Shown piece by piece: positions 1-64,000 of a stretch of 64,000 bases of DNA. Source of the DNA: Cellulomonas gilvus ATCC 13127 (lineage in GTDB: Bacteria > Actinomycetota > Actinomycetes > Actinomycetales > Cellulomonadaceae); the NCBI RefSeq assembly GCF_000218545.1, contig NC_015671.1:868001-932000 (forward strand). The letters are read 5' to 3'. The notes beneath the pieces are model-generated. The model was not told where the DNA came from, ran no database searches, and saw nothing but the letters and a program-made list of their open reading frames with translations. Numbering within the stretch: the stretch's first letter is position 1; every line of letters starts with the position of its first letter. The position numbers were made by a program, and so were the translations under genes.

Positions 1-255
1 CGCGATCGCCTCGCGGAGCGCGGGCAGGCCCGCGGCAGGCGTGTACCGGTGGTTGACGGGGTCGAGGCACGCGGCGACCGCGGAGTCGACGATCGCCTGC
101 GGGGTCGGGAAGTCCGGCTCGCCCGCCCCGAACCCGATGACGGGCCGGCCGGCCGCCTTGAGGGCCTTCGCCTTCCCGTCGACGGCGAGGGTGGCCGACT
201 CGGCGATGGCGGCGAGGCGGCGGGAGACACGGGGGCGCGACGTCTGCTGGCTCAC
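1..255 (-). CDS. PLP-dependent aminotransferase, N-terminal part (truncated by window edge)
   Basis: The reverse strand from a GTG at 255 reads [20 protein letters not shown] and then a stretch containing [12 protein letters not shown] and [18 protein letters not shown]. The [10 protein letters not shown] segment and the [13 protein letters not shown] segment are the N-terminal signatures of fold-type I class I aminotransferases of the aspartate/aromatic type. About 85 residues are visible; the lysine that binds PLP lies outside the window. A PLP aminotransferase (often annotated aspC) sits at this place, divergent from tRNA-Trp-secE-nusG, in many actinobacteria. The exact substrate cannot be judged from this fragment. 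Confidence 0.85.
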
Positions 256-329
256 CGGGCCATAGTGGCAGAGGTCACGCCGTGCGGGTGCCGCGATCCC
301 ACGCCGTCCGGCTCGGCGGCACGGGCGGG

Positions 330-359
330 TTCGACCCTGGGCGCGACGTCCCGTACAGT
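330..359 (+). promoter_or_regulatory. Putative promoter of tRNA-Trp/secE/nusG
   Basis: A TTCGAC (-35-like) hexamer at 330-335 is followed after 18 bp by TACAGT (-10-like) at 354-359. Transcription would start near 366, about 87 nt before the tRNA. This is a visual match to the housekeeping consensus only. Confidence 0.45.
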
Positions 360-452
360 GGTCCACCGGCGGTTGACGTTCGCCAAGATGACCTGTGCCC
401 GCAGCGCCTCACGGCGGCGGGCGGGGGATCCTTGGCGGGCACCGATCGTCGT

Positions 453-525
453 AGGGCAGTGGCGCAAGTGGTAGCGCAGCGGTCTCCAAAACCGCAGGTT
501 GCAGGTTCGAGTCCTGTCTGCCCTG
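453..525 (+). tRNA. tRNA-Trp (anticodon CCA)
   Basis: A full cloverleaf can be folded by eye. The acceptor AGGGCAG (453-459) pairs with CTGCCCT (518-524), with discriminator G525. The D-stem is GCGC (462-465) with GCGC (474-477). The anticodon stem is GCGGT (479-483) with ACCGC (491-495), around the loop CTCCAAA with anticodon CCA at 486-488. The T-stem is GCAGG/CCTGT around TTCGAGT. CCA is not encoded. A tRNA-Trp directly before secE is the usual actinobacterial arrangement. Confidence 0.97.
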
Positions 526-592
526 CGCAGTTCCGTGTTCCCGGATCGTCTGGTCCGGCCTTCCATGTACCGACGAGACGCAGAGGCATGAC

Positions 593-889
593 GTGAGCGA
601 AACAGCAGCCTCCGCGGCGTCCGGCGCCGAGGACTCGGCTCCGCGCACGTCCGCGCCGAAGGCCTCGGGCACGCCCGCTCGACCGGGTGAGCGCCGCGGG
701 CTGTTCGCGCGCATCGCGCTGTTCGTCCGTCAGGTCGTCGCGGAGCTCAAGAAGGTCGTGCGGCCGACCAGGTCCGACCTCGTCACCTACACGAGCGTCG
801 TGCTGGTGTTCGTCGCCGTGGTCATGGCGTTCGTCACCGTGCTCGACCTCGGCCTCGGCAAGGTCACCTTCTGGGTCTTCGGGGGCTGA
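593..889 (+). CDS. secE: Preprotein translocase subunit SecE
   Basis: Small integral membrane subunit of the SecYEG protein-export channel. The 98-residue product has a Ser/Ala/Pro-rich N-terminal tail, then the amphipathic helix conserved in SecE (FVRQVVAELKKVVRPTRSDL), then one transmembrane helix (about residues 67-90, YTSVVLVFVAVVMAFVTVLD). The GTG start at 593 is the only start that keeps the usual length for the single-helix form. It lies 68 nt after tRNA-Trp and 72 nt before nusG, the standard secE-nusG pair. Confidence 0.95.
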   Translation: MSETAASAASGAEDSAPRTSAPKASGTPARPGERRGLFARIALFVRQVVAELKKVVRPTRSDLVTYTSVVLVFVAVVMAFVTVLDLGLGKVTFWVFGG

Positions 890-961
890 CCCCTCGGGGC
901 CGTCGTCGGCCCGCCGCTCGCCCGTACCGGGCCGCCCCATCGTCGAAGAAAGCAGGATCGC

Positions 962-1780
962 GTGTCGCACGAGTCGTCTGAGCCCACGTCGGCCGAGCTC
1001 GAGCTCGAGGACGCCCTCGAGTCGGTCGAAGGCGTCGAGGCGTCCGTCGACGAGCCCGCCGACACCGACGAGGCCGCGCCTGCCGCGGACGAGGCCGCGC
1101 CCGTCGCGTCCGACGAGGCACCGGAGTCCGACGAGGCCGATGAGGCCTCGGCCGAGGACGCGGACGAGATCGACCCCGACGAGGACCCCGTCGCGGCGTT
1201 CAAGTCGAAGCTGCGCAGCCTGCCGGGCGACTGGTTCGTCATCCACTCCTACGCGGGTTACGAGAACCGCGTGAAGGCGAACCTCGAGAACCGCACGCAG
1301 AGCCTCAACATGGAGGACTTCATCTACCAGGTGGAGGTCCCCATGGAGGAGGTCGTCGAGATCAAGAACGCGCAGCGCAAGGTCGTCAAGCGCGTGCGCA
1401 TCCCCGGCTACGTCCTGGTCCGCATGGACCTGACCGACGAGTCGTGGGGTGCCGTGCGGCACACGCCCGGCGTGACGGGCTTCGTCGGCCACACGCACCA
1501 GCCGGTGCCGCTGACGCTCGACGAGGTGTTCTCGATGCTCGCCCCGACGCTCGAGGTCAAGTCGGCGTCCGCGCCGGCCGCCGCGGCCAAGGCCGCCGCG
1601 AAGATCCAGGTGGACTTCACGGTCGGCGAGTCGGTCACCGTCACCGACGGCCCCTTCGACACGCTGCCCGCCACGATCTCGGAGATCAACGCGGAGAACC
1701 AGAAGCTCAAGGTGCTCGTCTCCATCTTCGGCCGGGAGACCCCGGTCGAGCTGTCGTTCAGCCAGGTCGCCAAGATCTGA
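962..1780 (+). CDS. nusG: Transcription termination/antitermination protein NusG
   Basis: NusG binds RNA polymerase and modulates elongation, pausing and Rho termination. The C-terminal two thirds is a standard NusG: the NGN domain starts at [20 protein letters not shown], and the KOW domain begins near [19 protein letters not shown] and ends SFSQVAKI. The GTG start at 962 gives 272 residues with an N-terminal extension of about 80 residues made almost only of Asp, Glu, Ala, Ser and Val. Such acidic extensions occur in actinobacterial NusG. A later start would remove the tail but nothing supports one. Confidence 0.96.
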
Positions 1781-1875
1781 CGGCACGGCATCGCGGGCGG
1801 CGCCGGTCGGCGTCGCCCACTGCAACCGGGTCATCGCCCACGGCGTAGGCCCACGAGAAGGAAAGGGACGGCGTC

Positions 1876-2307
1876 ATGCCCCCCAAGAAGAAGGTCACCG
1901 GCCTCATCAAGCTCCAGATCAACGCCGGTGCGGCCACGCCCGCCCCGCCGATCGGCCCCGCGCTCGGTCAGCACGGCGTGAACATCATGGAGTTCTGCAA
2001 GGCGTACAACGCGGCGACCGAGTCGCAGCGCGGCAACGTCATCCCCGTCGAGATCACCGTGTACGAGGACCGCTCGTTCACGTTCATCACGAAGACGCCG
2101 CCGGCCGCCGAGCTCATCAAGAAGGCCGCGGGCGTCGCCAAGGGCTCGTCCACGCCGCACACGGTCAAGGTCGCCACCCTGACCCGTGCGCAGGTCCGTG
2201 AGATCGCGAGCACCAAGCTCGAGGAGCTCAACGCGAACGACCTCGAGGCCGCCGAGAAGACCATCGCGGGCACCGCTCGCTCGATGGGCATCACGGTCGA
2301 GGGCTGA
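1876..2307 (+). CDS. rplK: 50S ribosomal protein L11
   Basis: Component of the GTPase-associated centre of the large subunit, binding 23S rRNA near the L10-L12 stalk. The 143-residue product shows the N-terminal [22 protein letters not shown] motif region and the RNA-binding C-terminal domain ending [18 protein letters not shown]. The ATG start follows GAAGGAAAGGGA. It is followed by rplA in the usual L11-L1 pair. Confidence 0.97.
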
Positions 2308-2438
2308 CCGCACGGTCACCCCGGCCGGTCGGAGACGACCGGCACCCTCCCCCCGGGCGACCTGCCCGGTGGGGACCCCAGTGGCAGGGCCGTGTGCGGC
2401 CCATGACGACCACGACTGCTGACAAGGAGAACAAGCAG

Positions 2439-3158
2439 ATGGCGAAGCACAGCAAGGCGTACCGCGCCGCCGCCGAGAAGATCGAGGACGGCAAGCTCTA
2501 CGCGCCGCTCGAGGCCGTCCGCCTCGCGCAGGCCACCTCGACGACGAAGTACGACGCGACCGTCGAGATCGCCTTCCGCCTCGGGGTGGACCCCCGCAAG
2601 GCCGACCAGATGGTCCGTGGCACGGTCAACCTGCCCCACGGCACGGGCAAGACCGCCCGCGTGATCGTCTTCGCGACGGGTGAGCGTGCCGAGCAGGCCC
2701 GCGCGGCCGGCGCCGACGAGGTCGGTGGCGACGAGCTGATCGAGAAGGTCGCGGCCGGTTACACCGACTTCGACTCCGCGGTCGCGACCCCTGACCTCAT
2801 GGGCAAGGTCGGTCGACTCGGCAAGGTGCTGGGCCCGCGTGGTCTGATGCCGAACCCGAAGACCGGCACCGTGACGATGGACGTGGCCAAGGCCGTCGCC
2901 GACATCAAGGGCGGCAAGATCGAGTTCCGCGTCGACCGTCACGCGAACCTGCACTTCATCATCGGCAAGACGTCGTTCTCCGACGTCCAGCTGGTGGAGA
3001 ACTACGCCGCCGCGCTCGACGAGATCCTGCGTCTCAAGCCGTCCGCGTCGAAGGGCCGCTACATCACCAAGGCGACCATCTCGACCACGAACGGCCCGGG
3101 CATCGCGCTCGACCAGAACAAGACGCGCAACCTGACGTCGGAGGACGAGGCGGCCTGA
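2439..3158 (+). CDS. rplA: 50S ribosomal protein L1
   Basis: Forms the L1 stalk that helps release deacylated tRNA from the E site; in many bacteria it also represses its own mRNA. The 239-residue product begins [15 protein letters not shown] and contains the L1 signature [19 protein letters not shown]. An upstream in-frame ATG exists, but the ATG at 2439 is preceded by AAGGAG (2424-2429) at ideal spacing and matches the family N-terminus. Last gene of this block before the hairpin at 3198-3231. Confidence 0.97.
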
Positions 3159-3197
3159 GCCACCTCGCCCCCGGCTCGTCCTGAGCCCGCGTCGAAC

Positions 3198-3231
3198 GAA
3201 GGCCCGGCCCCGCGAGGGGGACCGGGCCTTC
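3198..3231. terminator. Bidirectional terminator hairpin between rplA and the convergent protease gene
   Basis: GAAGGCCCGG (3198-3207) pairs with CCGGGCCTTC (3222-3231). On the - strand the flank supplies short U-runs. It lies between two converging genes, 40 nt after the rplA stop and 14 nt from the protease stop. Confidence 0.8.
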
Positions 3232-3244
3232 GTCGTGCGGTCCG

Positions 3245-5014
3245 TCAGACGCGGCCGGTGCCGCGTCCGCGTCGCTGCGCGGCCTGCCACGCCGCCGCGG
3301 CGCGACGCCGGACGTCCCTGCTCGCCGCGAGGTACGCCGCTCGGTAGGCCGCCTGGTACGCCGCCGCGTAGGCAGCCCGTGCTGCGGCCACCGCGGTGGA
3401 TCGTGTGCTCATGCCCATGCCTGCGCGCACGCCCGCGACGTACGCGCCCCGGAGCGCGCGGCTCCCCGCTGCGCTCGCCGAGCCCGCATGCCCGCTGAAC
3501 GCCCCGCCGGACGCCCCGCTGAACGCCCCGCCGGACGCTCCGGTGAAGGGCTCCGTGAACGGTTCGGTGAAGGGTTCGGTGAACGGGTTCGCGCCGAGTG
3601 CTTCGGTGAACGGCTCCGTGAACGGTTCGGTGAACGGCTCCGTGAACGGCTCGGTGAAGGGTTCGGTGAACGGGTTCGCGCCGAGTGCTTCGGTGAACGG
3701 CTCCGTGAACGGTTCGGTGAACGGCTCCGTGAAGGGTTCGGTGAACGGCTCCGTGAACGGCTCGGTGAAGGGTTCGGTGAACGGGTTCGCGCCGAGCGCC
3801 TCGGTGAACGGCTCCGTGAACGGCTCCGTGAAGGGCTCGGTGAACGGTTCGGTGAAGGGCTCGGTGAACGGCTGCGCCGAGGTCCTGCCGGCTGCTGCTG
3901 ACCGGGGCGCCCCCTGCGCGTCCCGGTCAGCAGCGCGGCCCGCAGGCCTGGTCGGCGCGGTACCGCTGCGGCCACCCGCCCACCCCCAGGGGGTGGTGGT
4001 CGGCGCACCCGGTCGGGGCCGCTCGGTGGCCACCGCGACGCCGAGCATGCCGAGCACGGCGCCGATGGGGCTCGCCACGGAGAAGCTGCCGTCGTCCTCG
4101 CCGGCCCACAGCAGGCCGACCACGGCGCCGTCCTCGTCGACCAGGACGGAGCCCGAGTCGCCGCCCGCGGAGAACCGCTCGACGCCGTCCGCGGGCTCGA
4201 CCCGGATCTGGTCGCGCAACGTGCGCCACCCGACGCCGGGCCCGAAGTCGACGGACGTCGTGTAGTCGGTGGACACCACGGTCCCGACCGTGACGCCGGT
4301 CGTGCGCCCGGACTTGCGCACCCGCGCGCCCTCGCGGGCCTCGGCGGCGCCGCTCACGGGGCCGATGCCGACGATCCCGGGCACCCATGCCGCTCCGGGT
4401 GCGAGCGCTACGACGGCGGCGTCCACCCGGTCGGTCAGGGCACCGCGCACGAGCGCGCCGAACCGGTCGCGGGGCGTGCCGTCGTCGGCGATCGCGGGCT
4501 GGATCCAGCTGCTGCCGGGGTCCTCGAGGCCGTCGCCGGCGGCGACGTGCCAGTTCGTGAGCGCGAACGCACGGCCGGTGTGCCGCTCGCGCACGACGAC
4601 GCCGAGCGTGCCGTTGACGCTGCGCAGCGACGCCGCGCCGTCCACGGGTACGGTCACGGCGTCCGCCGGGCCGATGCTGATGCCGCCCGCCAGCGGCCGC
4701 ACGCGCGACGTGTGCAGGTCGGGCGCCTCGGAGCGGTCCGTCGCGAGCGGGGAGACGCGGCGTTCGACGACGTCGGTGAGGACGCCGTCGATCGTCGGGG
4801 GGATGCGCTCGTCGTCGGCGAGCTCGTCGGTGGCCCGTTTGTGCGCGACGTGCACGACGATCGCCTGGTGCCCGGTGGGCGAGCCGCCCGACCACTTCTC
4901 GGCGATGTCGACGCCGATCACGCCGGCCCGCGCCAGCAGGAGGTCCTCGACCCCGCGCTTCGTCGGGCGGATGCGCTCGCGCTCGTCGGCGCCGGTCGGG
5001 TGCTGATCGCTCAT
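3245..5014 (-). CDS. Trypsin-like serine peptidase with a C-terminal PFTE tetrapeptide-repeat tail
   Basis: The 589-residue protein has no signal peptide or membrane helix, so it is probably cytoplasmic unless exported by another route. Residues about 10-375 form a chymotrypsin-fold S1-type peptidase: NWHVAAGD gives the catalytic His156, RVDAAVVAL the likely Asp198, and FSAGGDSGSV the nucleophile Ser287. Residues 382-492 are 24 copies of PFTE (the last is PFTG) in blocks of 6, 8, 6 and 4 separated by three ALGAN spacers. Then come two copies of ASGGAFSG and a basic, Ala/Tyr/Arg-rich helical tail (AAYAAAYQAAYRAAYLAA) ending in Arg-rich sequence. The ATG at 5014 has GAGGAG at 5024-5029. It is divergent from the sigma factor/CHAT operon 283 bp away, which suggests shared function. 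The peptidase call is firm; substrate and role are unknown. Confidence 0.85.
   Translation of the reverse strand: MSDQHPTGADERERIRPTKRGVEDLLLARAGVIGVDIAEKWSGGSPTGHQAIVVHVAHKRATDELADDERIPPTIDGVLTDVVERRVSPLATDRSEAPDLHTSRVRPLAGGISIGPADAVTVPVDGAASLRSVNGTLGVVVRERHTGRAFALTNWHVAAGDGLEDPGSSWIQPAIADDGTPRDRFGALVRGALTDRVDAAVVALAPGAAWVPGIVGIGPVSGAAEAREGARVRKSGRTTGVTVGTVVSTDYTTSVDFGPGVGWRTLRDQIRVEPADGVERFSAGGDSGSVLVDEDGAVVGLLWAGEDDGSFSVASPIGAVLGMLGVAVATERPRPGAPTTTPWGWAGGRSGTAPTRPAGRAADRDAQGAPRSAAAGRTSAQPFTEPFTEPFTEPFTEPFTEPFTEALGANPFTEPFTEPFTEPFTEPFTEPFTEPFTEPFTEALGANPFTEPFTEPFTEPFTEPFTEPFTEALGANPFTEPFTEPFTEPFTGASGGAFSGASGGAFSGHAGSASAAGSRALRGAYVAGVRAGMGMSTRSTAVAAARAAYAAAYQAAYRAAYLAASRDVRRRAAAAWQAAQRRGRGTGRV
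3539..3871 (-). repeat. 12-bp-period tandem repeat encoding (PFTE)n with ALGAN spacers
   Basis: 333 bp, in frame with the peptidase gene. Counting units of the type CCGTTCACCGAG on the coding strand gives 24 units in groups of 6, 8, 6 and 4 (N- to C-terminal). The 15-bp spacers encode ALGAN. Units differ mainly at third codon positions, and the spacers are almost identical, so the array grew both by single units and by duplication of whole unit-plus-spacer blocks. It is not a CRISPR array. Confidence 0.95.
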
Positions 5015-5223
5015 CGGTGGGTGCTCCTCGTGCGTGGGAACCGTCGTCCGGGGCTGGACCGCTCGTCAGGAGCGGCCGGTGGCCGTGCTGATACGTCGCG
5101 CCGCAGGCCGGCGCACATTCACCCCGACGGGTGATTTGTGATGCGCACGGGGACCGCGGCGTATCTGGCACCGTCGAGGTCGTTCCTTGCGCACGTGCAC
5201 GACCGGGGGATCGCATGACCACC

Positions 5224-5253
5224 TTGTCGTGTTTGTCCAGGCCGTCCTAGTGT
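5224..5253 (+). promoter_or_regulatory. Putative promoter of the sigma factor/CHAT operon
   Basis: TTGTCG at 5224-5229 and TAGTGT at 5248-5253 are separated by 18 bp. Transcription would start near 5260, leaving a short leader before the ATG at 5297 with GAGGGG upstream. Whether the adjacent sigma factor itself reads this promoter cannot be told. Confidence 0.45.
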
Positions 5254-5296
5254 GACGAGGCGGCCGCCCGACGAGGCCAGGCGAGTGAGGGGCCAG

Positions 5297-5929
5297 ATGA
5301 TGAGTGACGACCTGGTGGAGCCGGTGGACACCGCGCTCCGAGGCCAGGGGGAGGGGCTCGCCGACCAGGCGGCCCGGGCCGTGATCGCGTACCGCGAGGG
5401 CGACAGCGCACCCATGGCCGCCCTGGTGCAGGTGATGACCCCCCTGCTCTGGCACACCGTGCGCGCCCAGGGTGCGGACGTGGAGACCGCGCAGGACGTG
5501 GTGCAGAGCGTCTGGCTGTCCCTCGTCCGGGAGATCGAGACGATCCGTGATCCGCGCGCGACGCTGCAGTGGACGCTCGTGACCGCGAAGCGCGCCGCGT
5601 GGCGTGCGGTGCGGCGTGCGCGGGACGAGCAGGCGCGCACGGACGGCGACGAGGCGGCGACGCTGTGGCTCGCCGCGCCGGCCGACCAGCTGCCCGAGCA
5701 GCAGGCGGTGCGCGACGAGCGGGACCGCGTCCTGTGGGAGCACGTGCGCTCGCTCCCCGAGCGGTGCCGCCGGCTGCTGGGCCTGGTCGCGCTCGTGGAC
5801 CGGCCGGACTACACCGTGGTGTCGCAGGCGCTGGGCATGCCGGTCGGGAGCATCGGGCCGACCCGTGGCCGGTGCCTGGCGAAGCTGCGGGTCTCGTTGT
5901 CCTCCGATCCCACCTGGAGCCTGTCATGA
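5297..5929 (+). CDS. ECF-like RNA polymerase sigma factor
   Basis: Directs RNA polymerase to a specific promoter set. The 210-residue product has a sigma-2 region (about residues 30-95, with DVETAQDVVQSVWLSLVREI and LQWTLVTAKRAAWRAVRRAR) and a sigma-4 helix-turn-helix near the C-terminus (LPERCRRLLGL followed by YTVVSQALGMPVGSIGPTRG). Sigma-1 and sigma-3 regions are absent, as in ECF/group 4 factors. The preferred start is the tandem ATG at 5297/5300 after GAGGGG; a GTG at 5252 would overlap the likely -10. Its stop overlaps the start of the next gene (ATGA), so the genes are translationally coupled. No classical membrane anti-sigma factor is visible; the next two genes take that position. 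Confidence 0.85.
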   Translation: MMSDDLVEPVDTALRGQGEGLADQAARAVIAYREGDSAPMAALVQVMTPLLWHTVRAQGADVETAQDVVQSVWLSLVREIETIRDPRATLQWTLVTAKRAAWRAVRRARDEQARTDGDEAATLWLAAPADQLPEQQAVRDERDRVLWEHVRSLPERCRRLLGLVALVDRPDYTVVSQALGMPVGSIGPTRGRCLAKLRVSLSSDPTWSLS

Positions 5930-6429
5930 CTCCCGACGACGCCACGCTGTCCCTGGTCGCGGCCGCCCCGGTCGACGAGCTCGACGTGGAGATGCTCGGT
6001 CGCCTGGCCGAGCTCGTGAACGCCGCCGACCCCGTGCCGGACGGGCTCGTGGACCGCATCGGCATGGCGCTCACGATCGAGGCGCTGCACGCCGAGCTCG
6101 CGGAGCTGCGGCTCGTCGGCGAGCCCGCGCTCGCGGTCCGGGCCGACGAGACCAGCATCGAGGCGGGGACGATCACGTTCACGACCGACGTGCTGACGGT
6201 CATGATCTCGGTCCACCACGAGAACGACCGCGTCCGCATCGACGGGTGGGCGGCCCCGGCTGGTGAGCTCGCGGTCGAGCTGCACCAGACGGGCAGCGTC
6301 ACGACGACCCGCTCCGACTCCGACGGGCGCTTCGCGTTCGTCGAGATCGGGCGCGGCCCCGCGCGCCTCGTGCTGCGCCGGCCGGAGGAGCCGAGCATGC
6401 CCGTCGTGACGCCGCAGATCGAGCTCTAG
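5926..6429 (+). CDS. Unknown small protein with C-terminal carboxypeptidase-regulatory-like beta-sandwich
   Basis: The 167-residue product starts at ATG 5926, overlapping the sigma factor stop by 4 nt. Residues about 1-60 are acidic and helical (DELDVEMLGRLAELVNAADP), typical of a short docking or anti-sigma-like segment but with no recognisable zinc motif. Residues about 75-160 are beta-rich (FTTDVLTVMISVHHENDRVRI, then TTTRSDSDGRFAFVEIGRGPARLVLRR), resembling the CarboxypepD_reg fold by its SDSDGRFxFxxI pattern. No signal peptide. By position it may regulate the sigma factor or link it to the CHAT protein; that is inference. Confidence 0.65.
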   Translation: MTPDDATLSLVAAAPVDELDVEMLGRLAELVNAADPVPDGLVDRIGMALTIEALHAELAELRLVGEPALAVRADETSIEAGTITFTTDVLTVMISVHHENDRVRIDGWAAPAGELAVELHQTGSVTTTRSDSDGRFAFVEIGRGPARLVLRRPEEPSMPVVTPQIEL

Positions 6430-6436
6430 TCGCGCC

Positions 6437-9070
6437 GTGGACTCTGCTCGCGGCGCGTCCGCGGCCGGCGCACCGGCGGGCGGCGCAGGTCGCCCGCCGG
6501 TGCTCGACCGGATCGCGGTCGAGGTCGCGCGCGCGGAGACGGACAACGCCGAGGGTCATCCGGGCCAGGCGCGGCGACGGCTGGTCGCGGCGCTCGCCGA
6601 GCTCGACCGGATCGACGACGGCTCGCTCGACGACGGGTTCGTGGTGCGGGTAAGGGCGCGTGCGCTCATGGAGCTCGCGAAGTGCGAGTTCGAGGTGCGG
6701 GGCGGGCCGCAGGCCGCGCTCGCGCGGCTGGACGCGCTCGTGGCGGCCGGGGCAGCGGCGTCGTGGCCCGGTGTCGTGCCGGCGGTCGCGGGCGTGCGCG
6801 GGCTGCTGGCGCTGCGGGCGGGCCGCCAGGAGGACGCGCTGGCCGCGCTCGACGCCGCGGTCGCGCAGATCGACGTCGCGGATGCCGTGGACGGGTGCCG
6901 TGCGCTGCTCAACCGCGGCACGCTGCACAGCGAGCGCCGGGACGTCGTCGCCGCGCGCGCGGACTACGAGGAGTGCGCGCGGCGCGCACGTGCGGCGGGG
7001 TTCGACCTGCTCGTGTTCAAGGCGGAGCACAACCTGGGCTACGTGCACTTCCGTGCCGGACGGCTGCCGGAGGCGCTCGCGAGCATGGAGGGTGCGGCCC
7101 GCAGCCTGCCGGGTCCCGAGCGGCCGACCGCGCTGCGGGACCGGAGCGAGGTGCTGCTCGAGGCCGGTCTGGTCGGCGTCGCGGACGAGACGCTGGCGCG
7201 TGCGGCGGCGCTGTTCGCAGCCGAGCGGCTGCCCCGCGAGGTGGCGGAGTGCGAGCTCGGCCGGGCCGAGTGCGCGCTCCTGCGGGGTGACCCGGTGGCG
7301 GCGCGCGAGTGGGCCGGGAGCGCCCGGCGCCGGTTCCAGCGGCGGGGCGACGACGCGTGGGTGGTGCGGTCCGCGCTGCTCGCGCTGCAGGCCGACGCGG
7401 CAGTGTTCGCACAGCTGCCCGAGGGCCGGGCGCGCAGCGCAGGGTGGTCGGGCGTCGCGCGCCGCGCGGCCGAGGTCGAGGAGCTGTGCCGGGCGACGGG
7501 CCGCCCCACGTGGCAGCGCTCGGCCTCCTACCTGCGCATCGAGGCCGACCTCGCACGCGGCAAGGGACCGGATGCGCGGCGCGTGCTCGACGGCCTGGGC
7601 CCCGTCCATCCCGACGAGCCGCTCACGCTGCGCCTGCACGGCCGGCGCATCCGGGCGCTCCTGGCGGTGGCCGCAGGGCAGCAGGACCGCGCCGCGCACC
7701 ACGTCCGGGCGGGTCAGCGGGACCTGGTGCTGCACCGCAGCCGGTTCGGCTCGCTCGACCTGCGCACCGCGGGCGCGGTGCACGGTCGCGCGCTCGCGGA
7801 CGTGGACATGCGCCTCGCGCTCGGCACGGGTGACCCCGAGGCGGTGCTCGAGTCCGTCGAGCGCGTGCGCGCGGTGATGGGCGGTGCGCCGCGGGTCAAC
7901 CCGCCGGGCGACCCGCGCACGGCGGAGCTGCTCACGGACCTGCGCCGCCTGGTGGAAGGCAGCAGGCCGGTCACGGGCCGGCCGCAGGCGGACCCGGAGC
8001 GGGTGCGGCTCATCGCGGATGCGCAGCGGCTCAAGCTCGAGATCCTGGCGCGGTCCTGGCACGAGCCCGGGCAGGCGGGCGACGACCGGGAGGGCCGTGC
8101 GCACGAGGCGCGCGTGGTCCTGGAGCGGCGCGCGGGTGCGGTGCTGCTGGACGTCATCGAGCACCACGGCGAGCTGCTCGCGGTGCAGATGGACGCGGAC
8201 GGCGCGCAGCTGCACCAGCTGGGCGACGCCGCACCGGCCGCGGAGCTGGTGCGGCGTGCGCACGCGGACCTCGAGGTCCTCGCCAACCCTCTGGTGCCCG
8301 CCGAGCTGCGCGCGGTGGCGCAGCGTTCGCTGTCGGTCGCGCTCGACGGGCTCGACGCGGTGCTGGCGCGCGTCGTCCGCGTGCCGGACGAGCTCACGGT
8401 CGTCGCGGGAGGGTGGCTCGGCGTGCTGCCGTGGGCGATGCTGCCGTCGCGCACCGCGTTGCCGACGCTCGTCGCGCCCTCGGTCTACCACTGGATGCGC
8501 TACGCGGGCGCGGGCCTGCCGAGCGCGCCCGTCACGACGGCGGCGGGCCCGGGGCTGCGGCACGCGGACGACGAGGCCACGCGCGTGGCGAGCCTGTGGC
8601 CCGGGGCGCGGGCCCTGGTCGGGCAGGACGCGAGCGTCGCGGCGGTGTCCGACGCGCTCGCGGCCCCCGGGATCGTGCACCTGGCGGCGCACGGCCGGCA
8701 CGAGCCCGACAACCCGCTGTTCTCCTCGCTCCGCCTGGCGGACGGGCCGCTGTTCGCGCACGAGCTGGACGCCGGGGGAGACGTGCCGGACCTCGTCGTC
8801 CTGTCGTCGTGCGAGGTGGGCCGGTCCACCATCCGCGCGGGCGGTGAGGCGCTGGGCCTCGCGAGCGTGCTGCTGCGCACGGGTGTGGCGTGCGTGGTGG
8901 CGGCGATCGCGCCCCTGCCGGACGAGACGGCGATGCTCGTGATGACGGACGTGCACGCGCGCCTGCGTGCGGGTGCGCCCGTCGCGGCGGCCGTCGCGGC
9001 GGCGTGCGCGGCGGAGCAGGAGCGTGCGGGCGTGCACGTGCCGCTGCTGTGCCTGGGGGCGCCGGTCTGA
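6437..9070 (+). CDS. TPR-repeat protein with C-terminal CHAT (caspase-like) peptidase domain
   Basis: The 877-residue product starts at GTG 6437, 7 nt after the upstream stop. Residues about 20-450 are Ala/Arg/Leu-rich helical repeats with TPR-type spacing (LNRGTLHSERRDVVAARADYEECARRA; NLGYVHFRAGRLPEALASME). Residues about 590-877 form a CHAT domain: the catalytic His lies in VHLAAHGRHEPDNP (His752) and the Cys in VVLSSCEVG (Cys792), followed by the ASVLLRTGVACVVAAIAP segment typical of the family. CHAT proteins are clan CD (caspase/separase) cysteine peptidases often activated by a partner that binds the repeats. No signal peptide. Third gene of the sigma factor operon, opposite a trypsin-like peptidase. 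Confidence 0.88.
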   Translation: MDSARGASAAGAPAGGAGRPPVLDRIAVEVARAETDNAEGHPGQARRRLVAALAELDRIDDGSLDDGFVVRVRARALMELAKCEFEVRGGPQAALARLDALVAAGAAASWPGVVPAVAGVRGLLALRAGRQEDALAALDAAVAQIDVADAVDGCRALLNRGTLHSERRDVVAARADYEECARRARAAGFDLLVFKAEHNLGYVHFRAGRLPEALASMEGAARSLPGPERPTALRDRSEVLLEAGLVGVADETLARAAALFAAERLPREVAECELGRAECALLRGDPVAAREWAGSARRRFQRRGDDAWVVRSALLALQADAAVFAQLPEGRARSAGWSGVARRAAEVEELCRATGRPTWQRSASYLRIEADLARGKGPDARRVLDGLGPVHPDEPLTLRLHGRRIRALLAVAAGQQDRAAHHVRAGQRDLVLHRSRFGSLDLRTAGAVHGRALADVDMRLALGTGDPEAVLESVERVRAVMGGAPRVNPPGDPRTAELLTDLRRLVEGSRPVTGRPQADPERVRLIADAQRLKLEILARSWHEPGQAGDDREGRAHEARVVLERRAGAVLLDVIEHHGELLAVQMDADGAQLHQLGDAAPAAELVRRAHADLEVLANPLVPAELRAVAQRSLSVALDGLDAVLARVVRVPDELTVVAGGWLGVLPWAMLPSRTALPTLVAPSVYHWMRYAGAGLPSAPVTTAAGPGLRHADDEATRVASLWPGARALVGQDASVAAVSDALAAPGIVHLAAHGRHEPDNPLFSSLRLADGPLFAHELDAGGDVPDLVVLSSCEVGRSTIRAGGEALGLASVLLRTGVACVVAAIAPLPDETAMLVMTDVHARLRAGAPVAAAVAAACAAEQERAGVHVPLLCLGAPV

Positions 9071-9107
9071 GCCACGTGCGGCCTCCCGCGGGCGGCTGAG
9101 CGCCGAT

Positions 9108-9136
9108 TTGGTCGCACGCGTCCCGTCCCGTACTGT
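9108..9136 (+). promoter_or_regulatory. Putative rplJL promoter
   Basis: TTGGTC (9108-9113), a 17-bp spacer, and TACTGT (9131-9136), only 37 bp after the CHAT gene stop. It would give a leader of about 190 nt before rplJ. Confidence 0.55.
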
Positions 9137-9142
9137 TGACGC

Positions 9143-9300
9143 GCCCAAGACCGCCGGTCGTCGGTCCGCTCGTCGGACCTACCGAAGTCCCGCATCACGC
9201 GGGGGCCAGCGCAGGTGAGAGTTCAGCAGGTCGGCACGGTTCGCCCGTGCCGCATGTCGAGCCCCGCGCCTGCGCGGGGCTCTCGTCGTTTCGGGGGATG
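9143..9300 (+). promoter_or_regulatory. Likely ribosomal protein L10 leader (rplJ 5' UTR)
   Basis: The region upstream of rplJ is long and rich in potential stems. The clearest is GAGCCCCGCGC (9259-9269) with GCGCGGGGCTC (9272-9282). Structured leaders at this place bind L10(L12)4 and give autoregulation in many bacteria. The position and the hairpin are visible; identity with the known L10 leader family was not tested. Confidence 0.5.
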
Positions 9301-9330
9301 GGGACCGGCACCACCATCGGAAGGAATGCC

Positions 9331-9861
9331 ATGGCGAGGCCGGACAAGGCAGCCGCCGTCGCGGAGCTCACGGACAAGTTCCGCGAGTCGAACGCGGCCG
9401 TGCTGACCGAGTACCGCGGGCTCACCGTGAAGCAGCTCACGACGCTGCGTCGCGCGCTCGGCGGCAACGCAACCTACGCCGTGGTGAAGAACACGCTGAC
9501 CGCGATCGCGGCCAAGGAAGCCGGCCTGACGGGCCTCGACGACGCGCTTGCGGGCCCGTCGGCGATCGCCTTCGTCACCGGCGACCCGGTCGAGGCCGCG
9601 AAGGGTCTGCGTGACTTCGCCAAGGCGAACCCCGCACTGGTCATCAAGGGGGGCGTCCTCGACGGCCGGCCCCTGACCGCCGCGGAGATCAACAAGCTCG
9701 CGGACCTCGAGTCCCGTGAGGTCCTCCTGGCCAAGGCGGCCGGTGCGATGAAGGCCAAGCTCTACCAGGCTGCCTACGTCTTCACCGCGAACACCGCTCA
9801 GGCCGCTCGCGTCATCGATGCCCTGCGTCAGAAGCAGGAGTCGGAAGGTGCGGCCGCCTGA
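9331..9861 (+). CDS. rplJ: 50S ribosomal protein L10
   Basis: Base of the L12 stalk, anchoring L12 dimers to 23S rRNA. The 176-residue product begins [20 protein letters not shown] and contains [20 protein letters not shown] and [10 protein letters not shown], typical of L10. An upstream in-frame start would extend into the leader; ATG 9331 after GGAAGGA is preferred. rplL follows 96 nt downstream. Confidence 0.97.
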
Positions 9862-9957
9862 CCCGGGCCCCGGCCTGAGCAGCGCACCGCGCACACCCCC
9901 ACATCCCGCTTCCGTCGCACGTCGCGTCGTGGAGCACCGAAGAAAGGAACGCCTCTC

Positions 9958-10350
9958 ATGGCGAAGCTCACCACCGAGGAGCTCATCGAGCAGTTCAAGG
10001 GTCTGACCCTGATCGAGCTGTCCGAGTTCGTGAAGGCCTTCGAGGAGGTCTTCGAGGTCACCGCTGCCGCGCCCGTCGCGGTCGCCGCCGCCCCCGCCGC
10101 GGGTGGCGCGGGTGGCGACGCGCCGGCCGAGGAGGAGAAGGACTCCTTCGACGTCGTGCTCGAGGCCGCCGGCGACAAGAAGATCCAGGTCATCAAGGAG
10201 GTGCGCGCGCTCACGTCGCTCGGCCTCAAGGAGGCCAAGGACCTCGTCGACGAGGCGCCCAAGGCCGTCCTGGAGGGCGTCAACAAGGAGACCGCCGAGA
10301 AGGCCAAGGCGCAGCTCGAGGGCGCCGGCGCGACCGTCACCCTCAAGTGA
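9958..10350 (+). CDS. rplL: 50S ribosomal protein L7/L12
   Basis: Multicopy stalk protein that recruits translational GTPases. The 130-residue product shows the N-terminal dimerisation domain ([26 protein letters not shown]), an Ala/Pro/Gly hinge at about residues 38-60, and the globular C-terminal domain ([20 protein letters not shown]). The ATG follows GAAGGAAACG-type purines. A strong terminator follows. Confidence 0.98.
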
Positions 10351-10395
10351 TCTGACCTCCGCCGCGGCTCGTCCGCGTGCGGAGGACGGCTCGAC

Positions 10396-10435
10396 GCACG
10401 GGCCCGTCACCCTCACCGGGGTGGCGGGCCTGTGC
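10396..10435 (+). terminator. rplJL terminator
   Basis: A stem of 16 pairs (with G-T wobbles) joins 10396-10411 to 10420-10435 around an 8-nt loop. It lies 46 nt after rplL. Confidence 0.75.
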
Positions 10436-10646
10436 CGTGCTCGGGCGGCGGGCCGGGGCGCAGCGTGTGCACGGCGCCCGTGCCCGCACGACTACCGGTG
10501 GCGCCGTCGGTGTGCCACCATGACCGCGGCGACGACGATGTCGCCCGTCGGGCCGAGGGGCCTGACGAGGACGGACCTCCTGGTCGGTGCGCACGACGTG
10601 GTGTCGCACGGCACACTCCGCTGTGCCCAGCCGCGGCCCGGGAGGG

Positions 10647-10675
10647 TGGACTTCCGTCAGAGGGCCGAGTATGCT
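10647..10675 (+). promoter_or_regulatory. rpoBC promoter
   Basis: TGGACT (10647-10652), 17 bp, then TATGCT (10670-10675), among the best -10 matches in the window. The start would be near 10682. Confidence 0.6.
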
Positions 10676-10824
10676 AGCGCTTTGCGCTGGCCTGTGCCCG
10701 CGATCTCATATATCCCGAGTCGGAGCCCGACGTACGTGCGCGTCGTGCCTGCCGGCCTCGTGGCGGGGGATCGCGCCTTGCCAGGCGGCGCAGCGCTGCT
10801 CTCGACCGCAGGGAAGGACCCCTC

Positions 10825-14331
<3,507 letters not shown>

Positions 14332-14450
14332 CGTCGAGCGGCTCGTCGCGCCCGCCGGCGCGAGCGCGACGAGCCACCCGCACCCTCCCTTGCACCATTC
14401 CGTCCGCCGGCCCTGACCGGGCCCGGCAAGCGAAGGAAGTAGGACCCCCC

Positions 14451-18317
<3,867 letters not shown>

Positions 18318-18336
18318 CGTCGTGCTCCTGACCCGA

Positions 18337-18375
18337 CCCGAGGGGGTCCGCCGCACCGCGGCGGGCCCCCTCGGG
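18337..18375 (+). terminator. rpoBC terminator
   Basis: An 18-pair stem (one G-T) joins 18337-18354 to 18358-18375 around a 3-nt loop, 20 nt after the rpoC stop. It is one of the strongest hairpins in the window. Confidence 0.85.
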
Positions 18376-18410
18376 CGTTCCCTGGCCGTGACCGCCGGTC
18401 TCCACGCCGG

Positions 18411-18686
18411 GTGGCCGTGACCGTGGCGGGCACGGCGTTCGCGCGGATGCTCACCGAGTCGGTCACCGAGTCGGTCACCGAGTCGGTCACCGAGGTGCGC
18501 TACGCGTTCGGGGCGACCCCCGAGGCCGACGAGGGCGTGCTCGTCGTCCCGGTCGCAGATCCGGACGCGTGGTACGTCGAGGGCACGCACGAGCGCCCGG
18601 TCACCGCGCAGTGGGCGCTGCTCGCCGTGCTCCGGCGGCACCGACGTGAGGGCCGCTGGCCGGCCCAGGCCGCCTTCCACTCATGA
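18411..18686 (+). CDS. Small protein of unknown function with TESV tetrapeptide repeats
   Basis: Unrecognised 91-residue frame from GTG 18411, or 79 residues from ATG 18447; neither has a clear ribosome-binding site. From the ATG it reads MLTESVTESVTESVTEVRYA, then a compact region (VLVVPVADPDAWYVEGTHERPVTAQWALLAVLRRHRREGRW) with an aromatic-rich strand and a basic helix. No signal or membrane segment. The repeat comes from a 12-bp tandem unit and resembles the PFTE repeat at 3539-3871. It sits between the rpoC terminator and the rpsL promoter. It may be a real short gene; the codon bias is GC-rich like its neighbours. Confidence 0.5.
   Translation: MAVTVAGTAFARMLTESVTESVTESVTEVRYAFGATPEADEGVLVVPVADPDAWYVEGTHERPVTAQWALLAVLRRHRREGRWPAQAAFHS
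18451..18494 (+). repeat. 12-bp tandem repeat TCACCGAGTCGG, 3.7 copies
   Basis: Units start at 18451, 18463 and 18475, with a partial fourth (TCACCGAG) at 18487-18494, all identical. Encodes TESV repeats in the small frame above. Confidence 0.95.
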
Positions 18687-18722
18687 CCGCGCGAGCACGT
18701 GCAGCGTCACAGTGCTGGTCCT

Positions 18723-18752
18723 TTGACGGTGTCCGGGCGGGGAAGGTAACGT
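18723..18752 (+). promoter_or_regulatory. Putative promoter of the str operon (rpsL-rpsG-fusA-tuf)
   Basis: TTGACG (18723-18728), 18 bp, then TAACGT (18747-18752). The -35 matches consensus in five of six positions. Confidence 0.6.
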
Positions 18753-18902
18753 AGGACACCGTGCCCGCGCCGTCGGGCCCTCGCGCGTGCACTCGCACGG
18801 ACCTCTCCCTCGGGGCGGGTCACGACGAACGCACGGAGCGTCCCCCGCCACCTGCGGTACCGCCCCCGGCTCCTGCCGGGTCCGGCGCCGGAGGAGACCG
18901 GG

Positions 18903-18928
18903 GCGACACGCCCGAGCGCGGGGGTCGG
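18903..18928 (+). promoter_or_regulatory. 26-nt leader element shared by rpsL and rpsJ
   Basis: The sequence beginning GCGACACGCCCGAGCG and ending GGGTCGG is identical, base for base, to 38647-38672 before rpsJ. It can form a short CCGA/TCGG hairpin. In this leader it ends 114 nt before the rpsL start. Function unknown; a coordinating translational or transcriptional signal for the two operons is plausible. Confidence 0.8.
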
Positions 18929-19042
18929 TGCGGGAGGAAAGACCAGGCGATAGCCGCGCGACGGGCGGCGAATCGCGCACGTGCCGGCCGTCCTGGGTGA
19001 CGGGCCCGGTCGACCAGAGCTCATCTACCAGACGGAGACGTA

Positions 19043-19411
19043 GTGCCTACGATCCAGCAGCTGGTCCGCAAGGGCCGGCAGGCGAAGACGAACAAGTCGA
19101 AGACGCCTGCCCTCAAGGGCAGCCCGCAGCGTCGTGGCGTGTGCACCCGCGTGTACACCACGACCCCCAAGAAGCCGAACTCCGCCCTGCGCAAGGTCGC
19201 CCGTGTGCGCCTGTCGTCGGGTGTCGAGGTCACGGCGTACATCCCCGGTGTCGGCCACAACCTGCAGGAGCACTCGATCGTGCTCGTGCGCGGCGGTCGT
19301 GTGAAGGACCTCCCGGGTGTCCGCTACAAGATCGTGCGCGGCGCGCTCGACACGCAGGGCGTCAAGAACCGCAAGCAGGCGCGTAGCCGCTACGGCGCGA
19401 AGAAGGGCTGA
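19043..19411 (+). CDS. rpsL: 30S ribosomal protein S12
   Basis: Decoding-centre protein and streptomycin target region. The 122-residue product begins [20 protein letters not shown] and contains [19 protein letters not shown] and [11 protein letters not shown], both typical of S12. The lysine in [12 protein letters not shown] is the wild-type form. GTG start at 19043. rpsG follows after 4 nt. Confidence 0.98.
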
Positions 19412-19415
19412 ACCG

Positions 19416-19886
19416 ATGCCTCGTAAGGGTCCCGCCCCGAAGCGGCCGCTGATCGTCGACCCGGTCTACGGGTCGCCCGTCGTCACGCAGCTCATCAACA
19501 AGATCCTCCTCGACGGCAAGAAGACCGTCGCGGAGTCGATCGTCTACGGCGCGCTCGAGGGCGTCCGTGAGAAGACCCAGTCCGACCCGGTCGTCGTGCT
19601 CAAGCGTGCGCTCGACAACGTGCGTCCCTCGCTCGAGGTCCGTTCGCGCCGTGTCGGTGGTGCCACCTACCAGGTCCCGGTCGAGGTCCGCCCCGTGCGC
19701 GCCACGACGCTGGCCCTGCGCTGGCTGACCGACTACTCGCGTGCTCGTCGTGAGAAGACCATGACCGAGCGCCTGATGAACGAGATCCTCGACGCCTCCA
19801 ACGGCCTGGGTGCCGCTGTGAAGCGCCGTGAGGACATGCACAAGATGGCCGAGTCCAACCGGGCCTTCGCGCACTACCGCTGGTGA
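19416..19886 (+). CDS. rpsG: 30S ribosomal protein S7
   Basis: Primary binder of the 16S rRNA head domain, near the E site. The 156-residue product begins [20 protein letters not shown] and contains [24 protein letters not shown] 19416 lies 4 nt after the rpsL stop, indicating translational coupling. Family-standard length. Confidence 0.98.
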
Positions 19887-19964
19887 TTCCAGCCGGTGCG
19901 GCCGGCACGTCACCGTGCGGGCCGGCCGCACCCCACCGAGCCAACCGACAAGGGGCAGACCAAC

Positions 19965-22067
<2,103 letters not shown>

Positions 22068-22118
22068 GTCCCACAGGTCGAACCCTGTAGTTCCATCACA
22101 TAAACCGACCCGTGGGAC
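22068..22118 (+). repeat. Inverted repeat in the fusA-tuf gap
   Basis: GTCCCAC (22068-22074) is repeated inverted as GTGGGAC (22112-22118), enclosing a relatively AT-rich 37 nt. The 122-nt gap may hold a separate tuf promoter or an RNA processing site; I cannot assign a firm -35/-10. Confidence 0.45.
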
Positions 22119-22189
22119 GGCACGCGCAGCAGGTACCTTCCGGTAGCTGCAGTCGGGCAGTCTCTACCAAGTCCTGAGGAGGACACCCA

Positions 22190-23383
<1,194 letters not shown>

Positions 23384-23409
23384 TCACCGCCCCTCGGGGC
23401 TGATCGTCT

Positions 23410-23444
23410 GAAGGGCCCGGGAGCCATGCGCTCCCGGGCCCTTC
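23410..23444 (+). terminator. str operon terminator
   Basis: A perfect 15-bp stem joins 23410-23424 to 23430-23444 around CATGC, 26 nt after the tuf stop. Confidence 0.85.
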
Positions 23445-23563
23445 CGCATGTCCGGCGCCGTGTGTGCGCCGGGCGCGCCCGTGCTGGCCAAAACGATTCG
23501 CACGGACGTCCGGAGTGTCCGATGCCTGGCCCCGCGGGACGGGGGACGGCTACCGTCCTGCGC

Positions 23564-24400
23564 ATGTCCGCTGACCTCCCCGAGCCCACGTCCGCGCCGT
23601 CCGGGCGTCGCGCCGCCGCGACCGCCGTCGAGCCCGTCGAACGGCCTGCCGCACCGGCCTCCGACGCGGTGGTCGCGCAGCCCGGGGCCGATGCCACGGG
23701 CAGGGGCCGTGGCCCCGTGCTGGCGATCGTGATCGTGGTCGCGCTGGTGGTCGTGGCCGTCGGGGCGATCTACGCGATCGTCCGCAACGGTGGGGACGAC
23801 CCGGCCGACGCGACCGCCACGGCCTCGATCGCCCGGGGGACCGCGCAGGACGCGCAGCTGCGCCTCGAGGGCGGTGCCGCGTCGATCACCGTCGCGGCCG
23901 ATGCGGCCTCGAGCGACCTCGCCTCGCTCGACGCGACCGGTGCGGACGCCGCGGCCGAGCTGGTGGCGGGCGAACCCGCGGTCGCGACGCTGGCCGGCGG
24001 CGGCGCGTCGACGGTGCGTCTCGCGCCGGACGTGACGTGGACGCTCGACCTGGGCGCGGACACCGACCTGCTGACGGCCGACCTCGGCGCGACGTCGCTC
24101 GCAGGGCTGACGGTCACGGCCGGCGCCCGGCTGGTCGAGCTCGCGCTGCCCGCACCGGAGGGCACGGTGGTGATCGACCAGCAGGCCGGCGTCGGTGGCA
24201 TGACGGTCCAGGTGCCCGCAGACGTGCCCGTGCTGGTCAAGGTGGTTGCGGGCGCCGGGACGGTGACCATCGACGGCGAGGCGCAGCAGTCGGTCGGCGC
24301 CGGTGAGGAGCTGACGACCGAGGGGTTCTCGGCCGATGCGGCGCACTACGAGATCCTCCTGACGGCGGGCCTGGGCGAGCTGACGATCACCCGCGGCTGA
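23564..24400 (+). CDS. Membrane-anchored protein with toast-rack/LiaF-like C-terminal domain
   Basis: 278 residues from ATG 23564. The likely -10 TACCGT (23551-23556) ends 7 nt before the ATG, so the mRNA is probably leaderless. Residues 1-50 are disordered (Pro/Ala-rich), residues 51-73 are one transmembrane helix (VLAIVIVVALVVVAVGAIYA), and the rest is an extracytoplasmic region. Its last 110 residues (LTVTAGARLVELALP, VGGMTVQVPADVPVLVKVV, ELTITRG) show the repeating short-strand pattern of toast-rack/DUF4097/LiaF C-terminal domains. Such domains occur in envelope-stress proteins. No linked kinase or regulator is present, so the role is open. Confidence 0.65.
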   Translation: MSADLPEPTSAPSGRRAAATAVEPVERPAAPASDAVVAQPGADATGRGRGPVLAIVIVVALVVVAVGAIYAIVRNGGDDPADATATASIARGTAQDAQLRLEGGAASITVAADAASSDLASLDATGADAAAELVAGEPAVATLAGGGASTVRLAPDVTWTLDLGADTDLLTADLGATSLAGLTVTAGARLVELALPAPEGTVVIDQQAGVGGMTVQVPADVPVLVKVVAGAGTVTIDGEAQQSVGAGEELTTEGFSADAAHYEILLTAGLGELTITRG

Positions 24401-24551
24401 CGCGCACGGGCGAGCACGCGGCGCGCCGCGGGGTGTGCGCGCAGCGTCACACGCGGTGCGCGGCCGTGCTAGGTTTCGCCCGGTTCGCGGCGGTTGTGCC
24501 TGAACCCGAGCCCGTGCGGACGGGCGCGGAGCGGATGACGGGGGCGCCAGC

Positions 24552-24866
24552 GTGGGGGCAGCGGTACGGGTCGAGCCGAGCACGCTCGACGCAGCGGCGG
24601 TGCAGCTGGAGCGTGCGGCCGCGGTCGCGCGGACGGCACGACCACGGACGTGGGCGGGGCATGACGGCGCGTACGGCTTCGCGTCGGTGGTCGACGCCAT
24701 GCAGGCGGCCTCCGACGTCGGGGCGGCACTCGCCGAGGACGTCGTCGATGCGCTCGAGACCGGGTCCGACGCGCTGCGGGCGACGGCCGCGGCGTACCGC
24801 GCGTCCGACGAGCGCGCGCGTCTGCTGCTCGCGACGATCCTCGAGCTCATGGACGGTCCGCTGTGA
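24552..24866 (+). CDS. Small helical WXG100-like protein
   Basis: 104 residues from GTG 24552. Predicted to be two long Ala-rich helices around a short turn (ARPRTWAGHDGAYGF) and to lack a signal peptide. Size, helical hairpin pattern and position before a secreted-effector-like gene fit the WXG100/ESAT-6-like partners of type VII secretion, though a strict WXG motif is missing. The stop overlaps the start of the next gene (GTGA), so the two are translationally coupled and perhaps co-secreted. Confidence 0.6.
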   Translation: MGAAVRVEPSTLDAAAVQLERAAAVARTARPRTWAGHDGAYGFASVVDAMQAASDVGAALAEDVVDALETGSDALRATAAAYRASDERARLLLATILELMDGPL

Positions 24867-26077
24867 ACGCGCTGCCGGGCGATCCGACCGCAGTCCGCAC
24901 CGTGGCGGCGACGGTGCTCGAGACGACCACCGCGATGACGGAGGTCGGGAGCATCGTCGGCGCGCAGCGCACCGCGCTCAGCTGGGAGGGCGACGCGGCC
25001 GACGCCGTCGAGCGTCGTCTGACCACGACTCTCGCGGGTGCGGACGGGCTCGGCTCGGCCGCCGCGGACGTCGCAGCCGCGCTGCTGGACTACGCGGACG
25101 TGCTCGACAAGGCGCAGGATGCCGCACGGGACGCGGCGGCGGATGCCGCGAGGGCGCGCCGGCGCTACGAGGCCGACCGGTTCGACCTCCTCGCGTACGC
25201 GGAGCACGCGGTGGCGCGCGGCGCACTGCTCGCGGCGGGCGCGGCCGCACAGGTCGCGGCGCGGGTCGCGGCCGACCGCATCCGGGCGGCCATGGGGGCC
25301 GGCGTGCCGGCAGCGGACGCGCTGGCCGACGTGGTGCACCGCGACCGTGCGGTGCCGGACGACGTGCTGACGCGCGGTTCGTTCGACCCGGAGGACGTGC
25401 AGCAGCACGCGATCGGCTCGTGCTACGTGCTCTCGACGCTCATGGGTCTGCTGCGCACCGATGCGGGCGACGACTTCCTGCGTGAGCACGTGCGGTGGGA
25501 CCCGGCGCGGCGCGGCTACGTCGTGACGCTGTACGACGACGGCAAGCCGGTCGAGGTGCTCGTCGACGCCGTGTACGACGAGGGCGTCGAGCACGGTCCG
25601 GGTGGTAACGGCGTGGGGATCGTCTCGATCTACGAGGCGGCGCTCGGGCTCCACCTCGGCTACACCGATCTCGACAACGGTGGCCTGCCGGAGCACGCGA
25701 TGGAGACGATCACCGGCCGCGACGCGGACGCATACTCGACGACGGACAGCGGCAGGAACGGCTGGGCGCGGTCGCAGGACGACATCCGGGACCGGCTCCA
25801 GGACGGCGCCTCGGTCACGGCCGACACGGGCGGTCGGCCCGACCCGACCGAGGTCCAGGCCCAGGTACGCCGTAACGGGCAGGTGGTGGACGTCGACGTG
25901 ACGGTCTCGGGTGCGCACGCCTACATGGTCGAGCGGATCGAGGCCGACGGGTCGGTCTGGGTCCGCAACCCGTGGGGGGTCGGGAACCCGTACGACGACG
26001 GCGAGGCCTTCCGGCTCACCGCGCAGGACTTCGCGCGCATCTTCGGGCGTGTCTCGGTCTCGGAGGTGCCCGCATGA
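24863..26077 (+). CDS. Calpain-like cysteine protease effector with N-terminal WXG/LXG-type helical domain
   Basis: 404 residues from GTG 24863. Residues about 5-150 are helical with SWEGDAADAVERRL, as in N-terminal domains of type VII-exported polymorphic toxins. Residues about 165-400 form a papain-fold domain of the calpain (C2) type: QQHAIGSCYVLSTL gives catalytic Cys187 with an oxyanion Gln just before, SGAHAYMVERI gives His352, and VWVRNPWG gives Asn369 in the calpain-specific NPWG motif. No signal peptide or membrane helix, consistent with type VII export. The following gene starts inside its stop codon (ATGA). Likely an antibacterial or host-directed protease effector; target unknown. 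Confidence 0.78.
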   Translation: MNALPGDPTAVRTVAATVLETTTAMTEVGSIVGAQRTALSWEGDAADAVERRLTTTLAGADGLGSAAADVAAALLDYADVLDKAQDAARDAAADAARARRRYEADRFDLLAYAEHAVARGALLAAGAAAQVAARVAADRIRAAMGAGVPAADALADVVHRDRAVPDDVLTRGSFDPEDVQQHAIGSCYVLSTLMGLLRTDAGDDFLREHVRWDPARRGYVVTLYDDGKPVEVLVDAVYDEGVEHGPGGNGVGIVSIYEAALGLHLGYTDLDNGGLPEHAMETITGRDADAYSTTDSGRNGWARSQDDIRDRLQDGASVTADTGGRPDPTEVQAQVRRNGQVVDVDVTVSGAHAYMVERIEADGSVWVRNPWGVGNPYDDGEAFRLTAQDFARIFGRVSVSEVPA

Positions 26078-26370
26078 GTGCGCAGGACTTCACGGTGCAG
26101 GTGGCGACACAGCGCCGCATCGACGGTGCGCTCGTCGCGGTGGGCGGTGTGGATGTCGCGGACGGCGAGCTGCGCGTGCACGTCGGTGTGGGGCATCCGG
26201 GTGCGGGGCGACCGGCGTGGCTCGCGGTGGGCCGCTCGCTCACGGTGCCCGGCTGGGGTGCGCTGCACGTGCGGGACGTCGACCTGGCCGCACCGGGCCG
26301 CGGCCTGTTCTCGTTCGAGCCCGAGCCGGGGCGGTCGCCCGCGGGCGGCGCACGGCAGGTCGGCTCGTGA
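26074..26370 (+). CDS. Small cytoplasmic protein, candidate immunity protein for the calpain-like effector
   Basis: 98 residues from ATG 26074, overlapping the effector stop. Beta-rich, with no signal peptide. It aligns by eye with the mature part of the next protein: GALVAVGGVDVADGELRVHVG with TALVGLGGVSPDGCSVYVG, then PAWLAVGRSLTVPG with GWIGVGDEFEVGGG, and GLFSFEPEP with TFWFSPDEP. So the two genes are paralogs, one cytoplasmic and one lipid-anchored. A small protein coupled directly behind a toxin-like protease is the usual place for an immunity gene. No known family was recognised. Confidence 0.6.
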   Translation: MSAQDFTVQVATQRRIDGALVAVGGVDVADGELRVHVGVGHPGAGRPAWLAVGRSLTVPGWGALHVRDVDLAAPGRGLFSFEPEPGRSPAGGARQVGS

Positions 26371-26870
26371 CGGCTGCGGGTGGCCGCGCGTGCCGCGCCG
26401 CCACGGGGTGGCGCTCCGCCGTGGGGGCGGTGGCGCTCGTCGCCCTGCTCGCGGCGTGCGGGTCGGGCGGGTCGGGTGACTCGGAGCCGACCGGCGACGG
26501 GGGCGGCACCGCAGGGCCTCCGCCGGACCCGGAGCGCGACCAGCACGCGGCCTGCACGCGAACCGCGACGCCTCCGCCGGGCGGTGCGACCTCGAGCGCG
26601 GCGGGTGGCGCGCAGGCGACCCTGGGCACCGCGCTCGTCGGGCTCGGCGGCGTCTCGCCGGACGGCTGCTCGGTGTACGTCGGCCGCGACCCCGAGGGCC
26701 GGTTGCGCGGCGACGAGGGCTGGATCGGCGTGGGTGACGAGTTCGAGGTGGGCGGCGGCACAGCGATGCTCGTCTCGGTCGAGCGCCGCGCCGCCGGCGA
26801 CGAGGGGACGGGCACGGGCGGCTACGGGGCGACGTTCTGGTTCTCGCCGGACGAGCCGGCCACGCCCTGA
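26367..26870 (+). CDS. Lipoprotein paralog of the preceding small protein
   Basis: 167 residues from GTG 26367, overlapping the previous stop (GTGA). A lipoprotein signal peptide ends in LLAAC, with lipidated Cys31. A Gly/Pro/Asp-rich linker leads to a beta-rich domain of about 85 residues that resembles the upstream 98-residue protein. It is therefore expected on the outer face of the membrane. It could protect against effector arriving from outside, while the cytoplasmic copy protects the producer; this is inference. The four genes from 24552 overlap end to start. Confidence 0.65.
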   Translation: MTAAGGRACRAATGWRSAVGAVALVALLAACGSGGSGDSEPTGDGGGTAGPPPDPERDQHAACTRTATPPPGGATSSAAGGAQATLGTALVGLGGVSPDGCSVYVGRDPEGRLRGDEGWIGVGDEFEVGGGTAMLVSVERRAAGDEGTGTGGYGATFWFSPDEPATP

Positions 26871-26894
26871 CCGCTGGCCGCCGGGCCGCGGTCA
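26868..26894. terminator. Bidirectional terminator formed by two convergent stop codons
   Basis: TGACCGC (26868-26874) pairs with GCGGTCA (26888-26894), and inner GGCC pairs with GGCC. The TGA of the lipoprotein gene and the TGA of the convergent lacI-type gene (26892-26894) both lie in the stem. Confidence 0.65.
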
Positions 26895-27941
26895 GGACCG
26901 ACGCGGCGCCGCCGTGCTGCTGCGCTCGATGAGCGTGGTGGGGACCAGCACGTGCTGGTCGTCGAGCGACTCGCCGCCCTCGACCTGACGCAGCAGCAGC
27001 TCGATCAGGCGCTCGCCGATCTGCGCGAAGTCCTGACGCACCGACGTCAGGGGTGGCCACAGGTACTCGGCGAGCGGGATGTCGTCGAACCCGACCACCG
27101 AGACGTCCTCGGGGACGCGGCGCCCCTGCTCGTAGAGCGCGCGCACCAGGCCCGCAGCCATCTCGTCGTTCGCGCACAGCACGGCCGTGACGTCGGCGTC
27201 CGCGGCGACCGCGAGCCCGTTCACGTAGCCCGAGCGGGCGCTCCAGTCGCCGTGCAGCGGCGGGGGCACGTCCCGCCCCGCGGCGCGCAGCGCGTCCGCC
27301 CACGCGGCGGCGCGCATCTGCGCGGGGTTGGAGTCCAGCGGGCCCGCCAGGTGGTGCACGGTGCGGTGGCCCAGGCCGAGCAGGTGGTCGACGGCCGCGA
27401 TCGTGCCCGACGTCTGGTCCGCACCGACGGCGGGGTGGTGTCCCACGAAGCGTGAGTCGGACACCACGACGGGCACGCGCGGCGGCAGCGCGAGCGTGGT
27501 GGGCGTCGCGGTCTCGGCGCGGATGATGACCAGACCGTCGATGGACTGGTGCGTGAGGCGCTGCACGGCCGCGTCGACGTCGGCCGACGACGGGGTCTCG
27601 ACGTCGACGAGCGTCACGGTGTACCGCTCGCGCCGCGCGGCCTCGACCACGGCCTCCATGGTGCGGGCCTCACCGGTGCGGGACAGCCGGTGCGCCACCA
27701 GGCCGATCGTGCGGAAGCTGCCGTAGCGCAACGCGCGGGCGGCGTTGTTCGGCGAGTAGCCCAGCTGCTCCATCGCGTCGAGCACGCGCTGACGCGTCTC
27801 GGGCCGGACGTTGAGCGCGCTCGTCGAGACGCGGGAGACTGTCTGCGGGGAGACGCCGGCGAGCCGCGCGACGTCGCCGATGGAGGGGCCGGTGCGGCGC
27901 CGGCCCCGGGTCGGGGCGGCCGCGGCTGCGTCGTCGGGCAT
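26892..27941 (-). CDS. LacI-family transcriptional regulator of the galactan locus
   Basis: About 349 residues from ATG 27941; a GTG at 27947 is an alternative. The N-terminal helix-turn-helix and hinge are clear: SIGDVARLAGVSPQTVSRVS, then RQRVLDAMEQLGYSPNNAARAL. The periplasmic-binding-protein-like ligand domain shows IDGLVII, PVVVSDSR, VLCANDEMAAGLVRAL and VSVVGFDDIPLAEYLWPPLT, all typical. It likely binds a sugar released from the polymer that the neighbouring enzymes attack, and represses until it is present. An operator-like palindrome lies at 27958-27971, immediately behind its likely -10 (TATGCT at 27948-27953), so autoregulation is expected; the mRNA appears leaderless. Confidence 0.93.
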   Translation of the reverse strand: MPDDAAAAAPTRGRRRTGPSIGDVARLAGVSPQTVSRVSTSALNVRPETRQRVLDAMEQLGYSPNNAARALRYGSFRTIGLVAHRLSRTGEARTMEAVVEAARRERYTVTLVDVETPSSADVDAAVQRLTHQSIDGLVIIRAETATPTTLALPPRVPVVVSDSRFVGHHPAVGADQTSGTIAAVDHLLGLGHRTVHHLAGPLDSNPAQMRAAAWADALRAAGRDVPPPLHGDWSARSGYVNGLAVAADADVTAVLCANDEMAAGLVRALYEQGRRVPEDVSVVGFDDIPLAEYLWPPLTSVRQDFAQIGERLIELLLRQVEGGESLDDQHVLVPTTLIERSSTAAPRRS

Positions 27942-27957
27942 CGCCACAGCATAGCGA

Positions 27958-27971
27958 TGGCGACGTCACCA
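27958..27971. promoter_or_regulatory. LacI-type operator 1 (autoregulatory)
   Basis: TGGCGACGTCACCA, one mismatch from the palindrome TGGTGACGTCACCA. It sits between the -10 (TATGCT, 27948-27953, - strand) and the expected -35 of the lacI-type gene. Confidence 0.75.
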
Positions 27972-28013
27972 AGGGGGAGACCCGCTGATCGGGTCGCCGA
28001 AACTCTCCGATCG

Positions 28014-28027
28014 TGGCAACGTCACCA
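28014..28027. promoter_or_regulatory. LacI-type operator 2
   Basis: TGGCAACGTCACCA. Lies 19 bp upstream of the -35 of the transporter operon and 42 bp from operator 1. Confidence 0.75.
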
Positions 28028-28046
28028 TATCGTGACCCGGCCCGCG

Positions 28047-28076
28047 TTGACACCCCGCCCGGCCACGTGGTTATCT
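28047..28076 (+). promoter_or_regulatory. Promoter of the ABC transporter operon
   Basis: A perfect -35 TTGACA at 28047-28052 with a weaker -10 (TTATCT at 28071-28076, spacer 18). Operators flank it at 28014-28027 and 28091-28104, a layout that fits repression by occlusion or looping. Confidence 0.7.
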
Positions 28077-28090
28077 CGGGGGCAACGGCA

Positions 28091-28104
28091 TGGTGACGTA
28101 AACA
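28091..28104. promoter_or_regulatory. LacI-type operator 3
   Basis: TGGTGACGTAAACA, the least symmetric copy. It lies just downstream of the predicted transcription start of the transporter operon. Confidence 0.7.
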
Positions 28105-28131
28105 TGTCGGTACACGAAGGAGTGCACACCC

Positions 28132-29049
28132 GTGGCCCAGCTGACCGCCGTCGCACCGGCGTCCCGCACACGCAAGGGGCGAAGCCTGCGCGGTTCCTGG
28201 ACCGGCTGGGGTTTCGTCGGCCCGTTCATGATCGTCTTCGCGCTGGTCTTCCTGGCGCCGATCGCGTACTCGATCTACCTCAGCCTGTTCCGCAAGCAGC
28301 TCGTCGGCGGCAACGCGTTCGTCGGCGTCGACAACTACACGCAGGCGTTCCAGGACCCCCAGTTCTGGTCCGGGTTCGGCCACGTCGTGACGTTCCTCGC
28401 GGTGCAGGTGCCGATCATGCTCGGCATCGCGCTCCTGGTGGCGCTCGCGCTCGACAGCGGACGGCTCTACGGCCGCAACTTCTTCCGGATCTCGATCTTC
28501 CTGCCGTACGCGGTCCCCGCGGTCGTCGCGACCCTGATGTGGGGCTTCATGTACGGCACGCGGTTCGGGCTGGTGGGCAACATCAACAAGGCGCTGGGTG
28601 TGGACCTGCCCAACCCGCTGTCGCCCGACCTGGTGCTCGCGTCGATCGGCAACATCGTGACCTGGGAGTTCGTCGGCTACAACATGCTGATCTTCTACTC
28701 GGCGCTGCGCGTGATCCCCGGCACGCTGTACGAGGCCGCCGAGATCGACGGCGCCGGCCAGTGGCGGGTCATCCGGGCGATCAAGCTCCCCGCGATCCGC
28801 GGCGCGCTCGTCATCGCGACGATCTTCTCGATCATCGGCAGCTTCCAGCTGTTCAACGAGCCGAGCATCCTGCAGAGCCTCGCGCCGAACGCGATCACCA
28901 CGTACTTCACCCCGAACCTGTACGCCTACTCGCTGTCCTTCTCGGGTCAGCAGTACAACTACTCGGCCACCGTCGCGATCGTCATGGGCCTGATCACCAT
29001 GGTCATCGCCTACGTGGTCCAGCTGCGCGGCATGCGCAAGGAGGCCTGA
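28132..29049 (+). CDS. Sugar ABC transporter permease, first subunit (MalF type)
   Basis: 305 residues from GTG 28132 after GAAGGAG. Six hydrophobic segments are visible, beginning GWGFVGPFMIVFALVFLAPIAY. The cytoplasmic EAA loop reads EAAEIDGAGQWRVIRAIKLP, which docks on the ATPase. It forms the membrane channel of a CUT1-type oligosaccharide importer together with the next gene. No ATPase is encoded in the locus; a shared MsiK-like ATPase elsewhere is the usual actinobacterial solution. Confidence 0.92.
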   Translation: MAQLTAVAPASRTRKGRSLRGSWTGWGFVGPFMIVFALVFLAPIAYSIYLSLFRKQLVGGNAFVGVDNYTQAFQDPQFWSGFGHVVTFLAVQVPIMLGIALLVALALDSGRLYGRNFFRISIFLPYAVPAVVATLMWGFMYGTRFGLVGNINKALGVDLPNPLSPDLVLASIGNIVTWEFVGYNMLIFYSALRVIPGTLYEAAEIDGAGQWRVIRAIKLPAIRGALVIATIFSIIGSFQLFNEPSILQSLAPNAITTYFTPNLYAYSLSFSGQQYNYSATVAIVMGLITMVIAYVVQLRGMRKEA

Positions 29050-29050
29050 C

Positions 29051-29986
29051 GTGACCGGCACCGACCTCGCCCCCGCGCGGCGCACCACCCGCACGGGCCG
29101 CGGACCGGCACGGCTGCGGCCGCTGCCGCCGCGCTCGGCGCGTCGCCAGCGCAAGAGCCCGCTGCTGACCGCGCTCACCGCGATCGTCCTGCTCTACAGC
29201 CTGGTCCCGCTCGCGTGGCTGCTGATCAACGCGACCAAGTCGCAGTCGGACCTGTTCGACTCGTTCGGCCTGTGGTTCGGCGACGGCTTCGCGCTGTGGG
29301 ACAACATCCGCGCCACGCTCACGTACGACGACGGCATCTTCGTGCGGTGGCTCGGCAACACCGTGCTGTACGTGGTGCTGGGCGCCGGCGGTGCGACCGC
29401 GCTGGCCGTGCTCGGCGGCTACGGGCTCGCGAAGTTCCGGTTCCCGGGCAAGCGGTGGGTCTTCGCCGTGGTCATCGGCGCGGTCGCGGTGCCCGGCACG
29501 GCGCTCGCGGTCCCGACGTTCCTCATGTTCAGCAAGATGGGCCTCACCAACACGCCGTGGGCCGTCATCATCCCGTCGCTGATCTCGCCGTTCGGGCTGT
29601 ACCTCATGTGGACGTTCGCCGCGGAGGCGATCCCCACCGAGCTGCTCGAGGCGGCGCGCATGGACGGTGCGGGGGAGGTGCGGACGTTCTTCCGCATCTG
29701 CCTGCCGCTGCTGGCCCCCGGCATCGTCACGGTGCTGCTGTTCACCATGGTCGCGACGTGGAACAACTACTTCCTGCCGCTCATCATGCTCAAGGACCCC
29801 ACGTGGTACCCGCTGACGCTGGGACTCAACGCGTGGAACGCCCAGGCCGCCACCGCCGGCGGCGAGGCGGTGTTCAACCTGGTGATCACCGGTTCGGTGC
29901 TCACCATCCTGCCCCTGATCGTCGCCTTCCTGTTCCTGCAGCGGTACTGGCAGTCGGGTCTGGCTGCGGGTTCGGTCAAGGAGTAG
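29051..29986 (+). CDS. Sugar ABC transporter permease, second subunit (MalG type)
   Basis: 311 residues from GTG 29051, 1 nt after the previous stop. A basic N-terminal tail of about 38 residues precedes six hydrophobic segments. The EAA loop is ELLEAARMDGAGEVRTFFRI. The C-terminus ends QRYWQSGLAAGSVKE, the typical MalG-type end with the GAVKG-like motif. Partner of the upstream permease. Confidence 0.92.
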   Translation: MTGTDLAPARRTTRTGRGPARLRPLPPRSARRQRKSPLLTALTAIVLLYSLVPLAWLLINATKSQSDLFDSFGLWFGDGFALWDNIRATLTYDDGIFVRWLGNTVLYVVLGAGGATALAVLGGYGLAKFRFPGKRWVFAVVIGAVAVPGTALAVPTFLMFSKMGLTNTPWAVIIPSLISPFGLYLMWTFAAEAIPTELLEAARMDGAGEVRTFFRICLPLLAPGIVTVLLFTMVATWNNYFLPLIMLKDPTWYPLTLGLNAWNAQAATAGGEAVFNLVITGSVLTILPLIVAFLFLQRYWQSGLAAGSVKE

Positions 29987-30025
29987 CGCACCACCCCCGG
30001 CGCCCGTCGGGCATCCCCCGCCCGA

Positions 30026-30039
30026 TGGTCACGTCACCA
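30026..30039. promoter_or_regulatory. LacI-type operator 4
   Basis: TGGTCACGTCACCA, between the second permease and the binding-protein gene. It may act as a roadblock or mark an internal promoter that I could not define. Confidence 0.65.
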
Positions 30040-30088
30040 CGCAGTTCCCCCATCGACACCTCAACGACAACGAAGTGAGAGGACAGTC

Positions 30089-31423
30089 ATGACCCCCACG
30101 TTCCGCACGGTGACGCGCACCGCCGCCGTCGCCGCGGCCCTGGCGCTCGCCCTGACCGCCTGCGGCGGCGGCGACACCAAGGACGACGCCACCACCCCCG
30201 CGGGTGGCGACACCCCCGCCGCCGGAGGTCTCTCCGGGTCCCTGACGGTGTGGGCCTGGGAGCCCACCCTCGAGAAGGTCGTCGCCGACTTCGAGACCGC
30301 CAACCCCGACGTCGACGTCGAGCTGGTCAACGCCGGCACGGGCAACGACCAGTACACGGCGCTCCAGAACGCGATCGCCGCGGGTTCGGGCGTCCCGGAC
30401 GTCGGTCAGATCGAGTACTACGCGCTGCCGCAGTTCGCGCTCGGCGAGTCGCTCGCGGACCTCGGTCCGCTCGGTGCGACCGAGCTCGACGGCACGTTCA
30501 CGCCCGGCCCGTGGGCCGCGGTCAAGCAGGGCGAGGGCATCTACGGCCTGCCCATGGACTCGGGCCCGATGGCGCTGTTCTACAACAAGGACGTCTTCGA
30601 GAAGGCCGGCGTCGAGGTCCCCACCACGTGGGACGAGTACCTCGAGGCGGCCCGCGCGATCCACAAGGCCGACCCGAACGCCTACATCGCGAACGACACG
30701 GGTGACGCGGGCTTCGCGACCAGCATGATCTGGCAGGCCGGCGGCCAGCCGTACAAGGTCGACGGCACCACCGTCTCGATCGACTTCACGGATCCGGGCA
30801 GCACCAAGTTCGCCGAGCTGTGGCAGAAGCTCATCGACGAGGACCTGCTCGCCCCGATCAGCTCGTGGAGCGACGAGTGGTACCAGGGCCTGGGCAACGG
30901 GTCGATCGCGACCCTGACCATCGGCGCCTGGATGCCGGCGAACCTCGAGTCGGGCGTCCCGGCCGGCAAGGGCAAGTGGCAGGTCGCGCAGATGCCGCAG
31001 TGGGAGGCCGGCGGCTCCGCCACGGCCGAGAACGGCGGCTCGTCGCTCGCGGTGATGAAGGCGTCGAAGAACGCCGAGCTCGCGTACGAGTTCGTCAAGT
31101 ACGCGAACGCCGGTGAGGGCGTCCAGACCCGCATCGACGGCGGTGCGTTCCCGGCCACGACGGCCGAGCTGAACTCCGACGAGTTCAAGAACAAGGAGTT
31201 CCCGTACTTCGGTGGCCAGAAGGTCAACGAGGTGCTCGCGCAGTCCGCTGCGGACGTCGTCGAGGGCTGGCAGTACCTGCCGTTCCAGGTCTACGCGAAT
31301 TCCGTCTTCAACGACAACGTCGGCCAGGCGTACGTCTCCGACACGACGCTCGTCGACGGCCTCGCCGCGTGGCAGAAGGCGTCGGTCGAGTACGGCAAGC
31401 AGCAGGGCTTCACGGTCGAGTGA
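30089..31423 (+). CDS. Sugar ABC transporter substrate-binding lipoprotein
   Basis: 444 residues from ATG 30089 after GAGAGGA. The signal peptide ends with lipobox LTAC (Cys25). The mature part matches family 1 solute-binding proteins: GSLTVWAWEPTLEKVVADFE, GIYGLPMDSGPMALFYNKDVFEKAG and NGGSSLAVMKASKNAELAYEF. It captures an oligosaccharide outside the cell and hands it to the two permeases. Its position between the permeases and a beta-galactosidase suggests galacto-oligosaccharides. Confidence 0.93.
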   Translation: MTPTFRTVTRTAAVAAALALALTACGGGDTKDDATTPAGGDTPAAGGLSGSLTVWAWEPTLEKVVADFETANPDVDVELVNAGTGNDQYTALQNAIAAGSGVPDVGQIEYYALPQFALGESLADLGPLGATELDGTFTPGPWAAVKQGEGIYGLPMDSGPMALFYNKDVFEKAGVEVPTTWDEYLEAARAIHKADPNAYIANDTGDAGFATSMIWQAGGQPYKVDGTTVSIDFTDPGSTKFAELWQKLIDEDLLAPISSWSDEWYQGLGNGSIATLTIGAWMPANLESGVPAGKGKWQVAQMPQWEAGGSATAENGGSSLAVMKASKNAELAYEFVKYANAGEGVQTRIDGGAFPATTAELNSDEFKNKEFPYFGGQKVNEVLAQSAADVVEGWQYLPFQVYANSVFNDNVGQAYVSDTTLVDGLAAWQKASVEYGKQQGFTVE

Positions 31424-31541
31424 GCCCGACCGGTGGCGGCGGCGCAGACCGCCGCCACCGGCCCGGCCCGGGCAGCGTTCCCCCCTGCCCGGGCCGAGCA
31501 CGACCCCCGACCGCCCCGTGACCACCGAGGAGCACCACCCC

Positions 31542-33302
31542 ATGGCCGCGTTCGAGATCGGCGAGCAGGACTTCCTGCTCGACGGCGAGCCGCTGCAGAT
31601 CCTGTCCGGCGCCCTGCACTACTTCCGGGTGCACCCGGACCTGTGGGCGGACCGCATCCGCAAGGCGCGCCTCATGGGGCTCAACACGATCGAGACGTAC
31701 GTCGCGTGGAACGCGCACGCGCCCGAGCGCGGCGTCTTCGACCTCACCGGCAACCTCGACCTGGGTCGCTTCCTCGACCTGGTCGCCGCCGAGGGCCTGC
31801 ACGCGATCGTGCGCCCCGGCCCCTACATCTGTGCCGAGTGGGACAACGGCGGGCTGCCCGCCTGGCTCATGGCGACGCCCGGCGTGGGCGTGCGCACCGC
31901 CGAGCCCCAGTACCTCGAGGCCATCGCCGGCTACTACGACGAGATCCTGGCCGTGGTCGCACCGCGCCAGGTCACGCGCGGCGGACCGGTGCTGATGGTC
32001 CAGGTCGAGAACGAGTACGGCGCGTACGGCGACGACGCCGACTACCTGCGCGCGCTGGTCACGATGATGCGCGAGCGCGGCATCGAGGTGCCGCTCACCA
32101 CGTGCGACCAGGCGAACGACGAGATGCTCGGCCGCGGCGGGCTGCCCGAGCTGCACAAGACGGCGACGTTCGGCTCCCGGAGCCCCGAGCGCCTCGAGAC
32201 GCTCCGTCGCCACCAGCCCACCGGCCCGCTCATGTGCATGGAGTACTGGGACGGGTGGTTCGACTCGTGGGGCGAGCAGCACCACACGACGGACGCCGCG
32301 GAGGCCGCGGCCGACCTGGACCTCCTGCTGTCGCAGGGCGCGTCCGCCAACCTGTACATGTTCCACGGCGGCACCAACCTGGGCTTCACCAACGGCGCCA
32401 ACGACAAGGGCACCTACCTGCCGATCACCACGTCGTACGACTACGACGCGCCGCTCGCGGAGGACGGCAGCCCCACGGCCAAGTACGAGGCGTTCCGTGC
32501 GGTGATCGCACGCCACGCACCCGTGCCCGGTGAGCACCCGGCGCCGCGTGCGAGCGCACCCGTGCTGGACGTCGCGCTGGAGCGTCGCGTGGCGCTCGCC
32601 GACGCGCTGCCGCTGCTGGTCGAGCCCAAGCCGTTCACGCACCTGCCGACGGCCGACGAGATCGGTCAGTGGTCGGGCTTCACGCTGTACCGGACCGACG
32701 TCGAGTCCGACGACGCGCTGCTGTCGGTCGACGAGGTGCGCGACCGCGCGGTCGTCCTGCTCGACGGCGAGCCCGTGGGCACGCTGAGCCGGACCGAGGG
32801 CCTGACCACCACGAGCCTGCCCCCGCGTGCGGGCGTGCTCGACGTGGTGGTCGAGGACCAGGGGCGCGTCAACTACGGCCCGCGCATCGGCGAGGCCAAG
32901 GGGCTCATCGGTGCCGCGCGCACGGCGACGCGTCCGCTCGAGCGGTGGGAGGTGGGCGGACTTCGCCTGGCCACGCTCGACCCCGACCTGCTCACGATGC
33001 TCCACGTGGCCGAGCCGCAGGACGTCGCTCCCGTCGCGGGACCCGCATTCTGCCAGGGCCTGTTCACCTCGGTCCCGGGTGCCGACCACTTCCTGCGGCT
33101 CGACGGCTGGTCCAAGGGGCTCGTCTGGGTCAACGGCACGCTGCTGGGCCGGTACTGGGCCGCAGGCCCCACGCGCACGGTCTACGTCCCGGGGCCGCTG
33201 GTCCGCGTGGACAACGAGATCGTCGTGCTCGAGCTGCACGGCGCGCGCACCGGTACGGCGTCGTTCGTCGCGGGCCCCGACCTCGGGCACACGGAGCGCT
33301 GA
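31542..33302 (+). CDS. Family GH35 beta-galactosidase, cytoplasmic
   Basis: 586 residues from ATG 31542 after GAGGAG. Removes terminal beta-linked galactose. GH35 features are clear: ILSGALHYFRVHPDLWADRI, NTIETYVAWNAHAP, VRPGPYICAEWDNGGLPAWL, the acid/base in VQVENEYGAYG (Glu158) and the nucleophile in CMEYWDGWFDSWG (Glu234), then FHGGTNLGFTNGAN. C-terminal beta domains follow (WSKGLVWVNGTLLGRYW). No signal peptide, so it acts on imported oligosaccharides. Last gene of the transporter operon. Confidence 0.93.
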   Translation: MAAFEIGEQDFLLDGEPLQILSGALHYFRVHPDLWADRIRKARLMGLNTIETYVAWNAHAPERGVFDLTGNLDLGRFLDLVAAEGLHAIVRPGPYICAEWDNGGLPAWLMATPGVGVRTAEPQYLEAIAGYYDEILAVVAPRQVTRGGPVLMVQVENEYGAYGDDADYLRALVTMMRERGIEVPLTTCDQANDEMLGRGGLPELHKTATFGSRSPERLETLRRHQPTGPLMCMEYWDGWFDSWGEQHHTTDAAEAAADLDLLLSQGASANLYMFHGGTNLGFTNGANDKGTYLPITTSYDYDAPLAEDGSPTAKYEAFRAVIARHAPVPGEHPAPRASAPVLDVALERRVALADALPLLVEPKPFTHLPTADEIGQWSGFTLYRTDVESDDALLSVDEVRDRAVVLLDGEPVGTLSRTEGLTTTSLPPRAGVLDVVVEDQGRVNYGPRIGEAKGLIGAARTATRPLERWEVGGLRLATLDPDLLTMLHVAEPQDVAPVAGPAFCQGLFTSVPGADHFLRLDGWSKGLVWVNGTLLGRYWAAGPTRTVYVPGPLVRVDNEIVVLELHGARTGTASFVAGPDLGHTER

Positions 33303-33320
33303 CCCGGAGCACGCGCGTCC

Positions 33321-33362
33321 GACGAAGCGGCGGTCACCCCACGGGGTGGTCGCCGCTTCGTC
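33321..33362 (+). terminator. Terminator of the transporter/GH35 operon
   Basis: A stem of about 19 pairs (two G-T) joins 33321-33339 to 33344-33362, 18 nt after the GH35 stop. Confidence 0.8.
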
Positions 33363-33561
33363 GTACCCGCGGACGAGGGCGCTCGTGCCGTGCGCGGACC
33401 CCGGGGCGCCGTCGGTCGCCGCGGGAGCCTGCCGCCGGCTGCCGGGGCGTCCAGCGTCACGGCCCGATCGCGGCGTCACGGAGCTCTGACCCCTGGGACG
33501 ACCGAGCCTGGGACGGCCGACGCCGGGAGGACGGCGCGCAGGACGGCATGGCCCAGCACGA

Positions 33562-33598
33562 CGGAGCCCCCGACGCCGCGAGTGCGTCGGGGGCTCCG
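33562..33598 (-). terminator. Terminator of the GH30 gene
   Basis: A perfect 15-bp stem joins 33562-33576 to 33584-33598, 19 nt beyond the stop of the - strand GH30 gene. Confidence 0.8.
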
Positions 33599-33617
33599 GT
33601 GCGGTGCCGTCAGGCCG

Positions 33618-36600
33618 TCAGCGGACGACCTTCAGGCTCAGCGGGCTCGCGGCCGAGGGCGCCGTGGTGGCGTTCCCGGCGTAGGCGACCTTGACCGTGT
33701 ACGTCCCCGCGGCCAGCCGGGGGAGCGTGACGGTCGCAGCCGACCGGGTCAGCGTGGCGGTGCGGACCGCCACGACCTTGCCCGCGCGCAGGACGCGGAC
33801 GGTCACCTTGCCGCTGATGGTCGCGGCGGGCTTGCCCGTCACGGTCACGGCGACCCGCGCCTGCGCGGTGGTGCGGACCGAGCCGACGCGTGCGGTCGTG
33901 ACCGTGGTGCGTCGCACGGTCACCGTGGCGGTCGCCGAGGACGTCCGCACCCCGGTCGTGCCCGCGTAGCGCGCCGTCACGGTGTGCGTGCCGGGCGTCG
34001 TGAGCTTCGGCAGCGTGACCTTCACGCTGCCGTCGGTGAGCCGCGCGGTGAGCGTGCGGACCACCTTCGTGCCGCGCTTGACGGTCACGGTGACCGTGCC
34101 GGCCGCCGGCGCCCCGGCCGCGCGGACCTGGACCGTCGCCACCGGCGTGGAGGTGGTCGTCAGGCTGCTCGGCGTGACCTTCACGCTCGTCGTGGAGTCG
34201 ACGACCTTCACCGTGACCGTCACGGCCACGGTGGCCGACGACGAGGGCGCCACGTCGGTCTGCGACGCGGTGGCGGGCGTGAACGTCGCGGCGTACGCGT
34301 GCGTCCCGAGCGCGGGCGCCGCGACCGTGAAGACCGCCACGCCGTCCGCTGCGACGGTCGTCGAGCCGACCACGGTCGCGCCGTCCCGCAGCTCGACCGT
34401 GCCGCCCGCGACCGCCTGCTGCGCCGCGGAGGTGACCGTGGCGGTGAGCCGCACGTCCGTGCCCTCGACCACGCTGGTCGACGCGGCGCTCAGGGCGACC
34501 GCGCTGGCGGCGCGCCCGTCCACGACCACGACGGCGGGTGACGTGCTCGACGTCGGGTCGAACCCGGCCGCCGTCCCGGTGACGGTCACCGTGACGGCTG
34601 CGCCCACGTGCTCCAGCCCGGGCGTCCAGGTGGCCTGCGTCGCGCCCGGGACGTCGACGCCGTCGACCGCCCACTGGTACGTGAGCGCGGCGTCCGCCGG
34701 GTCGGCGGTCGCCTCGGCCGTGAGCTCGCGCCCCGCGACCGGGCTGCCCGCGACGTGCACGCCCGTCAGCCCGACCGCCGGGTCGAGCGTGACGGTGTAG
34801 GTCGTCGTCGTGCCGTCCGCGGCCGTGACCGTGACGGTGACGACGTCGCCCGTGCGCTGCGTGGTGACGGTCGCCGACGAGTCCGTCGGGACCCCCACGA
34901 CGCGGGGCGCCGTACCGCGGGCGACCACGTCGTAGGACGTCGTGCCGGGTGCGAAGTCCGGGACGTCGACGCCGTCGACGCTGAGCCGCGCGAGCGACGA
35001 CACCGACGACGCGGCCGGGACGACGCCGTCGATCTCGGTCTCCGAGAGGATCAGGTGCGTCGCCGCGCGGGCCGTCAGGACGAACCGCACCGCATCCGCG
35101 GTGATCCCCGTCAGGTCGACCGTCGCGACGGGTGCCGTCGCCTGCTCGGGCAGCGTCACGGGTGTCGGCAGGCTGGTCCACTGACCGGTGCCGGCGTCGC
35201 GGTACTGCGTGGTGATCGTGGTCGGCCAGGTCAGCGAGCCGCCGTCCTTGTAGAAGTACAGCCGGGCCTCGTCGAGCACCTGCTCACGTGCGAGCGTGTA
35301 GGTGAGCGTGTCGCTCGCGTTCTTGGTCCCGCTGCGCCAGTTGGACCAGCCCTTGTCGGTCCGGTCGCCGTTGACGGTGCGCGAGGCGGGGTAGCCCGAC
35401 TCGGTGTAGGTCGCCGACGCGGTGGACGTCAGCGCCACGTTCTGCACGGGGCCGGCCGCCGCCACGACGACGTTCAGCGTGGCGGCCACGTCGGCCGACC
35501 CGGTGACCGCGGCGGTCACCGTGCCGGGCACCGTGACCACGCCGACCTCGGCGAACGCGTCGGTGGCGACGCCCGAGAAGTCCCACGTGACCGGGAGGTC
35601 GAAGCGTGCCCCCGCGGTGCCCACCTGACCGCGCACGGTGGCGGGTGCCGCGCGCTGGACGAGCGCGACGCTCGAGCCCGCGACCACCGTGACGGACGCC
35701 GGGTCCGTCGCGGCGACATCGCCCACCTCGACCACGGCCGTGGGGTGCACGGCGTTGCCGTAGATGTCCGTGCCGCTGCCCGTGAGGGTCACGGTCCCCG
35801 CGCGGTCCCATGCGTCGGCGGGCACGTCCCACGTCACGGGCGTGGCCACGCCCGCACCCCACGCGTACGTGGGGACGACGGTCGTCGGGAGGGTCGCCGG
35901 GGTCCCGACGCGCGTGCGCAGCGAGACGGGCTCGGTCGTCGGGGTCGCGGCGGTCGAGCGGATGGTCCAGCGCTGGTTCGCGCCGCCGTTCGAGCCGTAC
36001 ACGCCCACGGGCGCGCCGTCGGTGGTCGCCTGGCTGCCCACGTCGAGCGACGACGCGGTGGCACCGTTGACGAGCGACCAGGTCGAGCCGTCGAGGGTGA
36101 CGAGGTACCACGTGGTGGTGGCGGCTGCGCCGGCCTCGGCGAGCGTGACCTGCTCGAAGCGGGTCCCGGCGCTCGTCGCGCCGAGGAACGAGCCGTCGGA
36201 GCCGTTCTCGAGCACGAACGACCGCCGTGCCGTCGCGCCGCCCGCCGGCGTGGTCTCGTGCGCGGTCCACGTCTGCGCGGGCAGCGCGGCGGAGGTCGTC
36301 GCGAGCGTCGTGATCTGCAGCGTGCCCGTGGTGGACCGCGCCAGCGCCTTGCCGCTCTGGACGCCGACCACCTGGTACTCGCCGCCGTCGACGAGCGGGT
36401 TCGCCTCGTCGGCGACGCCCGAGACGCCGTCGACGACGAACGTCGTGACGGACCGGGCCGGGACCGTGAGCCGCGCGGTGCCGGTGGCCGGGTCCACGCT
36501 CACGGGCGTGCCCTCGACGAGCGCGGTCGACGTGTCGTGCTCGTCGGCGGCCTGCGTCGTCACGACGGGCGTGACGGTCGCGTCCGCCGCGATCTGGCCG

Positions 36601-38216
36601 AACCGGCTCAGGTCGAGCGTGACGGTCTGCTCACCGGTCGTGGCGTTGGTGTGCACCACGGTCGCGCCCGTGCCGTCCGCGTCGATCGCCGCGGTCGAGG
36701 CCGTGTCGTCCGTCGGGACCAGGCGGTCACCCGCGGTGATGTAGTGCATGAAGTTGCGCATCGCGTCGAACTTGGAGTTCGTGACGATCCGGCAGTCCTC
36801 GACCGACGTGACGTCCTGGCCCGCGGCGATCGCGTCGGCGACGCGGCGCTGGGACTTGAAGCCCACGGCCGCGGACTCGTCGACCACCGCGCCCGTGGCG
36901 TCCACGTACTCGCAGTCGAAGTCGATGAAGACCGAGCCCCAGTTGAGCTTCTCGCCCTTCTGCATGTTGTAGAAGTCCTCGACCTCCTGCCACAGCACGT
37001 ACGCGTCGGGCTGCAGCGTGCGCAGGTCGGACGTGATCTTCTGGGCCAGGCCGAGCGCTCCGTCGATGCTCACCGGGTCGAAGCCCGAGCCGACGAAGTC
37101 GCCGCCCGTCTCGGACATCCACAGGGGCTTGCCGGCCGTGAGCGCGTAGTCACGCGCCTGCGCCGATCCGCCGTCCCAGTAGGTGTGCACGTTGATCTGG
37201 CCCACGTCCGCACGCGTCTGCGCGCCGTACTGCGCCCAGGCGGTGTTGAAGTTCTGCGGGTTCGTCTCGTCGTTCGCCGAGACGACCGCGTCCGACGACG
37301 ACGCGGCGAGGTCGTCGGCCAGCAGCGCGATGAGGTTCTGCTGCTGACCGGCGCCCGTGCCGGGGCAGATCTGCGCACCCTCCTGGGGCTTCTTGATCGC
37401 GTTCGTGAACGGCGTGATGCCGTCGGCCAGCCGACCGGCCGGCGTGGACCAGTAGCCCGTGCACGGCTCGTTGAACGGGTCGAGCGACTGGAACTGGACG
37501 CCGTACGTGTCCTCGAGGTGCTCGACCACGGTGGTGAGGTACTTCGTGAACTTGGCGGGCGTGTCGTACGCGGTGAGGACCTGCTCGGAGGTGGAGCTCG
37601 CGCCGCCGGACGAGTAGCCCGAGTTGGTCATGAACCAGGGCGGGGAGTTGGAGAACGCCTCGAGCACCAGGTCGTCACGCTCGTTGGCGAGCTTCTCGAG
37701 CCACCAGCGCTGCGTCGCGTCCTGGCTCCAGTCGTAGCTCGCCTCGTCGTCGGGGTCCCAGACCTGCGCGAGCGCCTCGCGGTCGGCGTAGTTCGTGGTC
37801 ACCGCGCCGTAGGGGGAGTCGGCGTCGGTGGACGTGTCGGCGGCCCAGTAGCCGTCGACGTCCGCGCCGAGGCGGAAGTAGTTGCCGACGTCGGAGGCAC
37901 GCCCGCCGCCGATGTTGTAGCGCGCGACGTTCATGTTCAGGCCCTCGGCCCCGAACACGAGGTCGAACAGCTCCTCACGCAGCGCGTCGGGGTAGTCGCC
38001 CGTCGCGTTCGCGAACCAGACGAGCGAGTTGCCCCAGCCCTGGAACGGCTCGCCCGCGTACGCGGGGTTGGGGGTGATGGTCAGGGCCGTCGCCGCGGTG
38101 GCGGGCGAGGCCGCGCCGACCGCGGCGGCGACCAGGCCGCTCGTGGCGAGCGCCGCGCACAGCGCACCGCTGAGCGCGCGGCCCGATCGGGAGCGGGGGA
38201 TGGGCTTGCGTGTCAT
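33618..38216 (-). CDS. Large secreted GH30 glycosidase (probable endo-beta-1,6-galactanase) with accessory binding and Ig-like domains
   Basis: 1532 residues from ATG 38216 after GGAAGG; the upstream ATG (MHGRQS) is not preferred. Sec signal peptide at residues 1 to about 42. Residues about 43-597 are a GH30 (beta/alpha)8 barrel with side beta domain: FQGWGNSLVWFANATGDYPD, NMNVARYNIGGG, SNSPPWFMTNSG, acid/base in PFNEPCTG (Glu250), nucleophile in LWMSETGGDF (Glu369). This resembles subfamily GH30_5 endo-beta-1,6-galactanases. Then: ricin-type trefoil (about 610-755, ends NQRWTI), two Ig-like domains (760-925), discoidin/CBM32-like domain (930-1070), cadherin-like domain (1075-1145), and several Ig-like domains ending in a basic tail. 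No sorting signal. Three operators lie upstream. Substrate is inferred from subfamily resemblance and the GH35 neighbour. Confidence 0.85.
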   Translation of the reverse strand: MTRKPIPRSRSGRALSGALCAALATSGLVAAAVGAASPATAATALTITPNPAYAGEPFQGWGNSLVWFANATGDYPDALREELFDLVFGAEGLNMNVARYNIGGGRASDVGNYFRLGADVDGYWAADTSTDADSPYGAVTTNYADREALAQVWDPDDEASYDWSQDATQRWWLEKLANERDDLVLEAFSNSPPWFMTNSGYSSGGASSTSEQVLTAYDTPAKFTKYLTTVVEHLEDTYGVQFQSLDPFNEPCTGYWSTPAGRLADGITPFTNAIKKPQEGAQICPGTGAGQQQNLIALLADDLAASSSDAVVSANDETNPQNFNTAWAQYGAQTRADVGQINVHTYWDGGSAQARDYALTAGKPLWMSETGGDFVGSGFDPVSIDGALGLAQKITSDLRTLQPDAYVLWQEVEDFYNMQKGEKLNWGSVFIDFDCEYVDATGAVVDESAAVGFKSQRRVADAIAAGQDVTSVEDCRIVTNSKFDAMRNFMHYITAGDRLVPTDDTASTAAIDADGTGATVVHTNATTGEQTVTLDLSRFGQIAADATVTPVVTTQAADEHDTSTALVEGTPVSVDPATGTARLTVPARSVTTFVVDGVSGVADEANPLVDGGEYQVVGVQSGKALARSTTGTLQITTLATTSAALPAQTWTAHETTPAGGATARRSFVLENGSDGSFLGATSAGTRFEQVTLAEAGAAATTTWYLVTLDGSTWSLVNGATASSLDVGSQATTDGAPVGVYGSNGGANQRWTIRSTAATPTTEPVSLRTRVGTPATLPTTVVPTYAWGAGVATPVTWDVPADAWDRAGTVTLTGSGTDIYGNAVHPTAVVEVGDVAATDPASVTVVAGSSVALVQRAAPATVRGQVGTAGARFDLPVTWDFSGVATDAFAEVGVVTVPGTVTAAVTGSADVAATLNVVVAAAGPVQNVALTSTASATYTESGYPASRTVNGDRTDKGWSNWRSGTKNASDTLTYTLAREQVLDEARLYFYKDGGSLTWPTTITTQYRDAGTGQWTSLPTPVTLPEQATAPVATVDLTGITADAVRFVLTARAATHLILSETEIDGVVPAASSVSSLARLSVDGVDVPDFAPGTTSYDVVARGTAPRVVGVPTDSSATVTTQRTGDVVTVTVTAADGTTTTYTVTLDPAVGLTGVHVAGSPVAGRELTAEATADPADAALTYQWAVDGVDVPGATQATWTPGLEHVGAAVTVTVTGTAAGFDPTSSTSPAVVVVDGRAASAVALSAASTSVVEGTDVRLTATVTSAAQQAVAGGTVELRDGATVVGSTTVAADGVAVFTVAAPALGTHAYAATFTPATASQTDVAPSSSATVAVTVTVKVVDSTTSVKVTPSSLTTTSTPVATVQVRAAGAPAAGTVTVTVKRGTKVVRTLTARLTDGSVKVTLPKLTTPGTHTVTARYAGTTGVRTSSATATVTVRRTTVTTARVGSVRTTAQARVAVTVTGKPAATISGKVTVRVLRAGKVVAVRTATLTRSAATVTLPRLAAGTYTVKVAYAGNATTAPSAASPLSLKVVR

Positions 38217-38274
38217 GGACTGCCTTCCGTGCACTCGTCGCTGAGTGGGCCGCGCCCGCGTCGCGGGGGAACGC

Positions 38275-38288
38275 TGGTGACGTCACCA
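38275..38288. promoter_or_regulatory. LacI-type operator 5 (perfect palindrome)
   Basis: TGGTGACGTCACCA, fully symmetric. Lies about 35 bp downstream of the predicted GH30 transcription start. Confidence 0.8.
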
Positions 38289-38300
38289 TCGGGAGACCGT

Positions 38301-38314
38301 TGGTGACGTCAACA
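38301..38314. promoter_or_regulatory. LacI-type operator 6
   Basis: TGGTGACGTCAACA, one mismatch from the palindrome, about 8-21 bp past the predicted GH30 start. Spaced 26 bp from operator 5. Confidence 0.75.
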
Positions 38315-38328
38315 TCGCGGGCGGGGCC

Positions 38329-38357
38329 ACGTTCCCATCCGTCCCCGACGTCGTCAA
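38329..38357 (-). promoter_or_regulatory. Putative GH30 gene promoter
   Basis: On the - strand, TTGACG (38357-38352), 17 bp, then GAACGT (38334-38329). It is bracketed by operators on both sides. Confidence 0.45.
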
Positions 38358-38386
38358 GGTGCCGGCCCAGCCGGGTGGTCACGATC

Positions 38387-38400
38387 TGGTGACGTCACCA
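38387..38400. promoter_or_regulatory. LacI-type operator 7 (perfect palindrome)
   Basis: TGGTGACGTCACCA, 30 bp upstream of the putative -35 of the GH30 gene; identical to operator 5. Confidence 0.8.
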
Positions 38401-38646
38401 TCAGCCGGCGGGCGCGATGAGCCGCAGATCACGCGCGCGGGAGGGTCGAGCGGGTTGGAGATCGACGGCCACGTCTGGCACACTGTTCAGGTTGCCCGCT
38501 ACGGGTGTGCCCTCGTGCGCGCCTGATGCTGGGCCGACAGACGTGGCGAGTCGCCGTGGCCCCGGGTTCACCCCGGTGGTGGCGGCTCGACGACAACCAC
38601 CGACCTCGTACCGGGAACGGTATGCAGCGCCCTGGTGCGTCGCGCA

Positions 38647-38672
38647 AAGCGACACGCCCGAGCGCGGGGGTC
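38647..38672 (+). promoter_or_regulatory. 26-nt leader element before rpsJ, identical to that before rpsL
   Basis: Identical to 18903-18928 over 26 nt, beginning GCGACACGCCCGAGCG. Here it ends 37 nt before the rpsJ start, just upstream of the ribosome-binding region (GAGAGAGAAG). Confidence 0.8.
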
Positions 38673-38709
38673 GGACGGACCGGTACGAGAGAGAGAAGTA
38701 GACGACGCC

Positions 38710-39018
38710 ATGGCGGGACAGAAGATCCGCATCCGGCTCAAGTCCTACGACCACGAGGTCATCGACAGCTCGGCGCGCAAGATCGTCGACACGGTGACCC
38801 GCGCTGGTGCGTCGGTCGTGGGTCCGGTGCCGCTGCCGACGGAGAAGAACGTCTTCTGCGTCATCCGGTCGCCCCACAAGTACAAGGACAGCCGCGAGCA
38901 CTTCGAGATGCGAACGCACAAGCGGCTCATCGACATCATCGATCCCACGCCGAAGGCGGTCGACTCGCTCATGCGTCTCGACCTGCCCGCGGACGTGAAC
39001 ATCGAGATCAAGCTCTGA
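38710..39018 (+). CDS. rpsJ: 30S ribosomal protein S10 (NusE)
   Basis: Small-subunit head protein that also serves as NusE in antitermination. 102 residues from ATG 38710 ([20 protein letters not shown]); family-standard length, with [20 protein letters not shown] conserved. First gene of the S10 operon. Confidence 0.98.
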
Positions 39019-39041
39019 TCGCTGGGAAGGAACTGATCCTC

Positions 39042-39701
39042 ATGGCTACCCAGCAGAACGCGCGCCCCGTCACGGCGCTGCTCGGCCGCAAGCTCGGCAT
39101 GACCCAGCTCTGGGACGAGGCAGGCCGCCTGGTCCCCGTCACGGTCGTCGAGATCGGCACGAACGTGGTGACGCAGGTCCGCTCCGCTGAGGCTGACGGC
39201 TACGCGGCTGTCCAGCTGGCCTTCGGCCAGATCGACCCGCGCAAGGTCACCAAGCCGCTCAAGGGCCACTTCGAGAAGGCCGGGGTCACCCCCCGCCGGC
39301 ACGTGGCCGAGATCCGCACGCCGAACGCTGCCGAGTTCACGCTCGGTCAGGAGCTCGACGCGACCGCCTTCGAGGCCGGTCAGCTCGTCGACGTGATCGG
39401 CACGACCAAGGGCAAGGGCACCGCCGGTGTGATGAAGCGTCACGGCTTCTCCGGCGTCGGCGCCTCGCACGGTGCCCACCGCAACCACCGCAAGCCGGGC
39501 TCGATCGGTGGCGCCTCGACGCCGTCGCGCGTCTTCAAGGGCCTGCGGATGGCCGGTCGGATGGGCGTCGCCCGTCAGACCACCCAGAACCTGACCGTGC
39601 ACGCGGTCGACGCCGAGCGGGGTCTCATCCTCGTCAAGGGTGCCGTCCCCGGCCCCAAGAACGGTGTCGTCGTCGTGCGTACCGCTGTGAAGGGTGCGTG
39701 A
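39042..39701 (+). CDS. rplC: 50S ribosomal protein L3
   Basis: 219 residues from ATG 39042 after GGGAAGG. Shows [20 protein letters not shown] at the N-terminus and the loop that reaches the peptidyl transferase centre ([20 protein letters not shown]). An early assembly protein of the large subunit. Confidence 0.98.
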
Positions 39702-39706
39702 CCTCG

Positions 39707-40399
39707 ATGAGCGACACGCTGACCGTCGACGTCCTGGACCCCCAGGGCAAGAAGGCCGGTACGGCCGACCTGCCCGCCGAGGTCTTCGACGCCCAGACGA
39801 ACATCCCGCTGATCCACCAGGTCGTCGTCGCGCAGCTCGCTGCGGCCCGCCAGGGCACGCACGACACGAAGACGCGTGGCGAGGTCCGCGGTGGCGGCAA
39901 GAAGCCGTACAAGCAGAAGGGCACCGGCCGCGCCCGTCAGGGTTCGACGCGTGCTCCGCAGTTCGCCGGTGGTGGCACCGTCCACGGCCCGCAGCCGCGT
40001 GACTACTCGCAGCGCACGCCCAAGAAGATGAAGGCCGCGGCGCTCCGCGGTGCTCTCTCGGACCGCGCCCGCGCGGGCCGCGTGCACGTCGTCTCGGGCT
40101 TCGCCCCGGGTACCGCGCCGTCGACGAAGGCCGCGCTCGCGGTCCTCGACAACCTGTCGGGCCGTCGTCACGTGCTCGTCGTGGTCGAGCGCACCGACGA
40201 GATCACGTGGAAGTCGCTGCGGAACGTCGAGCGGGTCCACCTGCTCGTGGCCGACCAGCTCAACACGTACGACGTCCTCGTGTCGGACGACGTGGTCTTC
40301 ACGCAGGGCGCGCTCGACGCGTTCCTCGCCGGCCCCGCCAAGGGTGCCAAGGCCACGGCGACCTCCACCGAGGCCGAGGGTCTGGAGGAGGCCAAGTGA
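39707..40399 (+). CDS. rplD: 50S ribosomal protein L4
   Basis: 230 residues from ATG 39707 ([20 protein letters not shown]). A GTG at 39698, overlapping the L3 stop, would add three residues; the ribosome-binding purines AAGGG (39691-39694) sit between the two optimal spacings, so the start is open. The long loop lining the exit tunnel ([20 protein letters not shown]) is clear. In many bacteria L4 represses the S10 operon. Confidence 0.95.
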
Positions 40400-40698
40400 C
40401 CAACGTCGGCAAGGACCCCCGCGACATCCTGATCGCGCCGGTCGTCTCCGAGAAGAGCTACAGCCTGCTCGACGAGGGCAAGTACACGTTCCTCGTGGAC
40501 CCGCGCGCGAACAAGACCGAGATCAAGATCGCCGTCGAGCAGGTCTTCGGCGTCAAGGTCGACTCGGTCAACACCGCCAACCGTCAGGGCAAGGCCCGCC
40601 GGACCCGTTTCGGCATCGGCCGCCGCAAGGACACGAAGCGTGCGATCGTCACCCTCCGCGAGGGCACGATCGACATCTTCGGCGGTCCGGTCGGCTGA
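40396..40698 (+). CDS. rplW: 50S ribosomal protein L23
   Basis: Exit-tunnel protein and docking site for SRP and trigger factor. 100 residues from GTG 40396, overlapping the L4 stop (GTGA). Shows [20 protein letters not shown] and the [20 protein letters not shown] loop. Family-standard length. Confidence 0.97.
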
Positions 40699-40714
40699 GA
40701 AGGACTGAGGACTC

Positions 40715-41551
<837 letters not shown>

Positions 41552-41566
41552 TAGGAGCCCGAGAGA

Positions 41567-41848
41567 ATGCCTCGCAGCCTCAAGAAGGGCCCGTTCGTCG
41601 ACGGCCACCTGCAGAAGAAGGTCGACGTCCAGAACGAGGCCGGCACGAAGAACGTCATCAAGACGTGGTCGCGTCGTTCGGTCATCACGCCGGACTTCCT
41701 CGGCCACACCTTCGCGGTGCACGACGGCCGCAAGCACACCCCGGTGTTCGTGACGGAGGCGATGGTCGGGCACAAGCTCGGCGAGTTCGCCCCCACGCGG
41801 ACGTTCCGCGGCCACGAGAAGGACGACCGGAAGGGCCGTCGCCGCTGA
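41567..41848 (+). CDS. rpsS: 30S ribosomal protein S19
   Basis: Small-subunit head protein forming bridge B1a. 93 residues ([20 protein letters not shown]), with [23 protein letters not shown] 41567 after GGAG. Family-standard length. Confidence 0.98.
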
Positions 41849-41897
41849 CCCCCGGGTCAGCTGGTGACGCCTGACGGCAGAGACAGGAGCAGACACG

Positions 41898-42266
41898 ATG
41901 GAAGCCAAGGCGAAGGCGCGGTTCGTCCGCGTCACGCCCCAGAAGGCCCGACGCGTCGTCGACCTCATCCGTGGCAAGCAGGCCGGGGAGGCCGTCGCGG
42001 TGCTGAAGTTCGCGCCGCAGGCGGCTGCGGAGCCCGTCCTGAAGACGGTGCAGTCGGCGATCGCGAACGCGGTCGAGGGCGCCAAGCGCAACAACGAGCG
42101 CGTCGACGAGGCCGACCTCTACATCTCGGAGGTCTTCGTCGACGAGGGCCCGACCCTGAAGCGGTTCCGGCCGCGTGCTCAGGGCCGCGCCAGCCAGATC
42201 CTCAAGCGCACGAGCCACATCACCGTGGTTGTCGCTGAGCGTGAGACGAAGGGACGGGCCCGATAG
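41898..42266 (+). CDS. rplV: 50S ribosomal protein L22
   Basis: Lines the nascent peptide tunnel; macrolide-resistance site in its loop. 122 residues ([20 protein letters not shown]), with [20 protein letters not shown] forming the tunnel loop. The TAG stop overlaps the rpsC GTG by one base. Confidence 0.98.
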
Positions 42267-43099
42267 TGGGACAGAAGGTCAACCCGCTCGGGTATCGCCT
42301 GGGCATCACCACCGACCACCGGTCGCGGTGGTTCGCGGACTCGACCAAGCCGGGCCAGCGCTACCGCGACTACGTCCGCGAGGACGTGCAGATCCGCAAG
42401 CTCATGAGCACGGGTCTCGAGCGCGCGGGCATCGCGAAGGTCGAGATCGAGCGCACGCGTGACCGCGTCCGCGTCGACATCCACACCGCCCGCCCGGGCA
42501 TCGTCATCGGGCGTCGTGGTGCGGAGGCCGACCGCATCCGCGGCGAGCTCGAGAAGCTCACGGGCAAGCAGGTCCAGCTCAACATCCTCGAGGTCAAGAA
42601 CGCCGAGCTCGAGGCTCAGCTGGTCGCCCAGGGCATCGCCGAGCAGCTCGCGAGCCGCGTGTCCTTCCGTCGCGCCATGCGCAAGGGCATCCAGTCCGCG
42701 CAGCGCGCCGGCGCCAAGGGCATCCGCGTGCAGGTCTCCGGCCGCCTCGGCGGCGCGGAGATGAGCCGTACGGAGTTCTACCGCGAGGGTCGTGTGCCGC
42801 TGCACACGCTCCGCGCGAACATCGACTACGGGTTCTTCGAGGCTCGCACCACCTTCGGGCGCATCGGCGTCAAGGTGTGGGTCTACAAGGGCGACATGAC
42901 CGAGAAGGAGTACGCCCGCGAGCAGGCGAGCCAGGCTCCGCGTCCGTCCCGCGGTGGCCCGCGCGGCGAGCGCGGTGACCGCGGCGGCGACCGTGGCCCG
43001 CGTGGTGGCGCTCGTCGTGAGCGCGAGGCGGCCCCGGCCGCCGAGGCTCCGGTCGAGGTGAACCCTGAGGCGACCCCTGAGACCGGAACGGAGGCCTGA
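42266..43099 (+). CDS. rpsC: 30S ribosomal protein S3
   Basis: mRNA entry-channel protein. 277 residues from GTG 42266 ([20 protein letters not shown]). The KH domain shows [20 protein letters not shown]; the C-terminal domain shows [21 protein letters not shown] tail of about 60 residues, first Arg/Gly-rich and then Glu/Pro/Ala-rich, follows the core; similar tails occur in other actinobacterial S3. Confidence 0.98.
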
Positions 43100-43102
43100 G
43101 CC

Positions 43103-43519
43103 ATGCTGATCCCGCGCAGGCTGAAGCACCGCAAGCAGCACCACCCGGGGCGCTCCGGCGCCGCGACCGGTGGCACCGCGATCTCGTTCGGCGAGTACGG
43201 CATCCAGGCTCTCGAGCCCGCCTACGTCACGAACCGGCAGATCGAGGCCGCTCGTATCGCGATGACCCGGCACATCAAGCGTGGCGGCAAGGTCTGGATC
43301 AACATCTACCCGGACCGCCCCCTCACGAAGAAGCCCGCCGAGACCCGCATGGGTTCCGGCAAGGGCTCGCCCGAGTGGTGGATCGCCAACGTCAAGCCCG
43401 GCCGAGTGATGTTCGAGCTCGCCGGCGTCCCGGAGCCCCTGGCTCGCGAGGCCATGCGTCGCGCGCAGCACAAGCTCCCGATGAAGACCCGTTTCGTGGT
43501 TCGCGAGGGTGGTAACTGA
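43103..43519 (+). CDS. rplP: 50S ribosomal protein L16
   Basis: Helps position A-site tRNA. 138 residues ([20 protein letters not shown]), with [23 protein letters not shown] 43103 is 3 nt after rpsC. Its TGA overlaps the rpmC ATG (TGATG). Confidence 0.98.
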
Positions 43520-43758
43520 TGGCTATCGGAACCAAGGACCTGGCTCCCACCGAGCTGGACGCCTTCGACGACGAGAAGCTGGTCGCCGAGCTGAAGAAGG
43601 CCAAGGAGGAGCTGTTCAACCTGCGCTTCCAGTCGGCCACCGGTCAGCTCGAGAGCCACGGGCGTCTCAAGGCCGTCCGTCGCGACATCGCGCGGATCTA
43701 CACGATCCTGCGTGAGCGTGAGCTCGGGATCCGTACCGCTCCGACCGCGAGCGAGTGA
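43519..43758 (+). CDS. rpmC: 50S ribosomal protein L29
   Basis: Small two-helix protein near the tunnel exit. 79 residues ([20 protein letters not shown]), with [20 protein letters not shown]. Translationally coupled to L16. Confidence 0.97.
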
Positions 43759-43765
43759 GGCTGAC

Positions 43766-44050
43766 ATGACTGACAAGCACACCACCGCCACGGCCGAGCA
43801 CCGCGCGTACCGCAAGACGCGTCGTGGCTACGTCGTGAGCGACAAGATGGACAAGACCGTCGTGGTCGAGGTCGAGGACCGGGTCAAGCACCCGCTCTAC
43901 GGCAAGGTCCTGCGCCGCACCTCCAAGGTCAAGGCGCACGACGAGCAGAACACGGCCGGCATCGGCGACCTGGTCCTCATCATGGAGACCCGCCCGCTCA
44001 GCGCGACCAAGCGCTGGCGCCTGGTGGAGATCCTGGAGAAGGCCAAGTAA
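43766..44050 (+). CDS. rpsQ: 30S ribosomal protein S17
   Basis: OB-fold 16S rRNA-binding protein. 94 residues from ATG 43766 ([20 protein letters not shown]), with [20 protein letters not shown] and [20 protein letters not shown]. Last gene before a 193-nt gap that holds a hairpin. Confidence 0.97.
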
Positions 44051-44113
44051 GATCGCGCGGCTTCGGCTGCTCGAAACCGGCTGTCTCAGAGCAGTCGATC
44101 CAGTTGCCCACGG

Positions 44114-44146
44114 GCGGCGGGGAGGTCCCTCGGGACTCCCCGCCGC
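44114..44146 (+). terminator. Hairpin in the rpsQ-rplN gap (terminator or attenuator)
   Basis: GCGGCGGGGAG (44114-44124) pairs with CTCCCCGCCGC (44136-44146), with GTCCC/GGGAC possible inside. It separates the S10 genes from the spc genes, which most bacteria transcribe together; a new promoter may follow before 44244, but I cannot define it. Confidence 0.6.
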
Positions 44147-44243
44147 GACGTGTGCATCACGGCAACTATCCGTTCGGCCAGGCTCGGCACGACTCCCGCG
44201 AGGGCGCCTGCACGAGAACCCGCCAGACGACAGGAGTAGGTAG

Positions 44244-44612
44244 ATGATCCAGCAGGAGACGCGGCTTCGCGTCGCCGACAACACGGGTGCCAAGGAGATT
44301 CTCTGCATCCGTGTGCTCGGTGGCTCCGGCCGCCGCTACGCCGGGATCGGCGACGTCATCGTCGCCACCGTCAAGGACGCGATCCCCGGCGGCAACGTCA
44401 AGAAGGGCGACGTCGTCAAGGCGGTCGTCGTGCGCACCCGCAAGGAGCGCCGTCGGCCCGACGGCTCGTACATCAAGTTCGACGAGAACGCGGCCGTGAT
44501 CCTCAAGAACGACGGGGAGCCCCGTGGCACCCGCATCTTCGGCCCCGTGGGCCGCGAGCTGCGCGACAAGAAGTTCATGAAGATCATCTCGCTGGCTCCG
44601 GAGGTGCTCTGA
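44244..44612 (+). CDS. rplN: 50S ribosomal protein L14
   Basis: Subunit-interface protein. 122 residues ([20 protein letters not shown]), with [20 protein letters not shown] and family-standard length. ATG 44244 after AGGAG. First gene of the spc block. Confidence 0.98.
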
Positions 44613-44614
44613 CC

Positions 44615-44956
44615 ATGGCGAAGATCAAGAAGGGCGACCTCGTGGTCGTCATCTCCGGCCGTGACAAGGGCAAGGAGGGCCGTGTGCTCGAGGTCCTGAC
44701 GGAGACGCAGCGCGTCGTCGTCGAGGGCGTCCAGCGCGTGCAGAAGCACGTCAAGGCCGGCCAGACCTCGCGCGGCACGCGCACCGGTGGCATCGAGACC
44801 GTCGAGGCCCCGATCCACATCAGCAACGTGATGCTCGTGGACCCGGAGACCAAGAAGGGCACCCGGGTCGGCTACCGCACCGAGCAGGTCGAGCGCGACG
44901 GCCGGACCCGCACGGTTCGGGTCCGCGTCGCCAAGCGCTCCGGGAAGGACGTCTGA
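44615..44956 (+). CDS. rplX: 50S ribosomal protein L24
   Basis: Assembly initiator of the large subunit. 113 residues ([20 protein letters not shown], the KOW motif), with [20 protein letters not shown]. Its TGA overlaps the rplE ATG (TGATG). Confidence 0.97.
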
Positions 44957-45528
44957 TGACCGAGACGACCATCGAGGCCCCGGCTCTGCCGCGCCTGAAG
45001 ACGAAGTACAACGACGAGATCCGCACGGCCCTGTTCGAGCAGTTCTCGCACGAGAACATCAACCAGGTCGCGCGGCTCGTCAAGGTCGTCGTGAACATGG
45101 GTGTCGGCGAGGCCGCCAAGGACTCCAAGCTGATCGAGGGCGCGATCCGCGACCTCACCCAGATCACGGGCCAGAAGCCGCAGGTCACCAAGGCCCGCAA
45201 GTCCATCGCGCAGTTCAAGCTGCGTGAGGGCATGCCGATCGGTGCGCACGTCACGCTGCGCGGCGACCGTGCCTGGGAGTTCCTGGACCGCCTGCTGTCG
45301 ACGGCGCTGCCCCGCATCCGCGACTTCCGCGGCCTGTCGCCCAAGCAGTTCGACGGCCACGGCAACTACACCTTCGGCCTCGTGGAGCAGTCCGTGTTCC
45401 ACGAGATCGACCAGGACAAGATCGACCGCGTCCGCGGCATGGACATCACGGTCGTCACCACGGCGGACACGGACGACGAGGGTCGCGCCTTCCTCAAGCT
45501 CCTCGGCTTCCCGTTCAAGGAGGACTGA
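44956..45528 (+). CDS. rplE: 50S ribosomal protein L5
   Basis: Binds 5S rRNA and contacts P-site tRNA. 190 residues from ATG 44956, with [20 protein letters not shown] and [20 protein letters not shown]. Overlaps the rplX stop. Confidence 0.98.
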
Positions 45529-45531
45529 CCC

Positions 45532-45717
45532 ATGGCGAAGACCGCTCTGATCAACAAGGCTGCGGCCAAGCCGAAGTTCGCGGTGCGTGGCTACACGCGC
45601 TGCCAGCGTTGCGGCCGGCCCCACTCGGTGTACCGCAAGTTCGGCCTGTGCCGGATCTGCGTGCGGGAGATGGCCCACCGCGGCGAGCTCCCCGGCGTCA
45701 CCAAGAGCAGCTGGTAA
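45532..45717 (+). CDS. rpsN: 30S ribosomal protein S14, zinc-binding type Z
   Basis: 61-residue short form with an intact zinc ribbon: Cys24, Cys27, Cys40, Cys43 ([20 protein letters not shown]). This is the primary zinc-dependent paralog; a zinc-free S14, if present, lies elsewhere. ATG 45532 is 3 nt after rplE. Confidence 0.97.
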
Positions 45718-45745
45718 TCCCTCAGCAGGAACACCCAGTCGGTAG

Positions 45746-45789
45746 GTCCGCAGGTCTGCGGCTCGCTCGCGAGGCGCAGACCTGCGGAT
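45746..45789 (+). other. Long hairpin in the rpsN-rpsH gap
   Basis: TCCGCAGGTCTGCG (45747-45760) pairs perfectly with CGCAGACCTGCGGA (45775-45788), with an inner CTCGC/GCGAG stem. It lies inside an operon, 27 nt before the rpsH start, and no U-run follows. It may be a processing site, an attenuator or a protein-binding leader. Confidence 0.75.
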
Positions 45790-45815
45790 ACCCCGGCAGA
45801 AAGGGCTGACAAGCC

Positions 45816-46214
45816 ATGACCATGACCGACCCGATCGCAGACTTCCTGACTCGTCTGCGCAACGCGAACTCGGCGCACCACGACACGGTGTCGATCCCGT
45901 TCTCGAAGCTCAAGTCGCACATCGCGGAGATCCTCCAGGCCGAGGGTTACATCGCCGGCTGGAAGGTCGAGGACGCCCCCGTGGGCAAGAACCTCGTCGT
46001 CGAGCTGAAGTACGGCCCGAACCGCGAGCGTGCGCTCGCCGGCGTCAAGCGCGTGTCCAAGCCGGGCCTGCGCGTGTACGCCAAGTCCACCAACCTGCCC
46101 AAGGTGCTCGGCGGCCTCGGCGTGGCGATCCTGTCCACGTCCTCCGGCCTGCTCACCGACAAGCAGGCCGCCAAGAAGGGCGTGGGTGGGGAAGTCCTCG
46201 CCTACGTCTGGTGA
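45816..46214 (+). CDS. rpsH: 30S ribosomal protein S8
   Basis: 16S rRNA-binding protein and, in E. coli, the spc operon repressor. 132 residues ([20 protein letters not shown]), with [20 protein letters not shown] at the C-terminal signature. A second ATG two codons on is possible. Confidence 0.98.
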
Positions 46215-46240
46215 TCTGAGACCAGGAAAGGAGCCAAGCC

Positions 46241-46777
46241 ATGTCTCGTATCGGCAGGATTCCCGTCCCGGTCCCGGCTGGGGTGGACGTCAACATCGAT
46301 GGTGCGGTCGTCACCGTGAAGGGCCCGAAGGGCACGCTCACGCACACGATCGCCTCGCCCATCAAGGTCGCGCAGGAGGACGGCACGCTCGTCGTGTCGC
46401 GTCCCGACGACGAGCGCCTCTCGCGCTCGCTGCACGGCCTGACCCGCACGCTGCTGGCCAACCTGGTCACCGGCGTCACGGAGGGCTACGTCAAGAAGCT
46501 CGAGATCGTCGGCACCGGTTACCGCGTGACGGCCAAGGGTTCGGACCTCGAGTTCGCCCTCGGCTTCAGCCACCCGGTCGTCGTCACGCCGCCGGAGGGC
46601 ATCACGTTCGTGGTGGAGGCCCCGACGCGCTTCTCGGTGCAGGGCATCGACAAGCAGCAGGTCGGCGAGGTCGCCGCGAACATCCGCAAGATCCGCAAGC
46701 CCGAGCCGTACAAGGGCAAGGGTGTGCGGTACGCGGGGGAGAACGTGCGTCGCAAGGTCGGAAAGGCTGGGAAGTAA
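46241..46777 (+). CDS. rplF: 50S ribosomal protein L6
   Basis: Near the factor-binding site. 178 residues ([20 protein letters not shown]), with the C-terminal signature [22 protein letters not shown] 46241 after AAAGGAG. Confidence 0.98.
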
Positions 46778-46780
46778 GCC

Positions 46781-47152
46781 ATGGCGATCAGCATCAAGGG
46801 CAAGGGCAAGGCGATCGCGCGTCAGCGCCGTCACCTGCGCCTGCGCAAGAAGGTCGTCGGCACGCCGGCCCGTCCGCGTCTCGTGGTGACGCGCTCCGCG
46901 CGCCACATCACCGCTCAGGTCGTCGACGACTCGATCGGGCAGACCGTGGCGTTCGCGTCCACGCTGGAGAAGGACCTGCGCGTGGCCGAGGGCGACAAGA
47001 CGGCCAAGGCGAAGAAGGTCGGCGAGCTCGTCGCAGAGCGTGCCAAGGCCAAGGGTGTCGAGGCGGTCGTGTTCGACCGTGGCGGCAACAAGTACCACGG
47101 CCGCGTGGCCGCGGTGGCCGACGGCGCCCGCGAGGCGGGGCTGTCCCTGTGA
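46781..47152 (+). CDS. rplR: 50S ribosomal protein L18
   Basis: 5S rRNA-binding protein. 123 residues ([20 protein letters not shown]), with [23 protein letters not shown] 46781 is 3 nt after rplF. Confidence 0.98.
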
Positions 47153-47183
47153 CGACGACGAACCGGAAGAAGAGGACTCACTG

Positions 47184-47831
47184 ATGGCTGCACCTGCACG
47201 CAGCAACACCGGTGCTCAGGGCACCGGCGGCGAGCGCCGCGACGGCGGTCGTCGGGACGGTGGCGGTCGCCGCGGCGACGCGCCCGAGAAGAGCGCGTTC
47301 CTCGAGCGCGTCGTGACGATCAACCGCGTGGCCAAGGTCGTCAAGGGTGGCCGCCGCTTCAGCTTCACCGCGCTCGTCGTGGTGGGTGACGGCGACGGCA
47401 CGGTCGGTGTCGGCTACGGCAAGGCCAAGGAGGTGCCCGCGGCGATCGCCAAGGGTGTCGAGGAGGCGAAGAAGAACTTCTTCCGCGTCCCGCGCATCCA
47501 GGGCACCATCCCGCACCCCATCCAGGCCGAGGCCGCTGCCGGCATCGTCTTCCTGCGCCCCGCGGCGCCCGGTACCGGTGTGATCGCCGGTGGTCCGGTC
47601 CGCGCGGTGCTCGAGTGCGCCGGCATCCACGACGTGCTGAGCAAGTCGCTCGGCTCGTCGAACGCGATCAACATCGTGCACGCGACGATCGCCGCGCTGC
47701 GCGGTCTCGAGCAGCCGGAGGCCGTGGCCGCGCGCCGTGGTCTGCCGCTCGAGCACGTCGCCCCCGCGCCGCTGCTGCGCGCCCAGGCCGCCGGCCTGGC
47801 CGCGAAGTCGGCCGAGAAGGTGGGTGCGTGA
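47184..47831 (+). CDS. rpsE: 30S ribosomal protein S5
   Basis: Decoding-fidelity protein. 215 residues from ATG 47184. The first 35 residues are a Gly/Arg/Asp-rich tail ([18 protein letters not shown]), followed by the S5 domain ([20 protein letters not shown]) and [16 protein letters not shown]. The TGA overlaps the rpmD ATG (TGATG). Confidence 0.98.
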
Positions 47832-48013
47832 TGGCCCGTCTCAAGGTGACGCAGAAGCGCTCCGGCATCGGTGGCAAGCAGAACCAGCGCGACACGCTCC
47901 GCACGCTTGGTCTCAAGCGCATCGGCGACGTGGTCGTCAAGGAGGATCGTCCCGAGATCCGCGGCATGGTCAGGACCGTGCAGCACCTCGTGGTGGTCGA
48001 GGAGGTCGAGTGA
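47831..48013 (+). CDS. rpmD: 50S ribosomal protein L30
   Basis: 60 residues ([20 protein letters not shown]), with [20 protein letters not shown]. Standard small L30, coupled to rpsE by a 1-nt overlap. Confidence 0.97.
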
Positions 48014-48015
48014 CC

Positions 48016-48708
48016 ATGGCTGACGAGAAGAACGAGAAGGCCACCGCGGCCGACGACGCGCCCAAGGCCGCCGCCAAGAAGGCTCCGGCCAAGAAGGCGA
48101 CGGCTGCGGCCGCCGAGAAGGCGCCGGCCAAGAAGGCGACGACGAAGGCCGCCAAGGCCGAGTCGGCTCCTGCCGAGAAGGCCGCCGCGGACAAGGCTCC
48201 CGCCAAGAAGGCGCCGTCCGCGGCTGCCAAGAAGGCGGCGGCCGAGGCCGCGCAGCCCGGTGCCGGTGGCACGCTCAAGGTGCACCACCTGCGTCCGGCC
48301 CCCGGCGCCAAGACCGCCAAGACCCGCGTGGGTCGTGGTGAGGCGTCGAAGGGCAAGACGGCGGGTCGCGGTACCAAGGGCACCAAGGCGCGCTACCAGG
48401 TTCCTGCCCGCTTCGAGGGTGGTCAGATGCCGCTGCACATGCGTCTGCCCAAGCTCCGCGGCTTCAAGAACCCGTTCCGTGTCGAGTACCAGGTGGTGAA
48501 CCTGGACAAGCTCTCGGCGCTGTACCCCGACGGTGGCGACGTGACGGTCGCCGACCTGGTCGCCAAGGGCGCGGTCCGCAAGGGCAAGCCCGTCAAGGTG
48601 CTCGGCACCGGTGACCTCACGGTCAAGGTCTCCGTCGCGGTGGACGCCTACTCGGCGTCCGCCAAGGAGAAGATCGTCGCGGCCGGCGGCAGCGTCTCGG
48701 AGGACTGA
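48016..48708 (+). CDS. rplO: 50S ribosomal protein L15 with a long Lys/Ala-rich N-terminal extension
   Basis: 230 residues from ATG 48016 (a GTG at 48010 is possible). The L15 core starts near residue 85 ([57 protein letters not shown]). Residues 1-84 are low complexity with repeated [14 protein letters not shown] blocks, like histone H1 or HU tails. Typical L15 has about 145-150 residues and lacks this. The frame is continuous and no later start fits, so the extension seems real. Confidence 0.95.
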
Positions 48709-48734
48709 GGCGCCCGCGCAGCTGCACGGACGAA

Positions 48735-48766
48735 GAACGGCCCGGGTCCCAGGACCCGGGCCGTTC
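48735..48766 (+). terminator. spc operon terminator
   Basis: A perfect 15-bp stem joins 48735-48749 to 48752-48766, followed by TCTCG, 26 nt after rplO. Confidence 0.82.
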
Positions 48767-48836
48767 TCGCGTCTGCGGCCGCGCAGCGGCTGCACGTGGA
48801 CCGGCCCGACGGGCGGTGGTCCGCGCTGACAGAAGC

Positions 48837-48868
48837 GGGTCGGGCGAGGAGCCCCCCTCGCCCGACCC
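48837..48868 (+). terminator. Second hairpin after rplO
   Basis: A 13-bp stem (GGGTCGGGCGAGG with its complement) joins 48837-48849 to 48856-48868. A backup terminator is the simplest reading. Confidence 0.6.
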
Positions 48869-49092
48869 AGGCAGCACCCGCCCGATCGGCAGGTGCGGGC
48901 CGACGATGAGGGGAACGCGCGCCGACGTGCGGCGCGTGCTGAAAGGGTTCGGACGCCTTCTCCCGGACGCTCGTCCGGGAGGATCGACCACCGACGGTCG
49001 GAGCCGCGTCCGGCGCAAGGTAGTCTTGCCCGCGGCCATGCTCTGGTCAGGGTCGACGACGTGCCGCGGCTGCGGCAATCCATGGAGGACAG

Positions 49093-50391
49093 GTGCTAGG
49101 CGCATTCGTGCGGGCGTTCAGGACGCCCGACCTGCGGCGGAAGCTGCTCTTCACGATCGGCATCATGGTCGTGTTCCGCATCGGATCCTTCCTGCCCACG
49201 CCTGGGGTCTCGTACCCCAACGTGCAGCAGTGCACGGAGGAGATGCAGTCGGGCAACAACCTGCTGGGGCTGGTCAACCTGTTCAGCGGTGGCGCGCTGC
49301 TGCAGCTGTCCGTCTTCGCGCTCGGGATCATGCCGTACATCACGGCGAGCATCATCGTGCAGCTGCTGCGCGTGGTGATCCCCAAGTTCGAGGAGCTCCA
49401 CAAGGAGGGGCAGTCGGGCACCGCGAAGCTCACGCAGTACACGCGGTACCTGACCATCGCGCTGGCGATCCTGCAGTCGACGACGGTCATCACGATCGCG
49501 CGCAGCGGGCGCCTGTTCAGCGGCTGCACGGTCGACGTCATCCCGGACTCGTCGTGGACGACGCTGGTCCTCATGGTCATCGCCATGACCGCGGGCACCG
49601 GCCTGATCATGTGGCTCGGCGAGCTCATCACCGAGCGCGGTGTCGGCAACGGCATGTCGTTGCTGATCTTCACGTCCATCGCGGCGAGCTTCCCGACGGC
49701 CCTCGGGTCGATCTGGGGCAGCAACAACGGTGTCAGCAAGTTCTTCATCGTGATGGTGGTCATCGTCCTGGTCATCGCGCTCGTCGTGTTCGTCGAGCAG
49801 AGCCAGCGCCGGATCCCCGTGCAGTACGCCAAGCGCATGGTCGGCCGCCGCATGTACGGCGGGTCGAGCACCTACATCCCGATCAAGATCAACATGGCCG
49901 GCGTCATCCCGATCATCTTCGCCTCGTCGCTGCTGGCGATCCCGGGGATCCTCGCGCAGTTCGGCGACCAGAGCGCCGACTGGGTCCGCTGGACGTCGCA
50001 GAACCTGGCAGCGAACGACGCGCCCCTGCACCTGGCGCTCTACGTCTTCCTGATCATCTTCTTCTGCTACTTCTACACGGCGATCACGTTCAACCCGGAC
50101 GAGGTCGCGGACAACATGAAGAAGTACGGCGGGTTCATCCCCGGCATCCGCGCTGGCCGGCCGACCGCGGACTACCTGTCCTACGTGATCTCGCGCATCA
50201 CCGCACCCGGGTCGGTGTACCTGGCGCTCGTGGCGCTGATCCCGACGATCGCGTTCATCGTGCTGGACATCGACCAGAACATCCCGTTCGGCGGGTCGTC
50301 GATCCTCATCGTCGTGGGCGTCGGCCTCGAGACCGTCAAGCAGATCGAGTCGCAGCTGCAGCAGCGGCACTACGAGGGGTTCCTGCGATGA
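49093..50391 (+). CDS. secY: Preprotein translocase subunit SecY
   Basis: Channel subunit of SecYEG. 432 residues from GTG 49093 after GGAGGAC, with ten hydrophobic segments. FRIGSFLPTPGVSYPNV, LFSGGALLQLSVFALGIMPY and the ribosome-binding loop IPVQYAKRMVGRRMYGGSST are typical. The TGA overlaps the adk ATG. Confidence 0.98.
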   Translation: MLGAFVRAFRTPDLRRKLLFTIGIMVVFRIGSFLPTPGVSYPNVQQCTEEMQSGNNLLGLVNLFSGGALLQLSVFALGIMPYITASIIVQLLRVVIPKFEELHKEGQSGTAKLTQYTRYLTIALAILQSTTVITIARSGRLFSGCTVDVIPDSSWTTLVLMVIAMTAGTGLIMWLGELITERGVGNGMSLLIFTSIAASFPTALGSIWGSNNGVSKFFIVMVVIVLVIALVVFVEQSQRRIPVQYAKRMVGRRMYGGSSTYIPIKINMAGVIPIIFASSLLAIPGILAQFGDQSADWVRWTSQNLAANDAPLHLALYVFLIIFFCYFYTAITFNPDEVADNMKKYGGFIPGIRAGRPTADYLSYVISRITAPGSVYLALVALIPTIAFIVLDIDQNIPFGGSSILIVVGVGLETVKQIESQLQQRHYEGFLR

Positions 50392-50966
50392 GCGCGCGTC
50401 TGGTGCTGCTCGGCCCTCCCGGGGCCGGCAAGGGGACGCAGGCGGCCCGCCTGGCGGAGCGGCTCGGCGTCCCGGCGATCTCGACCGGTGACATCTTCCG
50501 GGCCAACATCAAGGGTGGTACCGAGCTGGGCCGCAAGGCGCAGGAGTACTCCTCGCGCGGGGCCCTGGTGCCCGACGAGATCACGAACGCCATGGTGCGT
50601 GACCGGCTCGCGGAGCCCGACACGGCCGAGGGCTTCCTGCTCGACGGCTACCCGCGCAACGTGGCCCAGGTCGACGAGCTCGCGACGATCCTGGCGGACG
50701 CGGGCCTGACCCTCGACCTCGCGGTCGAGATCACGGCGGACCCCGAGGTCGTCGCCGCGCGGCTGCTCAAGCGCGCCGAGATCGAGGGCCGCGAGGACGA
50801 CACCGCGGACGTCATCCGGCACCGGCTCGACGTGTACGCCGAGCAGACGGCGCCGATCTCCGACGTGTACGCCGCGCAGGGCCTCCTGGTCCGCGTCGAC
50901 GGCATCGGCGAGGTCGACGAGGTCACGGCGCGCCTGCTGTCCGCGATCGGCACCGCGGCGCGCTGA
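50388..50966 (+). CDS. adk: Adenylate kinase
   Basis: Interconverts AMP + ATP and 2 ADP. 192 residues from ATG 50388. P-loop LLGPPGAGKGTQ, AMP-binding STGDIFRANI and GFLLDGYPRNVAQVDEL are visible. The LID region is short, lacking the longer insertion, as in the short actinobacterial form. Coupled to secY by a 4-nt overlap. Confidence 0.97.
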   Translation: MSARLVLLGPPGAGKGTQAARLAERLGVPAISTGDIFRANIKGGTELGRKAQEYSSRGALVPDEITNAMVRDRLAEPDTAEGFLLDGYPRNVAQVDELATILADAGLTLDLAVEITADPEVVAARLLKRAEIEGREDDTADVIRHRLDVYAEQTAPISDVYAAQGLLVRVDGIGEVDEVTARLLSAIGTAAR

Positions 50967-50989
50967 GCGCGCGGTCAGGAGACGTCACC

Positions 50990-51835
50990 GTGGTGTTCGG
51001 TCGCGAGCGGGTCGAGCTCAAGACGCCGGAGCAGGTGCTGGTCATGCGCCGCGCCGGCCTGGTCGTCGCGGACGCGCTGGCCGCCGCCCGCACCGCTGCG
51101 GTCCCGGGTGCCACGACCGGCGACGTGGACGCCGCCGCGGCCGCGGTCATCGCGGCAGCCGGTGCGCAGCCCTCGTTCCTCGGGTACCACGGGTACCCCG
51201 CGACCGTGTGCGTCTCGGTGAACGACGAGGTGGTGCACGGCATCCCGGGGGACCGGGTGCTCGCCGACGGCGACGTCGTCTCGATCGACTGCGGTGCGGT
51301 GGTCGACGGCTGGCACGGGGACAGCGCGCTGTCGTTCGTGCTGGGGGAGGGCGACCCGCTCGACCGTGCGCTCGTCGCGACCACCGAGGACGCCATGTGG
51401 GCGGGCATCGCGGCCCTGGCGGGCGCGGACCGGCTGGGCGTGGTGGGCGACGCGGTCGAGGACGTGGTCGACGCCGCCCACGCGCGGGGTGCCGACGGCG
51501 GCGTGCGCTTCGGCGTGGTCGAGGACTACGTGGGGCACGGCATCGGGTCGCAGATGCACCAGCCGCCCGACGTCCTGAACTACCGCACGCGCGACCGCGG
51601 TGCGCGGCTACGCCCCGGGATGTGCGTGGCGGTCGAGCCGATGGTCGTGCGTGGCGACCAGCGCACGCGCGTGCTCGCCGACGACTGGACCGTGGTGACG
51701 CAGGACGGCTCACGTGCTGCGCACTGGGAGCACACCGTGGCCGTGCACGACGCAGGGATCTGGGTGCTGACCGCGCGCGACGGCGGCGCGGAGGCGCTCG
51801 CCCGGCACGGCGTGACCGTCGCGCCGCTCGGCTGA
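50990..51835 (+). CDS. map: Methionine aminopeptidase, type I
   Basis: Removes the initiator Met from nascent proteins. 281 residues from GTG 50990 (a second GTG follows at once). Metal ligands appear in the family order: SIDCGAVVDGWHGDSALSF (two Asp), DYVGHGIGSQMH (His), VAVEPMV (Glu) and HWEHTVAV (Glu). NDEVVHGIPGD carries the conserved substrate-side His. Continues the secY-adk-map operon. Confidence 0.96.
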   Translation: MVFGRERVELKTPEQVLVMRRAGLVVADALAAARTAAVPGATTGDVDAAAAAVIAAAGAQPSFLGYHGYPATVCVSVNDEVVHGIPGDRVLADGDVVSIDCGAVVDGWHGDSALSFVLGEGDPLDRALVATTEDAMWAGIAALAGADRLGVVGDAVEDVVDAAHARGADGGVRFGVVEDYVGHGIGSQMHQPPDVLNYRTRDRGARLRPGMCVAVEPMVVRGDQRTRVLADDWTVVTQDGSRAAHWEHTVAVHDAGIWVLTARDGGAEALARHGVTVAPLG

Positions 51836-51893
51836 CCGGCACGCGCGACCGCGCGAGGGTCTGCGACGTCACACCCCGTGCGCGCGGCGGCCG

Positions 51894-51923
51894 TTTCGTC
51901 GGCGCCGACTGATGGCGTATGGT
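51894..51923 (+). promoter_or_regulatory. Putative infA promoter
   Basis: TTTCGT (51894-51899), 18 bp, TATGGT (51918-51923) in the 254-nt map-infA gap. A leader of about 160 nt would follow. Confidence 0.45.
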
Positions 51924-52089
51924 TGTCCGTTGGGTGTGTGCGCCCGTTCAGTCGCGCGCTCCGGTGACTCCGGGGCCTGTGGCGCTGGGATGCACGCCCG
52001 CCACTTCCATGACGAGCGGCGGCACGGTCCTGTGACCGGGTCGGCCGATCGGCATGGCTGCTCGACCCGACCGACAGTTAGCGGAGGAC

Positions 52090-52311
52090 ATGGCGAAGAA
52101 GGACGGCGTCATCGAGATCGAGGGCAGCGTTGTCGAAGCGCTGCCCAACGCGATGTTCCGTGTGGAGCTCACGAACGGCCACAAGGTGCTCGCCCACATC
52201 TCGGGCAAGATGCGACAGCACTACATCCGGATCCTCCCCGAGGACCGCGTGGTGGTCGAGCTGAGCCCGTACGACCTGTCCCGCGGTCGCATCGTCTACC
52301 GCTACAAGTAA
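52090..52311 (+). CDS. infA: Translation initiation factor IF-1
   Basis: OB-fold factor that occupies the A site during initiation. 73 residues ([20 protein letters not shown]), with [23 protein letters not shown] 52090 after GCGGAGGAC. Family-standard length. Confidence 0.98.
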
Positions 52312-52369
52312 TCACCACGACAACGCCGCCGGTTCCCACCGGGACACGCGGCGGCGGAGGAACCACGCG

Positions 52370-52483
52370 ATGAAGGTCAAGCCCAGCGTCAAGAAGATCT
52401 GCGACAAGTGCAAGGTGATCCGCCGGCACGGTCGTGTCCAGGTCATCTGCGAGAACCTGCGCCACAAGCAGCGCCAGGGCTGA
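52370..52483 (+). CDS. rpmJ: 50S ribosomal protein L36
   Basis: 37-residue zinc protein: [20 protein letters not shown], with ligands Cys11, Cys14, Cys27 and His32. ATG 52370 follows GGCGGAGGAAC. It lies 58 nt after infA, the usual place. The zinc-binding (C+) form. Confidence 0.97.
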
Positions 52484-52558
52484 TGCCCCGGCGGCATCTC
52501 GCCGCACGACGCCCCTGACGGGGCATCGGCACGACGGGCCGACCGACCACGGTCGGCG

Positions 52559-52595
52559 GCCCGGCAAGCGCACCGCCACTCCGGTGGCCGGGCCA
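52559..52595 (+). other. Hairpin in the rpmJ-rpsM gap
   Basis: GGCCCGGC (52559-52566) pairs with GCCGGGCC (52588-52595), and inner CACC (52572-52575) pairs with GGTG (52584-52587). It lies in the 234-nt gap before rpsM and may be a leader structure or partial terminator. Confidence 0.5.
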
Positions 52596-52717
52596 CGAGG
52601 TCGAGCACCTCGCGGACCGGGACCCGCCGGCGAACCCTCGGCTCGGAGGCCGGGGCCCGCAGCACGCGGGAGGGCGGTGCGGAAGACCTCCGAGCAGTAA
52701 CAGGAGCCACCAGGCAC

Positions 52718-53098
52718 ATGGCACGTCTCATCGGCGTCGACCTCCCCCGCGAGAAGCGGCTCGAGATCGCGCTCACCTACATCTACGGGGTCGGCCGCAC
52801 GCGCGCCCTCCAGACCCTCGCGGCCACCGGCATCTCCGGTGACCTGCGCGTCAAGGACCTCGGCGACGCCGAGCTGGTCGCGCTGCGCGACCACCTCGAG
52901 GGCAACTACAAGCTCGAGGGTGACCTGCGACGCGAGGTCGCCGCGGACATCCGCCGCAAGGTCGAGATCGGCTGCTACGAGGGCCTGCGTCACCGCCGTG
53001 GCCTTCCCGTGCGCGGCCAGCGCACGAAGACCAACGCGCGTACCCGCAAGGGCCCGAAGCGCACCGTCGCCGGCAAGAAGAAGGCCGGGCGCAAGTAA
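52718..53098 (+). CDS. rpsM: 30S ribosomal protein S13
   Basis: Head protein that contacts P-site tRNA. 126 residues ([20 protein letters not shown]), with [20 protein letters not shown] and a basic C-terminal tail. ATG 52718 after AGGAG. rpsK follows after 45 nt. Confidence 0.98.
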
Positions 53099-53143
53099 CG
53101 CCCGCCCACCGGCGCCCACCGATCCTCGAGAGAAGAAGAGCAG

Positions 53144-53545
53144 ATGCCTCCCAAGACCCGTTCCGCCGTGCGCAAGCCGCGCCGCAAGGAGAAGAAGAAC
53201 GTCTCCCACGGCCAGGCGCACATCAAGAGCACGTTCAACAACACGATCATCTCGATCACCGACCCCTCGGGCGCCGTGATCTCCTCGGCCTCGTCCGGCC
53301 AGGTCGGCTTCAAGGGCTCGCGCAAGTCGACGCCGTTCGCCGCGCAGCTCGCGGCCGAGGCCGCTGCGCGCCGCGCCCAGGAGCACGGCATGCGCAAGGT
53401 CGACGTCTTCGTCAAGGGCCCCGGCTCGGGCCGTGAGACCGCGATCCGCTCGCTGCAGGCCGCCGGCCTCGAGGTGGGCTCGATCCAGGACGTGACGCCC
53501 CAGGCGCACAACGGCTGCCGTCCGCCGAAGCGCCGCCGCGTCTGA
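53144..53545 (+). CDS. rpsK: 30S ribosomal protein S11
   Basis: Platform protein next to the mRNA exit. 133 residues ([20 protein letters not shown]), with [20 protein letters not shown] and [15 protein letters not shown] at the end. Standard length. Confidence 0.98.
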
Positions 53546-53552
53546 TCTGCGC

Positions 53553-53584
53553 CACGCCGGACCGCGAGCGCGCGGTCCGGCGTG
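53553..53584 (+). terminator. Perfect hairpin between rpsK and rpoA
   Basis: CACGCCGGACCGCG (53553-53566) pairs with CGCGGTCCGGCGTG (53571-53584), 14 bp with an AGCG loop. It lies within the alpha operon, at the place where rpsD is found in many bacteria. It could be a terminator or an attenuator. Confidence 0.7.
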
Positions 53585-53693
53585 AGCCGCAGCCCAGACC
53601 GACCGTCCCCCGGCATGCGGACCGAGGCATGACCGGGGTCGCACCACCTGCGTGGCGTCATATGGCGGACGCTCGCTGAGAGGAAAACACACC

Positions 53694-54704
53694 GTGCTGA
53701 TCGCACAGCGCCCCACCCTGACCGAAGAGGTCATCTCGGAGAACCGCTCGCGGTTCTCCATCGAGCCGCTCGAGCCGGGCTTCGGCTACACGCTCGGCAA
53801 CTCGCTCCGCCGGACGCTGCTGTCCTCCATCCCCGGTGCCGCCGTCACGTCCATCCGGATCGACGGCGTCCTGCACGAGTTCTCGACCGTGCCGGGGGTC
53901 AAGGAGGACGTCACCGAGATCATCCTCAACATCAAGAACCTCGTGGTCTCCTCGGAGAACGACGAGCCCGTCGTGATGTACCTGCGCAAGCAGGGCCCGG
54001 GTCTGGTCTCCGCCGCGGACATCGTGCCGCCGGCGGGTGTCGAGGTGCACAACCCCGACCTGCACCTGGCGACGCTCAACGACAAGGGCAAGCTCGAGAT
54101 CGAGCTGACCGTCGAGCGCGGGCGCGGCTACGTGTCGGCCAACCAGAACAAGGCGTACGACGCCGAGATCGGCCGGATCCCGGTCGACTCGATCTACTCG
54201 CCCGTCCTCAAGGTGACCTACAAGGTCGAGGCGACGCGAGTCGAGCAGCGCACGGACTTCGACAAGCTCATCGTCGACGTCGAGACCAAGGCGGCGATCA
54301 GCCCGCGCGACGCGCTCGCGTCGGCCGGCAAGACGCTCGTCGAGCTGTTCGGCCTGGCGCGCGAGCTCAACGTCGAGGCCGAGGGCATCGAGATCGGCCC
54401 GTCGCCGACGGACGCGGCGCTCGCCGCGGACCTGGCGCTGCCGATCGAGGACCTGCAGCTGACGATCCGCTCGTACAACTGCCTCAAGCGCGAGGGCATC
54501 CACACGGTCGGGGAGCTCGTCGCCCGGTCCGAGGCGGACCTCCTGGACATCCGCAACTTCGGTGCGAAGTCGATCACCGAGGTCAAGGAGAAGCTCGCCG
54601 AGCTGGGCCTGAACCTCAAGGACAGCCCGCTCGACTTCGACCCGACCCAGTCGGCGTACTACGGCGACGACGAGGGCGACTTCGTCGAGGACGAGCAGTA
54701 CTGA
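53694..54704 (+). CDS. rpoA: DNA-directed RNA polymerase subunit alpha
   Basis: 336 residues from GTG 53694 ([20 protein letters not shown]) after GAGAGGA. The N-terminal assembly domain shows [20 protein letters not shown]; the C-terminal DNA-binding domain shows [20 protein letters not shown] and [19 protein letters not shown]. The acidic tail ends [11 protein letters not shown] longer frame upstream lacks support. Confidence 0.98.
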
Positions 54705-54773
54705 CATCAGCATCGCAGTACTGACTCGGGCCACTGACTCGGTACGTGACGAAGACTTCAAGGAGAACTGACC

Positions 54774-55307
54774 ATGCCTACGCCCACCAAGGGTCCCCGG
54801 CTCGGTGGCGGTCCGGCGCACGAGCGGCTCATCCTCGCGAACCTCGCGACGCAGCTGTTCGAGCACGGCCGCATCACGACGACGGAGACGAAGGCCAAGC
54901 GCCTGCGCCCCCTCGCCGAGCGCCTCATCACGTTCGCCAAGCGTGGCGACCTGCACGCCCGCCGTCGGGTGATGACGGTCGTCAAGGACAAGGGCGTCGT
55001 GCACGTGCTGTTCACCGAGATCGCCCCGGCCATGGCCGAGCGCAACGGTGGCTACACGCGCATCACGAAGATCGGCCCGCGCAAGGGTGACAACGCGCCC
55101 CTGGCGGTCATCGAGCTCGTGACCGAGCCCGTCTCGCCCAAGCAGGCCGTCGTCAAGGAGGCCACGAAGGCCGCCGAGAAGGCCGCCAAGCCGAAGGCCG
55201 AGAAGGTCGAGGACGTCAAGGCCGAGGACACCACGGTCGAAGACGCCCCCGTCGAGGACGCGCCCGTCGCGGACGCCGACGAGAAGGCGACCGACGAGAA
55301 GGCCTGA
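54774..55307 (+). CDS. rplQ: 50S ribosomal protein L17 with acidic C-terminal tail
   Basis: 177 residues ([20 protein letters not shown]). The L17 core runs to about residue 118 ([40 protein letters not shown]). A tail of about 60 residues, Lys/Ala then Asp/Glu-rich ([20 protein letters not shown]), follows, as in other actinobacteria. ATG 54774 after AAGGAGAA. Confidence 0.98.
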
Positions 55308-55321
55308 CCTCTCGCGCGCAC

Positions 55322-55359
55322 CACGAGGCCCGGTTCCCGCAAGGGGACCGGGCCTCGTG
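55322..55359 (+). terminator. Alpha operon terminator
   Basis: A 17-pair stem (one G-T) joins 55322-55338 to 55343-55359 with a GCAA loop, 15 nt after rplQ. Confidence 0.85.
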
Positions 55360-55423
55360 CCGTCGTACCGGGTCCTGGTCCGGGGCTCGAGCAGGCTCGG
55401 CATGCCGGGGCGACCACGCGACG

Positions 55424-55456
55424 CGGGGCGGGCCGCACCAGGCGCGACCCGCCCCG
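55424..55456 (-). terminator. Likely terminator of the surface protein gene
   Basis: CGGGGCGGG (55424-55432) pairs with CCCGCCCCG (55448-55456), 12 nt beyond the stop of the - strand gene. Confidence 0.55.
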
Positions 55457-55467
55457 TGCCGGGTTGC

Positions 55468-58400
55468 TCAGGACGTGCGGCGGCGGATCAGCAGCAGCAC
55501 CGCTCCGGCGACGAGCGCGACGGCGCCCACGAGCGCCAGGGGCACGACGTCCGAGCCCGTGGTCGCCAGGTCGTCGTCCGAGGGCGCCTGCGACGGGTCG
55601 TCCGACGGGTCGTCGGACGGTGCGGTCGTCGGCGTGGGGTCGGGGGACGCCGCGACACGGAGCGTGACCCGGCCCGTGGCACCCGAGGCCGACTCCACGA
55701 CGAGCGTGTGCACGCCCGCCGGGGTGCCCTGCGGGATCCGCGCGGAGACCACGACCGCACCGTCCTCGTCCGCCGTCGCGCGGCTCAGGAGCACGGGATC
55801 CGAGTGCAGCCACACCTCGGCCCGTTCGCCCGCCTGCAGGCCGGCGGCCCGGACCGTCACGGTGCCGCCCACCCGCACGGTGGACGCAGACACGGTGACG
55901 GGAAGATCGACGACCGCCGGCTCCCGGACGACGAGGGTGGTGGTCGCGACGGCGTCCTGCCCGATGCCGTTGTGCGCGGTGAGCACGACGTGGCTGGTGC
56001 CGGACGCCACGGGCGTGCCCACCAGGCGTCCCCCGCCCGGACCGGGCAGCCAGGTCACGCCCGCCGGCAGTCCGACGGCCGAGACCGTCGGCGCCGGATA
56101 GCCGTCCGCGACGACCGGCACGTCGACCGGCTCGCCCAGGTCGACCCGGACCGTGCCGGCGGTCGCGACCCGCGCGGGCGCCTCGACGACGACCGTCCAC
56201 GGCACCGCCAGATCGGGGCCCGCGCCGTTGTGGATCGCGAGCCGGACCGTATGCGTGCCGGCTGCCGTGGTGCGTCCGGTCAGACGGAGGTCGTCGCCGC
56301 GCACGGCCACCTCGAGCCCCGCGGGCAGGCCGTCCGCCGTCACGGTGGGCCGCGGGTGCCCGGTGACCTGGGTGAGGACGACGTCGACCGCGCGGCCGGA
56401 CCGGACCGTCGTCGTGCCGTCCGTGGTGGTCGCACCGGGGCCCGCGGTGACCGTGATCCGGACCGTGGTGGAGGCCTCGCCGCGGGGGTTCGTCGCGGTG
56501 ACGACGACGTCGGGCACGGGGCCCTGGGCCGCGGCCGTGGGCGAGCCGGTGAGCGTGGCCGACGCGGCGTCGAACGTGAGCCATGCGGGCAGCGACGACG
56601 TGGTGAGCACGGGAGCGGGGTAGCCGCGCGGCTGCAGCGTCACCGTCGAGGTCTCGCCCGCCGGGAACGTGGCGACGACGTCAGCGCCCAGCGTGGGCAC
56701 CGACCGGACGTCGAGCTCGACGGTCGCGGTCGCGGGCGCGCCCACGCCGTTGTCCGCGACGACGGCCACGGTGAACCGGCCGTCGCGCGTGGGCGTCCCG
56801 GTCAGGCGTGCGCCGTCGACGTCCTGGACCAGCGCGACGCCATCGGGCAGCCCGGTGGCCTCGAGCGACGGCACCGGGTAGCCCGCGACCTCGAGCGGGA
56901 CGGGTGCCATCGCGGTGTCGACGTCGGCCGTCGCGGTCGCGGGCGCGTCGACCTGCGCGGGCTCGTGGACGACGATGCGCCAGGTGCGTTCCGCGGTGCC
57001 GACCGTGCTGGTCAGCGTGAGCTCGGCGTCGAACACGCCCGACCTCGTCGGCGTGCCGGTCAGCCGGACGGACGTGCCGGTCTGCTCGAGGCCCAGGCCC
57101 GGCGGGAGCCCGGTCGCGCTCGCGTCCGGGACGGGGTGACCGGCCACCGCGAACGCGGCGACGTCGAGCGCGTCGCCGAGCCGTGCCGTGGTCGTCGACG
57201 GCTCGGAGGCGAACGCGGGCGCGGCCGTCACGACGACCGTGACCTGGACAGGGGCCGGGTCGGTACCCACGCCGTTGCTCGCGCTCAGGGTCACGTCGTA
57301 CGCGCCGGGGACGGTCGGCGTGCCCGTGACCGTCCCACCGCTCAGGGCCAGGCCCGGCGGCAGCGTGCCGGTGGACAGCGCCGGCTCCGGGTAGCCGCCG
57401 AGCGTGACGGGCAGGGTCGTGGGCACGCCGACGGGCACCGTGACGGTGCTCGGTGCCGTGAGCACGGCGGGCGTGCGGACCACGACGCGCAGCGACGCGG
57501 TCGACGCCGCACCCACCCCGTTGTCGGCGGTGATGGTCGCGTCGTACGCACCGCCGGGCGCGTTCGTCGTGCCCGCCAGCCGGACGACGCCGCCCGCTGC
57601 GGTGACGGTGAGCCCCGCGGGCAGGCCCGTGGCCGTGAGCTCCGGTGCGGGGAACCCGCCCAGGAACGCGACGTCGAGGCCGCCGAGCCACACGCCGGGC
57701 TGCACGGCGACGGTGGTGATGAACGCCGAGAGGGCCGCGGGCGTCGTGACGTCCACGCGCACCTGCGCGGTGGCGCTGCCCGTCGCGTTCGTCGCCGTGA
57801 CGGCGTACGGGCCGAACGAACCGGACAGGCCCGCGGGCGGAGCGGCGTGGAAGGTGCCGGAGGTCGCGTCGAACGACAGCCACGCCGGGAGCGTCGAGTC
57901 GAGCGTGAGCGTGGGCGTCTCGTGCCCGGTCCACGTGAGCGCCAGGTCCTCCTGCGTCCCCGCCCGTACGGCGAGCGTGGGCGACGGGTCGCCGAACGCG
58001 GGGCCCTGCAGGGCCGCGACGGTGAGCGTGCGGTCCACGCCCGTGCCCACGCCGTTCGTCGCGACGATGCGGACACGTGCCGTGCCCGGCTCGGTCGGCG
58101 TCCCGACGACGCGCACGACGCCGGGCGTGCCGAGGTCGAGCGACAGCCCGGCCGGCAGTGTCACAGGGCCGCCGTCGGGTGCGGTGACGTCCAGGACCGG
58201 GGTGGGGTAGCCGGTCACGGTGACGGACGTGGCGGGCAGCGCCGTGCCGACCGTCGTCGCGACCGAGGCGGGCCCGGTGGCGAGCGGGGCCGCCTCGACG
58301 TGCCACGCCCACGTGGTCGGTGCTGACGCGCCGAACGCGTTCGTCGCGACGAGCTGGGCGTGCCCCGACGCCGCGGCGAGGGAGGACGGGCGTGCGGGGG

Positions 58401-60003
58401 TGCCGGTCACGGTCCACACGCCGCCCGTCTGGACCACCGTCATCCCGTCCGGCAGGCCCGTCGCGGTGACCACGGGGGCCGTGCCGGACGTGGTGAGCGG
58501 GAGGGTCGTGTGGTCGCCCGCAACGAGCCAGGCGGTGCCGGGCGCGAGCACGGCCGGGCGCTCGCCCACCGTGACGGCGAACGTCTCGGTGGCCGTCCCG
58601 TACGCGTTGGTGACGGCGACGGACGCCGTCGTCGTGCCCGCCTCGGTCGGCGTGCCGGTCACGCGCAGGTCGCCGTCGATCGACAGGCCCGCGGGCAGCG
58701 TGACGGATGCGGTGGTCGGGGCCGGGTAGCCGGTCGCGGTGAGCGTGAACGGCGTGATCGGCTCGCCGCGCACCAGCACCAGGTCGTCGACCGTGCTGAG
58801 GCTCGGTTCGGCACCCACCTCGACCGTCGTCGTGAACGGTGCCGTGGACCAGTCGTGGCCGACCGTGCTCGAGACGGTGTACAGGCCGCCCGTCGTCGGT
58901 GTGCCGCTGAGCCTCAGGTCGGTGCCCGACATCGTCAGCGACGTGCCGGGCGGCAGACCGGTGGTCGGGCCCAGGACACGAGCGCCTGGGACCGCGGAGG
59001 CGGTGCCGAGCACGAGCGGGCCGGCCTGGCCCACACGCGTGCGCACGGGGTCGGCGGCGTACCCGACCGTGACGGGGGAGGGCACGACCACGCGTACGTC
59101 ACGGTCGGCGGTCAGGCTGTTGGCGACGTCGGCGTGCACGCGCATCGTGACGTCGGCGTACGTGGCGCCGGGATCGCCCGTGAGCGTCACGGTCGTCGTG
59201 CTGCCCGACTTGGCCGTGGAGACGCCCAGCCACGCCGGCTTGCCGGACGTCACGGTGACGTCGGGGGCCGGGTTGCCCGTGACCGTGAACGTGCGCGTGC
59301 TGGTCGTCGAGGCGGGGAACGCGTACGCGTCCGGACCGCCGATGACCGGCGCCTGGTACGCGGGCTCGCCCACGTTGGACCCGACACCCTCGAACGTCAC
59401 CGAGACGTCCTGGTGCGCGGCGGTCGCCGCGACCAGGAGCGTGACGGTGCGCACGTGCGCCCGGTCGAAACCCGCCGGGAAGTGCAGATACGCCACGTCC
59501 CCGACGTACTCGGGCTGGTACCGGATCGTCAGCCAGTCGGCCGCGGCGCCGCCGTTGCGGGTCAGACCGCCGACCGACGCCACGCGCCCGTTGACGTCGA
59601 CCGCCTCGAGCCCGAACGTCACCGCCGAGGGCTGGTTCGGCAGCACGTCGCGGTAGCGCAGCAGGATGCGGTCGGCGCCGCCCTGCTCCAGGTTCACGCT
59701 CGTCGGTGACGTCCACCGGATCTGGGCCGAGCCGTACGTGCAGCCGATCGGGTCGGGCACGCGCACGTCGACCTTCATCGTGCCGCTGCCCATGGTCAGC
59801 GTGTTGCCGTCCGACGGGCTGCACGAGTAGTTCCCGGGGACGAGCTCGCGGGTGCCCATGGAGCTCCCGGCGAAGTCGTCGACGCTGAAGCCGACCTCGG
59901 CCGCGCTCGCGGGCGCCGCGAGTCCGGCGACGACGGTGGTCAGGGTGAGCGCCGTGGTCGCCAGGGCGGCGGCGAGGCGGCGGACGGGCAGGCTGATGCG
60001 CAT
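55468..60003 (-). CDS. Large sortase-anchored surface protein with tandem Ig-like (He_PIG-type) repeats
   Basis: 1511 residues from ATG 60003. Sec signal peptide at residues 1-34. An N-terminal beta-rich domain of about 190 residues carries two Cys (NYSCSPSDGN, PIGCTYGS) and could bind a ligand. Some 14 tandem Ig-like units follow, each with the pattern GLPxGL-(strand)-LTGTPT-(strand)-NGVG; this is the putative-Ig (He_PIG) type. The C-terminus has a Pro/Ser/Asp/Thr-rich wall-spanning segment, LATTG (1479-1483), a hydrophobic helix and RRRTS, a cell-wall sorting signal of the LAxTG type used by actinobacterial class E sortases. No sortase is in the window. Probably an adhesin or stalk protein. 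Confidence 0.85.
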   Translation of the reverse strand: MRISLPVRRLAAALATTALTLTTVVAGLAAPASAAEVGFSVDDFAGSSMGTRELVPGNYSCSPSDGNTLTMGSGTMKVDVRVPDPIGCTYGSAQIRWTSPTSVNLEQGGADRILLRYRDVLPNQPSAVTFGLEAVDVNGRVASVGGLTRNGGAAADWLTIRYQPEYVGDVAYLHFPAGFDRAHVRTVTLLVAATAAHQDVSVTFEGVGSNVGEPAYQAPVIGGPDAYAFPASTTSTRTFTVTGNPAPDVTVTSGKPAWLGVSTAKSGSTTTVTLTGDPGATYADVTMRVHADVANSLTADRDVRVVVPSPVTVGYAADPVRTRVGQAGPLVLGTASAVPGARVLGPTTGLPPGTSLTMSGTDLRLSGTPTTGGLYTVSSTVGHDWSTAPFTTTVEVGAEPSLSTVDDLVLVRGEPITPFTLTATGYPAPTTASVTLPAGLSIDGDLRVTGTPTEAGTTTASVAVTNAYGTATETFAVTVGERPAVLAPGTAWLVAGDHTTLPLTTSGTAPVVTATGLPDGMTVVQTGGVWTVTGTPARPSSLAAASGHAQLVATNAFGASAPTTWAWHVEAAPLATGPASVATTVGTALPATSVTVTGYPTPVLDVTAPDGGPVTLPAGLSLDLGTPGVVRVVGTPTEPGTARVRIVATNGVGTGVDRTLTVAALQGPAFGDPSPTLAVRAGTQEDLALTWTGHETPTLTLDSTLPAWLSFDATSGTFHAAPPAGLSGSFGPYAVTATNATGSATAQVRVDVTTPAALSAFITTVAVQPGVWLGGLDVAFLGGFPAPELTATGLPAGLTVTAAGGVVRLAGTTNAPGGAYDATITADNGVGAASTASLRVVVRTPAVLTAPSTVTVPVGVPTTLPVTLGGYPEPALSTGTLPPGLALSGGTVTGTPTVPGAYDVTLSASNGVGTDPAPVQVTVVVTAAPAFASEPSTTTARLGDALDVAAFAVAGHPVPDASATGLPPGLGLEQTGTSVRLTGTPTRSGVFDAELTLTSTVGTAERTWRIVVHEPAQVDAPATATADVDTAMAPVPLEVAGYPVPSLEATGLPDGVALVQDVDGARLTGTPTRDGRFTVAVVADNGVGAPATATVELDVRSVPTLGADVVATFPAGETSTVTLQPRGYPAPVLTTSSLPAWLTFDAASATLTGSPTAAAQGPVPDVVVTATNPRGEASTTVRITVTAGPGATTTDGTTTVRSGRAVDVVLTQVTGHPRPTVTADGLPAGLEVAVRGDDLRLTGRTTAAGTHTVRLAIHNGAGPDLAVPWTVVVEAPARVATAGTVRVDLGEPVDVPVVADGYPAPTVSAVGLPAGVTWLPGPGGGRLVGTPVASGTSHVVLTAHNGIGQDAVATTTLVVREPAVVDLPVTVSASTVRVGGTVTVRAAGLQAGERAEVWLHSDPVLLSRATADEDGAVVVSARIPQGTPAGVHTLVVESASGATGRVTLRVAASPDPTPTTAPSDDPSDDPSQAPSDDDLATTGSDVVPLALVGAVALVAGAVLLLIRRRTS

Positions 60004-60173
60004 GAGGTCCTCAAGGCCGGGGGCTCGGCACGCGGGCGGCGCGGGCGTCGACCGACGCTAGCCAGAACTGAGGACCTTGGGCCCATGAGGTCGGCGCGCC
60101 GCCCGGAACGCCCCGCTTCCTGACCGGCCGATCGGGTGACCCGCTGTCCACGCGGCAGCGGTACGGTCGCTCG

Positions 60174-60896
60174 ATGGGGGTCGTCCTGGTGCACGGCGTA
60201 CGCACGTCCCGGACCATGTGGCGCCCGCAGGTCGAGGCGCTCGCGCGTGCTGGTGTCCCGGCGATCGCGGTCGACCTGCCGGGTCACGGCACGCGCGCGG
60301 GTGAGCGGTTCACGCTCGACGGCGCGGCCGCGACCGTCGCCGAGGCCGCGGCGGACCTCGACGGGCCCGTGCTGGTCGCGGGGCTGTCGCTGGGCGGCTA
60401 CGTCGCGATCGCGCACGCCGCACGTCATCCCGCGCAGGTGGGTGGACTGCTGGCGGCCGGTTGCTGCACCGTGCCGCGACGCGTGCTGGTCGCGGGGTGG
60501 TCCACGCTCGCGCGCGGCATCGGGCGCCTCCCGGACCGCGGCGCGTGGCTCAACGACGCGTTCGCGCGCGCGGCGCTCGGGGCCGCCGCGGCCGCGGACC
60601 TCGGCGCCGGGGGCTTCTCGCTCGACGTGATGGCCGACGTGCTGCGCGAGGTCGGGTCGCTCGACCCGCTCGCCGAGCTCGCGCGCGTCACCGCACCCGT
60701 GTGGCTCGTCAACGGCACGTTCGACCACTTCCGGGCCGACGAGCGGCGCTTCCTGGCCGCGTGCCACGACGGCCGCCTGGTGCTCGTGCCGCGCGCCACG
60801 CACCTGGTGAGCGTCGTCGCGCCCGTCGCGTTCTCGCGAGTCCTGCTGCAGGCGGCCGACGCGGTCGCCCACCCGGCCGCCGCGCGCCGCGGTTGA
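60174..60896 (+). CDS. Alpha/beta hydrolase
   Basis: 240 residues from ATG 60174. TACGGT (60162-60167) ends 6 nt before the ATG, so a leaderless transcript is likely. Features in order: VVLVHGVRTSRTMW (oxyanion HG), VDLPGHG, nucleophile elbow AGLSLGGYVAIAHA (Ser in GLSLGG), acid in NGTFDHF and His in PRATHLVSV. Resembles small esterase or lactonase-type hydrolases; the substrate is unknown. Confidence 0.85.
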   Translation: MGVVLVHGVRTSRTMWRPQVEALARAGVPAIAVDLPGHGTRAGERFTLDGAAATVAEAAADLDGPVLVAGLSLGGYVAIAHAARHPAQVGGLLAAGCCTVPRRVLVAGWSTLARGIGRLPDRGAWLNDAFARAALGAAAAADLGAGGFSLDVMADVLREVGSLDPLAELARVTAPVWLVNGTFDHFRADERRFLAACHDGRLVLVPRATHLVSVVAPVAFSRVLLQAADAVAHPAAARRG

Positions 60897-60910
60897 CGGG
60901 AGCGGCGCGC

Positions 60911-61846
60911 TCAGCCGGTCAGGCCCGCCGCGGTCATCGCATCGGCGAACGCGCCGGCGACGTGGACCTGGACCCCGTCGGCGTCATATTGCGTGACCTG
61001 CTGGAACGTGCCGTCCGGGGACCGGTAGTAGACGTGCGGGCTCAGCGGCCCCGGGGCGTCCTGCCGCCCTCGCGCGGCGCGCGCCATGAGATGCAGCGCG
61101 TGCACCACGGTCGCGTCGCGCAGCACGTGGACCAGCAGCGCCGCACGGTCCGGCAGCGCGACGAGCGTGCCGAACGGCCGCGGGCCGGCACCGACCCGGT
61201 CGAGCAGCTCGTCGTGCAGCAGCACGCGTGACGCACCGAAGAAGTCCGTGGAGACGAGCACGTGCACGTCGTGGTCGATGAGCTCGTGGTCGGGCGGAGG
61301 CAGCCGCCGGAGCCCGGCGAGTGCCGCGTCACCGAGCGCGTCCCACCCGCCGTGCTGCACGCCGAGCAGCGTGGAGACCGACTCGGGGTAGTCGATCGCG
61401 GCACGGACGCACAGCCCGCCGCCGAGCGACGGCCCCGCGGCGGGTTCGACCGCGGGCAGGTCGGACTCCAGCAGGACGCGCGCCACGAGCAGGTCGACGA
61501 CGTCGGCGAGGGTCTCGTGCGACGCCTCCGCCCGGGCCTCGCGGTCCTGCGCGACCCTGACCGTGCGGGCGTGCTCGTCGACGACCGCGGGTCGGTGCGC
61601 GGGGTCGACGCCCGCGACCTGCCGTGCCAGGTTGGCGAGCCCGTACTGCGCGCCGTCCGCCGCCCGGACGTGGTCCGGCTCCGCGACGGCACCCGCGAAC
61701 CCGGCGCGCGTGAACGCCGCGGCGGCCTCGGTGCGCAGCCACGCGGCGTCGTCGCGGCTCAGCGGCGCGAGGTGGTCGTCGGGGAAGGCGCCGGGCAGCG
61801 CACCCGGGGCGTCGTCGTCCGGGCGGCGGCGGGAGAACCAGCTCAT
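60911..61846 (-). CDS. Protein of unknown function, paralog of the adjacent 211-residue protein
   Basis: 311 residues from ATG 61846; TACCGT ends 6 nt upstream, so the mRNA is probably leaderless. The N-terminal half is acidic/helical (SRDDAAWLRTEAAAAFTRAG and a region on Asp/Glu/Ala-rich helices). The C-terminal half, from about residue 200, has FGTLVALPDRAALLVHVLRD, then LHLMARAARGRQ, GPLSPHVYYRSPDGTFQQVT and FADAMTAAGL. The last 110 residues match the neighbouring protein closely. No signal peptide. Family and function not recognised. Confidence 0.75.
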   Translation of the reverse strand: MSWFSRRRPDDDAPGALPGAFPDDHLAPLSRDDAAWLRTEAAAAFTRAGFAGAVAEPDHVRAADGAQYGLANLARQVAGVDPAHRPAVVDEHARTVRVAQDREARAEASHETLADVVDLLVARVLLESDLPAVEPAAGPSLGGGLCVRAAIDYPESVSTLLGVQHGGWDALGDAALAGLRRLPPPDHELIDHDVHVLVSTDFFGASRVLLHDELLDRVGAGPRPFGTLVALPDRAALLVHVLRDATVVHALHLMARAARGRQDAPGPLSPHVYYRSPDGTFQQVTQYDADGVQVHVAGAFADAMTAAGLTG

Positions 61847-61862
61847 GGCGCGACGGTAGCCG

Positions 61863-62498
61863 TCAGCCCTTGCGGCGCCGCGCAGCGGCACGGCGTGCCT
61901 TGCGGCTGCGGTCCACCAGGCCGAGCGCGGCGAGCGCGTCGGCCAGCGCACCCTCGACGTGCACCTCGACCTCGACGTCCGCATGGCGCGTGACCTGCTC
62001 GAGCGACCCGTCGGGGGCGCGGTGGTAGACCTCCGGGCTGATCGCTCCGGCCTCGGACTGCCGCATGCGCGCGACGGTCGCCATGAGGTGCGCGGCGCGC
62101 AGCACCTCCTCGTCGCGCAGCACGTGCACCAGGAGCGCACGCGGGTCCGGCAGCGCGACGAGCGTGCCGTGCGGCGCCTCGTCCTCGCCGACCGCCGCGA
62201 GGACGTCCTCCAGGACCAGCACGCGCGCCGCGGCGAGGTCGTCGGTCGTCGAGAACGCGTGCATCGCGTGCGCCGCGACCTGGTGCTCGGGTGCGGGCAG
62301 CGAGCGCAGCGCGTCGAGCGCGGGCTCGTCGATCACGGCGGCACCGGGCTCGACCGTGAGCACGCCGTCCCGGAGCACCGCGCGGCGCACCGCGAGACCC
62401 GGGCCGAGCAGCGCGTCGTCGGGGGTGCCGTCCTCGGCGCGGACGACGGTGACGAGGCGGATCCCGTCGGCGGGCGGCGGGACGGCGGCGGTGGACAT
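61863..62498 (-). CDS. Protein of unknown function, paralog of the adjacent 311-residue protein
   Basis: 211 residues from ATG 62498; TACAGT ends 8 nt upstream (leaderless or nearly so). Shares HGTLVALPDPRALLVHVLRD, AAHLMATVARMRQ, GAISPEVYHRAPDGSLEQVT and LADALAALGL with the 311-residue protein, and ends in a basic tail (RKARRAAARRRKG) the other lacks. The first 90 residues are a beta-rich stretch. Same orientation, 16 nt apart: an old tandem duplication. No signal peptide; function unknown. Confidence 0.75.
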   Translation of the reverse strand: MSTAAVPPPADGIRLVTVVRAEDGTPDDALLGPGLAVRRAVLRDGVLTVEPGAAVIDEPALDALRSLPAPEHQVAAHAMHAFSTTDDLAAARVLVLEDVLAAVGEDEAPHGTLVALPDPRALLVHVLRDEEVLRAAHLMATVARMRQSEAGAISPEVYHRAPDGSLEQVTRHADVEVEVHVEGALADALAALGLVDRSRKARRAAARRRKG

Positions 62499-62507
62499 GA
62501 CCAGCGA

Positions 62508-62531
62508 CTGTACCGAGGGCTGTACCGAGGG
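62508..62531 (+). repeat. Two copies of CTGTACCGAGGG
   Basis: Exact direct repeat, period 12 bp, overlapping the likely -10 of the 211-residue protein gene on the - strand (TACAGT). Confidence 0.9.
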
Positions 62532-62542
62532 GCTGGTGCGCG

Positions 62543-63307
62543 TCACCCGGCGCCCAGCGACCAGGCCCGCACGCCGCCGACGATGCCCGCCTGGTTGGGG
62601 ACCACGACGACGCGCTCGCCGAGCCGCTCGAGGACCGTGGGGGTCACGTGCCGCGCGTTGCCGCCGCCCAGGTACACGCGGTCCCAGCGGAACACGGGCC
62701 AGAACCCCTCGACCACGCGCTGCACGCGACGCGACCACAGCCCGTTGCCGAGCCGGCGCCGTTCGGGCTGGCCGATGTACTCGTCGTACGTCACCCCGCG
62801 GCGCACGGGCGCGTGCGAGAGCTCGAGGTGCGGCGCGAGCCGGCCGCCGTCGAACAGCGCCGAGCCCAGGCCCGTGCCGAGCGTGAGCACCAGCTCGAGC
62901 CCCGTCCCGGACACCACGCCCGCACCGTGCACCTCGGCGTCGTTGAGCACGAGGGTCGGCAGCCCGAGCGCGGCCTCGACCGCCGCGCGCACGTCGTGGT
63001 CGGTCCATGCCTCGACCAGCGCCGGGTCGACCGCGCTGCGCGGCCCGCTGCGGGTCACGTAGTGCGGCGTCGCGACGACCACGCCGTGCCGGACCATCCC
63101 CGGCATCCCGACCGTGACGCGGTCCGCGGCGGGCAGGCCGGCCGCGATCTGCGCGATCGTCGTGACCAGGCGGTGCGGCGGCAGCGGGTACGGCGTCGGG
63201 ACGCGCACCGCGGGTGCGTGCAGCGTCCCCGCGGCGTCCAGGACGGAGGCCTTGATCCCTCCGCCACCGCAGTCGACGGCGAGCGTCCATGGGTCGGTGC
63301 CGGCCAC
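62543..63307 (-). CDS. ROK-family sugar kinase, polyphosphate glucokinase-like
   Basis: 254 residues from GTG 63307; TACCGT ends 6 nt upstream (leaderless). Features: phosphate-1 motif LAVDCGGGGIKASVLD, substrate-side VTVGMPGMVRHG, catalytic Asp in LVLNDAEVHG, phosphate-2 LTLGTGLGSALFDGGRL, and C-terminal RVYLGGGNAR. The HLELSH segment is close to the TELGH of actinobacterial polyphosphate glucokinase, suggesting glucose as substrate, but the first motif is GGGG rather than the usual GGTG and the zinc-binding ROK cysteines are absent. Donor not determinable. Confidence 0.8.
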   Translation of the reverse strand: MAGTDPWTLAVDCGGGGIKASVLDAAGTLHAPAVRVPTPYPLPPHRLVTTIAQIAAGLPAADRVTVGMPGMVRHGVVVATPHYVTRSGPRSAVDPALVEAWTDHDVRAAVEAALGLPTLVLNDAEVHGAGVVSGTGLELVLTLGTGLGSALFDGGRLAPHLELSHAPVRRGVTYDEYIGQPERRRLGNGLWSRRVQRVVEGFWPVFRWDRVYLGGGNARHVTPTVLERLGERVVVVPNQAGIVGGVRAWSLGAG

Positions 63308-63313
63308 GGGGCC

Positions 63314-63335
63314 ACGGTAGTGCGGCCGGTAGGTT
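63314..63335. promoter_or_regulatory. Back-to-back leaderless promoters (ROK kinase and truA)
   Basis: On the - strand, TACCGT (63319-63314) sits 6 nt from the kinase GTG at 63307. On the + strand, TAGGTT (63330-63335) sits 6 nt from the truA GTG at 63342. The start codons are only 34 bp apart, so the -35 region of each lies inside or beyond the other gene. Confidence 0.55.
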
Positions 63336-63341
63336 GGCGCC

Positions 63342-64000
63342 GTGAACGACGTCCGGCTGCGCCTCGACCTCGCGTACGACGGCACGGACTTCGCGGGCTG
63401 GGCGCGTCAGCCTGCGCTGCGCACGGTCCAGGGCGCGCTCGAGGACGGCCTGGCGACCGTGCTGCGCACGAGCCCGCGCGGCCTGCCCGCGCCACGGCTG
63501 GTGGTCGCGGGCCGCACCGACGCGGGCGTGCACGCGCGCGGCCAGGTCGCGCACGTCGACACCGACGCCGACGCGCTCGCTGCCGCACGCGGCCGCAGCG
63601 ACCGCGCGGTGCTGGACGTCCTGACCACACGCCTGGCGGGGGTGCTCCCGCCCGACCTGGTGGTGCACCGCGTGAGCCTCGCGCCGCCCGGCTTCGACGC
63701 GCGGTTCTCGGCGCTGCGCCGGCGTTACACCTACCGGGTGTGCGACGACGCGGCGGCGCGCGACCCGCTGACCCGCTCGCACGTGCTGTGGCACCGCCGC
63801 CCGCTCGACGTCGACGCGATGGCGCGCGGTGCCGCACCGCTCGTCGGGCTGCACGACTTCGCCGCGTACTGCAAGCCGCGCCCCGAGGCCACGACCATCC
63901 GCACGCTCGAGCACTTCACGTGGACGCGCCCGACGGCCGGCCCCGACGCGGGCCTCGTCGTCGCGAGCGTGCAGGCCGACGCGTTCTGCCACTCGATGGT
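63342..64000 (+). CDS. truA: tRNA pseudouridine synthase A (truncated by window edge)
   Basis: Converts U38-U40 in tRNA anticodon arms to pseudouridine. About 219 residues are visible from GTG 63342: [20 protein letters not shown], then catalytic Asp60 in [35 protein letters not shown] and [11 protein letters not shown]. The N-terminal lobe and most of the C-terminal lobe are present; the end lies outside. truA usually follows rplQ directly; here it is 8 kb away. Confidence 0.95.

Follow-up and report, generated by a model that had tools for sequence, protein, structure and literature searches.

An ECF54-type sigma factor-CHAT protease module of Cellulomonas gilvus in which a divergent NAL1-like trypsin appears to replace the usual S8 subtilase

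The window analysed here is a stretch of 64,000 nucleotides of the Cellulomonas gilvus ATCC 13127 genome (contig NC_015671.1, positions 868,001 to 932,000). The assembly is one contig of 3,526,441 bases, and the nearest named relatives are Cellulomonas species. The open reading frames of the window place an operon of sigma factor, small protein and TPR-CHAT genes, with a trypsin-like gene divergent from it, as an island between rplA and rplJ (Table 1). Naming the flanks from the sequence by eye, we take them to be rplK/rplA on one side and rplJ/rplL/rpoB on the other, and the neighbours in window positions 1-14000 are presumably ribosomal-protein, nusG, secE and rpoB genes. Both flanks recurred in the loci of relatives read by tblastn. 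The frames, strands and coordinates given in a preliminary description of this DNA agreed with the list of open reading frames and their translations, as did its placement of the island between rplA and rplJ.

Table 1 Features of the island and its borders, in window positions.
Feature	Position	Strand	Basis or remark
rplA	2394..3158	+	Left island border; gene name by reading of the sequence; recurs in relatives
NAL1-like (trypsin-like) serine protease, 589 aa	3245..5014	-	Pfam, NAL1 profile match, aligned triad
PFTE tandem-repeat region, residues 382-491	3542..3871	-	23 exact PFTE units in four runs
Promoter-like motif GTATCAG-N14-GCTCC	5069..5094	-	Faces the trypsin gene
Promoter-like motif GTATCTG-N14-GTTCC	5161..5186	+	Faces the sigma operon
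ECF-type sigma factor	5297..5929	+	Sigma70_r2, TIGR02937; start codon inferred
Small protein, 167 aa	5926..6429	+	N-terminal helices and 7-strand beta sandwich (model)
TPR-CHAT protein, 877 aa, dyad H752/C792	6437..9070	+	Pfam CHAT, alignment, fold model
rplJ	9331..9861	+	Right island border; gene name and start by reading of the sequence; recurs in relatives

The product of the divergent gene has an N-terminal domain, an S1-type catalytic domain (H156, D198, S287) and a repeat tail. This triad had been named in the preliminary description and held up in a residue check and in an alignment of 10 trypsins, the window's included, where all three columns were invariant. Pfam returned Trypsin_2 at 24.3 bits, below the cut-off, and weak Nal1_C/NAL1_N matches under their own cut-offs. 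A profile of the protein matched structures of the plant protease NARROW LEAF 1 (best 7y77_A, E 2.2e-11), and on these sequence comparisons the window trypsin is a NAL1-like serine protease, different from plant NAL1 in being bacterial and in bearing the PFTE repeat tail. No signal peptide was apparent by eye in the 589-aa protease, a visual reading that goes with its earlier characterization as a cytoplasmic-looking peptidase.

The sigma factor matched PF04542 Sigma70_r2 (29.7 bits, cut-off 24) and TIGR02937 sigma70-ECF (51.9 bits, cut-off 42.9), and its most likely start is the ATG at 5297, with a further ATG at 5300. Its gene overlaps that of the small protein by 4 bases. The small protein reached 21 bits with PF13620 CarboxypepD_reg (cut-off 32.3), a domain precomputed for several of its close relatives, which bear names such as carboxypeptidase regulatory-like and transthyretin-like. 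Foldseek of the modelled protein gave no match at E ≤0.001, and VIA-align matched residues 78-167 to Ig/FN3-like and other sandwiches. Csx30 was matched neither by sequence profile nor in the Foldseek rows shown, and profile and structure comparisons detected no likeness to an anti-sigma domain. We consider the small protein a candidate anti-sigma factor or adaptor. In the third protein of the operon, the CHAT domain PF12770 scored above its cut-off (88.5 bits), beside the sigma gene. H752 was present in 94/94 aligned rows and C792 in 93/94, the one exception being truncated by its contig, and the His752/Cys792 dyad proposed earlier is thus kept in 93/93 rows that reach it. The modelled TPR-CHAT fold resembles separase and Csx29; the pLDDT of the CHAT loops was low, which may reflect only the 17-sequence alignment. 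No CHAT protein was among the solved structures listed by a phmmer search with the TPR-CHAT sequence, and the anti-phage defence profiles of PADLOC-DB gave no significant match, only BovA for CHAT at E 0.04-0.06.

We surveyed 121 genomes from the family of the window genome, found CHAT relatives in 82, fetched the loci from all 82 and read them by tblastn. With the window included this yielded 87 loci, 78 of which contained sigma factor, small protein and CHAT of type I; four loci with partial or unlinked CHAT (L104, L140, L145, L146) were left out of the 78, and a duplicate (L147) was dropped. Five further loci were classed as type II, with their own sigma factor and small protein and an S8 subtilase without repeats (L076-L079, L100). 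The order sigma-small-S8-CHAT was found in 66/78 type-I loci, some with two CHAT copies, and in 66/66 the S8 gene was internal to the operon, flanked by the small-protein and CHAT genes. Ten loci, the window among them, had the order trypsin(divergent)-sigma-small-CHAT and lacked S8 in 10/10 cases, and the remaining two, from genus g10, had neither S8 nor trypsin (L087, L088). We therefore reject the unique two-protease island as it was first stated, because that slot is most often filled by an S8 subtilase. The window genome has six S8 genes, none of which resembled a module S8 (≤35 bits vs 460-544 for six module S8s). The trypsin type was present in genera g1 (the window's), g17 and g6, and the S8 type in 14 genera. 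Ribosomal-protein flanks were seen on both sides in 68/78 loci; the fetched stretch left one or both flanks unseen in the remaining ten, and around one of these, L075, neither lay within 14 kb. In genera g7 and g3, twelve loci had two tandem CHAT genes after an S8 without arrays by the repeat rule applied below. A type II set, with a repeat-less S8 and a divergent CHAT gene, occupied the same rplA-rplJ slot in three genomes of the window's genus (L076, L077, L078), and the slot itself thus swaps modules.

In a CHAT tree of 94 rows (quick method, SH-aLRT only, type II chosen as the root) the ten trypsin loci formed one clade with support 100. The S8 loci were its sister group and also lay further out, through L075 and type II, so that under parsimony S8 would have come first and the trypsin would have replaced it. 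An S8 ancestor replaced by trypsin is likely on this topology, in which the outer S8 rows are long branches. We consider it well supported by these sequence comparisons that the island is a lineage-specific variant of an ECF54-type module, so called by gene context, with the usual S8 apparently replaced by a divergent NAL1-like trypsin.

Approached from the trypsin side, the peptidase part had matches in 77/121 family genomes, only ten of which reached ≥49% identity (E ≤4.1e-78); the next-best match stood at E 1.6e-24. These ten close homologues are the ten module loci, and all are divergent beside sigma-small-CHAT. A scan of named genomes gave a sample of at least 47 trypsin loci among the matches listed, 17 adjoining sigma-small-CHAT and 30 without a detected module (one of the latter, L218, near a contig end). 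The 17 consisted of 10 Cellulomonas loci without S8 and 7 loci from Knoellia, Janibacter and Serinicoccus that also had S8. In a phylum sample the small protein was found in 27/346 genomes, and two loci from other families had this kind of trypsin near CHAT, L178 with S8 and L197 without. The trypsin in L197 (10335-11927, minus strand) is distant and has PHYQA-like repeats between its catalytic His and Ser motifs, with CHAT adjoining and no S8 detected. Eight loci of the phylum sample had a small-protein match without a detected CHAT (L183-L185, L188, L189, L191, L196, L198); in all of these except L198, some of them limited by their contigs, gene calling and simple motifs flagged no protease. 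In L184 the small-protein gene is followed by one with GHGLYPA repeats, which was discarded as an AMP-binding enzyme with a probably over-long reading frame. Judging from this neighbourhood, the trypsin is very probably part of the sigma-CHAT module. The link between two proteases claimed in the preliminary description thus stands in that all ten close trypsin homologues sit beside the module and share its promoter-like motif, but from the CHAT side the trypsin is a minority partner (10/78).

Trypsins within the module also differed at their C-termini from those without a detected module. Among the named loci listed, at least 100 residues followed the catalytic domain in 16/17 module trypsins, the seventeenth being cut by its contig, and an aromatic-Trp-small-Gly-aromatic motif (FWAGY and variants) was present in 14/17. 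Of the 30 non-module trypsins listed, 28 ended within 30 residues, one was cut, and that of L218, near its contig end, had a tail with the motif. In the family survey the strict motif occurred in 6/10 trypsins and FWAGF in one more, and the window's copy was without it. Among 120 listed database relatives, for which gene context was not seen, 56 had tails of at least 100 residues, mostly of other kinds, and the tail alone is therefore no marker of module membership; the strict aromatic motif was found in 6 of the 120. Module trypsins fell into few clades, with 2 label changes on a trypsin tree that left out the cut L246, so the tail and module counts are not independent. The tails of six loci from Knoellia, Janibacter and an Actinomycetales MAG contained Cys-rich TRPxxCD-like units and ended in YW[AGS]GY (L214, L215, L216, L218, L219, L248).

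Aligned intergenic regions of the Cellulomonas loci contained a bipartite motif in both directions, GTATCWG-N14-GYTCC, whose cores GTATC and GYTCC are 16 bases apart. The exact motif had three matches in the whole window genome, two of them the pair in the trypsin/sigma gap, and the reversed pattern had none. Nine trypsin genomes gave 18 exact matches vs 3 for the reversed control, and three of the nine had no exact match (G057, G083, G081). Relaxed to up to one mismatch and a spacing of 15-17, the motif faced sigma in 19/20 trypsin-type rows and trypsin in 17/20, counts in which two genomes occur twice (L069/L213, L063/L207; identical trypsin domains); random windows gave 38/950 and 46/950 in the two orientations. 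The relaxed motif also faced sigma in 24/68 other type-I loci (66 S8-type, 2 without protease). The motif was oriented by the S8-type loci, where GTATC-to-CTCC faces sigma, and by other sites, where it faces small ORFs. In the S8-plus-trypsin loci, where the operon begins with S8, the motif was upstream of sigma in 0/7, and 4/8 rows (one of the eight, L242, not a module) had an operon-facing copy in the gap before trypsin. Stand-alone trypsins had an upstream motif in 1/29 (one orientation), near the random rate of 28/765. The third copy in the window genome (L251, 2602369-2602394, minus strand) lies ahead of a small ORF containing a LERALRRM-like stretch, and copies precede such ORFs in four of the other eight trypsin genomes (L252, L253, L254, L258), making this ORF a candidate third member of the regulon. 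We infer from the position of the motif that the sigma factor recognises it. Independent expression of the divergent genes had been named in the preliminary description as a finding that would tell against a link between them; the same promoter-like motif facing both transcription units speaks, at the level of sequence, against such independence.

The repeats were the other feature shared across the protease types. PFT[EQ] arrays were present in 9/10 survey trypsins, the tenth being cut by its contig, and in most trypsins the repeat linker lies between the catalytic domain and the aromatic C-tail. A three-unit codon pattern searched in the ten trypsin genomes matched only at the trypsin gene in nine, counting a match at a contig start in G091 as a continuation of that gene; the tenth, cut, had none. 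By one fixed rule, arrays of period 4-8 also occurred in 39/66 module S8s, spread over nine genera, with units including HPFTQS, PYTQPH, HPMYAG, PFTSH and PYSTPL. They preceded the catalytic Asp motif in 34/34 arrays where that motif could be located, and 35/39 had F, Y or W in the unit, the other four being PMVQGM, ATIGHT, GHPMTA and GHPKTA. The same rule found arrays in 0/5 type-II S8s. Outside the family, arrays were found in 10/17 S8 matches in small-protein and CHAT loci of the phylum sample and in 5/7 of the named ones, with units such as GYGQGV, NPAYQG and HPFWVG. Unlinked S8 controls, from six of eight genomes searched and with three frames of uncertain identity excluded (L273, L275, L280), had arrays in 0/13. 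Within 16 trypsin arrays 365/404 units were exact PFT[EQ], and successive units differed by 548 synonymous vs 114 amino-acid-changing codon differences, the 114 being inflated by one row whose array region ran into the catalytic domain. Since synonymous differences outnumber the others, the repeat peptide looks kept by selection though its DNA drifted. Repeats vary in sequence and period between genomes and have no likely P1 residue in common, an observation that fits binding better than a single CHAT cutting site and weakens the idea that CHAT cuts at one conserved position in the repeat. They were absent from 27/66 module S8s and are therefore not required everywhere. Taken with the exchange of proteases, these patterns suggest that the module may recognise the repeats and not the type of protease.

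Much of this context has precedents. A review gives carboxypeptidase, subtilase and CHAT proteins as conserved in the neighbourhood of ECF54 in Actinobacteria and notes that proteolytic control has been proposed (PMC8999054). The window likewise combines an ECF sigma factor with carboxypeptidase-regulatory-like and CHAT proteins, and relatives' loci supply the subtilase; it differs in having no subtilase and, instead, a divergent repeat-bearing NAL1-like trypsin. The claim of a new regulated proteolysis module does not survive in its original form, as the base context with its usual subtilase partner is already published in that review. In the partial literature collection, judged by title and the start of the abstract, a trypsin in the subtilase's place or these repeats were not found, and within the literature searched the swap of one protease fold for another, together with similar repeats and a common promoter-like motif, appears to be new. 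The swap is well supported by sequence comparison. In type III-E CRISPR systems (Craspase; Csx29-Csx30-CASP-sigma), one report describes cutting by Csx29 of Csx30, an inhibitor of an ECF-like sigma factor (PMC10028731). The TPR-CHAT protein shares with that system a His-Cys dyad and a Csx29-like modelled fold, but the window module has a second, serine protease, its small protein is not detectably Csx30-like, and no Cas7-11 (gRAMP) gene was seen among the ORFs read by eye in window positions 1-14000. Unlike eukaryotic separase, the window CHAT protein is bacterial and is encoded in an operon with a sigma factor. EACC2 systems, described in eLife in 2021, have caspase-type genes near ECF sigma genes and variably placed trypsin-like domains (PMC8195603). 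The window resembles them in its caspase-type protease gene near an ECF sigma gene, but they are defined by EACC2/caspase and TRADD-N domains, neither of which Pfam listed for the window proteins.

Gene order, the protease exchange, the common repeat habit, the common motif, the conserved catalytic residues and a separase/Csx29-like CHAT model are shown by the comparison, and the likeliest mechanism that we infer from it is a CHAT-serine protease-sigma cascade. The small helical and beta-sandwich protein would hold the sigma factor. On sensing a cue, the TPR superhelix would order the CHAT active site, and CHAT would then capture the serine protease or cut it in the repeat linker, and/or cut the small protein. 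The freed serine protease would destroy the partner of the sigma factor, which, once free, would transcribe its own operon and the protease gene in positive feedback. Under this proposal the repeat array is the part recognised by the module, and the attached protease fold would therefore be exchangeable. We put the probability of the whole cascade, with repeat recognition, as the explanation of the island at about 0.5. A bolder and so far tentative extension holds that the short, mostly aromatic repeats are a portable recognition-and-activation cassette, read by the separase-like CHAT regardless of the attached protease fold. Any serine protease acquiring it could then be plugged into the sigma-controlled module, and the subtilisin-to-trypsin exchange in Cellulomonas, together with the two-protease state of the S8-plus-trypsin loci in Knoellia, Janibacter and Serinicoccus, would be its trace.

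The repeats might instead be flexible linkers with no role in recognition, since slippage readily produces short arrays rich in P/T/Q or in G. Period and sequence do differ between genomes (PFTE, HPFTQS, HPMYAG, GYGQGV, NPAYQG), and both the 27/66 module S8s without arrays and the 4/39 arrays without F, Y or W fit such a role. The excess of synonymous differences and the many exact PFT[EQ] units argue the other way, as do the missing arrays in all 13 unlinked S8s and the aromatic residue in most S8 arrays, leaving the linker explanation possible but rather unlikely. It is a little less probable that the locus works as a Craspase-like shortcut, in which CHAT cuts the small protein and so frees sigma, with S8 or trypsin as a sigma-induced downstream effector and not a CHAT substrate. 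Apart from the RNA-guided effector, the locus has the parts of type III-E, namely TPR-CHAT, small protein and ECF sigma (PMC10028731); the small-protein and sigma genes overlap, L087 and L088 keep sigma-small-CHAT with neither protease, and the trypsin gene has its own motif copy. Such a shortcut accounts neither for the similar repeat arrays of two unrelated proteases nor for the position of the S8 gene between small protein and CHAT in every S8 locus.

Two further readings concern the role of single proteins. The TPR-CHAT protein itself could keep sigma, as the anti-sigma factor DdvA does, and be made to release it by proteolysis; DdvA does resemble the CHAT model. Similarity of a TPR superhelix is easily met, no membrane segment was apparent by eye, and the dyad conserved in all rows reaching it points to a working protease, all of which make a sigma keeper improbable. 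Lowest of all we rate the trypsin as a chance neighbour with an unrelated job that merely lies in the rplA-rplJ gap. NAL1-like trypsins do occur without a detected module in 30/47 named loci listed, but all 10 close homologues of the family sample are beside the module, the motif pair faces both trypsin and sigma, and a trypsin adjoins the module also in Knoellia, Janibacter, Serinicoccus, L178 and L197. The conserved neighbourhood would rule out a chance arrangement.

Preferring the CHAT-serine protease-sigma cascade, we see the value of the island in the exchange itself. How ECF54-type sigma factors are themselves switched is so far a proposal in the ECF54 review (PMC8999054), and a natural exchange of protease fold that keeps repeats and motif singles out the parts that may matter. 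It also predicts a small regulon and opens a CHAT-serine protease-sigma cascade to direct testing. If true, the module would be a separase- or Craspase-like proteolytic switch whose effector protease can be exchanged and whose locus contains no CRISPR component.
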